Assembly: GCF_009707365.1 (NCBI RefSeq)
Contig: NZ_CP046122.1
Coordinates: 2,790,001 to 2,854,000, forward strand
DNA from: Microlunatus sp. Gsoil 973
GTDB taxonomy: Bacteria; Actinomycetota; Actinomycetes; Propionibacteriales; Propionibacteriaceae
DNA length: 64,000 bases
Direction of reading: 5' to 3'
Under the pieces are notes generated by a model. It did not search any database and had not been told where the DNA came from. It saw nothing but the letters and a program-made list of their open reading frames with translations. Positions 1 through 64,000 of the stretch are shown in pieces. The position numbers were made by a program, and so were the translations under genes. The first letter of the stretch is position 1, and each line of letters starts with the position of its first letter.

Positions 1-406
1 TCGCTTCACGCCACGCCCGCTCCTTCTGGATCCACTCGTTGTCCTGGGGGAACTCGTCGATCGAGGCCACCCGTCGAATCTCGGCCTTACTCCCAGGGCC
101 TGTCAACGGTGCCCGCCTGGCCCACTCGACCGCCTCCTCCTGGGACGCGACATTGAGGATCCAGAATCCGGCGAACAGCTCCTTGGTCTCGCCGTACGGG
201 CCGTCGGTCACCACCGGCGGTTGTGAGCTGTGATCAACGACCACTCCGGGTTCGTTATCGAGACCTTCCGCGGCCACCAGGACCCCCGCCTTGATCAACT
301 GGTCGTTGTACCGACCCATCTGGTCCATGATCTCGGCGAAGTCGGCGTTCTCGAAGGCCGCCAGCGTCTCGTCGGTCGAACGCATGATCACCATGTACTT
401 CGGCAT
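1..406 (-). CDS. YCII-related (DGPF-type) domain protein, C-terminus cut by window edge
   Basis: The reading frame starts at an ATG preceded by a TGAGGA-like ribosome binding site and stays open to the window edge, giving about 135 residues without a stop. It begins MPKYMVIMRSTDET and carries VTDGPYGETKELFAGFWIL, a variant of the family signature (V)TDGPF.ETKE. These small alpha/beta-barrel-like proteins often sit beside ECF sigma factor genes in actinobacteria; the partner would lie beyond the left edge. The biochemical role is not known for this subfamily. Confidence 0.85.
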   Translation of the reverse strand, partial: MPKYMVIMRSTDETLAAFENADFAEIMDQMGRYNDQLIKAGVLVAAEGLDNEPGVVVDHSSQPPVVTDGPYGETKELFAGFWILNVASQEEAVEWARRAPLTGPGSKAEIRRVASIDEFPQDNEWIQKERAWREA

Positions 407-646
407 GTCGCCATCCTCAGTCGTCGGGGATTCCGCCTCTCGGAACCCTTTCACGCAGAGGTCGAAGGGCGGAAGGCCCGGATCGACATCGGTGCTGGAA
501 CTTTCTGGGCTCCACTCCGTGGCTCTCTCCCCCAGGACCGACGAGGCGACCATGGACCCGGTCGCGTACCGCCCCGCCGAACCATTCGAGGAGCCGTTAG
601 AGCGGTATCGGCGCCGGGCGCACCGCCCGATGACCCACCCCGAACC

Positions 647-707
647 TCAAAGTTTGACCGTACGGCTGCGACACGCCGATCGCCCGCGCCGCTGGGTCAA
701 ACTTTGA
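647..707. repeat. 13-bp inverted repeat, each arm itself palindromic, in a gene-free stretch
   Basis: The 356 bases between the YCII gene and nrtR hold no convincing gene. They do hold TCAAAGTTTGACC (647-659) and its exact complement GGTCAAACTTTGA (695-707). Each arm contains the near-palindrome TCAAA-S-TTTGA, with centres 50 bp apart. This could be a tandem operator upstream of the YCII gene or a long-loop terminator of nrtR. No T-run follows, so I favour an operator, weakly. Confidence 0.4.
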
Positions 708-762
708 TCTTCGAACGAACCGGCGAATGAGTACCGGCACGATCAGCGGATCGACCGGGATC

Positions 763-1470
763 TCAGCTGGTCCGAGCACCCGGCCGGAAGGCAGCGAACG
801 GGTCGGTGATCTGCAGGCTCTGACGGGTGAACCGGTAGAGCGCTGCCGGACGCCCGCCGCCCTCGCCCGCAGGTGCGGTCCGACCGGTCGGTTCCAGTTG
901 GCCCCGGCGCTTCAGCACGCGCTGCAGGTTGGTCACCGACACGTCGTAGCCGAGCACGGCCCGGTAGATGTCCCGGAGTTCGGCGAGGGTGAACTCCGTC
1001 GGCGCCAACCCGAATCCTATGTTGCTGTAGGACAGCTTGTGTTCCAGTCGTTGCATCGCCGATTCCACCAGCGACGCGTGGTCGAAGGCCATGGTCGGCA
1101 ACTTGCCCGCCCGAATCCACGCGGCGTTCTCCGGCAACTGAGGATCGGCAGTGCTCGGCACCAGCCCGAGGTAGGCCGTGGCGATGGTGCGCTGGAACGG
1201 ATCCCGGTCCGGCTCGCTGCGGGTCTCCAACTGTTCCAGATGAGCGATCTCGGACAGGGCAACCTTGGTCGCCAGATTCCGGGCAACGCAGGCGCCGATG
1301 GTCTCCCCCTCGAGCACCGGTCCGCTGGGCAGCGCCCAGGCTCCTTGGTACGGATCTCGGGGCCGCTTCCAGGCCAACACAGTCAGTTCCGGGCCCTGGA
1401 AACGCGTGATCTTGAACACAACGGCCAGCGCTTCGTGTCGAAACGTGGGCACCTCGCTCGATCTGGCCAC
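763..1470 (-). CDS. nrtR: NrtR, Nudix-domain repressor of NAD biosynthesis
   Basis: 235 residues from a GTG start. The N-terminal two thirds is a Nudix-like fold (HEALAVVFKI near the start, then GAWALPSGPVLEGETIGAC in the Nudix-box region, with a degenerate box). The C-terminal third is a winged helix (FTLAELRDIYRAVLGYDVSVTNLQRVLKRRG). This is the NrtR architecture: a repressor that senses ADP-ribose or related NAD metabolites through a Nudix fold that usually no longer catalyses hydrolysis. It is divergent from nadABC with 66 bp between them, the expected context for local control of de novo NAD synthesis. Confidence 0.9.
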   Translation of the reverse strand: MARSSEVPTFRHEALAVVFKITRFQGPELTVLAWKRPRDPYQGAWALPSGPVLEGETIGACVARNLATKVALSEIAHLEQLETRSEPDRDPFQRTIATAYLGLVPSTADPQLPENAAWIRAGKLPTMAFDHASLVESAMQRLEHKLSYSNIGFGLAPTEFTLAELRDIYRAVLGYDVSVTNLQRVLKRRGQLEPTGRTAPAGEGGGRPAALYRFTRQSLQITDPFAAFRPGARTS

Positions 1471-1494
1471 GGCTGCATGCTAGCGTCGACAGTA

Positions 1495-1517
1495 GTTTTC
1501 GACTGATAGGCGAAAAC
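1495..1517. promoter_or_regulatory. Candidate NrtR operator in nrtR-nadA intergenic region
   Basis: GTTTTCG (1495-1501) and CGAAAAC (1511-1517) form a perfect inverted repeat with a 9-nt spacer. The surrounding bases (AGTAGTTTTCGACT and, on the other strand, AGTCAGGTTTTCGCCT) extend the symmetry imperfectly. It lies midway between the divergent nrtR and nadA starts, 20 bp before nadA, so binding could block both promoters. Assignment to NrtR rests on position and symmetry, not on a motif scan. Confidence 0.6.
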
Positions 1518-1536
1518 CTGACTTCAGGAGCTACCT

Positions 1537-2565
1537 GTGACCATCATCGAATCGGTCGGTGTCTACGACCGAGAGACCGCTGGACTTCCGGCCGACTTCG
1601 CCGACTGGACCGAGTGGCGGGAGGAGGTCCGCAGACTGGCGCGCCAGAAGGACGCCGTCATCCTGGCGCACAACTACCAGCTGCCGCAGATCCAGGACGC
1701 GGCGGATCACGTGGGTGACTCGCTCGCCCTGTCCCGGATCGCCGCCTCGACACCGGAGTCCATGATCGTCTTCGCCGGTGTGCATTTCATGGCAGAGACC
1801 GCGAAGATCCTCGCACCCGAGAAGAAGGTGATCATTCCCGACGCACGCGCCGGATGCTCACTGGCCGACACCATCAACGCCGATCAGCTTCGTGCCTGGA
1901 AGGCCGAACACCCCGGCGCCGTCGTGGTGGCGTACGTGAACACGACTGCGGAGGTGAAGGCCGAGACCGACATCTGTTGCACCTCGTCCAACGCCGTCGA
2001 GGTCGTCGAATCGATCCCGGCCGACCAGGAGGTGCTCTTCCTGCCCGACATGTTCCTGGCCGCCCACGTCCGGCGGACGACCGGCCGGACCAACATGTAC
2101 AACTGGATGGGCGAGTGCCACGTGCACGCCGGCATCTCACCGAAGGATCTCGAGGCGGCGGTACGCGCTGATCAGGATGCCGAACTCTACGTGCATCCCG
2201 AGTGTGGCTGTTCGACGTCTGCCCTGTGGCTGACCTCGGCCGGCGATCTTCCTGCCGAGCGCACCCACATCCTGTCCACCGGGTCGATGCTGGATGAGGC
2301 CCGCAAGAGCACCGCACGCAAGGTCCTGGTGGCAACCGAGATCGGGATGCTGCATCAACTCCGCAAGGCCAATGACCACACCGACTTCCAGCCGGTGAAC
2401 CCACAGGCGTCCTGCAAGTTCATGAAGATGATCACTCCGCAGAAGCTGATCAATGCCCTGCAGACCGAGACCGACGTCGTCGACGTCGCCCCGGAGGTCG
2501 CCGCCCGGGCACGTCGGGCCGTCGAGCGGATGGTGGCGATCGGCCGGCCGGGCGGGGGTGAGTGA
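1537..2565 (+). CDS. nadA: Quinolinate synthase NadA
   Basis: Condenses iminoaspartate with dihydroxyacetone phosphate to quinolinate, the second step of de novo NAD synthesis. 342 residues, GTG start six bases after an AGGAG site. Three separated cysteines expected to hold the [4Fe-4S] cluster are visible: Cys107 (AGCSLAD), Cys194 ([10 protein letters not shown]) and Cys293 (ASCKFMKM). Other family signatures are [17 protein letters not shown] and HPECGCS. First gene of the nadABC operon; its stop overlaps the nadB start by four bases. Confidence 0.96.
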
Positions 2566-4268
2566 TCATGACTTCGGCTCGCGAACCATTGGCCGACCTG
2601 CCCCGACCGGCCGGCAGGATCCCCACCACGACGCCGGTCTGGAGCGACGAGACCGATGTGATCCTGGTCGGGACCGGTGCCGCCGGGCTTGCCGCAGCCG
2701 TACGCCTGCTGGACGCCGGGCGCCGGGTCACCGTGATCACCAAGACCGAGCCCGGTGACGGGTCGACGGCCTGGGCGCAGGGCGGCCTCGCCGCGGTGAT
2801 CGGCACCGGCGACACTGTCGACAGCCACATCGAGGACACTCTGGTCGCCGGCGTGGGTCTGTGCGAACGCGGCGCGGTGACCGAACTGGTGAACGCCGCT
2901 CCGCCGATGATCCGCCGGTTGATCGATCTCGGCGCGCATTTCGATCTCGACCGGGACGGCCGGATCGCGCTGGGACTCGAGGGCGGTCATCACGCCCGCC
3001 GGATCGTGCACGCCGGCGGCGATGCCAGTGGTGCGGAGGTGGCCCGAACCCTGGCCGCGGCGCTGGCGACGCGGGCAGAGTCCGCGCCGTCCGGCGACTT
3101 TCGGCTCCGGGCCGGCAGCACAGTTGTCGACCTGCGCTCCGACGGCCGCCGTGTCACCGGCGTACGGCTGATCGACCGGGACGGTGCCGTCGGCGAGATC
3201 GTCGCATCGGCGGTGGTGCTGGCCACCGGCGGCATCGGTCAGGCCTGGGATGCCACGACCAATCCGGCGACGGCGACCGGTGACGGCCTGGCGCTGGCCA
3301 TCCGTGCCGGTGCGCTGCTGCGCGATGTCGAGTTCACCCAGTTCCACCCCACGGTGCTGGCAGTCCCGGAGGCGTTCCGACGGCCCGGTGATCGCGGTGT
3401 GCTGATCTCCGAGGCGGTCCGCGGCGAGGGCGCTGTACTGGTCGATCGCAATGGCGAGCTGATCATGAAGGGCCGGCATCCACTGGCCGACCTGGCGCCC
3501 CGTGACGTGGTGTCAGCCGCGATCCACGAGCGGCTGATGGCGAGCGGCGATGATCATCTGTTCCTGGACGGGACGGGACTGGGTCAACGCGTCTGGCGCG
3601 AGCACTTCCCGTCCATCCTGATGCTCTGTCGGGCTCGTGGGGTCGACCCGATCGCCGAGCCGATCCCGATCCGGCCCGCCGAGCACTACTCCTGCGGTGG
3701 AGTGCTGGCCACGCTGGACGGCCGCACCTCGATGCCCGGCCTGTACGCCGTTGGCGAGACTGCTTCGACCGGTGTCCAGGGTGCCAATCGGCTCGCCTCC
3801 AACAGCCTCACCGAGGCGCTGATCGCCGGGGACCGGGTCGGCAGTCGCTTGGCCGCCCGGCTCCCGACTGCTCAGCGCCGGGCCGGCGGACTCACCGGCC
3901 CCGGGGCGCCGGAGGTCGTCCCGGACGACCGCGGGTACGCCATCGCCGCCGAACATCGCGGCAGCATCGCAACCGCCGTCGGCGCCGGCGCAGGGATCCT
4001 GCGCGACGAGGCCGGTCTCGGCGTCCTGCTCAAGTCCCTCGACGGGATGCCAGTCCTCGATCATGCCCGGTCGGCGGCCGATGTCGAGGCGACCAACCTG
4101 CACACCATCGGCTCTGTGGTCGCTGCCGCAGCTCTGCACCGCACCGAGAGCCGCGGATGTCACCGGCGCTCGGACCATCCCCAGCCGCAGCGGCGCTGGG
4201 AACGACACACGCTGCTCCGTCTCGGCCCCGACGGTCTGGAGATCAGCACCCAACGGAAAGGATCCTGA
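2562..4268 (+). CDS. nadB: L-aspartate oxidase NadB
   Basis: FAD enzyme oxidising L-aspartate to iminoaspartate for NadA. The dinucleotide-binding motif [15 protein letters not shown] lies near residue 30; EFTQFHP, the active-site region SCGGV and the cofactor-contact segment [13 protein letters not shown] follow; [14 protein letters not shown] is near the C-terminus, all as in succinate dehydrogenase/aspartate oxidase flavoproteins. 568 residues from the GTG that overlaps the nadA stop (GTGA); an ATG two codons later is an equally acceptable start. The overlap implies translational coupling. Confidence 0.95.
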
Positions 4269-4269
4269 G

Positions 4270-5157
4270 ATGAGTTTCGATCTTGATGCCGCTCTCGGCG
4301 CAGCCGGGTTGAAGCGCGACCTGGTGATCGACATCGCACGGCGGACCCTTGCCGAGGATCTGCAGTGGGGACCGGACATCACCACCCAGGCCACCATCGC
4401 CGCCGGGCAGCAGGGTGTCGCCGATGTGATCGCCCGCAGTGAGGGGACGATTGCCGGTATCCCGGTTGCGGCGGCCGTCGTCGAGGTCCTGGCCGAGGAT
4501 CACAACGTTCCCGTCGAGGTCACCACCGCTGTCGCCGATGGGGACCGGGTGGTACCCGGCGACCTGGTGATGACCGTCGCCGGGCCGTTGCGCACCCTGC
4601 TGACCGCAGAGCGCACCTTGCTCAATCTGCTTTCCCAGCTGTCCGGCGTCGCGACCCGGACGGCGGCCTGGGTCAGCGCCGTCGGCGATCACGACTGCAA
4701 GGTCCGGGACACCCGGAAAACCGTTCCGGGGTTGCGGATCCTGCAGAAGTACGCGGTCCGCTGCGGCGGCGGCGTCAACCACCGGATGGGCCTGGGTGAT
4801 GCGGCGTTGATCAAGGACAATCATGTCGCGGCGGCCGGTTCGGTGCGGGCTGCCTACCAGGCGGTCCGGGCGATGAACCCGTCGATCAGCTGCGAGATCG
4901 AATGCGACACGCTCGACCAGGTGCGTGAGGCCGTCGAGGCCGGGCCCGACCTGATCCTGTTGGACAACATGGACACCGGACAGCTGCGGCAGGCCGTTGC
5001 GCTGGCCGGTGGTCGGGTGAGACTGGAAGCCAGCGGTGGTCTGACGCTGACCGACGCCGCGGCAGTCGCGGCGACGGGTGTGGACTACGTCGCGATCGGA
5101 GAGCTGACCCACTCAGCTCCGGTCCTCGACCTCGGTTTCGATCTGCGCCGGCGTTGA
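4270..5157 (+). CDS. nadC: Nicotinate-nucleotide pyrophosphorylase (carboxylating) NadC
   Basis: Converts quinolinate and PRPP to nicotinate mononucleotide, CO2 and PPi, the third step of de novo NAD synthesis. 295 residues; ATG lies one base after the nadB stop and is preceded by AAAGGA. Family motifs are visible: RTLLTAERTLLNLLSQLSG, VRDTRKTVPGLR, GGGVNHRMGLGDAALIKDNH, IECDTL, LLDNM and LEASGGL. The open frame extends further upstream inside nadB, but homology begins at this ATG. Confidence 0.96.
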   Translation: MSFDLDAALGAAGLKRDLVIDIARRTLAEDLQWGPDITTQATIAAGQQGVADVIARSEGTIAGIPVAAAVVEVLAEDHNVPVEVTTAVADGDRVVPGDLVMTVAGPLRTLLTAERTLLNLLSQLSGVATRTAAWVSAVGDHDCKVRDTRKTVPGLRILQKYAVRCGGGVNHRMGLGDAALIKDNHVAAAGSVRAAYQAVRAMNPSISCEIECDTLDQVREAVEAGPDLILLDNMDTGQLRQAVALAGGRVRLEASGGLTLTDAAAVAATGVDYVAIGELTHSAPVLDLGFDLRRR

Positions 5158-5201
5158 TGGCCGGTCGCGTCCGCCGCACTCGTCACTGGTAGAAAACGAT
5201 C

Positions 5202-6368
5202 ATGAGGATCGTCGACATCCGGGAACGCACCTTTCCGATCAGCTCCCCCATCCGGAACGCCTACATCGACTTCTCCCGGATGACCTTGAGCCTGGTCGCG
5301 GTGATCACCGACGTGATCCGGGACGGCCGACCGGTCGTCGGCTTCGGCTTCAACTCCAACGGTCGTTACGGTCAGGGCTCGATGATGCGGGAACGCTTCA
5401 TCCCCCGTGTCCTGGAAGCCGAGCCTGCCGAACTCATCGATGATCACCACGACAACATCGACCCTGACAAGGTCTGGGCCGCGATGATGGGCAACGAGAA
5501 GCCCGGTGGTCACGGCGAACGGTCAGTGGCGGTGGGGACCATCGACATGGCGGTGTGGGACGCGGTCGCCAAGATCGAGGACCGGCCGCTGTTCGAGCTG
5601 CTCGCCGACCGCTACGGCTCCGGCACCTGTGATCGCAGGGTCTTCGTGTACGCGGCCGGCGGCTACTACTACCCGGGTCAGGACATCACCGCATTGACCG
5701 ACGAGATGCGCGGTCACCTGGACCACGGCTTCACCGTGGTCAAGCAGAAGATCGGCGGTGACAGCCTCGACCGGGACCGTGAGCGGATCGAGGCCACGCT
5801 GGCGATTCTCGGGCCGGGGCAGCACCTTGCGGTCGACGCCAACGGCCGATTCGATCGTGCCACCGCGCTGGCCTATGCCGACCTGCTCGCTCAGTACGAC
5901 CTGTTCTGGTACGAGGAACCGGTGGACCCGCTGGACTACGAGTTGCACGCCGTCGTGGCCGAGGCGTACGACGGGCCGCTGGCGACCGGTGAGAACCTGT
6001 TCTCCGTCCAGGACGCCCGCAACCTCATCCGGTACGGCGGCCTGCGTCCGGACCGCGACTGGTTGCAGTTCGATTGTGCGCTCAGCTACGGTCTCGTGGA
6101 ATATCTCCGCATCCTGGCCATGCTCGCCGATCACGGCTGGTCGGCAGGCCGGTGCGTTCCGCACGGTGGCCACCAGATGTCGCTCAACATCGCAGCAGGC
6201 CTCGGCCTCGGTGGCAACGAGTCCTATCCCGATCTCTTCCGGCCCTTCGGCGGATTCCCCGACGGGGTCGAGGTCTCCGACGGCTTCGTGATCATGCCCG
6301 AGCTGCCCGGCATCGGCTTCGAGGGCAAGAGCGACCTCTATCGGCTGATGGCCGATCTCGCCGGTTGA
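5202..6368 (+). CDS. tarD: D(-)-tartrate dehydratase, enolase superfamily
   Basis: Closely resembles D-tartrate dehydratase of Bradyrhizobium, which dehydrates D-tartrate to oxaloacetate with Mg2+. 388 residues, the usual length. Active-site elements visible: the KxK motif Lys181/Lys183 (VVKQKIGG), metal ligands Asp212 (VDANGR), Glu238 or Glu239 (YEEP) and Glu264 (TGEN), and catalytic His321 (CVPHGGHQ). The N-terminal capping domain retains the near-invariant segment SSPIRNAYIDFS. It lies 44 bp after nadC on the same strand; no tartrate transporter or regulator is next to it, so it may have its own promoter. Confidence 0.9.
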   Translation: MRIVDIRERTFPISSPIRNAYIDFSRMTLSLVAVITDVIRDGRPVVGFGFNSNGRYGQGSMMRERFIPRVLEAEPAELIDDHHDNIDPDKVWAAMMGNEKPGGHGERSVAVGTIDMAVWDAVAKIEDRPLFELLADRYGSGTCDRRVFVYAAGGYYYPGQDITALTDEMRGHLDHGFTVVKQKIGGDSLDRDRERIEATLAILGPGQHLAVDANGRFDRATALAYADLLAQYDLFWYEEPVDPLDYELHAVVAEAYDGPLATGENLFSVQDARNLIRYGGLRPDRDWLQFDCALSYGLVEYLRILAMLADHGWSAGRCVPHGGHQMSLNIAAGLGLGGNESYPDLFRPFGGFPDGVEVSDGFVIMPELPGIGFEGKSDLYRLMADLAG

Positions 6369-6383
6369 GTCAGGCCGGATCAG

Positions 6384-9300
6384 TCAGTCGAGCCTGGCCA
6401 CGGTGATGCTGACCCGACGCCCCTCGCCGAGATCCGCACAGTCGTCACCGGCGCCCCCGACAGCCAAGGTCAACCGTTCGGTGAGCGTCTCCGACTCGAT
6501 CAGATGACGATGTTGCTCGACGGCGGCCCTGATCTCGTCGTCTCCCTGCAGGGAGAGGGCAATGCGGTCGCTGATGTCGAGCCCGGCGTCCCGGCGTGCC
6601 TGCTGGACGGCCCGGACGATATCCCGGGCCACCCCCTCGGCCTGCAGTTCCGGCGTCACGCCGGTGTCGAGGATGACGAAGCCGGAACCGGGCAGCATGG
6701 CGACCGCCTGCTGATCATCACCGCCGTTGGCGACCACCGTTCGCACGGTGAATTCGCCGTCCTGCAAGGCGATCCCACCGGCGACCACCGTTCCGTCGTC
6801 GGCGACCGCCCAGTCTCCGGACTTGCTGGCCCTGATCGCGGTCTGCACGTCGCGGCCGAGGCGTGGTCCGGCGGCCCGGGCGTTGACCTGCAGTTCCCGG
6901 CGTACACCAAGATCATCCCCCGCCACGGCCAGATCCACCAGTTCGACGGACTTCACGTTCAGCTCGTCGCCGATCAGGCCGACGAACGGCTGCAGGGTCT
7001 TCGCGTCGTCGGCGGCGACCCGCAGACCGGCGAGCGGCAGCCGGACCCGCAGCCGCCTCGCCTTGCGCAGCGCGGACGTCGCCGAACACACCTCGCGCAC
7101 CCGGTCCATCTGCACGACAAGATCATCATCGGCGGGTAGTTGATCAACATCCGGCCAGTCGGTCAGGTGGACCGACCGGCCCCCGGTGAGACCCTTCCAG
7201 ATCTCCTCACTGACCAACGGCAGCAACGGCGCGGCCGTCCGAGTGAGCACCTCGAGCACGGTGTAGAGCGTGTCGAACGCCTGCCGTGACTCCGCGCTCT
7301 CACCGTCCCAGAACCGGTCGCGGGAACGTCTGATGTACCAGTTGGACAACACCTCACCGAACCACCGCACCTCGTCGCAGGCTGCTGCGATGTCCAGCGC
7401 CTCCAACGAGTCGCCGACCCTTCGCACGGTCTGCCGGAGCTTGGCAAGGATGTAGCGGTCCAGGACGTCGGTCGACGCTGTCGACCACTGCGCGTCGTAG
7501 CCACCTCCACCGTTGGCCGAATTGGCGTACAGGCTGAAGAAGTACCAGGCGTTCCACAGCGGGATGATCACCTGCCGTACGCCTTCGCGGATGCCCTGCT
7601 CGGTGACGATCAGGTTGCCGCCGCGCAGGATCGGCGAGCTCATCAGGAACCAGCGCATGGCATCCGCACCGTCCCGGTCGAAGACCTCCCGGACGTCGGG
7701 ATAGTTGCGCAGCGACTTGCTCATCTTCTGCCCGTCGCTGCCCAGCACGATCCCGTGGCTGATGCAGTTCTTGAAGGCCGGCCGGTCGAAGAGTGCGGTG
7801 GCCAGGATGTGCATGGTGTAGAACCAGCCGCGGGTCTGGCCGATGTACTCGACGATGAAGTCACCCGGATAGTGGTGCTCGAACCAGTCGGTGTTCTCGA
7901 ACGGGTAATGCACCTGGGCGTAGGGCATGGAGCCCGAGTCGAACCACACGTCGAGGATCTCCGGCACCCGACGCATCGTCGACCTTCCGGTCGGATCGTC
8001 GGGATTCGGCCGGGTGAGTGTGTCGATGAAGGGCCGGTGCAGGTCGGTGACCTCCACCCCGAAATCCTTCTCCAGTTCGGAGAGCGAGCCGTACACGTCG
8101 ACCCGCGGGTATGCCGGGTCGTCGGATTTCCAGACCGGGATCGGGCTGCCGAAGAACCGGTTCCGGCTGATCGACCAGTCTCGGGCGTTGGCAAGCCACT
8201 TGCCGAACTGCCCGTCCTTGACGTGTTCGGGTACCCAGTTGATCTCCTGGTTCAGCTCGCCCATCCGATCGCGGAACTTGCTCACCTCGACGAACCAGGA
8301 GGACACGCCCATGTAGATCAGCGGCTGCCGGCAGCGCCAGCAATGCGGATAGCTGTGGTCGTACATCTCCTGGCGCAGCAGTACCGTGCCCTCGGTCGTC
8401 GAACCCGGATCTCCGTCGCGGCGGGTGCGGTTCTTCAGGTGATCGATGATCAAGGTGTTGGCGTCGAAGACGTGTACCCCGACGTAGTCGCTGATCGGTG
8501 CCGTGAAGGTGCCGTCGGCGGCGACTGGGACGACCGGCTCGATGTCGTTGCGGTCGGTGACGATCTTGTCCTCCTCACCGAACGCGCCGGCGGAGTGGAC
8601 CAACCCGGTGCCCTCGGTGGTGGTGACGAATTCCTCAGCCGGAACGATCCGGTGCGCGTTCTTCCAGCCCAGGTAGTAGCTCATCGGCGGCGTGTAGGAC
8701 CGGCCGAGCAGATCGGCGCCCTTGAGCCGCTGCACGACATGATCTTCGACGTCCTCACCGAGTTCCCGCCGGTACGCATCCAACCGCGCCTCGGCCAGGA
8801 TGTAGCGCTCGGTGGTGCCGGTGAAGTCGGACTCGACGACCACGTAGTCGACGTCGGGATGGACCATGATCGCCAGGTTGGACGGCAGCGTCCAGGGCGT
8901 GGTGGTCCAGATCAGCGCAAGCTCTCCGGTCTCCAGCCGGAAGCCGACCGTGACAGCCGGGTCGCGGCGGATCTGGTAGACGTCCTCGTCCATCCGCAGC
9001 TCGTGGTTGCTCAGCGGCGTCTGATCATTCCAGCAGTACGGCAGGACCTTGAAACCCTCGTAGACCAAACCCTTGTCCCACAGGGATTTGAAGGCCCAGA
9101 GCACCGACTCCATGTAGGAGAGGTCGAGAGTCCGGTATTCGTTGTCGAAGTCGACCCAGCGGGCCTGCCGGGTGACGTAGTCGCGCCAGTCGGCGGTGTA
9201 ACGCAGCACCGAGGCGCGGGTCGCCTCGTTGAACTTGCCGATCCCCATCTCGAGGATCTCGTCGGTGGTCTTGATGCCCAACTGGCTCATCGCTTCCAGC

Positions 9301-9623
9301 TCTGCGGGAAGTCCATGGGTGTCCCAGCCGAAGCGGCGTTCGACGTGCTTGCCGCGCATCGTCTGGAACCGCGGCACGATGTCCTTGACATAGCCGGTGA
9401 GCAGGTGACCGTAGTGCGGCAGCCCGTTGGCGAAGGGCGGGCCGTCGTAGAAGACGTACTCGTTGGAGCCGTTGTCACCCGCAGGATTGCGAGCCACCGA
9501 CGCCTTGAAGGTGTCGTCGACCTTCCAGAAGGCGAGCACCCGCTCCTCGATCTCGGCGAACCGAGGGCTCGACGGAACCCTGCCGTCCGGATCCGGTCCG
9601 GTGGTCGCTTTCGGGTAATTCAT
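6384..9623 (-). CDS. ileS: Isoleucyl-tRNA synthetase
   Basis: Class I synthetase charging tRNA-Ile. 1079 residues from an ATG with GGAAAGAGG upstream; the frame is open further 5' but that part is the T-box leader. The HIGH motif appears as GLPHYGHLL in the N-terminal fifth, preceded by [15 protein letters not shown] appears as [12 protein letters not shown]. The editing domain lies between ([12 protein letters not shown]). The length and HYGH form suit the eukaryote-like IleRS type found in many actinobacteria, often associated with low mupirocin sensitivity (inference). Convergent with tarD, 15 bp apart. Confidence 0.96.
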
Positions 9624-9664
9624 GCGGGTGCCTCTTTCCGTGCGGACGTCTGACTGACCGACCT

Positions 9665-9850
9665 GCACGAGGACGACGCGTTGAAACGCCGCGGTACCAC
9701 CCCGCTTGCCGCCTCGATCGTCGTCGATCGATGCGACCACTCGTCGTGGCTGTGACGGGCCACCCGTCCGGTTCTACTAAAAGATCGGCCCCGTGGGGCT
9801 GCGGTCTCGTTCTTCCGGAGGCTCACCGGTGATAGCCGGGTCGATGCCTG
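9665..9850 (-). promoter_or_regulatory. T-box riboswitch (ileS leader, AUC specifier, very short Stem I)
   Basis: On the minus strand the leader carries the T-box core GGGTGGTACCGCGG (complement of 9689-9703), whose UGGU bulge pairs with the ACCA end of uncharged tRNA. Near the 5' end, CCGGCTATCACCGGTGAGC forms a very short Stem I with specifier AUC (complement of 9831-9833), matching Ile. This is the actinobacterial ileS type described as acting on translation by exposing or sequestering the SD. A CCTC just after the core could pair with the ileS AGAGG. Confidence 0.93.
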
Positions 9851-9858
9851 TACCGACC

Positions 9859-9889
9859 ATGGTAATCCGCGGTGCCGTAGCCGCGCCAA
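9859..9889 (-). promoter_or_regulatory. Candidate ileS promoter
   Basis: On the minus strand TTGGCG (9884-9889) and TACCAT (9859-9864) are separated by 19 nt and would start transcription a few bases before the T-box Stem I. Match to consensus is moderate; the position is the main argument. Confidence 0.3.
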
Positions 9890-9892
9890 TTC

Positions 9893-10564
9893 TTAGTGCC
9901 CGTCGTCAGAGCCGTTCGGCCGGCTCGTCGGCTGTCCTGCGGCGAGGCGTGCCGCGAACCCGGCAATGATCAATTCCAGGCCGTCGGTGAACGACCGGTC
10001 GAAGTCACCGAAGAGGTAGTCGCTGGCCGCGGCGGTCAGCGGAGCCTGCTCGCCGTCGAGCCGGGCACGGCGGGCGTCCGGGTCGAACCGGTGATCACGC
10101 GCTCCGGACGGGCGGACGACACCCTGCTCCTCCAGCACATGCCCGATGGCGTAGCAGCTGATCGTTCGGTTGACCGCGACCGCGGTGCGCAGGTCGGCGC
10201 CGGCGTCGGTCAGCGACCGGAGCAACGGCTCGCCGGCGACCAGCGGAGCGCTGTCGGTCATGTAGGTGCCGCCGAAGAGACGTGCGCCGTCACGGCGACT
10301 CAACAGCATTCTGCGCAGCCCCACCGCCATGGTCCGAAGCTGCTCGTGCCAGGGGCCGGTCAGCTCGGCGCTGCTCGTTGCGTCCCTGGCCATGGCGGTC
10401 GCCATCTCGTCGAGCAACTGCTGCTTGTTCTGGAAGTGCCAGTACAGCGCCGGTGCCTTGACCTGCAGCGCCGCGGCGATCTTGCGCAGGGTCAGGCCCT
10501 CGAGACCTTCGGAATCCAGCAGGTCCAGCGCGGTGCGGACGACAACTTTCCGATCCAGCGGCAT
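9893..10564 (-). CDS. TetR-family transcriptional repressor
   Basis: 223 residues. The N-terminal helix-turn-helix is clear (GLTLRKIAAALQVKAPALYW, residues about 23-42). The C-terminal region resembles the tetracycline-repressor-type ligand domain (RDGARLFGGTYMT, then a final FDRSFTDGLELIIAGF). It is divergent from the next oxidoreductase gene, and the 88-bp spacer has two copies of one palindrome, so it very probably represses both genes. The inducer is unknown. Confidence 0.88.
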   Translation of the reverse strand: MPLDRKVVVRTALDLLDSEGLEGLTLRKIAAALQVKAPALYWHFQNKQQLLDEMATAMARDATSSAELTGPWHEQLRTMAVGLRRMLLSRRDGARLFGGTYMTDSAPLVAGEPLLRSLTDAGADLRTAVAVNRTISCYAIGHVLEEQGVVRPSGARDHRFDPDARRARLDGEQAPLTAAASDYLFGDFDRSFTDGLELIIAGFAARLAAGQPTSRPNGSDDGH

Positions 10565-10594
10565 GCCACGGATTCTGCCAGCCTCTTGACGAAT

Positions 10595-10642
10595 TTAACA
10601 GCGTTAAGCACACTGGGGACCAGTCAGCTTAACGACGTTAAG
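10595..10642. promoter_or_regulatory. Two TetR-type operators TTAAC-N3-GTTAA
   Basis: TTAACagcGTTAA (10595-10607) and cTTAACgacGTTAAg (10628-10642) are perfect palindromes with a 3-nt centre, 34 bp centre to centre. The first follows a TTGACG hexamer (10586-10591) that could be a -35; the second overlaps the AAGGAG ribosome site of the oxidoreductase. The arrangement suits repression by the adjacent TetR protein. Confidence 0.75.
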
Positions 10643-10652
10643 GAGCAGCACC

Positions 10653-11585
10653 ATGAAGGCAGCAGTCGTCCGTCAGCCCGGACGCCCACCGGAGTACCGG
10701 GACTTCCCCGATCCCTCGCCTGCCGCCGGCGAGGAATTGGTCGAGGTGCTTGCCGCTGGGATGCACCAGATCACCCGGTCACAGGCCTCCGGCGAGCACT
10801 ACGCAGGACACGATCAGCTGCCGATGGTCCCCGGCGTGGACGGGATCGCCCGCCGCTCGGATGGGAGGCTGATCTACCTCGGTGGCCTGAAACCGCCGTA
10901 CGGCACCCTTGCCGAGCATGCGGCCGCCCCGCGCCTCGCGATGCCCCTGCCAGTCGACGCCGATCCGGTCGTCATGGCGGCCTCACTGAATCCGGGTGCA
11001 TCGGGCTGGATGGCGTTGAAGTTGCGGGCAGGCATGCAGCCCGGCCAGACGGTTGCCGTGCTGGGTGCCACCGGTGCTGCCGGCCGCACCGCAGTTCAGG
11101 CGGCGAGGCTGCTCGGTGCCGCGCGGGTGATCGCGATCGGGCGATCGGTCTCGGCGCTCAGCGATGTGGCCGGAGATGTCGACGACATCGTGCGGATCGA
11201 GGACGGAACCGGCTGGGCCGATCAGCTGACCGGACCCGTCGATGTGGTCCTGGACTACGTGTGGGGCCGGCCGACCGAGCAGTTGCTCCCAGCCCTCACC
11301 GGCAAGACCGACGGTCACCGGTTGACCTGGGTCCAGATCGGCACGATGGCCGGCTCATCCGTACCGCTTCGGGGCGATCTGCTGCGCAGCAGCGATCTGC
11401 ATCTGATCGGCAGCGGGCTCGGCAGCACATCGATGCGCGAACTCCAGGCCGAGATCCCGGCGGTGATCGACCACATCGCCGCCGGGCGCATCTGGGTCGA
11501 CCCAGTGGTGCGCCCGCTCGCTGAAGTCGAGCGGGCGTGGACCGAACCGGTTCCGTCCGGACGCCGCGTGGTCTTCGTCCCGTGA
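10653..11585 (+). CDS. Medium-chain reductase, quinone-oxidoreductase-like (zinc-free)
   Basis: 310 residues, ATG after AAGGAG. It has the MDR fold: an N-terminal GroES-like domain and a nucleotide-binding motif VAVLGATGAAGRTAVQAA about residue 133, typical of NADPH-dependent quinone oxidoreductases. Zinc-ligand cysteines of alcohol dehydrogenases are absent, and the catalytic loop reads GMHQITRSQASGEHY. Control by the divergent TetR protein suggests a detoxification or redox-stress role, but the substrate cannot be predicted. Confidence 0.85.
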   Translation: MKAAVVRQPGRPPEYRDFPDPSPAAGEELVEVLAAGMHQITRSQASGEHYAGHDQLPMVPGVDGIARRSDGRLIYLGGLKPPYGTLAEHAAAPRLAMPLPVDADPVVMAASLNPGASGWMALKLRAGMQPGQTVAVLGATGAAGRTAVQAARLLGAARVIAIGRSVSALSDVAGDVDDIVRIEDGTGWADQLTGPVDVVLDYVWGRPTEQLLPALTGKTDGHRLTWVQIGTMAGSSVPLRGDLLRSSDLHLIGSGLGSTSMRELQAEIPAVIDHIAAGRIWVDPVVRPLAEVERAWTEPVPSGRRVVFVP

Positions 11586-11690
11586 TACGACGACGGACCA
11601 CTCTGCTCATATTCTGATACAGTGTCTCAAATCACGAGATTGCGGGTTGCGAGGAGCGCCTGGCACGCCGCAGAGTTACTTCCCGTACGA

Positions 11691-11811
11691 CGTGTGACGA
11701 GTGTCAGCGACAAGCCCCGGCTCGCTGGCCGGCAACCCTCCTTCCGCGGTGGGGTGCCCCGGGTGACCACACGGCCGGGCCCAGCACGGGACCCGGCAAG
11801 CGCGGGTCCTC
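11691..11811 (+). promoter_or_regulatory. SAM-IV riboswitch
   Basis: The segment matches the SAM-IV aptamer layout known from actinobacteria: a P1 helix CGTGTG/CACACG (11691-11696 with 11768-11773), the conserved core AGCGACAAGCCCCGGCTCGC then CCGGCAACCCTCC, CGCGGTGGGGTGCCCCGGGTGA, a following hairpin GCCGGG/CCCGGC, and the terminal GGCAAGCGCGGGTCC that forms the outer pseudoknot. S-adenosylmethionine binding is expected to lower expression of the downstream desulfurase-like gene. A plausible upstream -10 is TACAGT (11618-11623). No strong terminator is evident between aptamer and gene, so control could be translational. Confidence 0.92.
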
Positions 11812-11859
11812 ACTGACAGCCTCACTGACACAGGGCCCCTGAACTCGAGGAGTGCCGAG

Positions 11860-13305
11860 GTGTCGATCACCGTTCTGTCCGGACGTAGCGCCGGGCCGCA
11901 GACCAGGCAGCTCGATCAGTCGTGTACCTCGGCACCGGCCACGGACCGGCTGCGCCTTCGTGATCTTGGCGAGCCGTTCCGCCGGCGGGATGCGTTTGGC
12001 CCGCTGGCTGCAGTGACCGGTGCCGATCTCGAGGTTCCGCTGGTCGACGGCCGTTCGGTGCCGTACGCGAACCTCGACTATGCGGCGAGTGCTCCGGCGC
12101 TGGCCGCCGTGGTCGCCGACCAGCAGCGGATCCTCCCCTACTACGCCTCCGTGCACCGCGGCGCCGGGTTTGCGTCCGCGGTCAGCACAGCCCTCTACGA
12201 ACAGTCCCGCGCGACCGTCGCCGCATTCGTCGGCGCGCGCAGCGACGACCTGACCGTCTTCACCCGGAACACCACCGACGCCCTGAATCTGCTCGCCGGC
12301 GCTGTTCCGGACGGCGCACCGGTCGTCTGTCTTGACATCGAACACCACGCGAATCTGCTGTCCTGGCAGCGAAGCGGCGCCACCGTCGTTCCGGCGGCCG
12401 AGACTCTGGAACAGACTCTCGATGATCTCGAGCAGGCGGTGATCAACACCGGGGCCGGCCTGCTGGCGATCACTGGCGCGTCGAACGTGACGGGAGAGGT
12501 CCTGCCGATCCGCCGGATCGCCGCCCTGGCTCACCGACACGGCGCCAGGATCGTCATCGACGGAGCCCAACTGGTCCCGCATCGCAGGATTGACATCGCA
12601 GCCTCCGACATCGACTACCTGGCCTTCTCCGGTCACAAGCTGTATGCGCCCTACGGTGCGGGCGCGCTGATCGGCCGGGCCGACTGGCTGGACGCCGCCG
12701 AGCCGTATTTGGCGGGCGGTGGTGCGGTCCGCAGGGTCACCGTGGAGCACGCCGATTGGGCGTCGGGACCGGCTCGGCACGAGGGTGGGACGCCGAACGT
12801 GCTTGGTGCTGCGGCGCTCGCCGCAGCCTGCCGGGAGATCGATCGGATCGGGGACGATCATCTCCGCCGGCACGAGTGGCGGTTGCGGACCCGGTTGTTG
12901 TCCCGCTTGGCGGCGATCGACGAAGTCCGCGTGTTGTCGATCTGGGACGACTGCTATGACGCCGTCGGCGTGGTCGGTTTCACGATCGACGGCTACGACT
13001 CGGGGCTGGTCGCCGCCTGTCTTTCGGCCGAGCACGGGATCGGCGTTCGCGACGGAGCATTCTGTGCCCATCCGCTGGCAGCCCGGTTGGGCGTGCCGAG
13101 CGGCGCATTGCGGGCCAGCTTCGGCGTCGGCAGCCAGGCGTCTGATGTCGACCGTTTGCTGGAAGCGTTGCGCTCGCTGATCACCGATGGTCCTCGTTGG
13201 GAGTACGAGATCGTGGATGGCCGCTACCAGCCGGTCGGCGATCCGCGCCCGGCCCCCGAGTGGATCGGTGACCTGCACACGGCTCCCAGGCCCTGCGAAG
13301 GCTGA
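11860..13305 (+). CDS. Class V aminotransferase, cysteine-desulfurase-like (SufS/CsdA type)
   Basis: 481 residues, GTG start nine bases after GAGGAG, immediately behind the SAM-IV riboswitch. Pyridoxal-phosphate fold type I: HHANLLSW, IDGAQLVPH and the Schiff-base lysine Lys260 in YLAFSGHKLYAPYGAG. A cysteine sits where the SufS nucleophile is expected (RDGAFCAHPLAARLG). SAM control implies a place in sulfur or methionine/cysteine metabolism, perhaps sulfur mobilisation when SAM is low. The true substrate may differ from SufS, because no suf or isc gene is nearby. Confidence 0.85.
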   Translation: MSITVLSGRSAGPQTRQLDQSCTSAPATDRLRLRDLGEPFRRRDAFGPLAAVTGADLEVPLVDGRSVPYANLDYAASAPALAAVVADQQRILPYYASVHRGAGFASAVSTALYEQSRATVAAFVGARSDDLTVFTRNTTDALNLLAGAVPDGAPVVCLDIEHHANLLSWQRSGATVVPAAETLEQTLDDLEQAVINTGAGLLAITGASNVTGEVLPIRRIAALAHRHGARIVIDGAQLVPHRRIDIAASDIDYLAFSGHKLYAPYGAGALIGRADWLDAAEPYLAGGGAVRRVTVEHADWASGPARHEGGTPNVLGAAALAAACREIDRIGDDHLRRHEWRLRTRLLSRLAAIDEVRVLSIWDDCYDAVGVVGFTIDGYDSGLVAACLSAEHGIGVRDGAFCAHPLAARLGVPSGALRASFGVGSQASDVDRLLEALRSLITDGPRWEYEIVDGRYQPVGDPRPAPEWIGDLHTAPRPCEG

Positions 13306-13316
13306 GCCGGTATCGT

Positions 13317-13340
13317 CACCGGTGATGAAGATCACCGGTG
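13317..13340. repeat. 10-bp perfect inverted repeat enclosing the ADH start codon
   Basis: CACCGGTGAT (13317-13326) and ATCACCGGTG (13331-13340) are exact complements with a 4-nt loop. The ATG of the alcohol dehydrogenase begins in the 5' arm (13325). In RNA the hairpin would hold the start codon at the top of a stable stem and could limit initiation after the upstream gene terminates translation. Confidence 0.7.
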
Positions 13341-14428
13341 CGGTTCTCGAGCAGGTCGGCCGGCACAGGCCGTATGCCGGTTCCGGGCCGGTGACGATCA
13401 GTGAGATCGATCTTGATCCACCCGGACCCGGCGAGGTCCTGGTCCGGATCGAGGCCGCCGGGGTATGTCACTCCGATCTGTCCGTAGTCGACGGAAACCG
13501 CCCTCGCCCGGTACCGATGCTGCTTGGTCACGAGGCGGCAGGCGTGGTCGAGCGATGCGGCGCCGGCGTCGACGATCTTGGGACCGGTCAGCGGGTTGTG
13601 CTGTCCTTCCTGCCGCGGTGCGGCGCCTGTGCACAGTGCCGGACCGACGGCCGGCTGCCCTGCGGACCGGGCTCGGCGGCCAACAGTGCCGGAACGCTGC
13701 TGACCGGCGGCATGCGGCTGCACCGCAACGGCGAGCGTGTCTTCCACCATCTGGGGGTCTCGGCGTTCGCCGATCACGCTGTTGTCGATCGCCGGTCGGT
13801 GACACCGGTCGAGGAGGACATCCCACCAGACGTCGCCGCTCTACTGGGTTGCGCAGTGCTGACCGGTGGGGGCGCCGTGATCAACGCCGGTCGACCCCGG
13901 CCGGGTGACGATCTGATCATCGTCGGCCTGGGTGGTGTCGGGATGGCCGCTCTGATCACCGGGCTGGCGCTCGGTCACGGCCGGGTGATCGGCGTCGATG
14001 CGTTGCCGTCGAAGGTGGAGCGGGCCAGGGAACTCGGGGCAACTGAGGCGTACCTGACGGACCGGGCGACCCAGGCCGGCATCCGTGCTCCGATCGTCAT
14101 CGAGGCAGCAGGTCATCCACGTGCCTTCGAGACAGCCGTCGAACTGACGGCCCCCGGCGGCACGACGATCACCGTCGGACTGCCCGCACCGACCGCCGAG
14201 TCGGTGATCAAACCGCTCGGCCTCACCGCGGAGGCCAGGACGATCACCGGCAGCTACCTCGGCTCGGCCGTCCCGTCGCGCGACATCCCGCGGTTCGCGG
14301 CGCTGTGGCACCAGGGCCGGCTGCCGGTGCAGGAGTTGATCTCCGCCCGGATCACCCTCGACGAGATCAACACGGCATTGGACCGGTTGGCGGACGGCAC
14401 CGCGGTCCGCCAGTTGATCATCTTCTGA
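13325..14428 (+). CDS. Zinc-dependent alcohol dehydrogenase (MDR family)
   Basis: 367 residues. Catalytic zinc ligands are visible in AAGVCHSDLS and LGHEAAGVVERCGAG; the structural zinc site is CGACAQCRTDGRLPC (four Cys). The NAD-binding motif is VGLGGVGMAAL. The sequence is closest to the class III / mycothiol-dependent formaldehyde dehydrogenase branch in general appearance, but the substrate is uncertain. The start lies 19 bases after the desulfurase-like gene, so the two are probably co-transcribed under SAM-IV control. An in-frame GTG directly precedes the chosen ATG. Confidence 0.85.
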   Translation: MKITGAVLEQVGRHRPYAGSGPVTISEIDLDPPGPGEVLVRIEAAGVCHSDLSVVDGNRPRPVPMLLGHEAAGVVERCGAGVDDLGTGQRVVLSFLPRCGACAQCRTDGRLPCGPGSAANSAGTLLTGGMRLHRNGERVFHHLGVSAFADHAVVDRRSVTPVEEDIPPDVAALLGCAVLTGGGAVINAGRPRPGDDLIIVGLGGVGMAALITGLALGHGRVIGVDALPSKVERARELGATEAYLTDRATQAGIRAPIVIEAAGHPRAFETAVELTAPGGTTITVGLPAPTAESVIKPLGLTAEARTITGSYLGSAVPSRDIPRFAALWHQGRLPVQELISARITLDEINTALDRLADGTAVRQLIIF

Positions 14429-14471
14429 GGCCGGCGGCAGGACCGGATCTGATGCCGAGTGCACCTCATGC

Positions 14472-14624
14472 ATGTTCACCGTCGCGCTGTACTCGATCGC
14501 TTCGGTGGTCGGCGCATTCGCCTCTGGACCGTTGTTCTTGATGATCGGCGAACATCGCGCTGCAGGGTGCGCGACCGCCGGCCGGGCCATCGAGGAGATC
14601 AGCCCGCTGCCGAGTACCGTCTGA
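14472..14624 (+). CDS. Possible small membrane protein (50 aa)
   Basis: An ATG-initiated frame of 50 codons starts MFTVALYSIASVVGAFASG and has one hydrophobic stretch (residues 2-26). It ends three bases before the VOC gene ATG, which would allow coupling. No clear ribosome site precedes it and no family is recognised, so it may be a chance frame or a remnant of a longer transporter. Confidence 0.25.
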   Translation: MFTVALYSIASVVGAFASGPLFLMIGEHRAAGCATAGRAIEEISPLPSTV

Positions 14625-14627
14625 GGC

Positions 14628-15005
14628 ATGCGGATCGACCGACTCGACCACCTGGTGTTGACTGTGGCCGACATTCCGACGACGATCGCCTTCTACACCG
14701 AGGTCCTCGGCATGCGGGAGATCACCTTCGGCGACGGCCGGAAGGCGCTCGCGTTCGGTGCGTCCAAGATCAACCTGCACCAGGCCGGTCACGAGTTCGA
14801 GCCCAGGGCGCTGCGGCCGACCCCGGGGAGCGCGGACGTCTGCCTGATCGCCGAGGACTCACTGGCCGACGTCATGGCGACGCTGGCCGGTCACGGTGTC
14901 CCGATCGAGCACGGGCCGGTCGATCGGACCGGCGCCACCGGTCCGATCACCAGCGTCTACGTCCGAGACTCGGACGGGAACCTGGTGGAGATCAGCAACT
15001 ATTGA
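14628..15005 (+). CDS. VOC-family (glyoxalase/bleomycin resistance fold) protein
   Basis: 125 residues spanning one vicinal-oxygen-chelate domain: RIDRLDHLVLTVADI at the start (first metal-ligand His in LDHLVLTV), FYTEVLGM, and the C-terminal strand VYVRDSDGNLVEISNY, which contains the glutamate ligand. Single-domain members act as dimers on varied substrates or as drug-binding proteins. It resembles small VOC proteins often named virulence or biphenyl-dioxygenase-like, but the function is not assignable. Confidence 0.88.
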   Translation: MRIDRLDHLVLTVADIPTTIAFYTEVLGMREITFGDGRKALAFGASKINLHQAGHEFEPRALRPTPGSADVCLIAEDSLADVMATLAGHGVPIEHGPVDRTGATGPITSVYVRDSDGNLVEISNY

Positions 15006-15527
15006 TCACTGCACGCCGGCGCGTTCGGCCAGCCCCTGGACGTAGTAGGCCTGGCCGAGGTGCTGGGTGATGTCACCGATCACGCTGATCAGACGGACAG
15101 AAGCGGTGACCGGCGGATCCCAGTTGGTGTCAACGACCCGGCCGAGTTCCTGCTCGGTCAACGCGCCGACATAGTCACGGGTCAACGCCTGCACCTCCCG
15201 GTGATAGCCGGCCAGCAGGTCGCCCGCGACCTGCACCTGGCCGACCTGTTCGGGGCCGTGCCCGTAGCCGGTTGCGTTGTCGTCGAACGGCAGCCCGAAC
15301 CTTTCCCGCCATTGCGGCCAGACCTGATCGACCTTCGCCAGTTCGGCCATGTGATCATCCTGGACCCGGGTCGCGTGCCAGACCAGCCAGGCGATGCTGT
15401 TGGCGCCCGGGTCGGGTCGGTAGGTCGCCATCTGGGGCGTCAGGTCGGCCGTGATCCCGTCCACCAACTCCTCGACGCGGTCGAACGCGTCGGTGACCAG
15501 TGCTCGCAATGCGTCGATATCGCTCAT
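15006..15527 (-). CDS. DinB-family / DUF664 protein, mycothiol-transferase type
   Basis: 173 residues forming the DinB four-helix fold. Candidate metal-binding histidines appear in WLVWHATRVQDDHMAEL and DITQHLGQAYYV. In actinobacteria many DUF664 members are annotated as mycothiol-dependent S-transferases. It ends back to back with the VOC gene (convergent, no gap). A role in thiol-based detoxification is inferred from the family only. Confidence 0.85.
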   Translation of the reverse strand: MSDIDALRALVTDAFDRVEELVDGITADLTPQMATYRPDPGANSIAWLVWHATRVQDDHMAELAKVDQVWPQWRERFGLPFDDNATGYGHGPEQVGQVQVAGDLLAGYHREVQALTRDYVGALTEQELGRVVDTNWDPPVTASVRLISVIGDITQHLGQAYYVQGLAERAGVQ

Positions 15528-15587
15528 GGAGACAGCCTGCCACGGCCGGACCGGAGCACGCCCGGTGAGCCGGCGATTGCGTGCCGT

Positions 15588-18119
15588 TCAGCTGGTCGGG
15601 GTCAAGATCAGCGTGCTGGTCGAGTCCTCGAGCACGGCCGCCCGGGTGTAGCGGAACGGCAACGTCTGGTTGGTCGCCCACAGCGGCAGCTGGTCGTCGT
15701 AGGTCCGAGCGTAGGCGTGCCCGGAATTTCCGCTCTGGTTGATCCAGCGGGAGTCGTCGACGTCTGCCCAGTTGATCAACATCCGCATCGCCGGACCGTT
15801 GGTCACGGCGAAGCCCTCTCGGTCGTCGAAGGACAACGCATCGACCACAGCCGGCCCGCCCGGTGCCGGATAGTCCCCTCGATTGAACAGCCGATCGATC
15901 AGCCCGACGTCGCCGAAGGCCTGGTGCTTGAGCGTGATGCGGTGCAACCGGCCCCAGGACCACCCGGACGTGTCCCGGGACTGCAGCGCGGTGATGTCCT
16001 TGCGCGCCTGGTACATCGCGCTGGTCACGATGTCGTCGCGGGTCTCCTTAACGTCCTTGGTGCGGATGTCGTCCCACCAGGGGTCGTTCGGCTTCTTCAT
16101 CAGCTGGGCGAGCACCGCGTACCAGGTGTCGCCCGCCGACGGCTGCAGCGCTTCCGGAAGTTGATCATCGAAGGTCTTCTGCAGCAGATCACGCACCACG
16201 ACGTTGAAGAAGGCGGCGCCCGCCGAATCCGTCCCGGACCGCTGGTTCCAGGAACGGAGCACTTGTTGCCCCTGCGCGACCCAGGGATCGGTGATCCTGA
16301 CCTTCAGCATCGACGGAAGCAACGCTGCGGCGTACGGAACCCGGTCGTCGTAGAAGAAGCTTTCCGCCGTGTCCGGACTGATCTTGCCGGCCGCGGTGAT
16401 CCGGTTGATCAACTCCTGGCTGCGCCAGCCATAGGACTCACCGTCCGCCAGCGGATAGGGGTAGTCGGGTCGGACGATCGGTTGGTTCGCCGCGACGATG
16501 TACCCGCTGGGCGGGTTGTAGCTGTACGGGAGCTGGTCGAATTTGATCATCCCACGCCAGTCGTACCGCTTGTCCCAACCGGGTGCCGGCACCGATCCGT
16601 CGCCCCGGCCACGGATCGGGATCGCTCCGGGAAGCTGATAGCCGATGTTGCCCGATCGGTCGGCGTACAGAAGATTCTGCGACGGCGCGGCGAGCAGGGC
16701 GGCGGCAGCCCGGAACTGTCGGAAGTCGGTCGCCCGGTCGAGGGCGAAGATGGCGTCCATGGTGCGGTCCGGGGTGAGCGCGGTCCACGCCAGCGAGACG
16801 GCGTACGACGTGCCGCCCGCCTTGCCGACCCGGGCCAATTGATCATCGACATCGGACAGCAGCGGTCCGTGCCGGGACTCCCGGATGGTGATCCGGTGTG
16901 GCGACGACTGGCCCTTGACCCGGATCTCCTCGGTGCCGACGGTCAGCGGCTGCCAGCCCTTCCCGACCCGCACCGCGTCCCTGCGGACCTGTTCGAGATA
17001 GAGATCCTCGACATCGACATAGGACGTCGTCAGACCCCAGCTGATCTGCTGGTTGTGTCCGATGATCACCCCGGGCATTCCGCAGAAGGTGTAGCCGCTC
17101 ACGTCGAACGGACAGCTCGGCCCGACCCTGGTGCAGTGCAGTCCCATCTGTTCGAAGACCGACGGGATGGAGGTGGCCAGATGTGGATCGTTGGACAACA
17201 ACGCCTTGCCGGTTGTTGTCCGGGATCCCGAGACCGCCCAGGAGTTCGACCCGACGCCGAGGTCTGCTCCGCCGTCGCCGACCAGTTGGGGAATGGCCGC
17301 GATCCGGTCGGCGGTCTGCCGCAGCGCTCGCGAGGCGTTGACCGACCTCGATCCGGTCACCGGTGCCGGGCGGGCTGAGCCGGCCGCCGCATCCGGCCGG
17401 AAGGTGCCGCCCTTGACCGAGCCTTGGGCAACGATCGGCCGCGCCTGATCGACGTCGTGTTCGGGGAACAGTTCCGCGACCTGGTCGGCACCATAGGTAG
17501 GTGTCAACAGGGCCCGTTCGATCTCCTGGTCCTTGTTGGCACTGAGGTCCCAGGCCATCGCCTTGAGCCAGGACACCGAGTCGACCGTGGTCCACTGCTC
17601 GGGCTGGTAGTCCAGCCCGGTCAACCCGAGGATGTTGTACTCCAGTGAGATAGCCGAGGCCTTGTGGGTGCGGAGGTAGGCATTGACACCGTCGGCATAG
17701 GAGTCCAGATAGCCGCGAGTGGTCGGCGACAGCCGGTCGACCTCCTGCTCGGCCACCCGCCGCCAACCCAGGGTGCGGATCACCTCGTCGGTCGGCAGCT
17801 GTGACGGGCCGAAGAGCTCCGACAGCCGGCCGGCAGTGATGTGGCGGCGGAAGTCCATCTCCCAGAACCGGTCCTGCGCGTGCACGTAGCCCTGGGCGGC
17901 GAACAGGTCGTCGGCATCGGAGGCGTAGATGTCGGCGACCCCGTACGCGTTCCTGACCACCCGGACCTCGGCGTCGAGGCCCGGCAGGGAGATCCGGCCG
18001 GACGTCTGCGGATAGGACGACCGGATGGTCGTCACGGCAAGGCTGGACAGCGCGCCGACGATCAACACCAGCACGAAGATGACGAACAGCACCCACCGAT
18101 GCACCCGACGCACCGGCAC
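15588..18119 (-). CDS. Penicillin-acylase-family Ntn-hydrolase, exported
   Basis: 843 residues from a GTG start, with a hydrophobic N-terminal segment (residues 9-30) acting as signal or anchor. Proenzyme organisation: alpha part with YGVADIYASDADDLFAAQGYVHAQDRFWEMD, a linker, then DLGVG|SNSWAVSG, where Ser291 would become the N-terminal nucleophile after autocleavage. The beta part carries NDPHLATSIPS and NLLYADRSGNIGY, both family hallmarks. Such enzymes hydrolyse amides such as penicillins, acyl-homoserine lactones or other N-acyl compounds; the substrate is unknown here. It is divergent from the ruc-like gene. Confidence 0.92.
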   Translation of the reverse strand: MPVRRVHRWVLFVIFVLVLIVGALSSLAVTTIRSSYPQTSGRISLPGLDAEVRVVRNAYGVADIYASDADDLFAAQGYVHAQDRFWEMDFRRHITAGRLSELFGPSQLPTDEVIRTLGWRRVAEQEVDRLSPTTRGYLDSYADGVNAYLRTHKASAISLEYNILGLTGLDYQPEQWTTVDSVSWLKAMAWDLSANKDQEIERALLTPTYGADQVAELFPEHDVDQARPIVAQGSVKGGTFRPDAAAGSARPAPVTGSRSVNASRALRQTADRIAAIPQLVGDGGADLGVGSNSWAVSGSRTTTGKALLSNDPHLATSIPSVFEQMGLHCTRVGPSCPFDVSGYTFCGMPGVIIGHNQQISWGLTTSYVDVEDLYLEQVRRDAVRVGKGWQPLTVGTEEIRVKGQSSPHRITIRESRHGPLLSDVDDQLARVGKAGGTSYAVSLAWTALTPDRTMDAIFALDRATDFRQFRAAAALLAAPSQNLLYADRSGNIGYQLPGAIPIRGRGDGSVPAPGWDKRYDWRGMIKFDQLPYSYNPPSGYIVAANQPIVRPDYPYPLADGESYGWRSQELINRITAAGKISPDTAESFFYDDRVPYAAALLPSMLKVRITDPWVAQGQQVLRSWNQRSGTDSAGAAFFNVVVRDLLQKTFDDQLPEALQPSAGDTWYAVLAQLMKKPNDPWWDDIRTKDVKETRDDIVTSAMYQARKDITALQSRDTSGWSWGRLHRITLKHQAFGDVGLIDRLFNRGDYPAPGGPAVVDALSFDDREGFAVTNGPAMRMLINWADVDDSRWINQSGNSGHAYARTYDDQLPLWATNQTLPFRYTRAAVLEDSTSTLILTPTS

Positions 18120-18191
18120 AGCGTAACGAGTCCGGGCGCTGCCACCGGTCAGGCGCCGTCCGGCGCGAGGCTGTCGAGGAATAGGAATCGC

Positions 18192-18218
18192 TTAGCAGTC
18201 GCTATGCTTGAGTGCTAG
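18192..18218. promoter_or_regulatory. CIRCE element (HrcA operator)
   Basis: TTAGCAGTC-N9-GAGTGCTAG differs from the CIRCE consensus TTAGCACTC-N9-GAGTGCTAA at one base in each arm and keeps the exact 9-bp spacer. It lies 57 bp before the zinc-ribbon gene. A heat-shock operator here agrees with the known HrcA control of the mycobacterial Ruc chaperone gene. Confidence 0.88.
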
Positions 18219-18274
18219 CCGACCGGTGTCGCGGTCGGCTTCTCGTGACCAGGTGAGTCCCGAAGAGGAATCAG

Positions 18275-18640
18275 ATGCCGACCTATCAATACCGTTGTGC
18301 TGAATGCGGCCAGGACCTGGAAGTGGTCCAGAAGTTCAGCGATGCTGCGCTCACGGAGTGCCCCAACTGCGGCGGAAGCCTGCGCAAGGTCTACAACGCA
18401 GTCGGTGTCGTGTTCAAGGGCTCGGGTTTCTACAGCACCGACAACCGGTCAGGCAACGGCGCCAAGGCGGGCGCCTCGGCCAACGGCTCGGAGTCGTCGG
18501 GCTCGTCGAGCAACGGCTCCTCCGGGAACGGCTCGTCCGGCGACAGCTCGGGCAGCTCCTCCGGCACTTCGTCCGGGAACGGCTCCTCGTCTGCTCCGTC
18601 CACCTCCTCGCCGGCGCCGGCCAAGGCCGCGGCCGACTGA
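18275..18640 (+). CDS. FmdB-type zinc-ribbon protein with disordered tail, Ruc-like redox chaperone
   Basis: 121 residues. Residues 1-55 are an FmdB zinc ribbon with two CxxC pairs (CAECGQD and CPNCGGSLRKVYNAVG). Residues 60-121 are almost entirely Ser, Gly, Asn and Ala, hence disordered. M. tuberculosis Rv0991c (Ruc) has the same plan and is a redox-regulated holdase whose gene is repressed by HrcA. The CIRCE site upstream makes the same function likely here. Ribosome site AGAGGA precedes the ATG. Confidence 0.88.
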   Translation: MPTYQYRCAECGQDLEVVQKFSDAALTECPNCGGSLRKVYNAVGVVFKGSGFYSTDNRSGNGAKAGASANGSESSGSSSNGSSGNGSSGDSSGSSSGTSSGNGSSSAPSTSSPAPAKAAAD

Positions 18641-18727
18641 TCACCCGATCCGCTCGGCTGACCGTGGCGGGCTGTCCGCTGTGGACAACTCAACCCGCGC
18701 CGGGGCAGCACACCCTAGCGTCGGCAC

Positions 18728-19369
18728 ATGCCACGTACGCGGTCCGCAGGGTTCATCGGTCTGATCCGGCTCGTCTCCTGGCACCGCCGCAAGCTGGCCG
18801 TCATCGCTGCCATGGGCGCGACGGCGGCCGGTATCACCGCAGCGACACCACCGGCTCCACCCACCGTCACGGCGGTCGTTGCCGCACGACAACTCACCGG
18901 CGGCCGGCAACTGTCGGCAGGTGATCTCATCACCCGTGAGCTGCCGAGCGCGGCCCTGCCCGACCAGGCGGTCACCGAACCGGAGGTCGTGGTCGGCCGC
19001 ACCCTCGTCGCCCCACTCACTCGTGGATCCGTGCTGACCGGGTTGAGCGTGATCGGTGGCCGGCCGACCGCCGCCGACGGCAAGGTCATCGCACCGGTGC
19101 GCATCTCTGATGCGGCCGTCATCGACCTGCTCCGGATCGGCGACCGAGTCGACATCGTCGCCGCCGATCCGGAATCGGGGTCCGGCGCCCGGGTGGTCGC
19201 CCGACAGGTCCGGGTGGTGACGATCCCCCGACCAGCGGGATCGGGCGGCGGCCTCGACCCGGGTACCGATGATCCGCAGACGCTTGTCCTTGTCGAGGTG
19301 ACCCCCGACGAGGCGACCGCGCTGGCCGACGCCGCCGCCGGCAGCCAGCTCAGTCTGCTGCTGGGCTAG
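18728..19369 (+). CDS. SAF-domain protein (CpaB/RcpC-like)
   Basis: 213 residues. An N-terminal Arg/Lys-rich segment and a hydrophobic helix (residues about 22-45) anchor it in the membrane. The extracytoplasmic SAF domain follows (VVAARQLTGGRQLSAGDLIT, then VVVGRTLVAPLTRGSVL), and a RcpC/CpaB-like segment (DAAVIDLLRIGDRVDIVAAD). CpaB proteins belong to Flp/Tad pilus machines, but SAF proteins next to ruc-like genes in actinobacteria often lack pilus neighbours, as here. Co-transcription with the chaperone gene is plausible. Confidence 0.82.
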   Translation: MPRTRSAGFIGLIRLVSWHRRKLAVIAAMGATAAGITAATPPAPPTVTAVVAARQLTGGRQLSAGDLITRELPSAALPDQAVTEPEVVVGRTLVAPLTRGSVLTGLSVIGGRPTAADGKVIAPVRISDAAVIDLLRIGDRVDIVAADPESGSGARVVARQVRVVTIPRPAGSGGGLDPGTDDPQTLVLVEVTPDEATALADAAAGSQLSLLLG

Positions 19370-19383
19370 TGGTTGCCGCCCGG

Positions 19384-19764
19384 TCAGTGGCCGTGGTGGG
19401 GCGGGACCTCGCGCAACAGCCGCTCCTCATCGGCATCCGGCTTGCGGTCGCTGAGCACCGGTCTCTCCGGCTGGGGCCCGACGCCGAGCCGCCGGCTGAG
19501 GTCGCCCAGGGCAGCCAGCCACTGCGCCGCCCCCAGCTCTGCACGCAGTCCGGCCGGGATCTGGTACGGCCAGCTCTCGCCCGCCCGCCGCCGTTCTGTG
19601 ATCGTCGACCGCACCGCAGCGAGCCCGCCCGGGAACCGGAGCTCGATCTCGCGCGCGATCAGCACCGGATCCGGCCGACCGGACTCGGGAAGGCTCCACT
19701 GCTGCCCGGTGATCGCGTAAGCCAGCGTTGCGTTCCAGGGTGGTGGCTGGGCGGACATGATCAC
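19384..19764 (-). CDS. Hypothetical actinobacterial protein
   Basis: 126 residues, soluble and Arg/Pro rich, starting MIMSAQPPPWNATLAYAITG; the third codon ATG is an alternative start. No domain is recognised. The middle part (LIAREIELRFPGGLAAVRST) looks like an amphipathic helical protein. It is convergent with the SAF gene and divergent from lutA. Coding is supported by a continuous frame with GC3-rich codons filling the space between neighbours. Confidence 0.6.
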   Translation of the reverse strand: MIMSAQPPPWNATLAYAITGQQWSLPESGRPDPVLIAREIELRFPGGLAAVRSTITERRRAGESWPYQIPAGLRAELGAAQWLAALGDLSRRLGVGPQPERPVLSDRKPDADEERLLREVPPHHGH

Positions 19765-19874
19765 TCATCCTAGGAGCCGCCCTGCCGGTCGTGGGACGGC
19801 CGCCGCCTCGTATGGTTGTCCACACGGAGCCGACCCGACGCCGGGTCGCCGGGTGATGGCGGGAGGAGAAGCCG

Positions 19875-20570
19875 GTGAAGGTGTCGATCTTTGTCACCTG
19901 CCTGGCGGACACGTTGTTTCCTGACGTCGGCCGCGCCATGGTCACCGTCCTGGAGCGGCTGGGTTGTCAGGTCGACTTCCCGGTCGCACAGACCTGTTGC
20001 GGGCAGATGCACATGAACACGGGGTACGCCCGGCCCGCCGGCGATATGGTCCGCAGTTTCGCCGACACCTTCGCCGGCGCCGAGGCCGTGGTCGTACCGT
20101 CCGGATCGTGTACCGGGATGCTGCGGCACCATGGTCGCAATGTCGCGCCGGGGGTGCATCTGCCTCCGGTCTACGAACTGAGCGAGTTCCTGGTCGACGT
20201 GCTGGGTGTCACCGATGTCGGCGCCACCTTCAACGGCAGTGTCACCTATCACCCGACGTGCCATTCGCTGCGCCTGCTTGGGGTCGGTGATCGTCCCTAT
20301 CGGCTGCTGCAGGCGGTCAAGGGCCTTGACCTGCGGGAGTTGCCCGAAGCGGACCAGTGCTGTGGGTTCGGCGGCACGTTCGCCCTGAAGAATGCCGAGG
20401 TCTCCTCCGCGATGGGCGAGGACAAGATCAACAACGCCCTGTCCACGGGTGCGGAGGTGATCTGCACTTCCGATTCCTCCTGCATGATGCACCTCGGCGG
20501 CCTGCTGAGCCGCCGCAAGTCCGCAGTCCGGTCGATGCACCTCGCAGAGATCCTCGCCGGGCAGGGATGA
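19875..20570 (+). CDS. lutA: LutA, (Fe-S) subunit of lactate utilisation complex
   Basis: 231 residues, GTG start after GGGAGGAGAAG. Two CCG-type cysteine domains: QTCCGQMHMNTGYARPAG and ADQCCGFGGTFALKN, each with additional Cys (SGSCTGML, YHPTCHSLR). With LutB and LutC it forms the iron-sulfur L-lactate oxidation system that feeds electrons to the respiratory chain. First gene of lutABC; its stop is overlapped by a possible lutB start. A 7-bp hairpin CGACCCG/CGGGTCG (19831-19848) lies in the short leader. Confidence 0.92.
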   Translation: MKVSIFVTCLADTLFPDVGRAMVTVLERLGCQVDFPVAQTCCGQMHMNTGYARPAGDMVRSFADTFAGAEAVVVPSGSCTGMLRHHGRNVAPGVHLPPVYELSEFLVDVLGVTDVGATFNGSVTYHPTCHSLRLLGVGDRPYRLLQAVKGLDLRELPEADQCCGFGGTFALKNAEVSSAMGEDKINNALSTGAEVICTSDSSCMMHLGGLLSRRKSAVRSMHLAEILAGQG

Positions 20571-20584
20571 CCAGGAGCTCGATC

Positions 20585-22060
20585 ATGGCCAAGCAGGATT
20601 CCACGCTGCATCCCCGGCCCGGGGTGGCATTCCTCGGGATGCCCGCCTTCACCGAGGCGGCCCACATCGCGCTGGGTGATGATCAGCTCCGCCGAAACCT
20701 CGGCCGGGCCACGCGGACGATCCGGGACAAGCGCACGCGGGCGGTCGGCGAACTGGAGGACTGGCAGGACCTGCGTACCGCCGCGGCGATGATCAAGGAT
20801 CGTACCCTTGCCGATCTTGATCGACACCTGGAACAGTTCGAGGCCGCCGCCACCGCGGCCGGCGCAACCGTACATTGGGCCGCCGATGCCGACGAGGCAG
20901 TCAGGATCAGCACGGAGATCGTCCGTGCCCACCAGGGCACCGACGTTATCAAGGTCAAATCGATGGCCACCCAGGAGATCGGGTTGAACGAGGCGTTCGC
21001 CGAGGACGGCATCAACGCCTGGGAGACCGACCTGGCGGAATTGATCATCCAGCTCGGCGGTGACACCCCGAGCCACTTCCTCGTGCCTGCCATCCACCGT
21101 AACCGCGAGGAGATCCGGCAGATCTTCCTCGACAGGATGGCAGAGGTGGGACGTCCGGCACCCGATGATCTCACCGACGAGCCTCGCCGGCTGGCCGAGG
21201 CGGCACGGCTGCACCTGCGGGAAAAGTTTCTCACCACCTCGATCGGCTTCTCCGGCGCGAATTTCGCTGTCGCCGAGACGGGCACGCTCGTGGTGTTGGA
21301 ATCGGAGGGCAACGGCCGGATGTGCCTGACCCTGCCCGATGTTCTGGTGTCTGTGGTCGGCATCGAGAAGCTGCTGCCGACCTTCGCCGATCTTGAAGTG
21401 TTCATGCAGGTGCTGCCCCGGTCGTCGACCGCGGAGCGGATGAACCCCTACACCACGATGTGGACCGGGGTGACCGAGGGCGACGGACCGCAGGAGCTGC
21501 ACATCATCCTGCTGGACAACGGGCGGACCCGCGCGCTGGCCGACAACACCGGTCGGCAGGCCCTGCGTTGCATCCGCTGCTCGGCCTGCCTCAACGTCTG
21601 CCCGGTCTACGAGCGGGTCGGCGGGCACGCGTACGGTTCGGTCTATCCGGGTCCGATCGGCGCCATCCTCAATCCCTTGTTGCACGGCGTTTCCGATGAA
21701 CACGATGCAGCGCTTCCGTTCGCGTCCAGCCTTTGCGGCGCCTGCTACGAGGCCTGCCCGGTCAAGATCGACATTCCGACGGTGTTGATCGAGCAGCGTG
21801 CTGAGGTGGTCGAGGAGCGCGCGGACTCGGGCCGACCGAGTGCCGAAGCGCTGGCGATGCGGATCGCCGCCTGGACCTTCGCTGATCACCGTCGGCTGGA
21901 GCGGGCCCAGAAGGTGGCATCGAAGGCTGGGCCGGTGGTCCAACACGTGCGACGGTTGCCTGGGATGCTCGGCGGCTGGACCGCCAGCCGCGACCTCCCG
22001 CCGATACCCGACGAATCCTTCCACCAGTGGTGGGAGCGGACGCGGGGAGCCGACCGGTGA
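20585..22060 (+). CDS. lutB: LutB, [4Fe-4S] subunit of lactate utilisation complex
   Basis: 491 residues from the ATG that follows AGGAG by seven bases; an ATG 18 bases earlier overlapping the lutA stop lacks a good site. The LUD domain occupies roughly residues 50-300 (VKSMATQEIGLNEAF, ETDLAELIIQL, GANFAVAETGTLV). Two ferredoxin-type clusters follow: CIRCSACLNVCPVY and CGACYEACPVKID. Central electron-transfer subunit of the LutABC system. Its stop overlaps lutC by four bases. Confidence 0.94.
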   Translation: MAKQDSTLHPRPGVAFLGMPAFTEAAHIALGDDQLRRNLGRATRTIRDKRTRAVGELEDWQDLRTAAAMIKDRTLADLDRHLEQFEAAATAAGATVHWAADADEAVRISTEIVRAHQGTDVIKVKSMATQEIGLNEAFAEDGINAWETDLAELIIQLGGDTPSHFLVPAIHRNREEIRQIFLDRMAEVGRPAPDDLTDEPRRLAEAARLHLREKFLTTSIGFSGANFAVAETGTLVVLESEGNGRMCLTLPDVLVSVVGIEKLLPTFADLEVFMQVLPRSSTAERMNPYTTMWTGVTEGDGPQELHIILLDNGRTRALADNTGRQALRCIRCSACLNVCPVYERVGGHAYGSVYPGPIGAILNPLLHGVSDEHDAALPFASSLCGACYEACPVKIDIPTVLIEQRAEVVEERADSGRPSAEALAMRIAAWTFADHRRLERAQKVASKAGPVVQHVRRLPGMLGGWTASRDLPPIPDESFHQWWERTRGADR

Positions 22061-22701
22061 GCAACGACAAGATCATCAAGCCGATGGGCAGCAAGGAACA
22101 GGTCCTCGCTGCCGTTCGTGGCGCGATCAAGGACGCCGTCCCTCCTTCTGTGTCGCGCACCTATTCGCGGGATCTCGGCCTGGACCGGGCCGGATTGGTC
22201 GAGCTCTTCACCGAGCGCGTCGGTGACTATCGCGCCGAGGTCCAGGTGATCGACCGGGACGAGCTCGGCCGGGTGATCGGCAACGTGCTCGCCGACCGCC
22301 GGATCCATTCGGTGGTGGTGCCCGATGATCTCGATCCGGGTTGGCTGACCACGGTGACCAGCCGGGTCGTGCGGGATTCACCCGACCTGACGCACAGGGA
22401 CCTCGATCAGGTCGACGGCGTGATCACCGGCAGCGCGGTCGGGATCGCGCTCACCGGGACGATCGTGATGGACGCTGGTCCGACCCAGGGTCGACGGGCG
22501 ATCACGCTGATCCCGGACACCCATCTCTGCATCGTCGCGGCCGACGACATCGTCGGCACAGTTCCGGAAGCCGTGGCGCGTCTGGACGCCACCCGCCCGC
22601 TCACCTGGATCTCCGGGCCCAGCGCGACCAGCGACATCGAACTCGACCGGGTCGAGGGTGTCCACGGACCGCGCAATCTGGTTGTGCTGATCCTCACCTG
22701 A
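22057..22701 (+). CDS. lutC: LutC, LUD-domain subunit of lactate utilisation complex
   Basis: 214 residues from the GTG that overlaps the lutB stop (GTGA), so translation is coupled. LUD-fold motifs visible are DQVDGVITGSAVGIALTGTI and the C-terminal ISGPSATSDIELDRVEGVHG, which is diagnostic for LutC/YkgG proteins. Completes the lactate oxidation operon. Confidence 0.94.
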   Translation: MSNDKIIKPMGSKEQVLAAVRGAIKDAVPPSVSRTYSRDLGLDRAGLVELFTERVGDYRAEVQVIDRDELGRVIGNVLADRRIHSVVVPDDLDPGWLTTVTSRVVRDSPDLTHRDLDQVDGVITGSAVGIALTGTIVMDAGPTQGRRAITLIPDTHLCIVAADDIVGTVPEAVARLDATRPLTWISGPSATSDIELDRVEGVHGPRNLVVLILT

Positions 22702-22742
22702 GGGCGAGCTGAGACCCTCCGCCCACCGGGAACAGAACGCCA

Positions 22743-22762
22743 TTGCTTGATGGTTCAAGCAA
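22743..22762. promoter_or_regulatory. 20-bp perfect palindromic operator candidate
   Basis: TTGCTTGA-TGGT-TCAAGCAA is an exact inverted repeat with 8-bp arms, ending two bases before the nitroreductase ATG. Sites of this form are typical of MarR/HxlR-type regulators, but no such regulator is encoded nearby, so it would act in trans. Confidence 0.6.
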
Positions 22763-22764
22763 CC

Positions 22765-23421
22765 ATGACCGAAACGTCCTCCCTCACCCAAGCGGCCATC
22801 GCAGAGTTCGAGTCCGAGTTCGCCGACCACCTCGCACTGGCGGCCGATTCCCAGGACCTGCTCTTCCGCGCTGCGCGGACCGCGAACACGTTCTCCGCCG
22901 AGCCGGTCAGCGACGATCAGATCCGGGCGATCTACGACCTGGTCAAGTACGCGCCGACCGCCGCCAACAGTCAGCCGCTCCGGATCGCCTTCGTACGCTC
23001 CCCCGAGGCCAAGGAGCGTTTGCTGCCGCTGATGAGCGACGGCAACCGGGCCAAGACCGGTACAGCTCCGGTGACCGCCATCCTGGCCGCCGACACCGAC
23101 TTCCACGAGGAGCTGCCGAAGGTCTTTCCGCATGCCGGCGCCGCGTTCCGTGACTCGCTGGCCCAGAGTGACGACGCTCGGGTCGCCATGGCCCGGCTCA
23201 GTGCAGGACTGCAGATCGGCTACTTCATCGTCGGCGTCCGCGCCGCGGGACTGGCCGCCGGACCGATGACCGGATTCGACGCCGCAGCCGTCAGCAAGGA
23301 GTTCTTCCCCGACGGCAAGCACGAGGCGCTGGTCATCGTCAACATCGGCAAGCCGGGCGAGAACCCGTGGTACGACCGCAATCCGCGGCTCGACTTCGAC
23401 GAGGTCGCCACCATCCTCTGA
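22765..23421 (+). CDS. Nitroreductase-family protein, RutE-like (malonic semialdehyde reductase type)
   Basis: 218 residues from the second in-frame ATG (MTETSSLTQ); an earlier TTG or ATG would place the start inside the palindrome. FMN-dependent nitroreductase fold: LLFRAARTANTFSAEPVSDD, LVKYAPTAANSQPLR and VRSPEAKERLLPLM match the RutE subfamily, which reduces malonic semialdehyde to 3-hydroxypropionate in uracil breakdown. No other rut gene is near, so the physiological substrate is open. Confidence 0.85.
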   Translation: MTETSSLTQAAIAEFESEFADHLALAADSQDLLFRAARTANTFSAEPVSDDQIRAIYDLVKYAPTAANSQPLRIAFVRSPEAKERLLPLMSDGNRAKTGTAPVTAILAADTDFHEELPKVFPHAGAAFRDSLAQSDDARVAMARLSAGLQIGYFIVGVRAAGLAAGPMTGFDAAAVSKEFFPDGKHEALVIVNIGKPGENPWYDRNPRLDFDEVATIL

Positions 23422-23466
23422 CCGAGGACCCCAGAAGCTGATCCACCTCTACGGATCATCACCGCA

Positions 23467-23500
23467 GAACGCTCCCTGACCGCCTGGTCGGGGAGCGTTC
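23467..23500 (+). terminator. Hairpin terminator after nitroreductase gene
   Basis: GAACGCTCCCTGACC pairs with GGTCGGGGAGCGTTC over 15 positions with one G-U pair and a 4-nt loop. No U-tract follows, as is common for actinobacterial terminators. Confidence 0.75.
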
Positions 23501-23604
23501 GGCTTCCAACGTCGAGCGGGAGGCGGACACCCCCGCTATCCGCCGCCAGCGCCACCGCGCAGCGCCCCGTCGCCTCCCACCACGGTCGGCCGCGGCCACC
23601 CGTC

Positions 23605-24037
23605 GACTTGGTAACACCAGCACCGAAATCCCACGCCCACACCCCTACCGGCCGTCGACTTCGCAAACGCGGTACGAATCCACCAGCAGGCGGGCGCAGC
23701 CGAACGGCCCGGCGGCACGTACCAGCCCTCGCCGGCGCGGACTGTGCCACCACCGCGGATTTGGTAACACGAGCACCGAAATCCCGCGCCCCACACCCCT
23801 CGGCCGTCGATTTGGTAACACGAGTACCGAAATCCCGGCCCGAAGCCCCACCAGCCGCCGATTTCGTAACACGCGGTACGAATTCACCAGCAGGCGGCGC
23901 AGCCGAACGGCCCGGCGGCACGTACCAGCCCTCGCAGGCGCGGACCGTGCCACCACCGCCGATTTGGTAACACGAGCACCGAAATCCCGGCCCGAACCCC
24001 CACCGGCCGCCGATTTCGCAACACGCGGTACGAATTC
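23605..24037. repeat. Array of seven 24-26 bp repeats on a ~51-bp period
   Basis: The 720 bases between the terminator and the uridylyltransferase gene hold no convincing gene but an ordered array. Type A units, GATTTGGTAACACGAGCACC followed by GAAATC, start at 23605, 23758, 23809 and 23961. Type B units, GATTTCGTAACACGCGGTAC followed by GAATTC, start at 23657, 23860 and 24012. Start-to-start distances are 52, 101, 51, 51, 101 and 51. A 75-bp spacer after the first two B units is itself duplicated. Open frames across the array (such as VTKS repeats) are by-products of the 51-bp period. Confidence 0.85.
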
Positions 24038-24142
24038 ACCAGCAGGCGGCGCTGGGCCGAAGCCCACAACGGCGGCCTGAACCTCGCAGCGCCGGGGCGT
24101 CCAGTCCCATCACCGACCGAGAACCGGGCCGCGGCTGAGGGC

Positions 24143-25516
24143 TCAGCCGAGGACCGAGCGGTCGGGGATGGTGTGCGTCCGGCCGTCGTCGTCGAGCTGG
24201 GCCGCACCCTCCACGCGTACATCGGTGCCGAAGGTCCAGTCGCCCCTGACGGTCAGGCTGTCGGCCTTGATCAGGGACGGCGGACCAGCCGGGAAGCGGG
24301 CATCGAAGTCGGCGATCTTCTTGAAGTAGCGCGAGTCCAGGTCGATCAACGGAGCCGCCTCGACCGCCTTGACCACTGTGCCGTCGTCGCCGACGGTGTA
24401 GCTGTCGGAGCGGAGCAGCAACAGGTCGTTGGTGGTCTTGACCGGCAGGAACCTGTCACGTTCAACGACGATTGCCGTCGACCCGTCGAAGACCTCGATC
24501 GCTGCTCCCATCGCGCTCTCCACCTGGATCACCTCCGGGGTGGACGAATCGGTCGGGTCGACGGTCTTGACGTTCTTGATCAACGGCAGGCCCAGCACGC
24601 CCTTGCGTTCCACCAGCGTCTGGTAGAGCACCTCGAGGTCGAACCAGAGGTTGTTGGTGTGGAAGAAGGGATGGCGGTCCTGATCGGTGAAGTAGTCGAT
24701 CTCGTCCGGCGGGGTCTGTGCTGTGTCGCGCAGGATGAGCCGCCCGTCGGACTTCCGCACCGCCAGATGGCCGCCCTTCAGATCGGCCTTGGTCCGCCGG
24801 CACAGCTCGGCGGCGTAGGGCGCCCCGGAGGCCGCGAACCAGCCCGCGATCGCGGCGTTCGGCGCCGCACCCAGGTTGTCGGAGTTGGACACCGACGCGT
24901 ACCGGTAGCCCGCGTCCAGTAGCGCCTTCAGCACGCCGGAGGCCAGCAAAGCCGTGTACAGGTCACCGTGTCCGGGCGGGCACCATTCCAGGCTGGGATC
25001 GTCCGGCCACTCGACAGGGGTCAGATCGGAGACCAGCAGCTTCGGCTCGCGATTCTGCAGGAAGTCCAGCGGCAGGTCACCGACGGCGAGGTCACCGTAC
25101 GGCTCCAGCGCTTCCAGCGTGTCGTCCCGGGTGCGGAAGCTGTTCATGAACAGCAGCGGAAGCTCCACCCCGTACGCCTGGCGTGCGGCCAGCACCTGGC
25201 TGACGATCAGGTCGAGGAAGGTCCGGTCGCCCCTGACCGGCAGCAGCGACTTGGCCTTCTCCATCCCCATCGAGGTGCCCAGCCCGCCGTTCAACTTGAT
25301 GATGACGGTCCGCGCCAGCGCTGCCTGTTGGTCGGTGTCACTGATCTCGACGTCGGCCAGCCGGTCGGGATCGGTCAACGGGGAGATGGTGTCCTCCGGG
25401 ATCAGCCCGGTCGCACCTGACTCCAGTTGTCCGTAGTAGTGACTGAAGACCTCGATGGCTTCGGGTGCCACTCCCGCCTCGGTCATTTTCTGCCGTGCTT
25501 GATCCAGTCCGCTCAT
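24143..25516 (-). CDS. UTP-glucose-1-phosphate uridylyltransferase (UDPGP family)
   Basis: 457 residues from an internal ATG (MSGLDQARQ); the upstream part of the frame overlaps the divergent neighbour's region and shows no homology. This is the eukaryote-like UDPGP family, not GalU: KLNGGLGTSMGMEKAKS is the nucleotide-binding loop, followed by PLLFMNSFRTRDDT, CPPGHGDLY, VSNSDNLGA and HTNNLWF. It makes UDP-glucose for cell wall and glycogen-type pathways. The ribosome site (GGGAG) lies close to the ATG. Confidence 0.93.
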   Translation of the reverse strand: MSGLDQARQKMTEAGVAPEAIEVFSHYYGQLESGATGLIPEDTISPLTDPDRLADVEISDTDQQAALARTVIIKLNGGLGTSMGMEKAKSLLPVRGDRTFLDLIVSQVLAARQAYGVELPLLFMNSFRTRDDTLEALEPYGDLAVGDLPLDFLQNREPKLLVSDLTPVEWPDDPSLEWCPPGHGDLYTALLASGVLKALLDAGYRYASVSNSDNLGAAPNAAIAGWFAASGAPYAAELCRRTKADLKGGHLAVRKSDGRLILRDTAQTPPDEIDYFTDQDRHPFFHTNNLWFDLEVLYQTLVERKGVLGLPLIKNVKTVDPTDSSTPEVIQVESAMGAAIEVFDGSTAIVVERDRFLPVKTTNDLLLLRSDSYTVGDDGTVVKAVEAAPLIDLDSRYFKKIADFDARFPAGPPSLIKADSLTVRGDWTFGTDVRVEGAAQLDDDGRTHTIPDRSVLG

Positions 25517-25587
25517 ATCTCCCAGATCGTATTGGACGTGAGATATTGAGGCACTTGGAAGGTAGGTGTCTATCTCGGGAGTGGCGA

Positions 25588-26553
25588 ATGAGCGGCGGAA
25601 GGTCCGTGAGTCGCCGTACGCTGCTCGCCGGTGGGGTGACGGCAGTTGCACTCCCGACGATCATCGGCTGCACCCCCGACGGCTCGATGACTCCACAGAT
25701 CACCAGGAAGGAGGTCCAAGCGGTTCAGGACCGCTATGCCCATCGACTGTTCGCAGCGACCCGCACCAGGGACCGGGAGTTGTTGCGGACCATCGAAGGC
25801 GGACCGCTGTTGGACCGGGACCTGGCGACGATCGATCTGGCTGATCGGCTGCGGGCACCGAAGACCGCCGAGGAGTACACCCTGCCCAACTCCACCGGCT
25901 ATCCGGTCAGGTCGACGACCGGCAATGATCAACAACAGTTGATCACGGTCGCCGATTACAGCAGCACCCAGCGGGACTGGCGTGACCTGGCGCTCTACCG
26001 GCGAAACGGGCCAGCCGGCGAATGGCTCAGGGTGTACGGCGCAGGGCTGCATTCCGCTGCTGTGCCGAACTTCGACCATGATCGGCCGCTGAGCCCGCTC
26101 GCGCCGGATGTCGCCGGCTATCCCGCCATCCCGAACGCGATCCCTTCACTCGTTGCGAATGCGTTGGCTGACCCGGGGTCGGCGCAGGGCAGGATGTTCG
26201 ACGACTCCGACATCCGACACCGGTACGCAATGACGTTGGCAGCGACCCGGGAACACGCTGCCTCGGTCGGAACCGTGACCCGCAGTTACCGGCCGGGGCC
26301 GCTGGTGATCGCGATCGCCGTCGAGGTCGGTTATCTGGCGCTGGGTTGCTTCGACTACGACGAAACGCTGACCGCGCGGCACGGCCGGCACATCACCTTC
26401 GCCAGGAGATCGCCCCAGCACACGGCGTACCCGGGCACGTACCACACCACGACCGCGACCTACGGGGCGATGTTCGCCGCGGTGGTACCCAAGCGGGGCA
26501 GGGTCCGGATGATCTCCGGCGAACAACGCCAGACCGACCTGACCGCAGACTGA
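25588..26553 (+). CDS. Hypothetical Tat-exported lipoprotein
   Basis: 321 residues, ATG six bases after GGGAG. The N-terminus SRRTLLAGGVTAVALP contains a twin-arginine motif, and TIIGC near residue 25 is a lipobox, so the mature protein is probably a lipoprotein on the outer face of the membrane. The rest is soluble and unrecognised (for example GYLALGCFDYDETLTARHG). It is divergent from the uridylyltransferase gene with 71 bp between, and convergent with the peptide transporter operon. Confidence 0.75.
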   Translation: MSGGRSVSRRTLLAGGVTAVALPTIIGCTPDGSMTPQITRKEVQAVQDRYAHRLFAATRTRDRELLRTIEGGPLLDRDLATIDLADRLRAPKTAEEYTLPNSTGYPVRSTTGNDQQQLITVADYSSTQRDWRDLALYRRNGPAGEWLRVYGAGLHSAAVPNFDHDRPLSPLAPDVAGYPAIPNAIPSLVANALADPGSAQGRMFDDSDIRHRYAMTLAATREHAASVGTVTRSYRPGPLVIAIAVEVGYLALGCFDYDETLTARHGRHITFARRSPQHTAYPGTYHTTTATYGAMFAAVVPKRGRVRMISGEQRQTDLTAD

Positions 26554-26588
26554 CGGATCGGGTTCCGGGCGTCATCCGGGAACGCGAA

Positions 26589-26622
26589 ACCGGCCCGTAC
26601 GTCGTCTGACGTACGGGCCGGT
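26589..26622. terminator. Bidirectional terminator hairpin
   Basis: ACCGGCCCGTACGTC and GACGTACGGGCCGGT form a perfect 15-bp stem with the 4-nt loop GTCT, between the convergent lipoprotein gene and the peptide-binding-protein gene. It can serve both strands; neither side has a strong T-run. Confidence 0.85.
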
Positions 26623-26661
26623 CCCTGAGGTTTGATCAGCTGTTCTGGATCACGTACCGGA

Positions 26662-28370
26662 TCAGGACTTGAAGCCGACCTGGGTCCAGTCGAGGGTCTC
26701 GAACTGCACCTCACCGTAGTTGACCAACTTCGGATTCGAGACACCGATGTTCGGGGTCGCGGTGAAGGTCACGATGACGGCTTCCTCGTAGATCGCCTTG
26801 TCGATCTGGTTGATGATCTCCAGGCGCTTCTGGGTGTCGAGCGTCTGCGACGCCTGCTTGAACAACTTGCCGATCTCCGGGGTGGAGATGCCGAAGTAGT
26901 TCTGCCCCGAGTTCGCCGGGGTGTAGATCGACTTCGCGCCGGACAGCGGGGTCGGAGTGCCGACCCAGGAGAACGACGTCAGCTCGAAGTTCTTGTTCTT
27001 GCCGGTCACGACGTAGTCGGCGAAGTACTTGTCGAGCGGGACGTTGTTGATGTTGACCTTGATGCCGACCTGGCCCAGGTAGTTCTGGACCAGCTGGCAA
27101 CGCTGGTTGTTGGTCGGGGTGTTGGCCGGGGTGACGATGCTCAGCGTCAGCTGCTTACCGTCCTTCATGGCCTTACCGTTCTCGATGGTGTACCCGGCGG
27201 CCTTCAGGCTGTCCTGCGCCTTCTGCTTGCTGTACGGGTACATCTCGTCCTCGACGTTGTGGTACCCGGCCTGGCCAGGCAACAGCACGCCGCTGCCGAC
27301 GGTGACCGGCGGGACGCCGAGACCCTTCTGCGCGATCGCAGCGAACTGCTGCCGATTGATCGCGTAGAAGATCGCCTTGCGCACGTTGATGTCGGTCAAC
27401 GGTGCTTCTTCGGCGTTCATCGTCAGGTGGGTGTAGGTGACACCACCGGAACGCTGCACGACCGCACCCGAGCGGGACTCCGCCTGCTTCAGCACGTCGA
27501 CGGAGGCGCCGGTGTCGATCCAGTCGATCTCACCGTTGGCGAAGGCCTGACCGGTCTGGGCCTGATCGATGGCCCGGAACACGACCTTGTCGAGCTTGGG
27601 CTTGCGGCCCCACCACTTCGGGTTCGGGACCTCGGTGACCACGCCGCCGTTCTGGTCGACCTTGCTGATCACGTACGGACCGTTGGTCGGGTACAGCTTG
27701 GTCTTGTATTGATTGTTGAACGCGTCCGGGGTGTCACCGACCTGGTGCGGGAAGAACGGGTAGACGTAGCTCCACCACTCGGCGTACGGGCCGTCAAAGG
27801 TGACGGTGTAGTGGAACTGGTCCCCACCGACCTCCTTGACCGAGGTGATGTCCTCGAAGCCGGTCGTCGCGGCAGGGCTGTACTTGGAGTCCTTGCCGTT
27901 CATCGCCTTCCAGGTCGCGACCATGTCCTTGTAGGTGATCGGCGCCCCGTCGCTCCAGACGGCCTTCGGGTTCAGCTTGACGTCGATGGTCGTCGGGCTG
28001 TCCTTGACGACCTTGATCGACTCCGCGTAGTTCGGGTCGACCTTGAAGCTGCCGTCGGCCGCCCAGGTGGAGCCGCTGCCCAGCAGCGGACCCTCGATGG
28101 TCGAGGTGTCGGCCAGCGCGCCGTCAGCGGTGTTGTTGTTCCAGTTGGTCGGCAACTGGCCGACCCCAACGTCAGCGTTCCGCCTTGCTTGACCTGGTCG
28201 TACGGCAGCTTGGTGTAGTCGGTGGTCGGCAGACCAGCCGATGCGGTGCTGCCGACGGACGGCTGGTTGGACGCCTTTTGGTTGCCCGGACTCGCCGACC
28301 CGCTACAGGCCGCGGCAGACAGCGCCAACAGTGCAGCGGTAGCTGCAAGCGTTGCCTTTCTTGCTTTCAT
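26662..28370 (-). pseudogene. Peptide ABC transporter substrate-binding lipoprotein (SBP family 5), frameshifted
   Basis: Solute-binding protein of an oligopeptide-type importer. The N-terminus MKARKATLAATAALLALSA ends in the lipobox SAAAC, and QGGTLTLG then loses the frame. The remaining 497 codons continue in the next frame (LPTNWNNNT, AVWSDGAPITYKDMVATWKA, VVFRAIDQAQTG). Adding one G in the run of four (positions 28164-28167, plus strand CCCC) restores one frame of 569 residues (TLTLG-VGQLPTNW). So either a recent null mutation or a sequencing error. It is the last gene of the operon, 65 bp after the ATPase gene, an unusual place for the binding protein. Confidence 0.85.
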
Positions 28371-28435
28371 AGATGTTCCCTTTCTGATGGTGGCCCGCCT
28401 CGCGGCCGAACCGAAATCGTGGGTAGCCATCACGA

Positions 28436-30583
28436 TCAACCGGTGACCAGCTGATGTTGATCGGTGTGATGACAAGCGACCGAGGAGCCGCCTGCGTCGT
28501 GCAGCTGGGGGTCTTCTGCGCGACAACGCTTCTGCCGGTCCTCGTCGACCAGCTGGTACAGCGGGCACCGGCCCGCGAACCGACACCCGGTGAAGTCCTC
28601 CACCGGGCTCGGAAGATCACCTTCGAGAAGGATCCGCCGACGATTCCGCTCGACCTCAGGGTCGGGAATCGGCACCGCCGACATCAGCGCCTTGGTGTAG
28701 GGATGCTTCGGCTCGGCGAAGATGTTCGCCGCCTCGCCGTACTCGACGATCCGACCCAGGTACATCACGGCCAACTTGTCCGCGACCTGACGCACCACGG
28801 CAAGATCATGGGCGACGAAGAGGTAGGACAGCGACAGCCGTTCCCGCAGATCCTCCAGCAGATTGATCACGCCGGCCTGGATGGAGACATCCAGGGCGGA
28901 GACCGGCTCGTCCAGGACGAGAATCTTCGGGTCCGTCGTCAGCGCCCGAGCGATCTCGATGCGCTGCCGCTGGCCACCGGAGAACTCGTGCGGATACCGA
29001 GACGCCGTCATCGGGTCGAGGCCGACGAGTTCGAGCATCTCGGCGACCTTCTTCTCCTTCTCGCGCTCGGGCACTTTGTGCACCCGCATCGGTTCGGCGA
29101 CGATGTCGTAGACGGTGAAGCGCGGATCGATGGCGGCCATCGGATCCTGGAAGACGACCTGGATCTCCTTGCGCATCGCAATCTTGCCCGAGCGGCTCAA
29201 CTCGCTGACTGCGGTTCCGTTGATCAGGATCCGGCCGGACTGGGGCTTGGCGAGCTCGAGCACCTCCATCACGGTGGTGGATTTGCCGCAACCCGATTCC
29301 CCGACCAGGCCGAGCACCTCACCGGGCGCCAGTTCGAAGCTGACCCCGTCGACGGCCTTGACTGTGCCGACCCTGCGCCGGAACACCGCGCCCTTGGTCA
29401 GCGGGAAGTGCCGGACCAGGTTCTCCACCCTGATCACCGGCTCGGCACCACGGGACCGCTTGATCTCCTGAGCCTCCGGCCTGGGGAAGATCTCTGAGAT
29501 GGGCAACCGGCCGGCAGCGATCTCATCGGAGCGGATGCATGCCGCCAACTGCTGGTCGCTGCGTCCGCCGGGGACCGGCGCAAGCTCGGGCTCGATCTCC
29601 CCGCACCGGTCGATCGCCGCCGGGCAACGGGGCTCGAAGGGACAACCCGGAGGCAGGTTCGCCAACGACGGCGGGTTGCCTTCGAGCGGGACCAGTCGCT
29701 GGGTGCCGGCGGTCTGCATGTTGGGTACCGAACGCAACAGCCCAGCCGTATACGGCATGGCGGGCCGGTAGAAGATGTCGTCGATGTTGCCGGTCTCGAC
29801 CAGCTTGCCGGCGTACATCACCGCGACCCGGTCGGCATTGCCGGCGACCACGCCAAGGTCGTGGGTGATCAACACCACCGCGGCACCGGTGATCTCGCGG
29901 GCCTTCTGCAACACCTCGAGGATCTGCGCCTGGATGGTGACATCCAGCGCTGTGGTCGGCTCGTCGGCGATGATCAGGTTCGGGTCGTTGGCGATCGCGA
30001 TGGCGATCATCACGCGTTGCCGCATACCGCCGGAGAACTCGTGCGGGAAGGACGTCATCCGTCGCTCCGGCGACGGGATGCCGACGATCCGCAGCAACTC
30101 GATCGCCCGGGCGTTCGCGGCGCGGTCGGTCAGCCCACGGTCGTGCAGCTTCAGACCCTCGGTCAGCTGCCAGCCGATGTTGTAGACCGGCGTCAGCGCC
30201 GACAGCGGGTCCTGGAAGATCATCGCGATCTCCCGGCCGCGCAGGCGGGACATCGCGACATCGTCCTTGGCGAGCAGATCCTGGCCGCGGAACCGGATGC
30301 TTCCCGAGATCCTCGCCGACGACGGCAGCAGACCGATGACGGCCATCGAGGACACCGACTTGCCCGACCCCGACTCGCCGACGATGCTCAGGAATTCGCC
30401 CTGCCGTACCTGGTAGTTGATGCCGCGGACCGCGTGCACCACCCCACCCGGCTGGTTGGGCGCCGGAAAGTCGACGGAAAGATTCTCGACCTCGAGCAGC
30501 GGCGCACCGGCCTTCGGGTCGGACAGGTCGGCGGGTGTGCCCTTGACGAATGGACTTGTCGGGGTTGTGGTCAGGTCAGTCAC
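28436..30583 (-). CDS. Fused dual ATPase of peptide ABC transporter (DppD-DppF type)
   Basis: 715 residues from a GTG eight bases inside the preceding permease gene. Two complete ABC domains in one chain. Domain 1: Walker A GESGSGKS about residue 70, signature FSGGMRQR, Walker B LIIADEPTTALD. Domain 2: Walker A GESGCGKST, signature FSGGQRQR, Walker B LVLDEPVSALD. Each ends with the oligopeptide-transporter tail containing clustered Cys (CPFEPRCPAAIDRC and CRFAGRCPLYQ), which in this family can bind an Fe-S cluster. It would power the DppB/DppC pore. Confidence 0.93.
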   Translation of the reverse strand: MTDLTTTPTSPFVKGTPADLSDPKAGAPLLEVENLSVDFPAPNQPGGVVHAVRGINYQVRQGEFLSIVGESGSGKSVSSMAVIGLLPSSARISGSIRFRGQDLLAKDDVAMSRLRGREIAMIFQDPLSALTPVYNIGWQLTEGLKLHDRGLTDRAANARAIELLRIVGIPSPERRMTSFPHEFSGGMRQRVMIAIAIANDPNLIIADEPTTALDVTIQAQILEVLQKAREITGAAVVLITHDLGVVAGNADRVAVMYAGKLVETGNIDDIFYRPAMPYTAGLLRSVPNMQTAGTQRLVPLEGNPPSLANLPPGCPFEPRCPAAIDRCGEIEPELAPVPGGRSDQQLAACIRSDEIAAGRLPISEIFPRPEAQEIKRSRGAEPVIRVENLVRHFPLTKGAVFRRRVGTVKAVDGVSFELAPGEVLGLVGESGCGKSTTVMEVLELAKPQSGRILINGTAVSELSRSGKIAMRKEIQVVFQDPMAAIDPRFTVYDIVAEPMRVHKVPEREKEKKVAEMLELVGLDPMTASRYPHEFSGGQRQRIEIARALTTDPKILVLDEPVSALDVSIQAGVINLLEDLRERLSLSYLFVAHDLAVVRQVADKLAVMYLGRIVEYGEAANIFAEPKHPYTKALMSAVPIPDPEVERNRRRILLEGDLPSPVEDFTGCRFAGRCPLYQLVDEDRQKRCRAEDPQLHDAGGSSVACHHTDQHQLVTG

Positions 30584-31506
30584 GTGCGGCTCCGGAGGTC
30601 GGGTCGAGGGCGTCGCGGAAGGCCTCACCGACCAGACTCACGCCGAACAGGAGTACGACAAGCACGACAGCCGGCGACAGGAACATCCACGGCTGGGTGG
30701 TGGCTGCCTGGGTGTTGTTGGCCAGCAGGGTGCCGATCGAGGTGGCCGGCGGCTGGATGCCGAAGCCGAAGTAGGACAGGGCCGTCTCGCTCAGCACCGC
30801 CGCAACCACGCCGAGAGTGGCGTCGATGATCAGCAGTGAGGCCATGTTGGGAATGATGTGCCGACGGATGATCTCCGATGTGCTGATGCCCATGTAACGA
30901 GCTGCCCGGACGAAGTCCCGCTGGCGCAGCGACCGTGCCTGACCCCGGACGACCTGGCCCATCACCATCCAACCGAAACCTGCGATGCCGATGATCAGGC
31001 CGACCGTCACGAAATGCTTCAACGCAGGAGTGACCATGATCAGGATGAAGAACGACGGGATCACCAGGAGCAGATTGATCACCCAGCTAATCACCGCATC
31101 CACCCGACCGCCCAGATAGCCGGCGAAGGGACCCGACGATCGCCGCGATCAGCGTCGCGGCGGGCCCGGCGGTCAGACCGATGATCAGTGAGGTGCGCAG
31201 ACCGGCCATCACCAGGGCGTACATGTCGTTGCCGACCGCGTCAGTCCCCAGCCAGTGCAGCGCAGTGGGCGGCGATGCGGTGTTGAAAAGGTCCTGCTGG
31301 TTGACCTTCCAGGGGTAGAGGAAGGGGCCGAACACTGCCCACAGGATCAACAGCCCGACGATCGCGGTGCCGATCCAGAATCGCGGGCTGCGGCGCATCC
31401 GCAGCCAGATCAGCAGGCCGCGACTGGCCCTCCGCCGTCGTTCGGCCGGGACCTCTTCCGGTGCGGTCAGGTCCAGGCCGACGTCGTCAATCGGTTGGCT
31501 TGTCAT
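30576..31506 (-). pseudogene. Peptide ABC transporter permease (DppC/OppC type), frameshifted
   Basis: The first 126 codons encode a DppC N-terminus (RFWIGTAIVGLLILWAVFGP, LHWLGTDAVGNDMYALVM). The second part in another frame encodes the rest (VISWVINLLLVIPSFFILI, the EAA-like loop RQRDFVRAARYMGISTSEII, ETALSYFGFGIQPP). Removing one base of the run at 31128-31130 joins them as GSFAGYLGGRVDAVISW, giving 309 residues, the normal length. As read, the gene makes a truncated product. It starts one base after the dppB-type stop and overlaps the ATPase start. Confidence 0.85.
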
Positions 31507-31507
31507 C

Positions 31508-32488
31508 TCACACCCTCACCCTCGGATCGAGAGCCGCATACAGGATCTCCGACAGTGTCGACGCCAGCAGGATCAACACCGCGACGTAGCAGACCGAGCC
31601 GGCCGCACCGTTGATGTCGTGCTGGGTGATCGAGGTCAGCGCGAGTTCGCCCATGCCGTGCCAGCTGAACACCGTCTCCAGGAAGGTCGAGCCCGTGACC
31701 AGCAGACCGAAGTTGTAGGCGAAGAACGTCGACATCGGGATCAGTGCCACCCGGACGCCGTGCCGGATCATCGCCGACCCGCGTCGGCGTCCCTTGGACC
31801 GGGCAGTGCGGATGAAGTCGCTGGACAGCACGTCGAGCATCACGCTGCGCTGGTAGCGTGAGTAACTCGCGGCACCGGTCATCACCAGGGCGATCGTCGG
31901 CAGCACGAGGTGGCTGATCCGGTCCAACACCACCGGACCGAAGCCGCTGAGTCCCGGGGTGTACTGACCGGTGAAACTGATCAGCTGATGGCCGATCGCG
32001 GCGTTGAACCGGGTCGCGACGATCATCAACAACACGCCCAGCACGAACGCCGGGGTGGACAGCACCAGGAAGGAGAGCGTGGTGACGACCTGGTCGCTGA
32101 GCCGGTACTGCCGGACCGCACCCCACACACCGAGCACAACGCCGAGGAATGCTCCGACGATGGTGCCGACCAGCAGCAATTGCAGGCTGATTCCGGAGCG
32201 AGTGATGATCGAATTCACCACCGGCTGATTGTTGTACAGCATTCCGAAATCGCCGTGCATGACGATATTGCCGAACCAGGTGATCGCCCGTTTCACCACC
32301 GGCACATTCGGATCCTGGCCGAGGCCGGCAAGGATGTTGTGGATCGAGTTCGGGCTCATCGGTGGGTTTCGACCCTGGTAACGGGCGGCCGGATTCAGGG
32401 TGTAGCTGGCAAGAATGTACGTCAGCAGCGTCGCGATGACGGTCAGGATCAGATAGTTGATGAACCGCCGGACGAGATATGCGAGCAC
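31508..32488 (-). CDS. Peptide ABC transporter permease (DppB/OppB type)
   Basis: 326 residues, GTG start. Six predicted membrane helices, the first at residues 9-28 (FINYLILTVIATLLTYILAS), and the typical loop DFIRTARSKGRRRG before the penultimate helices. C-terminal SEILYAALDPRVRV is the family ending. First gene of the minus-strand operon dppB-dppC-dppDF-SBP. The promoter is not obvious; the region upstream, up to the PH-domain gene, holds nothing else identifiable. Confidence 0.92.
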   Translation of the reverse strand: MLAYLVRRFINYLILTVIATLLTYILASYTLNPAARYQGRNPPMSPNSIHNILAGLGQDPNVPVVKRAITWFGNIVMHGDFGMLYNNQPVVNSIITRSGISLQLLLVGTIVGAFLGVVLGVWGAVRQYRLSDQVVTTLSFLVLSTPAFVLGVLLMIVATRFNAAIGHQLISFTGQYTPGLSGFGPVVLDRISHLVLPTIALVMTGAASYSRYQRSVMLDVLSSDFIRTARSKGRRRGSAMIRHGVRVALIPMSTFFAYNFGLLVTGSTFLETVFSWHGMGELALTSITQHDINGAAGSVCYVAVLILLASTLSEILYAALDPRVRV

Positions 32489-32696
32489 GCTGGTAGCTCA
32501 GCCTTTCGAACTGTCGCCGCTACGCGAGCACGGCAAATCCACCTGACGATTCATTCGACGTACTATCCTTTCAATTCCCGACAACCCGCGTCATGCCCGA
32601 TACGACACTGGGCCACGGTGGGCGAATCCGTTGGACCCCAGACTCCGCCCACAATCCGACGTATCGTATCTCGCGATCCCCAATCCAGACCACTTG

Positions 32697-33290
32697 TTAC
32701 CCAACTGCAACCCGGACCAGGATCAGTACCACCAGAACCGCACCGGGTAGCCAGTTCCAGGTCCTGCGTGCAACCGTCTCCTCGCCCTGGGGATGGGCTC
32801 GCTGCCATTCCCGCTCGCGATGCTCGACCGCGAGTTCGGTCACCGATCTCAGATCGGCGTTGGCCGACCCGGCCATCCCGGGAGGGGCGAACGAACCGCG
32901 GTTCCGGCCCATCACCGAGGACAACGCCGGACGCTGTTTGCGTACACCCGGCGCGCCCCACGAGGTGGCCTTGCCCATCCGGTCTCCCTCCAACCGGAAC
33001 TCGGCCTGCATCGTCCCACCGACCTTCCAGCTCTGCAGGCTGCCGAACGGGATGTGGTAGGTGCGGATGAGGTTGATCATGGTCAGACCCTCGTCGCGGA
33101 CGATCAGCCGCGGGCGGAAGAACACCAACCAGCCGGCCAGCGACACGGCCGCGACGACGAGCACGTCGCGCAGGATGTAGCTCGGAGTGCCCCGCAGGAT
33201 CCCGTCGACCAGCGCGACGGCGCAGAACACCCAGACGGCTACCGCTACGACGACGTTGCCGCCGCTGCGTAGAGTGACCGGTCCGGGCAT
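32697..33290 (-). CDS. PH-domain (bPH-type) membrane protein
   Basis: 197 residues from MPGPVTLRSG; a longer frame with 27 more codons is possible but reaches toward the tRNA region. Two N-terminal membrane helices (VVVAVAVWVFCAVALVDGIL and VLVVAAVSLAGWLVFF) are followed by a bacterial PH-like fold (RLIVRDEGLTMINLIRTYHI), and a C-terminal helix (WLPGAVLVVLILVRVAVG). Small actinobacterial proteins of this type are uncharacterised. Confidence 0.78.
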   Translation of the reverse strand: MPGPVTLRSGGNVVVAVAVWVFCAVALVDGILRGTPSYILRDVLVVAAVSLAGWLVFFRPRLIVRDEGLTMINLIRTYHIPFGSLQSWKVGGTMQAEFRLEGDRMGKATSWGAPGVRKQRPALSSVMGRNRGSFAPPGMAGSANADLRSVTELAVEHREREWQRAHPQGEETVARRTWNWLPGAVLVVLILVRVAVG

Positions 33291-33412
33291 ACCGAGAAAT
33301 GTAGCCGCCGGAAGGCGGTGCTCCCACATCCAGGATCCGGCACCGCTCGGCGGGGGCTGAGGACCCGCCAAGTTGTGACAAGATAGGCCGCGCCCGGCCC
33401 GCGGGACTCCGG

Positions 33413-33485
33413 GCCCTCGTAGCTCAGGGGATAGAGCAACCGCCTCCTAAGCGGTAGGTCGTGCGTTCGAATCGCACCGAGGGCG
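33413..33485 (+). tRNA. tRNA-Arg (anticodon CCT)
   Basis: 73 nt with a perfect 7-bp acceptor stem (GCCCTCG/CGAGGGC), D arm AGCTCAGGGGATAGAGC, anticodon stem ACCGC/GCGGT with loop CTCCTAA (anticodon CCT, reads AGG), and T arm GTGCGTTCGAATCGCAC. CCA is not encoded. AGG is a rare arginine codon in high-GC genomes. Confidence 0.97.
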
Positions 33486-33523
33486 CTGACAAGGCAAACG
33501 AAGCGGGCACAAGCACCGACAAC

Positions 33524-33553
33524 AAAGGGACCGGCCCGAAGGCCGGTCCCTTT
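33524..33553. terminator. Bidirectional terminator between tRNA-Arg and trxA
   Basis: AAAGGGACCGGCC and GGCCGGTCCCTTT make a 13-bp stem with a CGAA loop; TTTTGT follows on the plus strand and TTTGTTG on the minus strand, so it can stop both the tRNA transcript and the convergent thioredoxin transcript. Confidence 0.9.
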
Positions 33554-33619
33554 TGTCTACCCTGCTATGCCAGCCCAAGCTTCGTCTTCCCAGCGTGGGC
33601 CTACTGCTCAGGCTTCAGA

Positions 33620-34000
33620 TCAGCTGGCCGCCTCGTCCTCGGCCTTCATCTTGGCCACCTGCGCGTGCACCTCTTCCATGTCGAGGTTCTTCACGGCGGT
33701 GACAACCTCTTCCAGCGACTTCGCCGGGAGTGCACCTGCCTGGTTGAAGACCAGCACGCCCTCGCGGAATGCCATCAGTGTCGGGATGCCCTGAATGCCG
33801 AGTGCGCCGGCCAACTGCTGGTTGGCGTCGGTGTCCAGCTTCGCGTGTACGACGTCGCCGTGGTTCTCCGACGACTTGTCGAACACCGGAGCGAACATCT
33901 TGCACGGACCACACCAGTCCGCCCAGAAGTCGACAAGGACGATGTCGTTCTCGGCAATCGTCTTCTCGAAGGTGTCGGCGGTGATCTCGACCGTTGCCAT
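33620..34000 (-). CDS. trxA: Thioredoxin
   Basis: 126 residues with the redox site W29-C30-G31-P32-C33 in VDFWADWCGPCKMFAP and the cis-proline in GIQGIPTLMAF. Cytosolic disulfide reductant. Slightly longer than E. coli TrxA because of an acidic/Lys-rich C-terminal tail (VAKMKAEDEAAS). Ribosome site GAGGAG lies five bases before ATG. Possibly monocistronic. Confidence 0.95.
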   Translation of the reverse strand: MATVEITADTFEKTIAENDIVLVDFWADWCGPCKMFAPVFDKSSENHGDVVHAKLDTDANQQLAGALGIQGIPTLMAFREGVLVFNQAGALPAKSLEEVVTAVKNLDMEEVHAQVAKMKAEDEAAS

Positions 34001-34132
34001 ATCAGCTCCTCATGACGTTCTGTCTGACGTCTCGTGTAACGCCGTCGGACTCTGCAACGTCGACGGCGACCGCTTCTATTCCTGTACCCGTCACCGCCGT
34101 TCGAACGCTTTGCGCGATGCTCTTCGGTCCGG

Positions 34133-34935
34133 TTATTTGATCGCGACGACCCGTCGCATCGGGATCGCCAACTCGACCGGGCCGCGCACCGCGATCCGGT
34201 CCTCCAGGTGTTCGATCGCCGATTCCACCCGTGACCACCGGGTCTCGGGCAGGTAGAGCGCCTTCATGACCGTCTCGGCATCGGTTCGCGATGTCACCCA
34301 GAATCCGTACCGCTCGCGGGCGTCCTCCACCCGACGGAGACCCACCTGTTCCAGGCTCCGCCGGAAGCCGGCGATCTCCACCGCACCGGGGAACTGCGGC
34401 TTGGCGCGCAGTCGGGCGGTGATCCGCCCCAGCACCCGCAGATCCCGGGGTGCGATGCCCCGCAGAGCCGGCGCGATCGCGGCCAACACTCCGCCCGGCT
34501 TGAGCACCCGGGCGACCTCGGACAACACCTCGGACAGTTCAGGAACGACGACGAGTCCCAAGGAGGCGGTCACGGCGTCGACCGAGGCGTCGGCGAACGG
34601 CAGTCTGCGGATGTCGCCGCGCACCCACGGGCCGGGACCTCGTGCCGCAGCGACCGTCAGCTCAGCGGCCGAGAGGTCGATCCCGATCACGGTGCGGCCC
34701 GGCGCGGCAAGTTCGCGGGACACTGCACCGGATCCGCAGGCCAGGTCGAGCACCGTGCGCACCCGGGTCGGGATCGCCCGGGCGAGCCACCGGTACGGGG
34801 TGGTGTCCCCGGACGCTGCCTGGGACAACACGGCCTCGACCGCACCGGGACGTTTGTCGTGGAATTCGGCCAGGTAGGACGCCCAGCCTTCGGCATCGTC
34901 GTCGAAGCTGGGGGTCGGTCGTCTGACTGGTTCAC
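34133..34935 (-). CDS. Class I SAM-dependent methyltransferase, probable frameshift near the N-terminus
   Basis: The clear part begins at an internal GTG (34831) and has motif I VLDLACGSGAVSREL, VIGIDLSAAEL, and DIRRLPFADASVDAVTASLG. Just upstream the same frame reads FDDDAEGWASYLAEFHDKRPG, which looks coding but has no ATG, GTG or TTG. A GTG at 34935, 16 bp after the ideR-like gene's stop, opens in another frame (MNQSDDRPP); adding one base to the run at 34910-34914 joins the two. The full gene would encode 267 residues. The substrate is unknown. If uncorrected, the protein starts internally or is lost. Confidence 0.65.
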
Positions 34936-34951
34936 GGCGCCGCGGCAGGGA

Positions 34952-35647
34952 TCAGATCTTGCTGACGAACAGATGGACGGCGGCCGTTCGATCCAGATCG
35001 CACCGAGTCCCGTTATCCAGATTGAGCCGTACGCCCATGCCGCCGGGCCCGGCCTCGACCTCGCAGCCAGGCGTCATCCCGGCGGCGCGCAGATCCGCCA
35101 TCAGCTCGACGTCCTTCTGCAGTTCCTCGCCGATCCGTACCAATCTCACCCGCACGGTCCCCGTCGCAGCGTCGACGACGTCGACCAGGGGCTCGTTCCC
35201 GGTCCGGAAGCCGTCGACCGCAGGGGCCACGCCCAGCTCGGACAGGCCGGGGATCGGATTACCGTAGGGCGAGTCGGTCGGTGCCTGCAACAGTTTGACC
35301 AGGTGCTCCTCGACCTCCTCGGAGATCACGTGCTCCCAGCGGCAGGCCTCGTCGTGCACCAGTTCCCATTCCAGGCCGATCACATCGGTGAGCAGTCGCT
35401 CGGCGAGTCGATGTTTACGCATCACCCGGGTCGCCCGCTGCCGGCCGAGTTCGCTCAGCTCGAGGTGACGGTCGCCCTCGACGTGCAGCAGCCCGTCACG
35501 TTCCATCCGGGCGACGGTCTGGGAGACGGTCGGACCGCTGTGATGCAGCCGCTCGGCGATCCGCGCTCGAAGCGGCACGATGCCTTCTTCCTCAAGTTCG
35601 TAGATGGTCTTGAGGTACATCTCAGTGGTGTCGATCAGATCCCGCAC
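34952..35647 (-). CDS. ideR: Iron-dependent DtxR/IdeR-family repressor
   Basis: 231 residues. N-terminal winged helix ([17 protein letters not shown]) and dimerisation domain, plus a C-terminal SH3-like domain. The metal ligands occur at exactly the DtxR positions: Met10 (DTTEM), His79 and Glu83 ([10 protein letters not shown]), His98, Cys102, Glu105 and His106 ([11 protein letters not shown]). A cysteine at 102 points to Fe(II) rather than Mn(II) sensing. GTG start after GGGGAG. Likely followed in the same transcript by the methyltransferase. Confidence 0.9.
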
Positions 35648-35725
35648 GTCGTCTCCCCTACCTCCGCTGTTCGCGTCCGACCCCGACGGACCACCACGAG
35701 ACCCGGAATCTGGAACGATGCAAGA

Positions 35726-36571
35726 TTAGTCGATCGGGCGGTTGGTCAGCACCCCCAGCAGCCGGGCAACCTCGGCGGCCACCGCGTCCCGGGCCGGGCC
35801 GAGATACTTTCGGCTGTCCGCCAACGCTGGATCGGCCGTCAGCAGGTCGCGGATCACCCCGGTGAAAACGACGTTGAGATGGGTGGCGATGTTGACCTTG
35901 GTCATCCCGGCGGCGACCGCCCGGGCGATCTCGGCGTCCGGAACGCCGGACGAACCGTGCAGCACCAGGGGTACGTCGACCGTCTCCCGGAGCGCGCTGA
36001 TCAAGTCGAGATCGAGCTTGGCTGTCCGGGTGGTCATCGCATGGGACGAGCCCACCGCGACGGCGAGCGCGTCGACACCGGTCGCCGCGGCGAACCGGGC
36101 AGCCTCGGCCGGGTCGGTCCGGGCACCGGGTGCATGGACGCCGTCCTTGCCGCCGACCTCGCCGAGCTCCGCCTCGACATCCAACCCGGCGGCATGGCAG
36201 CGGTCCACCACGGCTGCGGTTGCGGCGACGTTGGCGTCGTAATCGAGTCGGGACGCGTCGTACATCACCGATCCGAAGCCGAGTCCGATGGCCCGGTCGA
36301 CCAGTTCGTCGTCCGTCGCATGATCGAGGTGTACGACAACGGGAACGGTGGCGGACCGGGCGATGGAGAGCGTGGCCAGGCCGATCGGTTCCAGCGCCCG
36401 GTGGTACTTCACGGCGTTCTCCGAGATCTGCAGAACCACCGGTGTCCCGGCCTGCTCGGCGCCGGCGACATGGGCCTCGGCGTGTTCCAAGCTGAACACG
36501 TTGAAGGCACCGACGCCGCGCCGCTGCTCGGCGGCGGGGGCCAGGAGATCGGTCAGTCGGGCGAGTGTCAC
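35726..36571 (-). CDS. Class II fructose/tagatose-bisphosphate aldolase family
   Basis: 281 residues from a GTG overlapping the nagA stop (GTGA). Zinc and substrate motifs: VVVHLDHATDDELV, VEAELGEVGGKDG, VGSSHAM, VLHGSSGVPD and MTKVNIATHLN. Family members cleave fructose- or tagatose-1,6-bisphosphate. In this cluster a tagatose-bisphosphate role (GatY/KbaY-like) fits a galactosamine pathway, though no tagatose-6-phosphate kinase is seen. Translational coupling to nagA ties it to amino-sugar use. Confidence 0.88.
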   Translation of the reverse strand: MTLARLTDLLAPAAEQRRGVGAFNVFSLEHAEAHVAGAEQAGTPVVLQISENAVKYHRALEPIGLATLSIARSATVPVVVHLDHATDDELVDRAIGLGFGSVMYDASRLDYDANVAATAAVVDRCHAAGLDVEAELGEVGGKDGVHAPGARTDPAEAARFAAATGVDALAVAVGSSHAMTTRTAKLDLDLISALRETVDVPLVLHGSSGVPDAEIARAVAAGMTKVNIATHLNVVFTGVIRDLLTADPALADSRKYLGPARDAVAAEVARLLGVLTNRPID

Positions 36572-37751
36572 GCAACCCCCTGGTGCTGGTCGTCCTGCCA
36601 CTGGCCGGCGTACATCAGGCGCCGCAGGTTGCCCTGATCGTCGACGACGGCGATGTCGGCCCGGCGTCCGGGTGCGATGGCACCGACCTCGGTCAGTCCG
36701 TGCCTGACCGCCGGGCTGGTCGCGGCCATCGCTGCGACATCGGGCACCGAGAGCCCGACCTCCTGGACGCAGAAGGCGAAGGCGCCGCCATCGTCAGCGT
36801 TGATCCGGCGATGGAGCCCTGGCTGCCGTCGGCGGTCTGCAGCCGGGCAACTCCGTCGGCCACGGTCACCTGCAGCCCGCCCAGCGTGTAGTCGCCGTCA
36901 GCCATGCCGGTGGCGATCATTGCGTCGGTGATCAAGGCGACGCGGTCGATCCCCGCGGCGTCGATCGCCATCCTGATCACCTCGGGGTGCAGATGGACGC
37001 CGTCACAGATCAGTTCGACCAGGACGCGATCGTCGGTGAGCAGCACCGGCACCGGACCGGGCTGGCGGTGGTGGATCGCGGGCATGCCGTTGAAGAGGTG
37101 GGTGGCGACGCCGGCGCCGGCGTCCAGCGCGGATCGGGTCGACCGATCATCACCCTCGGTGTGACCGACGGCCACGGACACCCCGGCCGAGCTGAAGCGG
37201 GCGATCGCGTCGGGTGCTCCGGGCAGCTCCGGAGCAATGGTGATCATGGACAGTCTGCCGTCGGCCGCGGACAGCAATCGGTCCACGGCATCCGGATCCG
37301 GGTCGCGGAGCAGGTCCGGATCGTGCGCACCGCGTTTTCCGTACGAGAGAAAGGGACCCTCGAGGTGGATCCCGGCGAGTTCGCCGCTGTCGACCAGCGG
37401 CGCCAGGCAGCGAAGCTGATCTTCCAGGACCTCCAGCGGCGCGGTGACCAGGCTGGCGTACAGGCTGGTGGTGCCGCTGCGGCGGGCGAAGTCGATCACC
37501 GACCGGGCCGCGTCGACGTCGGTCGTTGCAAGATCGAACCCGCCGCCTCCGTGGGTATGCGTGTCGACGAAACCGGGCACGACCCAGCCGTCGATCACCT
37601 CGATCGGCGCATGCTCGCCGAGCGCGAACTGATCCTCCGGATCGAACGACCGGACGGCAGTGATCCGCTCGGAGTCGATGATCACCATCGCATCCAGCAG
37701 CACACCGGTCGGGGTGACGAGATGACTGCACCTCAGCCGTCGGGTCGACAT
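36568..37751 (-). pseudogene. nagA: N-acetylglucosamine/galactosamine-6-phosphate deacetylase, frameshifted near C-terminus
   Basis: Amidohydrolase removing acetyl from GlcNAc-6-P or GalNAc-6-P. Motifs intact in the first 320 codons: VDTHTHGGGGFD, GIHLEGPFLS, VAVGHTEGDD, THLFNGMPAI, LITDAM. After GSTLTMA the frame is lost near 36776-36790 and continues one base out of phase as FAFCVQEVGLSVPDVAA then GRRADIAVVDDQGNLRRLMY, ending at the GTGA junction with the aldolase. One extra base restores 394 residues. Strong site GGAGGAAGGAG before ATG. Confidence 0.85.
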
Positions 37752-37806
37752 CGGCGCTCCTTCCTCCCGGAGGTGACGGTGATCAAGGTCCTTGCACCGT
37801 GACGGG

Positions 37807-38793
37807 TCACTGCCGCTCGGCCGCGACGCTACGCCAGCCGAGCAGGCCCGCGCCGACCAGACCGGCGTGGCTGCCGAAGGAGGAGGTGATCAACCGCGGA
37901 CGTCGCTGGAAGGTGAGCCGGCGGTCGAATTCGGATTCGATGATCGGCAGCAGCAGATCCGAGGCGCCGGACAGTCCGCCGCCGATCACGATCGCCTCCG
38001 GTCCGAGCAGGGTCAGGGCGATCACGAAGGCCTCGGACAGTGCCGTACCGGCGATCTCGAAAGCACCGAGGGCTTCGGGATTGGCGTTGCGGGCCTTGTC
38101 GGCAATCTGTTCTGCGGTGATCACTTCGGAGGTCGGCCCGGCCAGTCGCTTGTAGTTGCGCACTACGCCGGCCGCTCCGGCGACGATCTCCAGACAACCG
38201 GTCTGACCGCAGGCGCAGCGTTGATCACCGGCGGACGGCACGCGGATGTGGCCGAGTTCCCCGGCATAACCGTCGGCCTCGAGAAGACGACCGTCGACCA
38301 CCACGGCTGCCGCGATGCCGGTGCCCAGCGGAACGAAGAGCAGGTTGTTCAATCGGCGGCCCGCGCCGAGCCGCCATTCGGCCAACCCACCGGTCCGGAC
38401 GTCGTGACCGATGCCTCCGGGAAGTCCCAGCCGGGCGGCCAGCGGGCCGGCCAACTCGATGTTCGACCAACCGATGTTGGCAGCCGAGACAACCACGCCG
38501 GCTTCGGCGTCGACGATGCCCGGGACCACCACTCCGAAGCCGACCGTACGAACTCCGATGGCTTCGGCCTCGGCCGCCGCGAAAGCGCTGATCTCCTCAC
38601 CCAGCCAGTCGACGGTGCCCGCACCGCCGTCGCCGTCGGTGCGCGCCGTCAGCCGCGTCGGGATCCGGGTCTCGGCGCGGACCGAGCCGTCCGGAGTGAT
38701 CAGTCCGAGTTTGGTGAACGTGCCGCCGAGATCGACGGCCGCCACCAACTCCTGGGCATCGGCGTCCGCTGCGGATTCGTCGCCGGTGTCCAT
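37807..38793 (-). CDS. ROK-family sugar kinase
   Basis: 328 residues from the ATG that follows GGAG by six bases (MDTGDESAAD); earlier GTG/ATG codons are possible. ROK features: AAVDLGGTFTKLGLI phosphate motif, GHDVRTGG, FVPLGTGIAAAVVVDG, AGELGHIRV, and the zinc motif CACGQTGCLE. Likely phosphorylates N-acetylhexosamine or the deacylated sugar entering the pathway completed by the SIS enzyme, NagA and aldolase. No sugar transporter is encoded in this operon. Confidence 0.88.
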   Translation of the reverse strand: MDTGDESAADADAQELVAAVDLGGTFTKLGLITPDGSVRAETRIPTRLTARTDGDGGAGTVDWLGEEISAFAAAEAEAIGVRTVGFGVVVPGIVDAEAGVVVSAANIGWSNIELAGPLAARLGLPGGIGHDVRTGGLAEWRLGAGRRLNNLLFVPLGTGIAAAVVVDGRLLEADGYAGELGHIRVPSAGDQRCACGQTGCLEIVAGAAGVVRNYKRLAGPTSEVITAEQIADKARNANPEALGAFEIAGTALSEAFVIALTLLGPEAIVIGGGLSGASDLLLPIIESEFDRRLTFQRRPRLITSSFGSHAGLVGAGLLGWRSVAAERQ

Positions 38794-38860
38794 GCCGGTC
38801 TCCATGCCTGGTTCCACGTCTTGCACTGCTCCCCCGGTCACCTGTTCGTCGAGTCCCGGA

Positions 38861-39766
38861 TCAGGACAGCACGACCGATCGGGTGAGATTCCGCGGCTGG
38901 TCGGGATCGCCGCCCAATTGCAGGGCGCGGGCGACGGCGACGCGCTGGGCCAGCACAAGATCGACCAGCGGATCACAATCATGGTCGACGAATCCGGCGC
39001 CGGTCTCGGCGACCTGGTCGGCCAGCCCGGCCGGGGCATCGCCGAACATCCAGGTCAGCCGGCCGGGCTGGGCGATGCTGATCGGGCCGTGACGGTACTC
39101 CATCGCCGAATAGGACTCGGCCCAACTGGACGACGTCTCGCGAAACTTCAATGCGGCCTCGTTGGCGACGCCGATCGTCCAGCCCGTGCCGAGGAAGCTG
39201 ATCTGCTCGGCGGTGACCTGTTCTGCCGGCAGTTCGGCGGTGGTCGCCTCCCGGCAGGCCTCGAGAATGCCGTCCGGGACCAGCCCGTACGCCTGCCGGA
39301 ACAACATCATCGCCGTGGTGGCGAACCGGGTCTGCACCACCGATTGCTCGTCGGCGAAGGACAGATCGATCAGCTCATCGGAGGCCTCGGCAACCGGGGT
39401 GTCCGGGACGGCGGTCAGGGTGACCGTCGGGATCTTTCCGCTCACCGCGGTCAGCAGGTCGATGACCTCGGTGGTCGTACCGGACCGGGTGATGGCCACG
39501 ATCCGGTCGTACGAGCGGTGGATCGGCGTCTCGGTGGCTGTGAACGCGTCGGACTCCCCGAGTCCGGAGGATTCCCGCCAGGCAGCGATCACCTGGCTGA
39601 CGAACCAGGATGTGCCGCAGCCGACGAACGCGACTCGCTCGCCCGGTCTGGGCAGCTGATCGGCCAGCTTGCCGGCCAGGTCGATGCCCTGGGACCACAC
39701 GTCGGGCTGGGAGGCGATTTCTGCGGTGACGAACGATCCTGGCGCCGACTGGGAAGAGGTGCCCAC
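38861..39766 (-). CDS. SIS-domain amino-sugar phosphate isomerase/deaminase (AgaS-like)
   Basis: 301 residues, GTG start five bases after GGAGG. Two SIS domains: VAFVGCGTSWFVSQVI, ITRSGTTTEVIDLL, and ISFLGTGWTIGVANEAALKF, with the active-site-type AMEYRHGPISIAQPG. AgaS deaminates/isomerises galactosamine-6-P to tagatose-6-P; glucosamine-6-P deaminases of this fold are also known. First gene of the operon; the promoter region carries a perfect palindrome shared with the divergent DeoR regulator. Confidence 0.88.
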   Translation of the reverse strand: MGTSSQSAPGSFVTAEIASQPDVWSQGIDLAGKLADQLPRPGERVAFVGCGTSWFVSQVIAAWRESSGLGESDAFTATETPIHRSYDRIVAITRSGTTTEVIDLLTAVSGKIPTVTLTAVPDTPVAEASDELIDLSFADEQSVVQTRFATTAMMLFRQAYGLVPDGILEACREATTAELPAEQVTAEQISFLGTGWTIGVANEAALKFRETSSSWAESYSAMEYRHGPISIAQPGRLTWMFGDAPAGLADQVAETGAGFVDHDCDPLVDLVLAQRVAVARALQLGGDPDQPRNLTRSVVLS

Positions 39767-39790
39767 AACGTCCTCCAGTTGTCTGAATTG

Positions 39791-39829
39791 TGCTTGTTTG
39801 ATAGCCAAACAAGCAGATATGAACATATC
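39791..39829. promoter_or_regulatory. Palindromic operators between amino-sugar operon and DeoR regulator
   Basis: TGCTTGTTTG-ATAGC-CAAACAAGCA (39791-39815) is a perfect inverted repeat with 10-bp arms; directly next to it GATAT-GAAC-ATATC (39816-39829) is a second. They occupy the short divergent promoter region, so binding of the DeoR protein would control both directions. Confidence 0.8.
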
Positions 39830-39861
39830 ATGCTGAAAACGTGTGGGCGAGAGTAGGCGCG

Positions 39862-40632
39862 ATGACGAGAGCGGAACGATTGACCGCCCTGCTCGAACGG
39901 CTTGTGGAGCAAGGACGGATCGACGTCGAGCAGTCGGCGCACTTCTTCGGCGTCTCCGCAGCCACCATCCGCCGGGACCTGGACCACCTGGCCGACCAGC
40001 AACTGCTGTCACGGACCCATGGCGGCGCCGTACCGAACTCCACCAGTTATGACCTGCCGCTGCGGTACAAGTCCAGCAATCGGGCAGAGGCGAAGAACCG
40101 GATCGCCGAACGCGCCGTGCAGATGCTCTGGCCGGGCTGCACGGTGGCGATGAACGGCGGGACCACCACGGTGGAGATCGCGCGGGCGATCCCCACCTCT
40201 GCACCGCTGCACAACGGGGTCACCATCGTCACCAACGCGTTGAACATCGCCACCGAGCTGACTGTCCGCCCGTTCATCAAGATCGTCGTCTGCGGCGGGG
40301 TCGCCCGGCCGCAGAGCTATGAGCTGGTCGGATCGCTGGCCTCGGAGACGCTCAGCCAGTTGAACCCCGACATCTGCTTCCTCGGCGCCACAGGGATCGA
40401 GGCCGACGCCGGGGTGACCACCGACGACGAGGACGAGTCGGCGATCAACCGGATCATGGTCACCCGGGCCAAGAACGCGGTCGTCGTCGCGGATGCCTCC
40501 AAGTTCGGTGAGGTGGGTTTCTCCCGGATCTGTCATCTGTCGGAGGTGACGACTGTGCTGACCGACGCCGACGCCGATCCCGAGCACGTCGCCCGGGTCC
40601 GGGACCGCGGCGTCAATGTGATCGTCTGCTGA
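39862..40632 (+). CDS. DeoR-family repressor of amino-sugar operon
   Basis: 256 residues from ATG (MTRAERLTALLE); a GTG seven codons earlier is possible. N-terminal DeoR helix-turn-helix (IDVEQSAHFFGVSAATIRRD, then LSRTHGGAV) and the sugar-phosphate-binding effector domain (MNGGTTTVEIARAI, TIVTNALNIA, VVCGGVARPQSYELVGSLA, FLGATGIEADAGV, VVVADASKFGEVGF). Expected effector is a phosphorylated intermediate of the divergent operon, AgaR/NagR-like. Confidence 0.92.
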   Translation: MTRAERLTALLERLVEQGRIDVEQSAHFFGVSAATIRRDLDHLADQQLLSRTHGGAVPNSTSYDLPLRYKSSNRAEAKNRIAERAVQMLWPGCTVAMNGGTTTVEIARAIPTSAPLHNGVTIVTNALNIATELTVRPFIKIVVCGGVARPQSYELVGSLASETLSQLNPDICFLGATGIEADAGVTTDDEDESAINRIMVTRAKNAVVVADASKFGEVGFSRICHLSEVTTVLTDADADPEHVARVRDRGVNVIVC

Positions 40633-40676
40633 GGGGCGACGCCCGGACGGACCACGCGCTCCTGCATCAATCGCTC

Positions 40677-40905
40677 GTACGCTCCGCACCACTTCCTCGT
40701 ACGCGCACCACACCGCGGTCCCGCACTACTTCTTCCTACGCGCCGCACCACCTCTTCCTACGCGCCGCACCACTTCCTCGTACGCGCACCACTTTTCTCG
40801 TACGCGCGCACCATTTCTTCGTACGCGCACCACGACTGCCTGGTACGCGCACCACTTCTTCGTACGCGCCGCACCACTTCCTCGTACGCGCACCACATCC
40901 TCGTT
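40677..40905. repeat. Tandem ~21-bp repeats (TACGCGCACCACTTC type)
   Basis: About eleven degenerate units of the form CGTACGCGC(CG)CACCACTTCC occur at roughly 21-bp spacing. The length, a multiple of three, creates long spurious open frames on both strands (Trp-Cys-Ala-Tyr-Glu type repeats). No gene is supported between the DeoR gene and the acVLRF1 leader. Confidence 0.8.
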
Positions 40906-40915
40906 CCCGCAGCAG

Positions 40916-41280
40916 CAACTCGACGGCGCACCCGCTGCAGCCGGTGCGAGCCCGACCAACTGGTGCGAGCCCGAGCAACTGGTGCGGGACCGACCAACTG
41001 GTGCGGGACGGCGGCACGGCGGCTCGAGGGCGCGCCGCCACCACCGGCCCCGTACCGGATCATGCCGACGCCGACCAGGGGCGGCCGATCCCCGAGGGTT
41101 GCCGCACCGGCTCCTCGTTCCCGCTACACCAACTCGACGGCGCACCCGCTGCAGCCGGTGCGACGCCGACCAACTGGTGCGGGGCCGACCAACTGGTGCG
41201 AGCCCGAGCAACTGGTGCGGGGCCGACCAACTGGTGCGGGGCCGACCAACTGGTGCGGGACCGACCAACTGGTGCGGTAC
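40916..41280. repeat. 19-bp GACCAACTGGTGCGG-type repeats with duplicated 34-bp segment
   Basis: Units GGTGCGGGRCCGACCAACT (centre ACCAACTGGT near-palindrome) repeat with an 18-19-bp period: three copies at 40941-41000 and seven at 41156-41280. A 34-bp segment containing CGACGGCGCACCCGCTGCAG is identical at 40916-40949 and 41130-41163, so the whole block was duplicated. It ends about 75 bp before the promoter of the acVLRF1 leader. Confidence 0.85.
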
Positions 41281-41355
41281 GGCGGCACGCGGCCGGAGGG
41301 CTCGGCGGCTTCGGTGGCAGCGGGCGACACCAAGTGGGAAACGTCGGGAAATCCG

Positions 41356-41385
41356 TTGACCCTCCCGGAGTCACCGACCTACTGT
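41356..41385 (+). promoter_or_regulatory. Promoter of the acVLRF1 leader
   Basis: TTGACC (41356-41361) and TACTGT (41380-41385) with an 18-nt spacer are a good sigma-A-type match. Transcription should begin around 41391-41393, only a few bases before the exceptional Shine-Dalgarno at 41398. Confidence 0.7.
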
Positions 41386-41397
41386 GGGCAACACACG

Positions 41398-41412
41398 GAA
41401 AGGAGGTGGTCC
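41398..41412 (+). promoter_or_regulatory. 15-nt near-complete complement of the 16S rRNA 3' end
   Basis: GAAAGGAGGTGGTCC can pair with the entire 16S tail GGAUCACCUCCUUUC: 14 Watson-Crick pairs and one G-U. It precedes the leader ATG by five bases. Ordinary genes in this window have 4-6 such pairs, so ribosome capture here should be unusually strong. Confidence 0.85.
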
Positions 41413-41417
41413 GAGGA

Positions 41418-41456
41418 ATGAATGACTTACGGACTTGTGAGGTGACGGCTAGCTAG
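41418..41456 (+). CDS. Leader peptide MNDLRTCEVTAS upstream of acVLRF1
   Basis: Thirteen codons including stop, encoding MNDLRTCEVTAS, directly behind the 15-nt Shine-Dalgarno. Codon 4 is TTA, extremely rare in this GC-rich DNA. The 3' end of the ORF lies in a palindrome CGGCTA-GC-TAGCCG (41446-41459) that includes the TAG stop. Short leader, rare codon, strong initiation and a structured RNA before the next gene are the marks of a translational attenuator or arrest peptide. Peptide existence is inferred. Confidence 0.7.
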   Translation: MNDLRTCEVTAS

Positions 41457-41705
41457 CCGCCTTTGGACTTGATTCAGCTGGTCTGGATCACTGGCCCGAG
41501 CGGCCGGCTAATCCAAAGCCAACACCCGAACCCGCGAGCGCCGGACTTGTCCCCCGGCCTTCGGATCTCTCCACCTCCCCGCGAGGCCCGCTCTCCTCAA
41601 GTGAGCGGCTGAGACCGATGCCAGCTCGCGGGTTCGCCCATTCCCGGAAGTATGTGGTCAACAGCCACGCCATCCACGCGCCCACCGCCCGCGGAGAGGA
41701 CTGAC
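41457..41705 (+). promoter_or_regulatory. Structured leader RNA between leader peptide and acVLRF1
   Basis: Two long-range helices are visible: CTTTGGA (41461-41467) with TCCAAAG (41512-41518), and AACCCGCGAGC (41529-41539) with GCTCGCGGGTT (41624-41634), 11 bp perfect. The segment CTCTCCACCTCC (41567-41578) can pair by CCACCTCC with GGAGGTGG of the leader SD (41402-41409), or by CTCTCC with GGAGAG of the acVLRF1 SD (41693-41698). This suggests mutually exclusive folds set by ribosome occupancy of the leader peptide. Confidence 0.6.
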
Positions 41706-42365
41706 GTGAGCGAACCGGCGACGCGCAGGATCGCAATCGCGCGGGAGCGTCTGCCACGGTGGATCACCGGCTTCGCCGAACGACACGGCGCGCCCGAGCC
41801 CGAGGTCACCATCGATGGATCCGTCTGCATCCTGCATGCTCCCGATCGCGCGACGGCTCGCATCGCCGTACCGTTCGGCCCGCTGGTCACCGGCGGTCGG
41901 GACGATCGGTCGGTGATCGAAGGACTTGTTGATCATGTTCTGACCGACCGGCGGGTCGGTGCGCTGTTGGTCCGGCGCGGCGGCTTCGCCGTCGGGGTCT
42001 TCGACGGTACGCGACTGGTCGACTCCAAGGTCGGCTCGTCCTATGTGCAGAGCCGGACCAAGGCCGGCGGCTGGTCCCAGCAGCGGTACGCCCGGCGTCG
42101 CGGCAACCAAGCGCGCCAGCTGTACGACCGGGCCGCGGATGCGGCCGCCTCGGTACTCCTGCCGGTCGCTGATGATCTTGAGGCCGTCGCTCGCGGAGGC
42201 GACCGGGCGGGCGTCGACGCCGTCCTGGACGACCCGCGGTTCCGGGAGATCACAAAGCTCGTGCTGCCGCGGATCTACCCCACCGAGGATCCCAGACTCC
42301 GTGTCCTGGAAGCGTTTCCGGAAGCGTACCTGGCAATCACCATCGAGCTGAACGAACTGGCCTGA
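41706..42365 (+). CDS. acVLRF1-family peptidyl-tRNA hydrolase (Vms1-like ribosome rescue factor)
   Basis: 219 residues, GTG start after GGAGAGGA. Actinobacterial Vms1-like release factor 1: residues 116-135 contain TKAGGWSQQRYARRRGNQ, the eRF1-like catalytic loop, in which the Gln of GGWSQQ corresponds to the Vms1 catalytic Gln; the core fold VGALLVRRGGFAVGVFDG precedes it and the C-terminal VLEAFPEAYLAITIELNE closes it. The family is held to cleave peptidyl-tRNA on stalled or split ribosomes in quality control. Its elaborate translation-sensing leader agrees with that job. Confidence 0.9.
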   Translation: MSEPATRRIAIARERLPRWITGFAERHGAPEPEVTIDGSVCILHAPDRATARIAVPFGPLVTGGRDDRSVIEGLVDHVLTDRRVGALLVRRGGFAVGVFDGTRLVDSKVGSSYVQSRTKAGGWSQQRYARRRGNQARQLYDRAADAAASVLLPVADDLEAVARGGDRAGVDAVLDDPRFREITKLVLPRIYPTEDPRLRVLEAFPEAYLAITIELNELA

Positions 42366-42410
42366 GGATCACCCGGCCGGATCACCCCCACGGGTCGGCC
42401 GACCTGATGA

Positions 42411-45305
<2,895 letters not shown>

Positions 45306-45397
45306 CAACCTGCTTCCCCTCACCCGCGGTGGTCACCCTGCTCGCCGCGCCGGAACCCGAGTCCGCACGCTGAGGTGGCAGCGTACAGGCAGCCCGC

Positions 45398-45490
45398 TCA
45401 GAGGAGCTGCAAGACTGCCGCACCGATCACCACCAGGAGCATCAGGATCAACAGGCCGGACACGATCAGGCGACGTGTCCGGGTGTTCAT
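45398..45490 (-). CDS. Small single-pass membrane protein (30 aa)
   Basis: A 31-codon frame encodes MNTRTRRLIVSGLLILMLLV then VIGAAVLQLL: a positively charged N-terminus and one continuous hydrophobic helix, the pattern of genuine bacterial small membrane proteins. The ribosome site is weak. It lies in the gap between two divergent genes; no annotation is known to me. Confidence 0.45.
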   Translation of the reverse strand: MNTRTRRLIVSGLLILMLLVVIGAAVLQLL

Positions 45491-45539
45491 GCCGCGAGCC
45501 TATAGCCGTCCCTTGGTCGCTGAAGTTACCGTGGGTCGC

Positions 45540-46202
45540 ATGGGTGAGCTTCGGCTTTACGCCATCGGGGTCGATGAGGTCCGCGACATGTTCGGAGCGC
45601 CGGCCGGCCGTGCCGAACAACTGCGCAGCCAGGCGGTCGCGGCGTTGACGCCCGCCCAGAACCCGGCCGACCATCAGGGCCTGTTGTCCCGGCTCGGCCC
45701 GATCTTCCGCCGGGTGCCCGGCACGCCGGTCCTCGATCCGGACGACCCGACGCCGGACGACCTGGAGCGGATCCTCACCGGCGCGTACGTCCCGAGGGAA
45801 CGCAACGTCGCGACCTGGCGGGTGCTGGAGATGTTGATCAAGGAGAACAGCTGGGGCGCGACCGGCGTCGGTCTCACCGGTGAGGAGTTGGACACCTTCG
45901 ACTTCGCACTCGCCCGCGGCGGCGTGCATGCTGCCGGTGGATTGCGGCACCTGTTGAACACCCCGACCGAGTTGCCGCTGCGACTGCCCTCCGGATTGTC
46001 GGTCGGCTTCCACACCGGTGATCAGGCGACCTGGATGGCGGAGTCCTACCGGCAGGCGCTGCCCGAGATCGAGGAGCAGGACCACCGCAATCTGGCCTAC
46101 GGGCTGGCCAACTGGCTGGACGGCTTCACACCCTGGACGCGGATCGCTGCAGCACAGGGACGACCGGCCCCCGATCTGGTCGGCTTCTGGAGCGCTCCCT
46201 GA
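45540..46202 (+). CDS. Uncharacterised conserved protein
   Basis: 220 residues from ATG (MGELRLYAIGVDEVRDMFGA); no membrane segment. The layout (short beta strand, helical middle with PTPDDLERILTGAYVPRERN and WRVLEMLIKENSWGAT, C-terminal LANWLDGFTPWTRIAA) resembles uncharacterised actinobacterial DUF proteins with an N-terminal LYAV-like strand, but I cannot name the family firmly. It is followed with a 4-base overlap by a possible CTG start of the serine hydrolase gene. Confidence 0.65.
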   Translation: MGELRLYAIGVDEVRDMFGAPAGRAEQLRSQAVAALTPAQNPADHQGLLSRLGPIFRRVPGTPVLDPDDPTPDDLERILTGAYVPRERNVATWRVLEMLIKENSWGATGVGLTGEELDTFDFALARGGVHAAGGLRHLLNTPTELPLRLPSGLSVGFHTGDQATWMAESYRQALPEIEEQDHRNLAYGLANWLDGFTPWTRIAAAQGRPAPDLVGFWSAP

Positions 46203-46237
46203 GCACCCGGCTCGCGCCGTACCGCCGGCTGTCGGCG

Positions 46238-47404
46238 GTGGCCGCGGCACTGTGCAGCGAAGCCGAACCCGGAACCGAGCCGCCGCCCGGCGCCGTCCTC
46301 GGTCTCGCGGTCGGTGATCAACAATGGGTGGTGCCGTACGGCGATGCAGTGCGGACCACCGGGCGGGTCGAACCGTTCCGCGTCGACACCAGGACCGACG
46401 CCGGATCGGTGACCAAGATCATCAGCACAACCGCCGCCTGCCTGCGGCTGGTCGACAGCGGCCGCCTCGAACTCGACGCCCGGGCTGCCATGATCATCGA
46501 CGACCGGTTGCCGGCCGACATCACCGTCGGCGACCTGCTGGAACACCAAGCGGGCCTGTGGGAATGGTGGCCGCTCTACCTGCGCGCCGCAGATCATGAT
46601 CATGCGCTGAAGCTGGTCACCACGCTGCCTCGACGCTACCGGCGTCGTTCCGGCCGGCATTATTCCGACCTCGGTTTCATGCTGCTCGGCGCGCTGGTCG
46701 AGCAGCTCACCGGCCTGCCACTGGACCGGGCCTGTTCCGCCTTGGTCCTCGAGCCGTTCGGACTGGCCGCAACCCGTTACGCCGTACCGGCCGGTGGTGC
46801 CGGCGTCGCGGCCAGTTCGAACGGTGATCGGATCGAGCAGACCATGATCGCCACCGGCGACCCCTATCCCATTGACGGCTCGGTGGACTCGTTCACCCGA
46901 TGGCGGCACCATCTGCTGGTCGGCGAGATCAACGACGGCAACAGCTTCCACGCGTTCGGATCGATCGCCGGACATGCCGGGATCTTCACCACGGCAGGAG
47001 ATCTGTTGACCTTCGGCCGCATGCTGCTGGATTCGCTGGACGGTCGCGGACCGGTGCGGGCCGCGACCGTCGCCCGCTTCGGCACAGCGGGTGACGATCC
47101 GGGGCAGGCATTGGGTTTCCGGATCTGGAACGTGGCCGCCGGCCGAGCGATCGGGCACACCGGCTTTCCGGGCATCGGTTTCGCCGTCCTGCCCGAGCAC
47201 GACGCGGTTGCGGTGATGATCACCAACCGGTTGCACGTGGCCGGTCGACCGCGCAATCTCGAACGCCTGTGGACAACGGTGCTGGACGCCCTGCCGGGAC
47301 TGCTGCCGGCGCCGACGGCCGCGCCGCGTCAGGCCGCTGGATCCGTACCGTCGCGTGATCCGGACTCCGTCGATCCGGGTATGTCGGGTTCCGGCATCGT
47401 CTGA
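46238..47404 (+). CDS. Serine hydrolase, class C beta-lactamase/DD-peptidase fold
   Basis: 388 residues from GTG (VAAALCSEAEPG). Catalytic elements: SxxK in DAGSVTKIISTT, YxN-like HYSDLGFMLLGAL, and HTG in AIGHTGFPGIGF; FSIAGHAG-type loop FGSIAGHAGIFTTAGD. No signal peptide, so probably cytosolic esterase or peptidase. The frame extends 13 codons upstream to a CTG overlapping the preceding stop, an alternative start. The 3' end overlaps the convergent exporter gene by 76 bp. Confidence 0.85.
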   Translation: MAAALCSEAEPGTEPPPGAVLGLAVGDQQWVVPYGDAVRTTGRVEPFRVDTRTDAGSVTKIISTTAACLRLVDSGRLELDARAAMIIDDRLPADITVGDLLEHQAGLWEWWPLYLRAADHDHALKLVTTLPRRYRRRSGRHYSDLGFMLLGALVEQLTGLPLDRACSALVLEPFGLAATRYAVPAGGAGVAASSNGDRIEQTMIATGDPYPIDGSVDSFTRWRHHLLVGEINDGNSFHAFGSIAGHAGIFTTAGDLLTFGRMLLDSLDGRGPVRAATVARFGTAGDDPGQALGFRIWNVAAGRAIGHTGFPGIGFAVLPEHDAVAVMITNRLHVAGRPRNLERLWTTVLDALPGLLPAPTAAPRQAAGSVPSRDPDSVDPGMSGSGIV

Positions 47405-48990
47405 CTGCCGTCGGTCTGCCCCTCGGGTCGCCCGCCATAATGTCCATCGGATCGCCCGTCGGATGCTGCGGCCACCGGAACCAGCGGCAGGCTACCGGTG
47501 ACGGTCAGCGGATCGTCCGCCTTCAGGTCCGCGCGTGTCGACCGGAGGGTGACGCCGACTCCGACCGCGCGGCGCAGACCCGGTGCCCCCTCGACCCGAA
47601 GCAGCCGGCCGAGCCAACCGGCGCCCATCCGCAGCGGTGAGCTGAGGAACTCCCCCATCACGACACCGCTGCCGAGGGCCAGAGCGATCGCCGTCGCCGC
47701 CAGCATCTGTCCCAGGCCTTCGTTGAATCGCGACTCGACAGCGGCGAAGACAGCCCGGAAGACGGCGAGACCGGGCAGCAGGGGCGTGATCCCGGCCATC
47801 ACCGTGACGATGGCCGGAGCCCGGCGCCGGATCGACAGCAGGGTGGCCGCCAGCCCGACCGCGATGGCGGCCAGGCCGCTGGCGAGCACCTGACCGAAGC
47901 CGACCAGACCGAAGATCACGATCAGCAGTTGGGCTACGCCCGACGCCAGGCCAGAAGCCGGCAGGAAGCGGAGCGGCGCATAGCAGGCGATCATCAGGCA
48001 CAGCCCGGCCAGCGCCGCACCGAACACCGAACCGAAGATCGACAGCGGTGTGTCCGGGGTGTGGTACGGCGCCGGCGCGGCGACGTCGACCGTGATGTCG
48101 TTGCCGAGCAGCGCGGACAGCTGCAGCACCATCACGATGCCGACGACGATGCCGGCAGTCATGAAGATCACGTCGCCCAGCCGGGCGGCGGCGGTGACCA
48201 TGTATCCGGTCAGGGCGTCCTGGACGGCGCCGACCAGAGTCAGTCCGGAGAGCAGCACGACGATGCCGGTCGCGATCAGCGTCTCGGGCAGTTGGCCGGT
48301 GAACCTCGAGGCCACCACTGCGACCGCGGTGGCGATCGCGGCGCCGGCGGCCTGCAGGAAGAAGAACGGCAGCCGGACGCGGTTGAGCAACCGGCCGACC
48401 CGGTCGATCACCGCTGTGGTCGCCGCCGCGAGGCCGCAGGTGATCCAACTGCCGCCGAGCAGCATCGCAACGCCGAGGGCGAAGCCCGCCCAACCGAGGG
48501 TGGCCAGCCAACGAGGGTACGGATGGGGCCGGTCGGTCAGCCGGTCCATCGCCTGGTGTGCCTCCTCCGGCGTCACGCCGCCGGTGGTGATCCGGCGGAC
48601 CAGATCGTCCAACTCGGTCAGCCGGGTGTAGTCGGTGGTCCGGTTGCGTACTGCGCGGACCAGGGTCACCGGATCGGCATCCGGCTCCGGCTGGGCTGAC
48701 ACGATGATTGTTGTGAACGTGATGTCCACCACACAATCGGTCAGTTGGTAGGACTGGGCGACGTCCTGGGCGGTGGCGACAACGTCGGCCGTGCCGGAGC
48801 CGGACGACAACATCACCTCGGCCAGTCGGATGGTGAGGTCGAGCACCTGGCGGGTGTATCGGTCCGACAAGCCGGAGTGGGAGCGACGGCGCCGCTGTCC
48901 CGCGGTGCTGGCGGGCTCCCGCGGGCCACGCAGCCCCATCCGGAGCCCGCGACGCAGGCTCGGGCTGATCCGGCGGCGGTTGTCTGCCAT
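47329..48990 (-). CDS. Threonine/serine exporter (ThrE family)
   Basis: 553 residues. N-terminal cytoplasmic domain of about 140 residues (TRQVLDLTIRLAEVMLSSGS, VVDITFTTIIVSAQ) followed by ten predicted helices in two blocks, as in Corynebacterium ThrE (ThrE plus ThrE_2 domains fused). Helices are obvious at LGWAGFALGVAMLLGGSW, ETLIATGIVVLLSGLTLVG and MFLAAL-like later segments. A hydrophilic tail of about 80 residues ends the protein. Exports threonine, serine or small peptides with the proton gradient. Divergent from anmK with a 20-bp spacer. Confidence 0.9.
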   Translation of the reverse strand: MADNRRRISPSLRRGLRMGLRGPREPASTAGQRRRRSHSGLSDRYTRQVLDLTIRLAEVMLSSGSGTADVVATAQDVAQSYQLTDCVVDITFTTIIVSAQPEPDADPVTLVRAVRNRTTDYTRLTELDDLVRRITTGGVTPEEAHQAMDRLTDRPHPYPRWLATLGWAGFALGVAMLLGGSWITCGLAAATTAVIDRVGRLLNRVRLPFFFLQAAGAAIATAVAVVASRFTGQLPETLIATGIVVLLSGLTLVGAVQDALTGYMVTAAARLGDVIFMTAGIVVGIVMVLQLSALLGNDITVDVAAPAPYHTPDTPLSIFGSVFGAALAGLCLMIACYAPLRFLPASGLASGVAQLLIVIFGLVGFGQVLASGLAAIAVGLAATLLSIRRRAPAIVTVMAGITPLLPGLAVFRAVFAAVESRFNEGLGQMLAATAIALALGSGVVMGEFLSSPLRMGAGWLGRLLRVEGAPGLRRAVGVGVTLRSTRADLKADDPLTVTGSLPLVPVAAASDGRSDGHYGGRPEGQTDGSQTMPEPDIPGSTESGSRDGTDPAA

Positions 48991-49010
48991 GGCCTGGCCA
49001 GAATAGTGCG

Positions 49011-50162
49011 ATGAGCATCCGGATCGCCGGAATGATGAGCGGCACCTCCTATGACGCCGTCGACGTCGCCGTCGCGGAATTCACCCAGGACGGGGTCGTC
49101 CTGCAGTGTCGCCCGGTCGGCATGGTGAGCGCGCCGCTCTCACCGGCGATGCGGTCCGCCATCGCCGCGCTGCTGCCGCCGAACACCACCGACATCGGCG
49201 CGGTCTGCCGGCTGGACACCGAGCTCGGCCGGCTGTTCGGCCGAGCGGCCGCCGGGGCGGTCGGCGAACTCGGTCCCGTGGACCTCGTGGTGTCCCACGG
49301 GCAGACCGTCTTTCACTGGGTCGAGGACCGGGCGGCGCTCGGCACGCTGCAACTCGGCAGCCCGGCCTGGATCGCCGAGGCGACCGGGACGCCGGTGCTG
49401 TCCGATCTCCGAACTCGCGACATCGCCCGCGGCGGGCAGGGTGCACCGTTGGCCGCGATCCTCGATTCGATGCTGGTGCTCTCCGACCGGGTACGCCGCG
49501 GTTCACTCAACCTGGGCGGCATCGCCAACATCACCGTCGCCGACCCGGACCTGGTCGCGTACGACCTCGGTCCGGCCAGCGCCCTGATGGACCTGGCGGT
49601 CAGCCGGGCGACCGGCGGCGCCGAACGGATGGACACCGACGGTCGCCGGGCGGAACGCGGTGAGATCGACCGCGACCTGTTGGACCGGCTGCTGGCCGAG
49701 CCGTACTACCGGTTGCCGCCCCCGAAGTCGACCGGCAAGGAGCTCTTCGACGCCGACTATCTCGACCGGATGGTTGCGGGCCGCCCGATCGGACTCGACG
49801 ATCTCGTCGCCACGCTGACCGAGCTGACCGCGCAGTTGGTTGCCCGGGCGTGTCGGCAACATCGGCTGGCCGAACTCGTCGTGGCCGGCGGCGGCGTCGC
49901 GAATCCGACGCTGATGGCGCGCATCGAGGCTCTCGCCGGGATCCCGATGCGATCGATCGACGAGTTCGGGCTGCCCGCCCAGGCCAAGGAGGCGTACCTG
50001 ATGACATTGGTCGGCTACCTCAGCTGGCACGGACTGCCGGGAACGCTGGCCTCGGCGACCGGTGCGTCATCGGTGCTGGGGTCGATCACTCCCGGTCGAG
50101 ACCCGCTGCGTCTCCCGGAGACGACCCACCCCATGCCCGAGCGCCTGGTGATCATCTCCTGA
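49011..50162 (+). CDS. anmK: Anhydro-N-acetylmuramic acid kinase
   Basis: Opens the 1,6-anhydro ring and phosphorylates anhydroMurNAc to MurNAc-6-P in cell-wall recycling. 383 residues. Motifs: IRIAGMMSGTSYDAVDVAVA, LVVSHGQTVFHW, VLSDLRTRDIARGGQGAPLA, LNLGGIANITV, YDLGPASALMD, ELVVAGGGVANPTLM and a C-terminal KEAYLMTLVGYL. No MurQ etherase is nearby. Confidence 0.95.
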   Translation: MSIRIAGMMSGTSYDAVDVAVAEFTQDGVVLQCRPVGMVSAPLSPAMRSAIAALLPPNTTDIGAVCRLDTELGRLFGRAAAGAVGELGPVDLVVSHGQTVFHWVEDRAALGTLQLGSPAWIAEATGTPVLSDLRTRDIARGGQGAPLAAILDSMLVLSDRVRRGSLNLGGIANITVADPDLVAYDLGPASALMDLAVSRATGGAERMDTDGRRAERGEIDRDLLDRLLAEPYYRLPPPKSTGKELFDADYLDRMVAGRPIGLDDLVATLTELTAQLVARACRQHRLAELVVAGGGVANPTLMARIEALAGIPMRSIDEFGLPAQAKEAYLMTLVGYLSWHGLPGTLASATGASSVLGSITPGRDPLRLPETTHPMPERLVIIS

Positions 50163-50234
50163 CCTCAACCGGCACAACGGGCTCCGACCCGCCACCGATC
50201 CGGCATCGCCCCCTTGCCGCACCAGCTGCTGCAT

Positions 50235-50260
50235 CCCGCACCGTGTACACCCGGTGCGGG
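50235..50260. terminator. Hairpin between convergent anmK and APH-like genes
   Basis: CCCGCACCG (50235-50243) pairs with CGGTGCGGG (50252-50260). Together with a further CGGTGCGGGG copy at 50270-50280 it resembles the GTGCGGG/CCCGCAC repeats at 40.9-41.3 kb, so it may be both terminator and repeat relic. The 160 bases here hold no gene. Confidence 0.55.
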
Positions 50261-50323
50261 ACGCAATAACCGGTGCGGGGACGCGGGTGGCAGCGGCGCC
50301 CGGGGACGACCGGCTGCTGACGG

Positions 50324-51220
50324 TCAGGGGACCATCGCCTTGGCGATCACGATCGACATGGTGATCCAGTCGTCATCGGCGGGCTTGCCGCTGCGGAGGG
50401 CGTACATCACGTTGCTGAGTTCGCGGACGATCACCCAGTCGCGTACCCGGTCCTCGTCGAGTCCGGCGGCGTCGACGACGGTGAACAACCGGTCGAGGAT
50501 CGCGCCGCGAAGATCATGGGTGGCCACCGCCTCCGCCCAGCGGTTCCACAGCAGCGGGGCCACCTCGTAGGCGGGATCACCGGACAGCGGCTTGGGATCG
50601 ATCACCAGCCACGGTTCACGCTCGGCGGCCAGCACGTTGTCGAAGTGCAGGTCGGTGTGGATCAATCGACCATCGGTGTTCGGATCGTCGGCGAAGCTGC
50701 GGGCCAGCGAATGCGCGTGATCGGCCAGCCGGCGTGGCACGGCGGGATGATCACGCAGTCCCGCCAGCCCGCCCGCCACCTTGCCGATGACGTCGGAGAG
50801 CCTGCGCAGTTGGGGAATCGCCCGCCGGTGCAGCCGCGGATAGAGACCTGCGACGATCTCGCACGCTTCGCCGATGCCGGGTCGGTTCAGGTCCCGGGTG
50901 TGGTCGGCCCGCTCCAGCAGCATCGCCCACCGGCGGGGGTCGGCACGGTAGAGCCGGACCGCGCCGTTGCCGCCCCACGCCCGCAGGGCCAGATGCTCGT
51001 GTTCGGCCTCCCAATGCGGGACGGTGACCTTGAGTGCAGCCGGGCGCCGGTCCCCGTCCCGGACCGGAAGGACGTACGCCGCCGCCCCGGCCATCGGCTC
51101 ACCGTCCGGTGTCAACCGCCACTCCTCGAGCAGCCCGTTGACCAAGCCGGGCAGCCGCGGGAGCCAGTCGTCCCAGTCCTGCGTGCCCGCTCCGGCGAGC
51201 AGCCGGCCGGGAATCCTCAC
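50324..51220 (-). CDS. Aminoglycoside-phosphotransferase-like kinase (APH(6)/StrB type)
   Basis: 298 residues from the GTG that overlaps the GH92 stop (GTGA). Protein-kinase-like fold: ALKVTVPH holds the ATP lysine, catalytic loop LIHTDLHFDNVL, and the metal motif LVIDPKPLSGDPAYEVAPLL. APH(6) enzymes phosphorylate streptomycin, but many chromosomal members have unknown small-molecule or sugar substrates. Coupling to a mannosidase gene hints at a sugar rather than drug substrate (inference). Confidence 0.88.
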   Translation of the reverse strand: MRIPGRLLAGAGTQDWDDWLPRLPGLVNGLLEEWRLTPDGEPMAGAAAYVLPVRDGDRRPAALKVTVPHWEAEHEHLALRAWGGNGAVRLYRADPRRWAMLLERADHTRDLNRPGIGEACEIVAGLYPRLHRRAIPQLRRLSDVIGKVAGGLAGLRDHPAVPRRLADHAHSLARSFADDPNTDGRLIHTDLHFDNVLAAEREPWLVIDPKPLSGDPAYEVAPLLWNRWAEAVATHDLRGAILDRLFTVVDAAGLDEDRVRDWVIVRELSNVMYALRSGKPADDDWITMSIVIAKAMVP

Positions 51221-54200
51221 GCCAACAACTCGATTTCGGCCAACGCGGCTCCGCTGTCTGCAGCGATGCCGGTCAGCCGATAGTGGGTCGCCGCTCGGGG
51301 ACGGTCGATCTTGAACGGCCGCGTCTGGCGGCGCCAATCGAACGACTCGCCGCTGCGCTCGTCCAGTACGAACCACTCCCGTGCGTCCAGCGAACCTTCC
51401 AACCGCCAGCCGGTCGGATCGGCAGGGCCTGCGCCGGAGGTGAGGGTGTAGAACGCAGGCGTCGCCGGTTCGTCGAGCGCCCAGGCGATCGGCTCGCCGG
51501 TCAACGCGAACTCGGTCCGCGAGTCGTCGTCGAAGAGTGCAGCCGCCGGCCCGTCCGGGACAACGCACAGGTCGAGCAGCGGAACCGCGGCTTCCCCGGG
51601 CGAGGTGATCGACGGCGCCGGCTCGGCGGTTCCCCAGTCCGACGGTTCCGGGCTCAGCTCGTAATGCAGGCGGCCACCGACAAGATCAGCATGGCTGATC
51701 GACGGCGCCGTGATCGGCTGGTCGTTGATCATGGCCGACCGCAGGTAGACGTTGTCCGGTCCGGTGTTGCTCGCCGTGATCATGAACGGCTTGCCGCCGG
51801 CCGGTGTCACCCGTGCTTCAGCGAACAACGGCGAGCCGATCGCGTACTCGGCTGATCCCACCCGCAGCGGATATAGGCCGAGTGCGCTGAACAGGTACCA
51901 GGCCGACATCTCACCGTTGTCCTCGTCGCCGGGATAGCCCTGACCAATCTGCTCGCCGACGAAGAGCCGCTGCAACACCTCACGGACGACGGCCTGGGTC
52001 TTCTGTGGTGCCCCCGCGGAGTTGTAGAGGTACGCGATGTGGTGGGCCGGCTGGTTGCTGAACCCGTACTGCCCCATCCGGATCGCCCGCGCCTCGAGCA
52101 TCTCGTGGATGACGGTGGAGTAGGTGCCCTTCTTGTCCGCCCGCTCCGGGGTGGCGAAGAAGGCGTCAAGCTTCTCCTCCAGCGCCGCCGGACCGCCGTA
52201 GAGCGCCGCCAGCCCGGCACCGTCGTGCGGCACATGGAAGGCGAAGTTCCAGCCGTCGGTCTCGGTGAAGTCGCCGCCCCATTCGCACGGATCGAAATCC
52301 TCGGGCGTCTTGGCGAAGGTGCCGTCCGCTCTGCGGCCCTGGAAGAAGTCGATCTTCGGATCGAAGAGCAGCAGATAGTTGCGGCTGCGCCGGAGCAGGT
52401 ATTCCGACTCCTCGGCGAGACGTCGGCGAAGATCATCGGGCGTCTCCGGTGCCGCCGCCAGCGCGGCTGCCTGGTTGGCCAGGCCGAAGTCGTTGATGTA
52501 GCCCTCCAGCGCCCAGGAGACGCTCTCCTCCACCTCGGTGCTGACGTAGCCGCGGAAGATGCCGTCCGCCGCCCCCCTTGCGGCCGACGGCCGGGTTGTC
52601 GGGGGTCACTGTGGCGTTACGGAGTCCGGCGAAGTAGGTGCCCAACGGGTCGGGCAGCGGCGCTCCCTTCAGATAGGCGTCGGCGAACGCGACGTCGGAA
52701 CTGGTACCGGTCATCAGGTCCGCATAGCCGGGTGAGGACCAGCGGGCGACCCAGCCGCCGTCCCGGAACTGCTGGACGAAGCCGTCGACCAGTTCGGCGG
52801 CCAGCGTCGGGTAGAACAGCGCGTACGCCGGCCAGGCTGTGCGGTAGGTGTCCCAGAAGCCGTTGTTCACATAGATCTTTCCGGATCTGATCACGGCGTT
52901 GGTGTGATCATCATCGGCCTCCCCCTCGGTGGGGAGCACCGGGCTGGCGTACCGATACTCCGGTTGGCCGGCGGTGCCGACATTCTCGAACTGGGAGTTG
53001 GGATACAGGTTGAGCCGGTAGAGGCAGCCGTAGAGGGTGCGCAGTTGGGGCGGGGTGGCGTCGGCGACGGTGATCACCGAGAGCCGTTCGTTCCAGCTCC
53101 GGTTCGCCCGTTCCCGGATCGCGTCGAACCCGTGACCGGCAAGTTCCGGCTCGAGGTTGCGCCGGGCCTGGTCGGTACCGATGAAGGAGGTTGCCAGGCG
53201 CAGGACGACCTGGCTCGTGCCCGGGTCAAAGGTGGCGGCCCGAGTGTTGACCCGGCCGCCGACGGTCGGCCCGAACCTGGACGGTTCGACGTCGAAGGTG
53301 CCGTAGCAGTACATCCGGGCGCGGCCGAAGGGTGAGCCGTTCTCGACCCAGCCGGTGAGTGCCCCGTCGGCGTAGCGGAAGCTGCCGTTCTCGTCGATGG
53401 TGTCGATGACCACGTGCCGGCCGGGTGATCCGGCGGCAAAGGTGAACCGGAAGATCGCGCCGTGATCGGTCGGTGCCACCTCCGCGCAGTGATCCCCGGC
53501 CAACCGCACCTGATAGACATCGGGCCGAGCGATCTCGTCATCATGACTGAACGCCAGCGCGCGTTCCGCGGGGTCACCGATCGGTTGCGCCGCCGCGACC
53601 GGCATGAAGATCAACTGGTCCCGGTCGCCCATCCACGGACTCGGTTGGTGGGAGAAGGCGATGCCCTGCAGCTCCGGACGGTTGTCGGCGTTGTTGGCCC
53701 GGTGGTATTCGTATGGCCAGCGGTGGGTGACCGCATCGGTCACCGGCGTCAGGAAGTTGAAGCCGTTGGGCCAGGCCGTGATCGGTAGGTTGTTGCCGCG
53801 GGAGAAGCCGCCGCTGGCATTGGTGCCGCGACGGGTGTCGACATAGGCGCAGCGGTCGGTTCCGTCAGGCTCTGCCGGTGCCGGCCCGAGTTCGAGAACA
53901 TCGACCCAACCACGATATTCGTTGCCCAGTGCCGATTCCGGCGGTTCGACGCGAATCAGCACCTGCTCGATCGTCCTGCCCGCCGCGACGTCCAGCGCCA
54001 CCTGGACGTCGTTCCACTGGTCGGCGTAGCTGATCTTGGACCGACCGCGCCCCGCGGCGTCGGCGGGCATTCCGTACTGGTCGGTGGTGTCGAGATCAAA
54101 GAGCCGGGTACCGTCACTGAATCGCAGATCGACGGCTGCGTAGGTCGCGGTGTAGGTCAGCTCGGGATCCAGTTCGGGGTAGATCGCGTAGCGCAGCCGG

Positions 54201-54382
54201 TCCCCGGGCGCAACGGTCCGTCCGATCAGGTCGTCGACGGCGATCGGCTCGGACCCACCGCCTGAACCGCGGTAGCCGAATGCTGTCGGACTGATGAATC
54301 CGGCACCGTCCCTGCTCGTCGCTCCGCCAATCGGTCCGCCGACGTCGATGATCACAGCCGACAGTCTTCCGTACCGATGCAC
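51217..54382 (-). pseudogene. GH92 family alpha-mannosidase, frameshifted
   Basis: Family 92 exo-alpha-mannosidase (Ca2+-dependent). The N-terminal 600 codons carry a beta-rich domain and YVDTRRGTNASGGFSRGNNL, TAWPNGFNF, GIAFSHQPSPWMGD, GFWDTYRTAWPAY. The frame breaks in the run of six C (52572-52577, plus strand); the second frame continues with VEESVSWALEGYINDF, GDEDNGEMSAWYLFSALGLY and a C-terminal carbohydrate-binding-like domain ending in ELLA. Dropping one G restores KGAADGIF and 1054 residues. No clear signal peptide, so intracellular or start mis-set. Confidence 0.87.
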
Positions 54383-54458
54383 CGACCGAACCTTGGCCCT
54401 GTTGGCCCGGTTCCGGCGCGGGAGGAGATCGTGGGCCGCAGTTGGCCGACGTCGGCGA

Positions 54459-54487
54459 TTGACACCCGGCCGCGTTGTGCAGCAGGT
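54459..54487 (+). promoter_or_regulatory. Candidate promoter of the GH76 gene
   Basis: TTGACA (54459-54464) is a perfect -35; with an 18-nt spacer the -10 would be CAGGTT, weak but in the actinobacterial range. It lies 67 bp before the ATG in the divergent GH92-GH76 spacer. Confidence 0.35.
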
Positions 54488-54530
54488 TTGGTCCCGAGAC
54501 AGCTCCGCTCAACCGTGAGGACATTGTGCA

Positions 54531-55763
54531 ATGACGCCAACTGATTCCCCCGATCAGTTCCCCGCCCGATCCCCCGAACCCTCCACCCCCGCCCACGGCA
54601 TCACCCGACGAGCCGTGCTCGCCGGCGGCCTCGGCGCCGCCGCAGCCCTCGGGAGCGGGTTCGCCGCTCCGGCGCTGGCCAGAGCCGCCACCGGGCCGGC
54701 CGAGTTCGCCCGACGGGCCGCGGCCAGCTACCAGGCGATGCAGGACAACTTCTACGATCCCCAGACCGGGTTCTACCTCGAACAGTTCCCGCGTGTGGAC
54801 GGCAATCCGTACAGCTACGTCTGGCCGTTCTCCCAGGCGATGGTGGCCAGCCAGGTGATGGCCGGCATCCCGGCAGCGGGACGCGCCTACCGATCGGATG
54901 TCGACGATCGGTTCCGGGCGCTGGAGGCGTACTGGAACTCCACCACGGACCCGGTGGGTTACGACTCCTACCTGCGGCCGCCGTATGGCGGCGGCGGTGA
55001 CAAGTTCTACGACGACAACGAATGGATCGGGTTGTCCTTCCTGCTCCGCAACAACCAGGCGGGTGGCCGCGACGCCGCCGCTGTGCAGAAGGCCGAAAAG
55101 ATCTTCGATTTGGTCGTTTACGGTTGGGACGCCGATCCGAGCCATCCCTGCCCTGGCGGCGTTTTCTGGACCCAGGCGACGTGGAGCAACGACCGGAACA
55201 CCGTCTCCAATGCACCGGGGGCGGAGATCGGCGCACGGCTCTACCTGCTGACCGGTGACCGGTCCCGGCTGGATTGGGCCAACCGGATGTACCAGTGGGT
55301 GCGCAGCTACATGCTGGCTCCCAACGGCCTCTACTGGGACCATGTTGATCTTGCTGGGAACATCCAGAAGACCCAGTGGTCCTACAACCAGGGCGTGATG
55401 ATCGGAGCCGGTGCGCTGCTGTACCAGGCGACAGGGCAGCGAAGCTACCTCGATCAGGCCTACCAGACCGCCAGGACCGCGCTGGACTTCTACGCAACAG
55501 ACGACACCTACTTCAGCCAGCCTGCCGAGTTCCACGCGATCTTCTTCGCCAACCTGCTGAGGCTGTCCACGCTGCGCCCCGATCCCGCATTCCGCAAGGC
55601 AGCCGCGGCCTATGCCGACGAGGCGCACCGGCGGTACCAGGATCCTGACACCGGCCTCTACCACTTCGACGCCAACCCGATCCCGCTGCTGCACCAGGCG
55701 GCGATGATCAGGATCGAGGGCATGTTGGCCTGGACGCCGAGCAGCTATGGTCAACTGACCTGA
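54531..55763 (+). CDS. GH76 family endo-alpha-1,6-mannanase-like protein, Tat-exported
   Basis: 410 residues. Twin-arginine signal GITRRAVLAGGLGAAAALGS with cleavage after ALARA. (Alpha/alpha)6-barrel with the catalytic Asp pair Asp161-Asp162 in KFYDDNEWIGLSF, and WSYNQGVMIGAGALLYQATG, both GH76 hallmarks. Cleaves the alpha-1,6 backbone of yeast mannan or mannose-containing wall glycans outside the cell. Divergent from GH92, suggesting joint use on alpha-mannans. Confidence 0.88.
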   Translation: MTPTDSPDQFPARSPEPSTPAHGITRRAVLAGGLGAAAALGSGFAAPALARAATGPAEFARRAAASYQAMQDNFYDPQTGFYLEQFPRVDGNPYSYVWPFSQAMVASQVMAGIPAAGRAYRSDVDDRFRALEAYWNSTTDPVGYDSYLRPPYGGGGDKFYDDNEWIGLSFLLRNNQAGGRDAAAVQKAEKIFDLVVYGWDADPSHPCPGGVFWTQATWSNDRNTVSNAPGAEIGARLYLLTGDRSRLDWANRMYQWVRSYMLAPNGLYWDHVDLAGNIQKTQWSYNQGVMIGAGALLYQATGQRSYLDQAYQTARTALDFYATDDTYFSQPAEFHAIFFANLLRLSTLRPDPAFRKAAAAYADEAHRRYQDPDTGLYHFDANPIPLLHQAAMIRIEGMLAWTPSSYGQLT

Positions 55764-55800
55764 TCAGAACATCCCGGAAGCTCTCGTAGAAGGAGCGACG

Positions 55801-57288
55801 ATGTCTGCACCCCGATCCCTCGTCCGGCTGGCCGTCGGCGTGATCACCGCGGTGTCGGTGATGACGACGGCGGCAGCGCCGCCCGCGAACGCATCGCCCG
55901 ACGATCCCGGCCTGCGGACCAAGATCAGATCGGTGCTGCGGGACACCCGGGTGGCCCAGGGCAGGACGGGTGCCATCGTGCTCGACGCGAGCGACGGACG
56001 GGAGCTGGTCAAGCGGCATGCGGGGTGGGGCATCATTCCCGCCTCGAACACCAAGATCGCGACTGCCGTGACCGCGATGCACACCCTCGGGCCGGGCTAC
56101 CGGTTCAAGACCGAGGTGATCCGCCGCGGACGGGTCAGCAGCGGAACGCTGTCCGGGAACCTCTACCTCAAGGGGTACGGCGACCCGACGCTGCGGCGCT
56201 CGGATCTGAAGAAGCTGGCCGGGCGGGTGCACGACGCGGGCATCCGGACCGTGACCGGTGCGCTGGTCGCCGACTCCTCGTTCTTCGACAATGTCGGCTA
56301 CAACCGCACCTGGAACACCTCCTACGCCGACGACTACTACGCAGCGAAGGTCTCCGGACTGACCCTGGCCCCCGATGCCGACTACGACGCCGGGACCGTG
56401 CGGATCAACTACGCCCCCGGCAGCGCCGCGGGCAAACCGGCCCGGATCAGCTTCACGCCCAAGGCGGCCAGGTCCTACCTGCGGGTGTCGAACAAGGCGA
56501 CCACCGGCAAGCGCGGGACGCGCGTCACCTTCGCGGCCTCTCGTACTTACGGCTCGGCCACCATCAAGCTCCGGGGCAAGGTGCCCCGGGGCAGGTCGAC
56601 CGGCCACACCCTGATCACGGTGGCCCGGCCCGACCTGTACGCGGCCACCGTGTTCCGTGCGGAACTGACCCGGGCCGGTGTCGCCGTACGGGGCACGACG
56701 AAGGCCCGCGCCACGCCGGCCGGGCACCGTACGGTGATCGCCCGGGACACCTCGATGACCTTGTCCAAACTGCTGGTGCCGTTCCTGAAGCTGTCCAACA
56801 ACACCCACGCCGAGGCGTTGACCAAGGCGATGGGCACGTTGCAGGGGCGCCCCGGGAACTGGGCCGACGGGTTGTCCTACACCAGGGCGTATCTGAAGCA
56901 TCTCGGCGCCCCGATGAAGCACGTCCGGCTGCACGACGGCTCCGGTCTCAGCCGGGGCAACCGGTTGACCGCCCGTGGGCTGGCCCGCGTGCTGTACAGG
57001 GTCCAGCGGGCGCCGTGGTTCGATGCCTTCTATGCCGCGCTGCCGGTTGCCGGCAACACCAAGCGCATGGTGGGCGGCACGCTGCGGCACCGGATGAACG
57101 GGACCCGGGCGGCCGACAACGCGCGGGCCAAGACGGGCACGCTGACCGGCGTCACGGCGCTCAGCGGCTACGTCCGCGGCCGGGACGGGCGGCGGTACGT
57201 GTTCTCCATGCTGAGCAACTACTCCGGCACGTCACCACGCCCCGTCGAGGACGAGTTCGTCCGGACACTGGCCGCTCGACGACGCTGA
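55801..57288 (+). CDS. dacB: D-alanyl-D-alanine carboxypeptidase/endopeptidase (PBP4 type)
   Basis: 495 residues with signal peptide (LVRLAVGVITAVSVMTTAAA). Peptidase S13 motifs: SxxK in IPASNTKIATAV, SxN in LSNNTHAEALTKAMG, and KTG in ARAKTGTLTGVTALSGY. Domain inserts between the first two motifs are typical of PBP4. Trims peptidoglycan stem peptides in the periplasm-like space. It starts 37 bp after the GH76 gene and may be co-transcribed. Confidence 0.93.
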   Translation: MSAPRSLVRLAVGVITAVSVMTTAAAPPANASPDDPGLRTKIRSVLRDTRVAQGRTGAIVLDASDGRELVKRHAGWGIIPASNTKIATAVTAMHTLGPGYRFKTEVIRRGRVSSGTLSGNLYLKGYGDPTLRRSDLKKLAGRVHDAGIRTVTGALVADSSFFDNVGYNRTWNTSYADDYYAAKVSGLTLAPDADYDAGTVRINYAPGSAAGKPARISFTPKAARSYLRVSNKATTGKRGTRVTFAASRTYGSATIKLRGKVPRGRSTGHTLITVARPDLYAATVFRAELTRAGVAVRGTTKARATPAGHRTVIARDTSMTLSKLLVPFLKLSNNTHAEALTKAMGTLQGRPGNWADGLSYTRAYLKHLGAPMKHVRLHDGSGLSRGNRLTARGLARVLYRVQRAPWFDAFYAALPVAGNTKRMVGGTLRHRMNGTRAADNARAKTGTLTGVTALSGYVRGRDGRRYVFSMLSNYSGTSPRPVEDEFVRTLAARRR

Positions 57289-57293
57289 GCCGA

Positions 57294-60200
57294 TCAGCCC
57301 AGCACGAGCACCAGATCGCCGCCCTCGACCTGCTGCACCGGGCCGATCGCCAGCCGCTTGACGGTTCCGGCGCGGGGTGCGGTGATCGCCGCCTCCATCT
57401 TCATCGCCTCGATGGTCGCAACGGTGGCGCCGGCCTCGACGGTGTCGCCCTCGACGACGCGAAGACTGACCACCCCGGAGAACGGAGCGGCCACCTGGCC
57501 CGGGTTGGAGGCCTCGGCCTTCTCGGCGGCCTTGATGTCGACCTTGATCGAGTTGTCCCGAACCCGGATCGGGCGAAGCTGACCGTTGAGGGTGCACATC
57601 ACCGTGCGCATGCCCTTCTCGTCCGCTTCACCGATCGCCTCGAGGCCGAGGATCACGCTGACGCCGCGGCCGATCCGGGCGACGTGTTCGGTCTCGGGCT
57701 GCAACCCGTACAGGAAGTCCGCGGTGTCCAGCCGCGCGACATCACCGTAGGTGTCCCGGGCGGCGAGGAAATCCTTGGTCGGCCCGGGGAACAGCAGCCG
57801 GTTCAGGGTCTCCTGCGCGGTCCGGCCCCCCTTGTCCAGCGCCTCCTCGTCCTCAGCGCTGAGTGTCTCCTCCCGCACCGGCACCGTACGACCGGCGAGC
57901 GCCTTGGTCCGGAACGGTTCGGGCCAGCCGGCTGACGGCTTCCCCAGCTCCCCGGCCAGGAATCCGATCACCGAGTCCGGGATGTCGTACTTGCCCGGGT
58001 TCTCCTCGAAATCCTTCGGGTCGGCACCGACCGCGACCAGGTGCAGGGCAAGATCACCGACGACCTTGGACGACGGAGTGACCTTGGTCGGGCGGCCGAC
58101 GATCTTGTCGGCCGCGGCGTACATCGCCTCGATCTGTTCGAACTTCTCCCCCAGGCCGAGTGCGATGGCCTGCTGTCGCAGGTTCGACAGCTGACCACCG
58201 GGAATCTCGTGGTCGTAGACCCGTCCGGTCGGGCTGGGCAGTCCGGACTCGAAGGGTGCGTAGATCCGCCGTACGGCCTCCCAGTACGGCTCGAGATCCA
58301 TCACCCTGCGCAGGTCGAGGCGACTCTCCCGCTCGGTGTGCGCCAGCGCGGCTACCAGCGCGGAGGCGGGCGGCTGACTGGTGGTCGCCGACATCGGTGC
58401 GCTGGCCACGTCGACGGCGTCCACTCCGGCGTCGATCGCCGCCAGCAGGGTGCCGATCTGGCCGCCTGCTGTGTCGTGGGTGTGCAGGTGCACGGGAAGA
58501 TCGAACCGCTCGCGCAGCGCCGACACCAGACGCGCGGCGGCCGGCGGGCGCAGCAGACCGGCCATGTCCTTGATGGCCAGGATGTGCGCTCCGGCCCGCA
58601 CGGCCTGCTCGGCCAGCCGCAGGTAGTAGTCGAGCGTGTAGGTCGATTCGTCGGGAGAATTGAGGTCGCTGGTGTAGCACAGCGCGACCTCGGCGATCGT
58701 GGTGTTGGTCTCCAGGACCGCCTCGATCGCCGGCCGCATCTGCTCGACGTCGTTGAGCGCGTCGAAGATCCGGAAGATGTCGATGCCGGTCTCGGCGGCC
58801 TGCTGGACGAATGTCCGGGTCACCTTCTCCGGGTACGGGGTGTAGCCGACGGTGTTGCGGCCCCGCAACAGCATCTGCAGCGCCAGACCGGGCATGTTGT
58901 AGCGCAGCGCGGCCAGCCGCTCCCAGGGATCCTCGTGCAGGAAGCGCAGCGCGACGTCGTAGGTCGCCCCGCCCCAACATTCGACGGAGAACAGTTCCGG
59001 GGTCATCCGCCCGACATAGGGCGCGATCCGGAGCAGGTCCTTGGTCCGCACCCGGGTGGCCAACAACGACTGGTGCGCGTCGCGGAAGGTGGTGTCAGTG
59101 ATCTCGACACTGGTCCGGCCGCGAAGATCGGCGGCGAATCCGGTCGGACCAAGATCAAGAAGCCGCTGCCGGGAGCCCTGCGGCGATGGCAGGGACAGGT
59201 CGACGCCGGCCGGCCGCTTCTCACCCGGATCCAACAGGGTCGGGCGATTGCCGTTGGGCTTGTTCACCGTCACCTCGGCCAGGTAGCGGAGCAGCTTGGT
59301 GCCGCGGTCGCCGGGCGTCCGGGCATTGAGCAACTCCGGCCGCTGCTCGATGAAGGTGGTGGCGATGTTACCGGCGAGGAACTCCGGATCCTCCAGAACC
59401 GCTTGCAGGAAGGGAATGTTGGTGCTCACACCGCGAATCCGGAATTCGGCGAGGGCACGCCGGGCCCTGGCCACCGCGGTGGAGAAGTCGCGGCCGCGAC
59501 AGGTCAGCTTGACCAGCATCGAGTCGAAGTGCGCGCTGACCTCTGCGCCGGTGTCGGCCGTACCGCCGTCGAGCCGCACGCCTGCACCGCCGGCCGACCG
59601 GTACGCGGTGATCGTTCCGGTGTCTGGCCGGAACCCGTTGGCCGGGTCCTCTGTGGTGATCCGGCACTGCAACGCGGCACCGTTGATGCTGATCCTGTCC
59701 TGACGCAGATCGAGATCGTCAAGGGTCGATCCGGAGGCAATCATCATCTGGGACTGGACGAGATCGATACCGGTGATCTCCTCGGTCACGGTGTGCTCGA
59801 CCTGGATCCGCGGATTCATCTCGATGAAGACGTGCTGCCCGGCCCGCGGACCCTCGGTCTCCACCAGGAACTCGACCGTGCCGGCGCAGGAGTAGTTGAT
59901 CGACTCGGCGAACTTCACGGCGTCGCCGGTCAACGCCGCCCGCAACTCGTCGGTGATGTGCGGCGCGGGCGCCAGTTCGATCACCTTCTGGTGCCGGCGC
60001 TGCAGCGAACAGTCACGCTCGAAGAGGTGGATGGTGTTCCCGGCGCCATCCGCCAGGATCTGCACCTCGATGTGCCGTGGCCGACTGACGGCCTGTTCGA
60101 TGAAGACCGTCGGGTCACCGAAGGCGCTGTCGGCCTCCCGCATCGCCTGCTCGAGGGCCTCCCGGAGCTGCCCGGGTTCGTCGACCCGGCGCATCCCCCG

Positions 60201-60695
60201 GCCGCCGCCGCCGGCGACCGCCTTGACGAAGACCGGGTAACCGATCTCGTCGGCACCCGCGACCAGTGCCTCCACATCGGCCGACGGGTCGGTCGACCGC
60301 AGTGTGGGGATCCCGGCTGCCCGGGCGGCGCCGATCGCGCGCACCTTGTTGCCGGCCAGTTCCAGGACGTCGGCCGGCGGCCCGATGAACGTGATCCCGG
60401 CGGCGTCGCAGGCCCGAGCCAGGTCGGGATTCTCGCTGAGGAAGCCGTACCCGGGGTAGATGGCGTCGGCGCCGCTGTTGACCGCCGCCCGGACGATCTC
60501 CTCGACGTCAAGGTAGGCCCGGACCGGGTGCCCCCGCTCACCGATCTCGTACGCCTCGTCGGCCTTGATCCGGTGGATTGCATTGCGATCCTCGTACGGA
60601 TACACCGCAACCGTCTGGGCTCCGAGCTCGTAGGCGGCACGGAAGGCGCGGACCGCGATCTCCCCGCGATTGGCGACCAGGACCTTGGCGAACAT
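57294..60695 (-). CDS. pyc: Pyruvate carboxylase
   Basis: Biotin enzyme carboxylating pyruvate to oxaloacetate (anaplerosis). 1133 residues from MFAKVLVANRGEIAVRAF. Order: biotin carboxylase (EAVAGGGGRGMR-like KAVAGGGGRGMRRVD, IEVQILAD, FIEMNPRIQVEHTVTEE), carboxyltransferase (FRDAHQSLLATRVRTKDLL, VECWGGATYDVALRFL, HTHDTAGGQ), and the C-terminal biotinyl domain with Lys1099 in IEAMKMEAAI. A TAGATT eight bases before ATG on the coding strand might be a -10 giving a nearly leaderless mRNA. Confidence 0.97.
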   Translation of the reverse strand: MFAKVLVANRGEIAVRAFRAAYELGAQTVAVYPYEDRNAIHRIKADEAYEIGERGHPVRAYLDVEEIVRAAVNSGADAIYPGYGFLSENPDLARACDAAGITFIGPPADVLELAGNKVRAIGAARAAGIPTLRSTDPSADVEALVAGADEIGYPVFVKAVAGGGGRGMRRVDEPGQLREALEQAMREADSAFGDPTVFIEQAVSRPRHIEVQILADGAGNTIHLFERDCSLQRRHQKVIELAPAPHITDELRAALTGDAVKFAESINYSCAGTVEFLVETEGPRAGQHVFIEMNPRIQVEHTVTEEITGIDLVQSQMMIASGSTLDDLDLRQDRISINGAALQCRITTEDPANGFRPDTGTITAYRSAGGAGVRLDGGTADTGAEVSAHFDSMLVKLTCRGRDFSTAVARARRALAEFRIRGVSTNIPFLQAVLEDPEFLAGNIATTFIEQRPELLNARTPGDRGTKLLRYLAEVTVNKPNGNRPTLLDPGEKRPAGVDLSLPSPQGSRQRLLDLGPTGFAADLRGRTSVEITDTTFRDAHQSLLATRVRTKDLLRIAPYVGRMTPELFSVECWGGATYDVALRFLHEDPWERLAALRYNMPGLALQMLLRGRNTVGYTPYPEKVTRTFVQQAAETGIDIFRIFDALNDVEQMRPAIEAVLETNTTIAEVALCYTSDLNSPDESTYTLDYYLRLAEQAVRAGAHILAIKDMAGLLRPPAAARLVSALRERFDLPVHLHTHDTAGGQIGTLLAAIDAGVDAVDVASAPMSATTSQPPASALVAALAHTERESRLDLRRVMDLEPYWEAVRRIYAPFESGLPSPTGRVYDHEIPGGQLSNLRQQAIALGLGEKFEQIEAMYAAADKIVGRPTKVTPSSKVVGDLALHLVAVGADPKDFEENPGKYDIPDSVIGFLAGELGKPSAGWPEPFRTKALAGRTVPVREETLSAEDEEALDKGGRTAQETLNRLLFPGPTKDFLAARDTYGDVARLDTADFLYGLQPETEHVARIGRGVSVILGLEAIGEADEKGMRTVMCTLNGQLRPIRVRDNSIKVDIKAAEKAEASNPGQVAAPFSGVVSLRVVEGDTVEAGATVATIEAMKMEAAITAPRAGTVKRLAIGPVQQVEGGDLVLVLG

Positions 60696-60906
60696 GCCCC
60701 AGAATCTAGTGGGTTCGACCCAGCACTCCCGCACCCACCGCCTCCCCCACCCCGGCGAGGGGTCACAAACCCCTCAATATTCGCGGTGTGTCGTCGTGCC
60801 CAGCGGCCGCGACGCCCGGCCGATCGTCGCCACGCCACAGGCTTCCGGTGCGTCGCGCCTATGCTTCGTCGTGGGGCAGCGCCGTCTCGAACCGGAAGGG
60901 TTGATC

Positions 60907-61875
60907 ATGGTCGGGTTCCGACAGCTCGGCAACACGGATGTGGAGATCACGCCGATCGGCCTGGGCTGCATGCAGTTCAGCGTCAGCGGCCTGGCCGGGC
61001 TGATCTATCCCGGCATGCAGCCCGACCGGTCGACCGAGATCGTCAAAGCCGCCCTGGACGGTGGCATCAACTGGTTCGACACCGCGGAGATGTACGGCCA
61101 CGGGCACTCCGAGCGCTTGCTGTCCGGTGCCCTGCACGCCTTGGGCGTCGAGCCCGGTTCGATCCGGATCGCCACCAAATGGACCCCGTTCGGGCGGCGG
61201 GCGTCGAGCATCATCAAGACGATCCATGACCGGCTCGACGCACTGCAGGGCTATCCGATCGACCTGCACCAGATCCACACCCCGAGGGGTGGCCTGTCCC
61301 CTATTGAGGCACAGGTCGATGCCATGGCCGATCTCGCCGAGGCCGAGCAGATCGGGCATGTCGGGGTGAGCAACTTCAGTGCCGGCCAGATGGAACTCGC
61401 CCACATCCGGCTGCGCAAGCGCGGCCTGGTACTGGCCTCCAACCAGGTGCAGATCAGCCTGCTGCACCGCAGCATCGAGACCGATGGTGTGCTGAGCACC
61501 GCTCGCCGGCTGGGCATCACGCTGATCGGCTACTCGCCGCTGCGTCAGGGGATCCTGACCGGCCGGTTCCACGACGACCCGAGCACGATACGGGCGCTTC
61601 CCATCACCCGGCGCTGGATGACGGGACTGCCCGACCAGCGGGTGCTGCGCAGAACAGAACCGCTGATCAACGAGCTGCGCCGGATCGCCGCCGCCCACGA
61701 CGCCACGCCGGCCCAGGTGGCGCTCGGCTGGGTGATCAGCAACTACGGCGACACCGTCGTCTGCATCCCCGGTGCTTCCAATGCCTCACAGGCGACCGAA
61801 AGCGCCGCTGTCCTGGGCCTAGAACTCAGTCACGCGGAGCTGATCGCGTTGAACGACGCAACCCCTGGCCACTGA
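60907..61875 (+). CDS. Aldo/keto reductase
   Basis: 322 residues, ATG after GGAAGGG. TIM-barrel AKR with the full tetrad: Asp and Tyr in WFDTAEMYGHGHSE, Lys in IATKWTP and His in IDLHQIHTPRG; NADPH segment HVGVSNFSAGQM and GYSPLRQGILTGRF. C-terminal GWVISNYGDTVVCIPGASN is typical of the AKR11/AKR13-like bacterial group. The substrate is unknown. Confidence 0.92.
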   Translation: MVGFRQLGNTDVEITPIGLGCMQFSVSGLAGLIYPGMQPDRSTEIVKAALDGGINWFDTAEMYGHGHSERLLSGALHALGVEPGSIRIATKWTPFGRRASSIIKTIHDRLDALQGYPIDLHQIHTPRGGLSPIEAQVDAMADLAEAEQIGHVGVSNFSAGQMELAHIRLRKRGLVLASNQVQISLLHRSIETDGVLSTARRLGITLIGYSPLRQGILTGRFHDDPSTIRALPITRRWMTGLPDQRVLRRTEPLINELRRIAAAHDATPAQVALGWVISNYGDTVVCIPGASNASQATESAAVLGLELSHAELIALNDATPGH

Positions 61876-61882
61876 CCCGGGC

Positions 61883-62749
61883 TCACCCCGCCATCGCATC
61901 CAGCTCGGTGATCACGTCCTCGGGCAGCTGCAGCCCGGCTCCGTTGACGTTCTCCTCGAGGTGGGCGACCGACGATGTGCCCGGGATCAGCAGGATGTTC
62001 GGCGAGCGCTGCAGCAACCAGGCCAGGGCAACGGCCATCGGCGTCGCCTCCAGCCGCTTCGCCACCGCGGCCAGCTCGTCGGACTGCAATCGGGAGAAGC
62101 CACCCAACGGGAAGTACGGCACGAACGCGATACCCTGCTCGGCGGTCCGGTTGACAAGATCATCGTCCACGCGGTGGACGATGTTGTAGAAGTTCTGGAC
62201 ACACACCACGGGGGCGATCCTCTGCGCCTCGGCCAGCTGATCACTGTTGATGGTGCTCAGGCCGATGTGCTTGACCAGCCCCTGCTGCTGCAGCTCCGCG
62301 ACGGTCTCGACCTGCTCGGCGATCGATCCCGGCTCGGCCTCCTGGAAGCCGCCGACCCTGATGTTGACCACATCCAGAGCGTCCAGGCCGAGACGATCAA
62401 GGTTGTCGTGCACCTGTTGGCGGAGCTCTTCGGGTGACCTGGCTTCCGGCCAGCCGCCCTCGTCGTCCCGGCGGGCGCCGATCTTGGTCACGATGTGCAG
62501 GTCGTCCGGATAGGGATACAGCGCCTCACGGATGATCTCGTTGGTGACGTACGGGCCGTAGTAGTCGGAGGTGTCGATGTGGTTGATGCCGAGTTCGACC
62601 ACTCTGCGCAGTACGCCGATCGCAGCGTCGCGGTCGCGCGGCGGGCCGAAGACGCCTGGCCCCGCAAGCTGCATCGCGCCGTAGCCGACGCGGGTGACCT
62701 CAAGATCACCGAGTTGATAGTTGCCACCGGGGAGATTCCTGTTGAGCAT
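61883..62749 (-). CDS. YdbC-type aldo/keto reductase family protein
   Basis: 288 residues from ATG after AAGGAA. Strongly YdbC-like: GYGAMQLAGPGVFGPPRDRD, INHIDTSDYYGPYVTNEIIR, IVTKIGARRDDEG, QQQGLVKHIGLST and LAWLLQRSPNILLIPGTSSV. Asp, Tyr and Lys of the AKR tetrad are present, but the usual catalytic His is replaced (LDVVNIRVGG, Arg at that place), as in YdbC. Convergent with the other AKR gene, eight bp apart, yet clearly of a different subgroup. Confidence 0.9.
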   Translation of the reverse strand: MLNRNLPGGNYQLGDLEVTRVGYGAMQLAGPGVFGPPRDRDAAIGVLRRVVELGINHIDTSDYYGPYVTNEIIREALYPYPDDLHIVTKIGARRDDEGGWPEARSPEELRQQVHDNLDRLGLDALDVVNIRVGGFQEAEPGSIAEQVETVAELQQQGLVKHIGLSTINSDQLAEAQRIAPVVCVQNFYNIVHRVDDDLVNRTAEQGIAFVPYFPLGGFSRLQSDELAAVAKRLEATPMAVALAWLLQRSPNILLIPGTSSVAHLEENVNGAGLQLPEDVITELDAMAG

Positions 62750-62872
62750 GAGTTCCTTTCCGACGTACTCACCGCGGCGCGGTGCTGTCGACAAGCCTCA
62801 CCCCAAGCGCGTCGTCTGACAAGCCGTCCGACGGTCCTAGGACTCGCAGGGCCCCCTTTCGTGCTGCGGGCG

Positions 62873-63988
62873 TCAGGCGACGCGAGTGGAGTCGATGCCG
62901 AACTCTGCGAGGGCCTCGGGAATCGGCGAGACGCCGAGTCCGGGGCCGGTCGGAACGTCGATGTGCCCGTCCTTCAGCACCAGCGGTTCGGTGAGATCCT
63001 TTGCGTAGAAGCGATCCGAGCCGGAGATGTCGCCCGGCAGAGTGAATCCGGGCAGCGCCGCCAGCGCCGCGTTCGCCGCCCGCCCGAGGCCGGTCTCCAG
63101 CATCCCGCCGCACCAGACCGCAACACCGTTGGCCCAGGCCAGGTCGTGGATCCGCCTGGCCTCGAGGTAGCCGCCGACCCGGCCGGCCTTGATGTTGATC
63201 ACTGCCGCCGCGCCGAGTGCGATGGCGTCGGCGGCGGCTTCGGCGGAGACGATCGACTCGTCCAGGCACATCGGGGTGATCATCTGTCGGGCCAGTGCGG
63301 CATGTTGGCGGAGATCCTCCTCGCCCAGCGGCTGCTCGATCAGCAACAGATCGAACTCGTCGAGCCGACGCAGCAACGGCGCATCGACGAGGGTGTACGC
63401 GGCGTTCGCATCGACCTGGAGCAGCAGGTCGTCGCCGAACCGTTCCCTGACGGCCCGGACCCGGTCGATGTCGCGGCCGGGTTCGATCTTGAGCTTGATC
63501 CGTACATAGCCCTGGTCGAGGTAGCTGCCAACCACGTCCAGCAGCTGCTCCACGCTGGGTTGGATGCCCACGCTGACACCGGCCGGCACCCGGTCGGTCA
63601 CGGCTCCTAAATAGGAGGCCAGCGAGATACCCGCACTGCGCAACTGGGCATCGAGGACGGCCATCTCCACGGCAGCCTTGGACATCCGGTGACCGATCAC
63701 CGGCCGCAGCCGGTGGCCGACCGTTTCCGCGGTCACCCCGCCCGTGCGCAGCAGCGGCAGCAGGTGATCGGTGATCACCAGTTTCGCGGCGGCGAGGAAT
63801 TCGCTGGAATACAACGGACTTTCCATCGCCACGCACTCGCCCCAGCCGGTCACGGCGGTCCCGTTCGCGGTGGTCGCATGCACCTCGAGGATCAGCGCCT
63901 GCCGGACGGTCTGCGTTCCGAACGAGGTGGTGAACGGCGCGACCAACGGCATCGACACGGTGTGGATGATCGTCTCATCGATCAACAT
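62873..63988 (-). CDS. o-succinylbenzoate synthase / N-acylamino acid racemase family enzyme
   Basis: 371 residues from ATG after AAGGAC. Enolase superfamily, MLE/OSBS subgroup: catalytic Lys pair in YVRIKLKIEPG, Asp in LLQVDANAAYT, Glu in LLIEQPLGEEDL, Asp in CLDESI, and Lys in VINIKAGRVGG. Such proteins make o-succinylbenzoate for menaquinone or racemise N-acylamino acids, and the two activities cannot be told apart by eye. No other men gene is in the window, which slightly favours the racemase. Confidence 0.85.
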   Translation of the reverse strand: MLIDETIIHTVSMPLVAPFTTSFGTQTVRQALILEVHATTANGTAVTGWGECVAMESPLYSSEFLAAAKLVITDHLLPLLRTGGVTAETVGHRLRPVIGHRMSKAAVEMAVLDAQLRSAGISLASYLGAVTDRVPAGVSVGIQPSVEQLLDVVGSYLDQGYVRIKLKIEPGRDIDRVRAVRERFGDDLLLQVDANAAYTLVDAPLLRRLDEFDLLLIEQPLGEEDLRQHAALARQMITPMCLDESIVSAEAAADAIALGAAAVINIKAGRVGGYLEARRIHDLAWANGVAVWCGGMLETGLGRAANAALAALPGFTLPGDISGSDRFYAKDLTEPLVLKDGHIDVPTGPGLGVSPIPEALAEFGIDSTRVA

Positions 63989-64000
63989 CGGGGTGTCCTT

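Follow-up and report, generated by a model that had tools for sequence, protein, structure and literature searches.

A Microlunatus RNA of the Ms_IGR-5 family carries a mini-ORF that appears to be selected for where translation would end

The Ms_IGR-5 family and the RNA of the window

Ms_IGR-5 is a catalogued family of actinobacterial small RNAs (sRNAs). In Streptomyces avermitilis, an RNA of the MS_IGR-5 type is found among 139 sRNA transcription units (PMC8780764), and Ms_IGR-5 has been catalogued in S. lividans with RNA-seq support (PMC8079986). Ribosome footprints were reported on the homologues of M. abscessus and M. smegmatis by authors who caution that noncoding RNAs, too, can yield footprints (PMC4974804), and the M. 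smegmatis RNA ncMSMEG15794c overlaps IGR-5 (PMC10454040). The available portions of these four papers treat Ms_IGR-5 as an sRNA and leave its conserved open reading frame (ORF) unmentioned, and they report discrete small-RNA expression for relatives of the window organism only. In the openly accessible literature, which does not extend to the original M. smegmatis description, neither a function of Ms_IGR-5 nor a recognisable description of the conserved ORF was found. PMC5521070, a paper on peptide-coding sRNAs, contains no 'IGR', CC2171, Caulobacter or 'Mycobacteri-'.

The window, the whole 64,000-nucleotide stretch of Microlunatus sp. Gsoil 973 DNA that was analysed, contains one member of this family. 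The match covers the complete RF02471 model, and the alignment shows that the window RNA and RF02471 share the 5' end, a P1b-type hairpin and the 3' hairpin. The features of the locus are as follows.

41356–41385, + strand: promoter, with the −35 box TTGACC (41356–41361), an 18-nt spacer and the −10 box TACTGT (41380–41385), read from the sequence
41391–41596, + strand: Ms_IGR-5 RNA (RF02471; cmscan 69.9 bits, E 2.1e-13, gathering score 45)
41392–41395, + strand: 5' strand of P1a, CACA, with its partner TGTG at 41436–41439; covarying family helix
41397–41412, + strand: extended Shine-Dalgarno (SD) sequence GGAAAGGAGGTGGTCC, whose 16 nt can all pair with the 16S 3' tail
41408–41412, + strand: 5' strand of P1b, GGTCC, with its partner GGACT at 41431–41435; minimum-energy fold
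41418–41456, + strand: mini-ORF from ATG 41418 to TAG 41456, predicted product MNDLRTCEVTAS; conservation of frame and stop
41439–41444, + strand: second SD-like motif, GAGGTG, 9 nt 5' of the stop codon (8 nt in frame-shifted loci)
41441–41450, + strand: 5' strand of P3 (GGTG, GGCT), with its partner at 41517–41526 (AGCC, CACC); minimum-energy fold, and the family helix covaries
41510–41514, + strand: AATCC segment directly 5' of the P3 3' strand; conserved by eye in alignments A1 and A2
41527–41636, + strand: 3' hairpin (stem 41527–41539/41624–41636), a presumed terminator or processing hairpin; minimum-energy fold
41706–42365, + strand: acVLRF1 gene (PF18859, 152 bits), about 70 nt past the 3' hairpin

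The promoter boxes TTGACC-N18-TACTGT are present where the preliminary description had placed them; a generic sigma-70 scan did not include 41356–41385 among its predictions. In a set of 115 actinobacterial loci, up to 93 have TAnnnT beginning 20 or 21 nt 5' of AAGGAGG, and up to 73 have TTG at −43/−44. Because the boxes keep their spacing to the SD sequence in most of these loci, transcription is predicted to start at the first bases of the RNA, 5' of the ORF. A start 3' of the leader ORF, which the preliminary description had named as evidence against its attenuator, is thus not what the spacing predicts.

All 16 nt of the SD sequence can pair with GGATCACCTCCTTTCT, which we take to be the 3' end of 16S rRNA and which occurs once in the source genome; two of the pairs are G-U. 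The SD sequence noted earlier is therefore real and is longer than the 15 nt first given. The sequence AAGGAGGTGRTCC has one exact copy in the 64 kb, and the 12 further matches listed each contain two mismatches. The 12-residue leader ORF of the preliminary description is likewise present, and its frame is selected across the family.

Elsewhere in the window, a SAM-IV riboswitch occupies 11693–11808 (+ strand, 108.1 bits). The region 5' of the RNA (40674–41277) contains imperfect tandem repeats, with a 63-nt unit in 3.6 copies (40675–40896) and a 19-nt unit in 6.4 copies (41157–41277) and 3.3 copies (40943–41005).

Distribution, reading frame and helices of the family

RF02471 matches with E ≤ 0.001 occur in 56 of 296 genomes of the phylum (32 over the cut-off) and in 79 of 117 genomes of the order (78 over the cut-off); one of the 79, in genome G333, is weak and partial. 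A pattern scan of named genomes, whose pattern itself requires the SD sequence and GAGGTG, returned at least 119 stretches (L121–L239), with chance matches estimated by hand at about 60. The matches listed include actinobacteria from Streptomyces through Acidimicrobiia. Among them, the same layout is also seen in metagenome-assembled genomes (MAGs) labelled Acidobacteria, Nitrospinae, Nitrospirae, Deltaproteobacteria, Krumholzibacteriia, Zixibacteria, Sumerlaeota and Spirochaetia, bin labels that can err. An AT-rich Zixibacteria locus (L191) exceeds the RF02471 gathering score with 55.9 bits. Pattern matches that lack a short ORF (for example, L122, L128, L133, L151, L168, L186 and L214) lie mostly in coding sequence and were taken as chance. 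The family membership of the SAR86 loci L136 and L137 and of the Planctomycetes loci L130 and L197 is uncertain.

A covariance model, R1, was built from 59 anchored sequences with the window outside the training set. R1 differs from RF02471 in that it adds helix P3 and detects members beyond Actinobacteria. It matches the window at 41392–41526 with 84.3 bits. In the phylum, R1 matches 94 of 246 genomes and 72 of 170 genera; in the acidobacterial phylum of a Bryobacterales genome, it matches 33 of 149, that genome itself not being counted. These genome counts are lower bounds, because R1 misses G423, the centre genome of the acidobacterial sample, whose locus L174 reaches 28.1 bits. Three matches among 148 genomes come from the phylum of the deltaproteobacterial locus, one of them in the genome in which the RNA was first seen there. 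The sole match among 249 Pseudomonadota genomes (L284) looks like chance. Each positive genome of the 246- and 149-genome samples contains one match, with the exception of G103, which has matches on two contigs.

The SD sequence is followed by GAGGTG in 232 of 239 loci (233 occurrences), and the stop is the sixth codon counted from GAG in 216 of the 233. Removal of 11 occurrences without a stop within eight codons left 222, and removal of duplicates left 218 sequences, which contain 214 distinct 123-nt cores. Between the SD sequence and GAGGTG, stop codons number 2 in the ORF frame versus 129 and 288 in the other frames (217 distinct sequences). At SD distance, 194 of 218 sequences have ATG, GTG or TTG in frame with the ORF, versus 7 for each of the other two frames. 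The ORF has 10–16 codons across the family and ends with TAG (143 of the 218), TGA (45) or TAA (30). Counts across the family are not independent, because the sequences are related by descent. Seven of the 20 acidobacterial loci (L269, L273, L275, L276, L277, L279 and L280) fell outside the motif search; by eye, they have an SD sequence with one extra base and an ORF that ends alike.

The same pattern was found in additional loci. Of the 94 R1 positives in the phylum, 44 had already been collected, and 40 of the other 50 were added, the ten omitted ones including the four weakest. Two of the added loci (L299 and L300) repeat R1 training sequences, which leaves 38 new loci. Thirty of these stop at codon six of the frame set by GAG, and L310 has an equivalent ORF with the motif GAGGTA, as judged by eye. 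The remaining seven (L297, L305, L307, L319, L325, L328 and L333) resemble L046 in that the frame in which the motif is read is a different one: an SD-proximal start codon is in frame with a stop 8 nt after (N)AGGTG, and the encoded peptide is different. The motif is TAGGTG in L307 and CAGGTG in L328. In all 38 new loci, an ORF ends 8–9 nt past the (G)AGGTG motif. Near-cognate codons (ATT, ATA or ATC) begin the ORFs of L297, L307 and L328, which makes these weaker calls, and the same holds for the near-cognate starts of some other loci, many of them outside Actinomycetes. At 12 loci from several actinobacterial lineages (L028, L030, L031, L035, L037, L038, L041, L043, L044, L047, L048 and L049), near-cognate starts alone (CTG, ATT, ATC or ACG) stand, as we read them, behind a very strong SD sequence.

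Judged by these comparisons, the mini-ORF is under selection, and the window ORF is predicted to be translated. The place of termination is kept while frame and peptide vary, because seven of the 38 new loci use the other frame with the same end. It is the position of termination that looks conserved, not the peptide. Conservation of the leader, which the preliminary description had proposed to check, thus extends to the reading frame and to the helices and not to the peptide, which varies in sequence and in frame.

The RNA (41391–41645) folds with −109.3 kcal/mol (z −3.27), and none of 200 shuffled sequences folds as low; together with helices that covary in the family, this bears out the structured leader described earlier. 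The SD core sits between P1a and P1b, and the mini-ORF spans both 3' strands of P1 as well as the P3 5' strand. The minimum-energy fold of the window lacks P1a; in this fold, 41397–41403 pairs with 41638–41644 instead. Across the 218 sequences, P1a is paired in 94% of cells versus 74% with shuffled partners, a comparison that favours the observed value because the best of three offsets was picked for the true partner and not re-picked in the shuffles. The second P1a pair is AT in 159 sequences, CG in 33 and GC in 21. Family support for P1b is weaker (67.9% of cells paired in alignment A3).

P3 of the window pairs GGTG with CACC and GGCT with AGCC, with two mismatched positions in between. In a count that demands exact CACC, nine or more P3 pairs form in 155 of the 218 sequences; the figure drops to about 71 of 218 when partners are swapped and to 18 of 208 in a control taken downstream. 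Alignment A3 was fitted to the structure of the model with rows of our choice; its 55 sequences comprise 40 actinobacterial loci (two of them training repeats), L001 of the window and 14 of the 24 loci L261–L284 (12 of the 20 acidobacterial loci plus L282 and L283). In A3, 84.4% of cells are paired versus 67.8% in shuffles, and the covariation score is 0.401 versus 0.133 in shuffles and at most 0.059 in slid versions. Two-sided changes are seen at six of nine P3 pairs and three of four P1a pairs. By this alignment, two helices, P1a and P3, covary in the family. In alignments A1 and A2, the AATCC segment is conserved and has no obvious partner to pair with.

In the minimum-energy fold, to which this comparison of helices is confined, the ORF overlaps P1 and P3. 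The 3' strand of P3 runs to 41526 and the 3' hairpin follows from 41527 without overlap, so no classical pair of mutually exclusive terminator and antiterminator helices is seen there. The earlier proposal that translation of the leader peptide switches RNA folding is retained insofar as a translating ribosome would have to open the fold.

Neighbouring genes and a possible function

The gene behind the RNA had been named acVLRF1, an assignment that its PF18859 match upholds (gathering score 27.1). acVLRF1 has peptidyl-tRNA hydrolase activity, which is predicted for the protein encoded at 41706–42365. The name acVLRF1 was not found in the openly accessible literature searched. At 221 oriented loci, most with flanks of about 1.5 kb or more, acVLRF1 comes next after the RNA in five, all from the family of the window. 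The downstream genes otherwise differ and include a convergent pdxH in 28 of the 221 loci (our row count) and, elsewhere, others named by our own reading. In two Bryobacterales MAGs (L174 and L200), the RNA lies 5' of a gene whose translation resembles ribosomal protein L31.

Among the 117 genomes of the order, 76 contain both the RNA and acVLRF1, three the RNA alone, three acVLRF1 alone and 35 neither; the two features adjoin in five of the 76. A strong acVLRF1 match (>120 bits) is found in six of the 246 phylum genomes, four of which are among the 94 with the RNA. Any PF18859 match is found in 56 phylum genomes, most of them with weak matches (<75 bits) that lie mostly in longer frames; 40 of the 56 have the RNA versus about 21 expected, and the window's is the one adjacent case. 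Co-occurrence in the phylum somewhat favours a link. It is confounded by descent, because the listed family relatives that have neither feature have small genomes, and by these weak matches. At L082, about 270 nt past the SD sequence, acVLRF1 has no obvious ATG, GTG or TTG at the expected start; an ATC follows the SD-like GGAGAGG there, and the start codon is unclear.

The preliminary description had proposed that slow translation or arrest in the leader peptide turns on acVLRF1. As acVLRF1 follows the RNA in five of 221 loci, all five from one family, an acVLRF1 attenuator is not supported as a general mechanism, and attenuation of this gene was rejected as a general rule, also in view of the 4 of 94 RNA genomes with a strong match. 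Neither the control of acVLRF1 by the leader nor the expected retention of the leader upstream of acVLRF1 genes agrees with an adjacency of 5 in 76. Peptide-specific arrest is unlikely because the peptide and even the frame vary: no conserved arrest peptide or regulatory codons are present, and GAGGTG is read in different frames. On our reading, this leader does not belong to acVLRF1. It usually appears to be a gene of its own and not a switch for an adjoining ribosome-rescue enzyme. In most of the 115 actinobacterial loci a promoter directly adjoins the RNA, and 35 of 38 non-actinobacterial loci have a hairpin plus T-run no more than 240 nt past the stop, by a loose definition that 15 of 35 control stretches also satisfy.

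Our reading is that of a stand-alone RNA that would be occupied by a ribosome. The anatomy, the covariation, the selected ORF and the conserved termination point, all established by comparison, are its starting points. The ORF begins within the loop of P1, and its stop lies 8–9 nt past the second SD-like motif, GAGGUG, where the bases form P3 with the strand just 5' of the 3' hairpin. From GAGGUG to the codon in the P site at the stop, the distance is 6 nt (5 nt in the other frame), similar to that between an SD sequence and its start codon. A 30S subunit would dock very tightly through pairing of the SD sequence with the 16S tail, and docking would open P1 and P3 and free the P3 3' strand, the anti-SD-like CAGnCACC. 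The ribosome would then translate the mini-ORF and terminate at a point where GAGGUG is spaced from the P site as an SD sequence normally is, and the motif may retain it at the stop. Two states, ribosome-occupied and empty, would result, and the occupied state could serve either to dock a ribosome or to report on the supply of available ribosomes. Both the parked ribosome and the two-state behaviour are what we infer from this geometry. The ribosome footprints on the M. abscessus and M. smegmatis homologues, the sRNA transcription unit of S. avermitilis, the RNA-seq support in S. lividans and the varied downstream genes fit this reading; the lack of P1a in the fold of the window and the caution of the footprint authors count against it. 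In the lineage of the window, read-through transcription may reach acVLRF1, the gene immediately downstream. Overall, we give an even chance to the reading that this is a conserved structured RNA, normally transcribed on its own and organised around a single translation event, with the ribosome held at the stop. A broader version is more tentative and in our view rather doubtful: Ms_IGR-5 would be one branch of a widespread RNA class, perhaps linked to CC2171, that is not noncoding but acts as a one-ribosome dock, in which the minimal ORF would move the loaded ribosome over a set physical distance to the SD-like site, and that senses or buffers free ribosomes independently of the peptide. The class proposed in that version spans Actinomycetota, Acidobacteriota and scattered other phyla.

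Two alternatives involve acVLRF1. The RNA may have been co-opted in one lineage as a leader in which ribosome occupancy sets read-through into acVLRF1. Read-through of this kind is possible in the window lineage, where acVLRF1 starts soon after the 3' hairpin in five genomes of one family and where the gap at L084 is shorter and, by eye, too small for a separate promoter; the co-occurrence in order and phylum points in the same direction. As an account of the RNA it is nevertheless quite improbable, given the rarity of adjacency, the confounding by descent, the weakness of most phylum matches and a similar 3' hairpin, recognised by eye, in related genomes with and without an adjoining acVLRF1. 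Very short, strongly initiated ORFs are also prone to peptidyl-tRNA drop-off, the minigene effect. The mini-ORF could thus generate peptidyl-tRNA or stalled ribosomes that are cleared by a hydrolase such as acVLRF1, an idea in keeping with the strong SD sequence, the short ORF and the acVLRF1 neighbour in the family of the window. It is barely credible, as 90 of the 94 RNA genomes of the phylum sample lack a strong acVLRF1 match.

The remaining alternatives place the function in the RNA strand or in the peptide. An antisense-type sRNA could target further mRNAs, its CACC strand acting on SD sequences, for instance, and translation of the mini-ORF would then control only the stability or exposure of that strand. 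The sRNA transcription unit in Streptomyces (PMC8780764) and the conserved AATCC and CAGnCACC segments are consistent with this view. So is the hairpin plus T-run that follows the RNA at 35 of the 38 non-actinobacterial loci (15 of 35 controls). The conserved CACC is accounted for by P3 pairing, however, and we consider an antisense role unlikely. A functional peptide is less probable still, to the point of being highly unlikely. Most loci have the ORF, and its product generally ends in E-V-x-x-x, but GAGGTG is nearly fixed at the nucleotide level, the N-terminus varies, and the seven frame-shifted new loci and L046 encode other peptides of the GG or GGG types. A conserved peptide was rejected in view of the frame switching and the N-terminal variability.

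If the ribosome-occupied RNA is the correct reading, an sRNA family catalogued as 'noncoding' is translated, and what has been selected in it is the site at which a ribosome stops. Extended SD pairing, the retention of ribosomes after termination and the sensing of free ribosomes could then be studied in a clean natural system, and the function of an orphan RNA family would become directly testable in Streptomyces.

Comparison with known small RNAs and leaders

CC2171, an sRNA of Caulobacter, resembles Ms_IGR-5 in that it has an extended SD sequence (GAAAGGAGGTGATCC) at its 5' end, a small ORF next and a 3' hairpin. The CC2171 model (RF01867, cut-off 75) scores 17.8 bits on the window and weakly matches the Krumholzibacteriia locus L147 (28.5 bits, E 5.5e-4). 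In alphaproteobacteria, RF01867 matches 20 of 96 genomes at E ≤ 0.001, five of them over the cut-off. Unlike those of Ms_IGR-5, most alphaproteobacterial ORFs begin with ATG or GTG followed by TCT, have roughly 20–30 codons and, by eye, lack GAGGTG. R1 found no convincing match at the alphaproteobacterial CC2171 loci (best 23.3 bits, L251). A common origin of CC2171 and Ms_IGR-5 is unproven because ORF and P3 differ. At the CC2171 loci L242–L248, an extended SD sequence is followed by a small ORF, often MSHCH..., which suggests that this Rfam 'sRNA' may also be translated.

The leader-peptide attenuators of the trp, erm and tna systems share with the window RNA a short ORF, a strong SD sequence and helices that a translating ribosome opens. 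The family differs from them in that no downstream gene is constant, neither the peptide nor the frame is conserved, and no exclusive terminator/antiterminator pair is visible. Dual-function sRNAs such as SgrS/SgrT resemble Ms_IGR-5 as small RNAs with a small ORF. In contrast to these, what is conserved in Ms_IGR-5 is not the sequence of a peptide but the start, the position of the stop and the helices.
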